This document shows positions 1 through 5,257 of a stretch of 5,257 bases of DNA, one piece after another (position 1 is the first letter of the stretch; each line of letters begins with the position of its first letter). Under the pieces are notes generated by a model. That model ran no database searches and was not told where the DNA came from. It was given only the letters and a program-made list of their open reading frames with translations. A program made the translations under genes and the position numbers. Source of the stretch: Candidatus Thorarchaeota archaeon (GTDB taxonomy: Archaea; Asgardarchaeota; Thorarchaeia; Thorarchaeales; Thorarchaeaceae). The stretch covers positions 1 through 5,257 of the forward strand of contig JAEOUL010000307.1 of assembly GCA_016839345.1 (NCBI GenBank), read 5' to 3'.

Positions 1-1
1 T

Positions 2-1168
2 CAGGTCGGATATACTGATTCCAGAGGACAGATTGTTTTTGAAGTTGACCCACGTGAAATATCGTCTTCACTCAATGTGACAGTGACGAAGCACAATCAT
101 AAGCCCTATTTGGGAGAGATGCTTGTAGCAAAGAGTCAACTTGCCGAAATATCTGTTTCCCCTGGTTCGGACTTTAGACACAAATATATCAGCGTGTCTG
201 GATTCAGCGTACGGTATGATGTCCATCTCTATATCGATGGTCATGAATATCCAGAGAGCATAAGTTCCGGATCCGAGGTTGAGATAACTGTCCCTGACGG
301 TCCATACGGCTATGTGAATGTCTGGGCTGTACAAGAAGAAGAATCTCTTATCGCAACAACCTGCTGCTTAAGACTGTCATCTGACAAGAATCCAGATCCC
401 TATATCTATTCATATGCAGATACAAGCACGTGGGATATCGTAGGAGAGGATTTGGTCTGGGACAATCCATGTATCACAATATATGATGGGACAACTCCTG
501 TACACAGGGTAACTCAGAACAGTAACTATACTGTCAATGTCACTGTATATAATAGAGGGAGCGGAGATGCTGAACGATGCAAGGTGACATTACGTTATGC
601 ACCCTTTGTTGGAGGTGTCACATGGGATATCTTGGGTACAGAAGAAGTTACGGTGCCTCTCTTTCAATCACGTAATGTTTCCTTTACATGGAAGCCGCGT
701 CTTGCAAACACAGCTTGCCTGAAAGTAGAGCTCGATGTAAACAATGAGAAAGAAGAAGACAAGATCAACAATGAGGGATACGAATGTTGGAGTGTTCTTC
801 CTATATGTAGGAAAAGAGTAAAAGATTTCGATGTAGTGAATCCAACAGAAGAGCCCGAGTATGTATTTATCAATGTGAAACAAGTGGGACACGAAGATGA
901 CATTTGGAGTGCTGCTGTAGAAGATTATACCTCTCAGCCAATAGATGGTGGTGATAGCAATCAAGCTTCAGTGGAGATTAATCCGAGTCACAGGATTGAT
1001 TCAGAAGAATCAAGACTCTTTACTGCAGAGATCTATATCGAAGCTGAATTGATTGGAGGAGTGGTCTTCGAAGGAATATGTGAGCCACCCTTTCCATGGC
1101 CATTTTTCCTTATGCTCTTTCTAATAGTCTTAATGATTGCGTTGGTATTCCATTACTCTAGGAAGTGA
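2..1168 (+). CDS. C-terminal part of a membrane-anchored cell-surface protein with Ig-like and CARDB-like domains (5' partial)
   Basis: The reading frame is open to the left edge, so the true start lies outside the window; a GTG at 77 sits in mid-domain and is not a credible start. The 388 visible residues begin with an Ig-like strand pattern (GYTDSRGQIVFEV, then LNVTVTKHNHKPYLGEM), of the kind I know from domains following the catalytic part of gingipain-like C25 peptidases. A CARDB-like domain follows at about residues 150-265 (NYTVNVTVYNRGSGDAE, then a W-x-x-LG strand and FTWKP), then another beta-rich segment (about 285-355). The end is a Pro-rich stalk (EPPFPWPFF), one membrane helix at about 366-383 and the basic tail HYSRK. 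Sequons NVT, NYT, NVT and NVS suit an exported glycoprotein. The domains are structural; a catalytic domain upstream is inference only. The TGA stop overlaps a GTG (1165-1167) that could in principle start the next frame. Confidence 0.85.
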   Translation, partial: QVGYTDSRGQIVFEVDPREISSSLNVTVTKHNHKPYLGEMLVAKSQLAEISVSPGSDFRHKYISVSGFSVRYDVHLYIDGHEYPESISSGSEVEITVPDGPYGYVNVWAVQEEESLIATTCCLRLSSDKNPDPYIYSYADTSTWDIVGEDLVWDNPCITIYDGTTPVHRVTQNSNYTVNVTVYNRGSGDAERCKVTLRYAPFVGGVTWDILGTEEVTVPLFQSRNVSFTWKPRLANTACLKVELDVNNEKEEDKINNEGYECWSVLPICRKRVKDFDVVNPTEEPEYVFINVKQVGHEDDIWSAAVEDYTSQPIDGGDSNQASVEINPSHRIDSEESRLFTAEIYIEAELIGGVVFEGICEPPFPWPFFLMLFLIVLMIALVFHYSRK

Positions 1169-1211
1169 GTTTCGGCTCATGTCCACTCGAACATAGCAGT
1201 TTGACAGATGA

Positions 1212-1220
1212 ATATTTAAG
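1212..1220 (+). promoter_or_regulatory. Candidate archaeal TATA box for the small membrane protein
   Basis: ATATTTAAG lies in the gap after the surface-protein stop. Its centre is about 57 bases before the TTG at 1273, close to the 54 bases between the much clearer TATA box and the start of the solute-binding protein gene. Transcription would begin near 1240, leaving a leader of about 30 bases that includes the AGGAGGA. The match is AT-rich but not a perfect TATA consensus, so this is inference from position. Confidence 0.4.
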
Positions 1221-1256
1221 GAACCTTACATGCACCCTACAATTAATCGCGCTACT

Positions 1257-1263
1257 AGGAGGA
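1257..1263 (+). promoter_or_regulatory. Strong Shine-Dalgarno site that decides the TTG start
   Basis: AGGAGGA is a near-perfect complement of the archaeal 16S rRNA 3' end and stands nine bases before the TTG at 1273-1275, in frame with the small membrane protein. No comparable site stands before the GTG at 1165, the farthest upstream candidate start of the same frame. This favours the shorter protein. Confidence 0.7.
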
Positions 1264-1272
1264 ATATTAAAA

Positions 1273-1464
1273 TTGACTACAGATGAGAAACTTGACAGAA
1301 TCATCAAAATATTCATACTCCTTATCTTGATGTTCGTTCTGATTTTCTGCCTTCTTCTTCTCATGGACTGGTTACTCGGAGATTTCGGGTGGGACTACAT
1401 TCCAGGAGTCGGAAAGGGGAGCGGAGATCAGGCATTCATCTCTGATTTCTTTGGAATATCTTGA
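1273..1464 (+). CDS. Small single-pass membrane protein, 63 residues, function unknown
   Basis: I do not recognise this protein. With the TTG start it begins MTTDEKLDRIIKIF, a short charged cytosol-like segment, followed by one very hydrophobic helix at about residues 11-35 rich in Leu, Ile and Phe, then a Gly- and Asp-rich tail of about 28 residues with aromatic positions (GDFGWDYIPGVGKGSG). The frame stays open back to a GTG at 1165 that overlaps the previous stop by four bases, which would give 99 residues. The added 36 residues (SFGSCPLEHSSLTDEY and on) look like chance translation, while the AGGAGGA at 1257 and a TATA-like element at 1212 support the TTG. With basic residues before the helix, the N-terminus is probably inside and the tail outside. 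It follows the surface-protein gene on the same strand, so an envelope role is possible but unproven. Confidence 0.6.
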   Translation: MTTDEKLDRIIKIFILLILMFVLIFCLLLLMDWLLGDFGWDYIPGVGKGSGDQAFISDFFGIS

Positions 1465-1473
1465 TCTGCCCTG

Positions 1474-1483
1474 AATCCGGATT
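1474..1483. repeat. Ten-base perfect palindrome in the convergent spacer
   Basis: AATCCGGATT equals its own reverse complement. It lies ten bases after the stop of the small membrane protein and about 90 bases from the stop of the TPR gene, which points toward it. It is too compact for a stable hairpin with a loop and has no T-run behind it, so a terminator is not supported; a protein-binding site or chance are both possible. The remainder of the 106-base spacer shows nothing distinctive. Confidence 0.3.
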
Positions 1484-1570
1484 AATTCATCTACCAATGG
1501 TTGGAACCTCATAACAGAGCTGAAATACCAAATGACAAAATTCGTTGGAAGAGGTTAGTGTTATAATCTT

Positions 1571-3031
1571 CTACAGTTTTAATAGTAGATTCTCCAAGTA
1601 AGGTTGCAGGAAGCTAAGATTGTCATTCTCTATGAGTGAGCGAAGCTGGGAGATGATCTCCCTTAGAAGTGCTTCATCGTCTTTCATTATGGCAAGTCTT
1701 GCTTTCAACAACAATACTTGTCCTTTGATACCAGGTAGATCCTCAGAATTCGCCTTTTCCTCCATGATTGCTAATGAAGGAAATACTCCTTCTCCTGTGT
1801 CACACGAATATACATCACACTTTGCGAGATGATGTAGAAATACAATTTGAGAAGTATATGACCAGTTATACGTCTCATAGATACTCAGTGCTTGTTCGAT
1901 ACTACTTGCCGCGAGTGAAAAATCACCACGTTCAAATTCCAAGACGCCCGTAACAAAATGAAGCCATGCAAGCTGACCTTCGTCTCCCGATTTCAGGACT
2001 GATTCCCTTGTAGTGTCAAGTATGATTTCTGCCTCAGGCAGTTTCTTCAGGAGGATGAGTGACCATATTTGGATGAGTGCACTGCGATTAAGCATGTAAG
2101 GTCTGCCCTTCAATTGTACATCAGCCATGCGAGCCCATTCTAAACCTGATTCTGGCTCACCAATTACATTGTACAAGAGAGAAAGGAAATTAGCTTCATT
2201 TCCATATTCCAAGCCTGCTCTCTCTCGAATAGAAACAGCTTGCAAGTAACGTTTGATTGCACTATCGAAATCGCCTCGTACTGCATCTAACAAACCCAGT
2301 CTTCTGATGATATCAGCAAAGTTCGCGGGAATTCCCAATGATGCGTCAACAAGCTCATATGCTTGTTCCAGTAACTTTCTTGATTCCGTGTTTCTCAAGA
2401 GACCAGCTTTTCGTATTAGAAGGTGTGCAACTCTAAGCTGGTCATCAAACTTTTCAGCTATCTCCAGTCCCTCATCGATACAGCGCATTCGACCCTCTGG
2501 GTCACCATCATGATGAGCTTGTATTGACAGGTAATCACACAATATTGTTTCATAGAAACCGAAGTCAGGATTGCTATCAATGAGTTCATGTATCCTTTCC
2601 ATGTTTGATGAATCGTACATAGTTGTTGGATAGTTTCTCATGTCAGCCTCGAATTTCATGAAGTGCATTTCGAGTGCAATCCAGTCTTCAGGGTCTGTTG
2701 CAATGATAGCATCGGCTATTTCATGAACTTTCTTCACATCTTCATAGGATTCCATAAATGATGAGGATATGAATAAATTCGGCCCAAGAATTTGATGCTC
2801 TCCATATTTCTCTCGAATCATATCAATGAGTGGGTAATCTATTGCCAGGATGGCATGATGTAAAGCAAAATAAACAACCATAATTGGGCTGTCGTTGTTG
2901 AGAACTAGCTCACCCAGTTTCTGCACAAAGTCATAGTAGTCAGCTGCCTCAATCATAATACGCTCTAATACATTCTTTGTCTCTTCATCGATGAATGGGA
3001 AGTACGTCGTTATCGTACCGATTGGATCCAT
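1571..3031 (-). CDS. Cytosolic TPR-type helical-repeat protein, 486 residues
   Basis: This soluble, almost wholly alpha-helical protein has no signal peptide or membrane helix. The N-terminal part (about residues 1-130, beginning MDPIGTITTYFPFIDEETKN) is not an obvious repeat; I recall similar N-termini in TPR proteins of Thorarchaeota, unverified. Repeat-like helix pairs of about 34-40 residues follow. The best are near 238-272 (GLLDAVRGDFDSAIKRYLQA) and 354-388 (VTGVLEFERGDFSLAASSIE), with the G-D-F-x-x-A pattern of the TPR turn and second helix; weaker units lie at about 162-195, 201-231, 279-305, 317-346 and 435-465. Such arrays form a superhelical groove for binding proteins; the partner is unknown and no catalytic motif is seen. 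The ATG start is supported by a GAGGGAG site seven bases upstream. It lies 242 bases downstream of the solute-binding protein gene on the same strand, so co-transcription is uncertain. Confidence 0.85.
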   Translation of the reverse strand: MDPIGTITTYFPFIDEETKNVLERIMIEAADYYDFVQKLGELVLNNDSPIMVVYFALHHAILAIDYPLIDMIREKYGEHQILGPNLFISSSFMESYEDVKKVHEIADAIIATDPEDWIALEMHFMKFEADMRNYPTTMYDSSNMERIHELIDSNPDFGFYETILCDYLSIQAHHDGDPEGRMRCIDEGLEIAEKFDDQLRVAHLLIRKAGLLRNTESRKLLEQAYELVDASLGIPANFADIIRRLGLLDAVRGDFDSAIKRYLQAVSIRERAGLEYGNEANFLSLLYNVIGEPESGLEWARMADVQLKGRPYMLNRSALIQIWSLILLKKLPEAEIILDTTRESVLKSGDEGQLAWLHFVTGVLEFERGDFSLAASSIEQALSIYETYNWSYTSQIVFLHHLAKCDVYSCDTGEGVFPSLAIMEEKANSEDLPGIKGQVLLLKARLAIMKDDEALLREIISQLRSLIENDNLSFLQPYLENLLLKL

Positions 3032-3038
3032 CGTGTTG

Positions 3039-3045
3039 CTCCCTC
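3039..3045 (-). promoter_or_regulatory. Shine-Dalgarno site of the TPR gene
   Basis: Read on the minus strand, GAGGGAG stands seven bases before the ATG at 3031-3029. This confirms the start. No convincing TATA box is seen further up; the AT-rich CGATTATCGATAC around 3068-3080 is the nearest weak candidate and would leave a leader of fewer than 20 bases. Confidence 0.6.
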
Positions 3046-3101
3046 AGTATCTGAATCCCTGGTGTGAAGTATCGATAATCGTATGCATTGGATAGAGAAA
3101 A

Positions 3102-3115
3102 ATCTTGTTCAAGAT
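3102..3115. promoter_or_regulatory. Short dyad upstream of the TPR gene, operator-like or part of a terminator
   Basis: ATCTTG and CAAGAT are perfect inverted halves separated by two bases. On the minus strand the right half runs into TTTTTCTC. The two-base gap is too small for a full hairpin loop, so either only four base pairs form (with a six-base loop) or the dyad is a DNA-binding site for a dimeric regulator. It lies 71-84 bases before the TPR start, a plausible place for a regulator. Function is inference. Confidence 0.25.
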
Positions 3116-3134
3116 AGCGTGCATGTGAACCAAA

Positions 3135-3233
3135 TCAGCTTGATTTCCTTCTGTTCAGAATAGTACCTCCAACAAGAAGGACTGTGATAACACCAATCTC
3201 ATTAAAATGAAAGACTGGATTAGAAAACAACAA
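3135..3233 (-). pseudogene. Possible relic of a membrane-anchored protein's coding end
   Basis: Between the solute-binding protein stop and the TPR start, one minus-strand frame runs for 32 residues between TAG (3236-3234) and TGA (3137-3135). Its end reads NEIGVITVLLVGGTILNRRK followed by SS: a hydrophobic stretch and then a basic cluster, the layout of the C-terminal anchors of the two exported proteins in this window. There is no ATG, and the two leading TTG codons have no Shine-Dalgarno site, so an active gene is unlikely. It may be the remains of another anchored protein, for example a deleted neighbour, or a chance product of AT-rich DNA. The frame differs from that of the solute-binding protein, so it is not simple readthrough. 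Confidence 0.25.
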
Positions 3234-3234
3234 C
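3203..3234 (-). terminator. T-rich region, candidate archaeal terminator of the solute-binding protein gene
   Basis: Forty to seventy bases after the TAA stop, the minus strand carries GTTGTTGTTTTC and then TTTCATTTTA. Archaeal transcripts commonly end at such T-runs without a stem-loop. There is no hairpin to strengthen the call, and the segment overlaps the possible anchor relic; the two readings compete. Confidence 0.3.
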
Positions 3235-3273
3235 TAGATTTGCATTATTTGAAGAGACATTAACACAACGCCA

Positions 3274-5112
3274 TTATCTCTTTCTAATCAAGATAACAAT
3301 GACATATACGGCAATACCAGTCCCGCCAATAGCAACAATTGTAGTAGGGATGGCAAGATCTGGTTCTGGAACCAGAATTATACCAAACCTGGGATGGTCC
3401 CAGAAATCAAGATTTGCTGAAAGGTCTACAAAGTCGTCAACCTCATAATGTGTTAACTTGAACGGGCCAGCTGTAACGTAAGGGTCTGTAGTATTCCAGA
3501 ACACATCGTCCCATAAATTCCATTCTCCGTAGTCTAGGTTCTCGTAGATGTGCTTTGGAATTATGTAATTGTATGCAAAGTGGGAGAAGTGCCAGTAGGA
3601 TTCTGATTCGAACTCAATCACAGCTCTGTAATTTGACGGGGCATATGCTGCTACAAGCTTTGTCAAACACTCTCCAGCAGGATTACCGTAGGCTGCACTC
3701 TCAAAGGCATAGTTTAGTGAATAGACTACATCCTCTGCCGTGAGAGGTGAACCATCAGTCCAATTGGCATTTGTGACAATGTCGATAGTGAATCTAGTAT
3801 GGTCACGCGGGACAGAAGAGTTGTCAGTATGAGTTTCTCTTTTCATGTCTTTAGCGAGATAGGGAACAGGACTAAGGTCAGGTCCCTTTAGGTAGAGGCT
3901 GGGCCAAAGTTGTGCCATAATTTGTGATGCTACATCATTGGCAGCAAGGTAGATGTTGAAAGTATCTGGGGCGCTGCTTACAGCAATTGTTACTGTACCA
4001 CCAGATCCATTAATCCTCCGTATATTTCTCATAGTCCATGGATTTCCTATTCCAAGAAGTGGATCTATAATATGACCTGTGAATGTATCATTTCTAAAGG
4101 CCTGTGTGTAGACGTTTTCATATACAACAACCATTGGGACATTCTCATGTAGAATCCTTTGCATGGCTGCCGCTGCTTCGTAGACTTCTTGATAATCGGC
4201 ACCTTGGAGAAGCTGATTTCGCCAAGAATCATATGTTGCATTTCTGAAGTTACATGGATTTGCAAATGGAACATCAGCTAGTTCGCCCCAGAAAAGGTAA
4301 CCGAGCCAGTCGACATCAGTATTGGGAAAGTTGTAAGCATAGTAGGCCATATCAAAGTCCTCATTGTTGTCTATCCATTCTGTCAGATTATCAAGATGGT
4401 ACCATATCGGACCTACAGTAGCATCGATGTTTAGAGCAGTTAAGGCATCGACCGCTGCTTGAGCTACGTAGGCACCAACCAGTGAAACTAGTGGAGTCAT
4501 ATTTGTGCATTGAATGCTGACATCGAAAGGCGAACCATCAGGTGCTAGTCTATAACCAGTTATTGTGTCAATGTTGAAACCAGCTTCATCTAGAATTTCA
4601 GCTCCGGTTTCAACCTGAGCTGTGTAGTAATGGTATGGTAGTTCCTCTTCTATACACCAACCATTTGCGTAAGGCACCACTGAGTCATGTTCTTGGGATT
4701 CAATTCCAAGAGGTAAAAGGTCTGATGTGACCTGTGTCTTGTTAAAAGCATATGAAAAAGCTCTCCGAAATGCACTGATGTTAAACGGATACTTGTTGCA
4801 GTTGATTGTAATGTGACCATACCCATTCCTAACAGTATTGACGAGAGAAATATCCTCTTCAATCTCAAACATTGGGACGTCGGGAGGAAGGATATAGCTG
4901 CTTAAAATTTCAGTGGAACCAACTTGGAGACTAAGAAGTCTAGAAACATAATCTTCATTGATGTTGTAGATCACCCTATCCACATACGGACCAACTTTGA
5001 GTTCATCCGGTGTTGAGGGAAGTTCCATGGCGAGTGCTGGAGATATAACCATGAATAGAAACACCACTACCAAAATAGTACCGAAAAGTCGTCGTTTACA
5101 GACTTTTCCCAT
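3274..5112 (-). CDS. Extracellular solute-binding protein, family 5 (oligopeptide/dipeptide type), with swapped halves and a C-terminal membrane anchor
   Basis: This protein would capture a peptide or similar solute outside the cell for an ABC importer. A signal peptide (residues 1-28: KRR, a hydrophobic core, ALA before the cut) is followed at 40-364 by what is normally the C-terminal half of SBP_bac_5: PYVDRVIYNINEDYVSRLL, VGSTEIL, NGYGHITINC, FRRAFSYAFNKTQV, then FDMAYYAYNF and VPMVVVYENV. At about 371-576 comes the normal N-terminal half: GGTVTIAVSSAPDTFN, WTDGSPLTAEDVVYSLNYAF, YIIPKHIYEN, TAGPFKLTHYE and SANLDFWDHPR. A Pro-rich linker leads to a helix at about 588-609 and the tail IRKR. 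Nine N-x-S/T sequons suit a glycosylated outer protein. The length (612) is near or slightly above a single family member, so both halves appear once. A GGCGGGTG site seven bases upstream and a strong TATA box support the ATG. No permease or ATPase gene is in the window, and the ligand cannot be told from sequence alone. Confidence 0.9.
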   Translation of the reverse strand: MGKVCKRRLFGTILVVVFLFMVISPALAMELPSTPDELKVGPYVDRVIYNINEDYVSRLLSLQVGSTEILSSYILPPDVPMFEIEEDISLVNTVRNGYGHITINCNKYPFNISAFRRAFSYAFNKTQVTSDLLPLGIESQEHDSVVPYANGWCIEEELPYHYYTAQVETGAEILDEAGFNIDTITGYRLAPDGSPFDVSIQCTNMTPLVSLVGAYVAQAAVDALTALNIDATVGPIWYHLDNLTEWIDNNEDFDMAYYAYNFPNTDVDWLGYLFWGELADVPFANPCNFRNATYDSWRNQLLQGADYQEVYEAAAAMQRILHENVPMVVVYENVYTQAFRNDTFTGHIIDPLLGIGNPWTMRNIRRINGSGGTVTIAVSSAPDTFNIYLAANDVASQIMAQLWPSLYLKGPDLSPVPYLAKDMKRETHTDNSSVPRDHTRFTIDIVTNANWTDGSPLTAEDVVYSLNYAFESAAYGNPAGECLTKLVAAYAPSNYRAVIEFESESYWHFSHFAYNYIIPKHIYENLDYGEWNLWDDVFWNTTDPYVTAGPFKLTHYEVDDFVDLSANLDFWDHPRFGIILVPEPDLAIPTTIVAIGGTGIAVYVIVILIRKR

Positions 5113-5119
5113 CTTCCTA

Positions 5120-5127
5120 CACCCGCC
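5120..5127 (-). promoter_or_regulatory. Shine-Dalgarno site of the solute-binding protein gene
   Basis: The minus strand reads GGCGGGTG seven bases before the ATG at 5112-5110; the GGTG core matches the archaeal consensus GGAGGTG with a poorer left side. It agrees with the start that yields a complete signal peptide. Confidence 0.5.
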
Positions 5128-5161
5128 TGAACAAATGTGGCAATAGATATTGACGTACTTC

Positions 5162-5170
5162 TATATAAAA
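5162..5170 (-). promoter_or_regulatory. Archaeal TATA box of the solute-binding protein gene
   Basis: The minus strand reads TTTTATATA followed by G, an excellent archaeal TATA box. The usual spacing of about 25 bases puts the transcription start near 5140, with a leader of about 28 bases carrying the Shine-Dalgarno site. The bases just upstream are GGG rather than a typical A-rich BRE. Beyond it, up to the window end, no coding frame can be supported on either strand. Confidence 0.75.
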
Positions 5171-5257
5171 CCCAGACCAACTTGAAAAAGAAGTGTGCGC
5201 CAGCAAGATATGGTCCGTTTAAAGTAATGGGGAGTCAGTCACGGAATCCTTATTTCA

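What the first reader, a model, noticed from the sequence alone, without database searches (positions are those of the whole stretch)
3385..4995. Solute-binding protein with its two halves in circularly permuted order
Seen: the mature protein begins with the block that in SBP_bac_5 proteins follows the GPY/N-x-x-YW region (PYVDRVIYNI, VGSTEIL, AFRRAFSYAFNK, then the P-x-V-V-V-Y region) and only afterwards shows the block that normally starts the mature protein (GGTVTIAVSSAPDTFN, TDGSPLTAEDVVYSLNYAF, TAGPFKLTHYE, LDFW). Known: in OppA/DppA-type proteins the order is the reverse, and both natural termini lie in the same lobe, so joining them is structurally possible. Inference: the cut falls between LDFWDHPR and VDRVIYNI, near the crossing between lobes, and each half is present once, so the fold could be intact. 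Such a form could arise from a tandem duplication that lost its outer halves. I have a memory of similar Asgard proteins, so this may be a lineage-wide design rather than a one-off.
Basis: partly seen in the sequence, partly recalled or inferred. Interest (0 to 1): 0.72.

Follow-up and report, generated by a model that had tools for sequence, protein, structure and literature searches.

The report
Circularly permuted solute-binding protein in Asgard archaea
This archaeal nutrient-binding protein has its two halves encoded in swapped order, the same arrangement is widespread in its lineage, and a second, differently rotated version turned up in other archaea and in bacteria, so nature appears to rotate the chain of this common protein more than once.

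Summary
The gene lies on the minus strand (5112..3274, 612 aa). Residues 40-364 match positions 146-362 of Pfam SBP_bac_5 and residues 371-576 match positions 2-142. Each half is present once, in swapped order, with about 3 residues joining the old ends. The predicted fold is confident (pLDDT 88.4, pTM 0.82).

It is not a one-off. Open frames holding all segments in this order (type I, C1-C2-N) were read in 49 genomes of the phylum, and in proteins named Thorarchaeota, Heimdall-, Hodarchaeota and Bathyarchaeia. Some stand beside Opp-type importer genes; some are fused to a subtilase.

A second permutation with another cut (type II, C2-N-C1) occurs in 20 other genomes of the phylum, in one Bathyarchaeota protein, and in haloarchaea and Alphaproteobacteria, often within importer operons. 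All three cyclic orders of one fold therefore exist.

Ten literature searches listed no report for this family. The precedent is TpMglB-2, of another cluster (PMC4990184, passages). I judge it a new variant of a known kind.

The parts
3274..5112 (-). Whole gene: 612-aa circularly permuted family 5 solute-binding protein (order C1-C2-N)
   Evidence: ORF; translation; Pfam
5029..5112 (-). Signal peptide region, residues 1-28 (hydrophobic helix, ends ALA)
   Evidence: sequence read directly; model helix 2-23; cleavage site is inference
4012..4995 (-). Residues 40-367: canonical C-terminal half (C1+C2), here first
   Evidence: PF00496 146-362; model 39-367 on DppA 1dpe 206-507
4003..4011 (-). Residues 368-370: joint where the old C-terminus meets the old N-terminus
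   Evidence: DppA residue 507 at model 367; the N-terminal match starts at 370-371
3385..4002 (-). Residues 371-576: canonical N-terminal half, here last
   Evidence: PF00496 2-142; 371-572 on AppA 21-209
3280..3345 (-). Residues 590-611: predicted C-terminal membrane helix with a basic end, attached at the new chain end
   Evidence: helix 590-611; low to middling pLDDT there; hydropathy 2.7 over 18 residues
1571..3031 (-). Neighbour: TPR-repeat protein, same strand, 242 bp downstream; same neighbour in Thorarchaeota AB_25
   Evidence: likeness to the AB_25 protein seen by eye; link to the permuted protein's function is inference
2..1168 (+). Neighbour: 3' part of a CARDB-containing secreted protein; its AB_25 counterpart has a Peptidase_C25 (gingipain-type) domain
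   Evidence: (likeness seen by eye)

Best explanation
The gene encodes a natural circular permutant of a family 5 (Opp/Dpp-type, PF00496) extracellular substrate-binding protein. The old C- and N-termini, which lie close together in one lobe (recalled), are fused by about 3 residues, and the chain is opened in the loop after the N-terminal 'NPxYW'-like segment (AppA residue ~208). The fold is predicted intact. A new signal peptide stands at the new N-terminus and a new membrane anchor at the new C-terminus. Mechanism, inferred: it captures a peptide- or oligosaccharide-like ligand between its two lobes outside the cell and hands it to an OppBCDF-type ABC importer. Relatives of the same order stand beside such importers; this copy probably uses one encoded elsewhere in its genome. 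Shown: swapped order, single copy of each half, confident predicted fold, conservation in 49 genomes, importer genes beside some relatives. Inferred: ligand class, delivery to an importer, origin by duplication and partial deletion.
Against: No permease gene lies in the window or on the 11.3-kb AB_25 contig carrying the nearest named relative, so transport by this very copy is not shown. The structural aligners are sequential and tested only the first half; the packing of the second half rests on sequence homology and pTM. Ligand and binding are untested. 11 of the 20 sampled loci show no permease in the fetched stretch, though four of these contigs are only 4-10 kb long.
Confidence: 0.88

Rival explanations
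1. The protein is a true circular permutant, but this copy is not a transport component: it is a surface-bound capture, adhesion or sensing protein, or a partner of extracellular proteases.
For: No permease in the window or on the AB_25 contig. A Peptidase_C25 protein encoded nearby in AB_25. Type I proteins fused to a subtilase domain in 5 of the 12 longest type I ORFs. Arrays of 3 to 7 complete type I genes without a permease in the fetched stretch, e.g. L056, L057, L093.
Against: Relatives of the same order sit directly beside Opp-type permease and ATPase genes. Orphan SBP genes that share an importer are common (general knowledge).
Confidence: 0.3
2. Two reduced tandem copies: each segment is a shrunken whole SBP rather than one complementary half.
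For: None found.
Against: Each segment matches only its own, non-overlapping part of the profile: 146-362 and 2-142. No repeated order in 571 classified sequences.
Confidence: 0.01
3. Assembly or gene-calling artefact (chimeric contig, or end of one gene joined to start of the next in a tandem array).
For: The window has no whole genome held, and the type I genes do occur in tandem arrays.
Against: Same order in 49 genomes, usually with a hydrophobic N-terminus (177 of 202) and C-terminal tail (186 of 202), including contigs of 4.94 and 3.16 Mb, and 75% identical in the AB_25 contig with like neighbours.
Confidence: 0.01

Closest known systems
SBP_bac_5 / cluster C substrate-binding proteins (DppA, OppA, AppA, NikA)
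   Same: Same family by profile and sequence, same fold by predicted structure for the half that could be compared; relatives encoded beside OppB/C/D-type genes.
   Different: Order of the two halves is swapped; new chain ends in the loop at AppA ~208; the C-terminal membrane anchor hangs on the former middle of the chain.
TpMglB-2 (Tp0684), circularly permuted glucose-binding protein, proposed 'Type Ic / Cluster Bc' (PMC4990184; passages seen)
   Same: A natural circular permutant of an ABC ligand-binding protein that is tethered to the membrane; its authors raise the possibility that the topology arose as an adaptation to anchoring.
   Different: A different structural cluster (B, glucose/galactose type); strands of one lobe that stand near the chain's start in E. 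coli MglB stand near its end; a different cut.
Type II permuted family 5 proteins described here (e.g. Baldrarchaeia P0123, Roseomonas WP_207415789.1, Halobaculum WP_222609512.1)
   Same: Same family, same fusion of the old termini, next to importer genes in the two plasmid cases.
   Different: Opened in another loop (AppA ~359), giving C2-N-C1 instead of C1-C2-N.

Membership tests
SBP_bac_5 (PF00496) | Profile match above the curated cut-off | tested here: met
   136.9 bits against 32.4; each half alone 77.5 and 62.6 bits
SBP_bac_5 (PF00496) | Both halves of the fold present once | tested here: met
   Complementary profile ranges 146-362 and 2-142
SBP_bac_5 (PF00496) | Canonical order N-half then C-half | tested here: not met
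   Order reversed; it is therefore a permuted branch of the family, not a canonical member
SBP_bac_5 (PF00496) | Two-lobed cluster C fold | tested here: inconclusive
   First half superposes on DppA/AppA; second half not reached by the sequential aligners, supported by sequence and pTM 0.82
SBP_bac_5 (PF00496) | Ligand binding and delivery to an ABC importer | not testable with these tools
   Importer genes beside some relatives only
Natural circular permutant | Segments in cyclically shifted order in one uninterrupted ORF, conserved in relatives | tested here: met
TpMglB-2 type (Cluster Bc) | Cluster B (glucose/galactose-binding) fold | tested here: inconclusive
   PF00496 is the only Pfam family found at E up to 1, and the 50 best PDB matches shown are OppA/DppA/NikA-like proteins, which speaks against it; no cluster B profile or structure was tried on its own

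The most novel reading that the evidence does not exclude
Family 5 substrate-binding proteins have been circularly permuted repeatedly, in Archaea and Bacteria, always by fusing the old termini and always opening one of two particular loops. The rotation is selected because it moves the membrane tether, or a fused protease, to another place on the binding protein. In Asgard archaea the permuted form has largely taken the place of the canonical one.
Probability: 0.35. Interest if true: 0.82.

Novelty: new variant of a known kind. Interest (0 to 1): 0.68.

Why it matters
Natural circular permutation within one binding-protein family, with all three cyclic orders living today, gives a rare natural experiment on whether chain order matters for folding, anchoring and docking to the importer. 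It also matters practically: such proteins carry plain names such as 'ABC transporter substrate-binding protein', sequential structure aligners cover only part of them, and Asgard archaea can carry many copies (in genome G211, 8 permuted against 1 complete and 2 partial canonical-type matches). The nutrient capture of these archaea, the relatives of eukaryotes, may rest largely on a form that I found described nowhere in my searches.

Tried and rejected
Reduced tandem copies: rejected by profile coordinates. Misassembly: rejected by spread over genomes and long contigs. Fused polyprotein in the array of genome G218: the search table seemed to put neighbouring genes into shared frames of 1280-1403 aa, but the fetched DNA shows separate ordinary ORFs (L092). 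Tandem-duplication intermediate: not found among 571 classified sequences. Single origin of all permuted forms: rejected by an AU test, p 0.00035. A single origin of type I (p 0.109) and of type II (p 0.075) is not rejected, although the free trees need 3 and 3 changes (FastTree) or 2 and 4 (careful). Canonical L078 and L080 lie inside type I in both trees, which reversal, a second origin or a tree error could explain. Type I on plasmids: 140 records match, none with at least 80% of the query. A VIA-align comparison of the type II model also reached one part only. Pfam finds one stretch only in the type II protein L141; its C2 part rests on PDB sequences. A strict motif script for the subtilase triad found nothing; a looser look showed I/LDTG and HGT in five ORFs and GTSQSAP read in L044. 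Rows dropped before the trees: 333 of 557 classified sequences were kept after removal of near-copies; 144 rows were aligned, P0346 among them although it had been set aside as a near-copy; 77 rows went into the careful tree, seven long-branch rows being barred from it by name.

Full report
WHAT IS THERE. The finding's coordinates map to residues 40-576 of one ORF on the minus strand, 5112..3274, 612 aa. It starts with a signal-peptide-like helix and ends with a predicted membrane helix and a basic tail. Pfam finds only SBP_bac_5, at 136.9 bits in two stretches. PDB sequences give the same answer: 100-333 on 4pft 260-493, 442-578 on 4jsd 67-201, 371-572 on AppA 21-209.

HOW WIDESPREAD. The protein search gave 461 matches, of which the best 120, the query included, were listed; 119 of these 120 have the order C1-C2-N and one is a fragment reading C2-N. 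Of 227 genomes of AB_25's phylum, 136 match the family profile; a match alone does not show the order, and at most five candidates per genome were scored. Frames holding all three segments in this order were read in 49 genomes (50 labels, of which L001 and G001 are one genome); not every matching genome was fetched. Named relatives are Thorarchaeota, Odin-, Heimdall-, Hod-, Hermod- and Kariarchaea. Outside them are three proteins P0360-P0362, two of them named Bathyarchaeia, two unnamed ones (P0203, P0232), and one from 'bacterium SM23_57' (P0346), which branches inside the Asgard sequences and may be a wrongly named bin. In the nearest named relative, Thorarchaeota AB_25, 4 canonical and 4 permuted family members coexist. 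In genome G211 I count 8 permuted genes, 1 complete canonical match and 2 partial matches.

FUNCTION. Some type I genes adjoin importer genes. In AB_25 L060 two neighbours carry BPD_transp_1 and two divergent ones carry ABC_tran, one of them with oligo_HPY; OppC_N is just below its cut-off. Of 20 type I loci, one per genome (the best match, for G210 the second best), 9 carry an Opp-type permease gene within the fetched stretch and 6 carry B, C and D types. The other 11, and the window, do not, and four of those contigs are shorter than 10 kb. Arrays of up to seven complete type I genes, with an eighth cut by the contig end, also exist without a permease in the stretch (L056). Five of the 12 longest type I ORFs carry a subtilase domain behind the binding protein; I/LDTG and HGT motifs were seen in all five and GTSQSAP was read in L044.

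ORIGIN. A careful tree of 77 rows needs 2 changes for type I, 4 for type II and 6 in all; a FastTree of 144 rows needs 3, 3 and 6. One origin for each type is not rejected (p 0.109 and 0.075); all permuted forms on one side of a branch is rejected (p 0.00035). Two different cuts mean at least two rearrangements. Duplication and partial deletion is the textbook route (recalled) but no intermediate was seen.

WHY PERMUTE. 186 of 202 type I sequences carry a C-terminal hydrophobic tail, against 21 of 78 canonical and 16 of 53 type II. The counts depend on sampling and on a simple hydropathy cut, and some frames are cut by contig or stretch ends. Permutation moves the tether from the old C-terminus to a former internal loop. 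The authors of TpMglB-2, a permuted cluster B protein, raised anchoring as a possible reason and saw no obvious advantage in the structure (PMC4990184, passages). It fits type I, but is not shown.

KNOWN OR NEW. Ten searches of the open literature listed no paper on permutation in this family; most listed papers were seen as titles and first lines only, and one search showed 15 of 287. Passages were seen of three: PMC2588589, which names the family in a table and circular permutation in a reference; PMC12667903, a method paper without a matching passage on solute-binding proteins; and PMC4990184. Most subscription papers are not held, so a report may have been missed.

Noticed in passing
L044, L045, L046, L047, L048: Giant ORFs (1653 to 2597 aa open frames, cut by the fetched stretch or the contig) with a permuted binding protein first and a subtilase domain about 180 residues behind it; I/LDTG and HGT motifs in all five, GTSQSAP read in L044.
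   Followed up: partly
L056 2444-16222; L057 5478-11176; L092 3346-16205; L093 3871-11981: Tandem arrays of 3 to 7 complete type I permuted genes without a permease gene in the fetched stretch.
   Followed up: partly
window 2-1168 and 1571-3031; L055: Gene order permuted SBP, TPR protein, C25-peptidase-like protein is kept between the window and Thorarchaeota AB_25 (likeness of the neighbours seen by eye).
   Followed up: partly
P0346: A protein named 'bacterium SM23_57' branches inside Asgard type I sequences; possibly a wrongly named bin or a transfer.
   Followed up: no
L078, L080 (G173, G168): Canonical-order proteins placed inside the type I group of both trees; reversal, second origin or tree error.
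   Followed up: partly
L158, L169, L173: M28-type peptidase genes beside type II binding-protein genes in Roseomonas, Natrialba and Ketogulonicigenium, hinting at peptide use.
   Followed up: no
L185, L188, L193: Importer loci with a second OppC-like permease gene besides OppB and OppC, near the type I gene.
   Followed up: no
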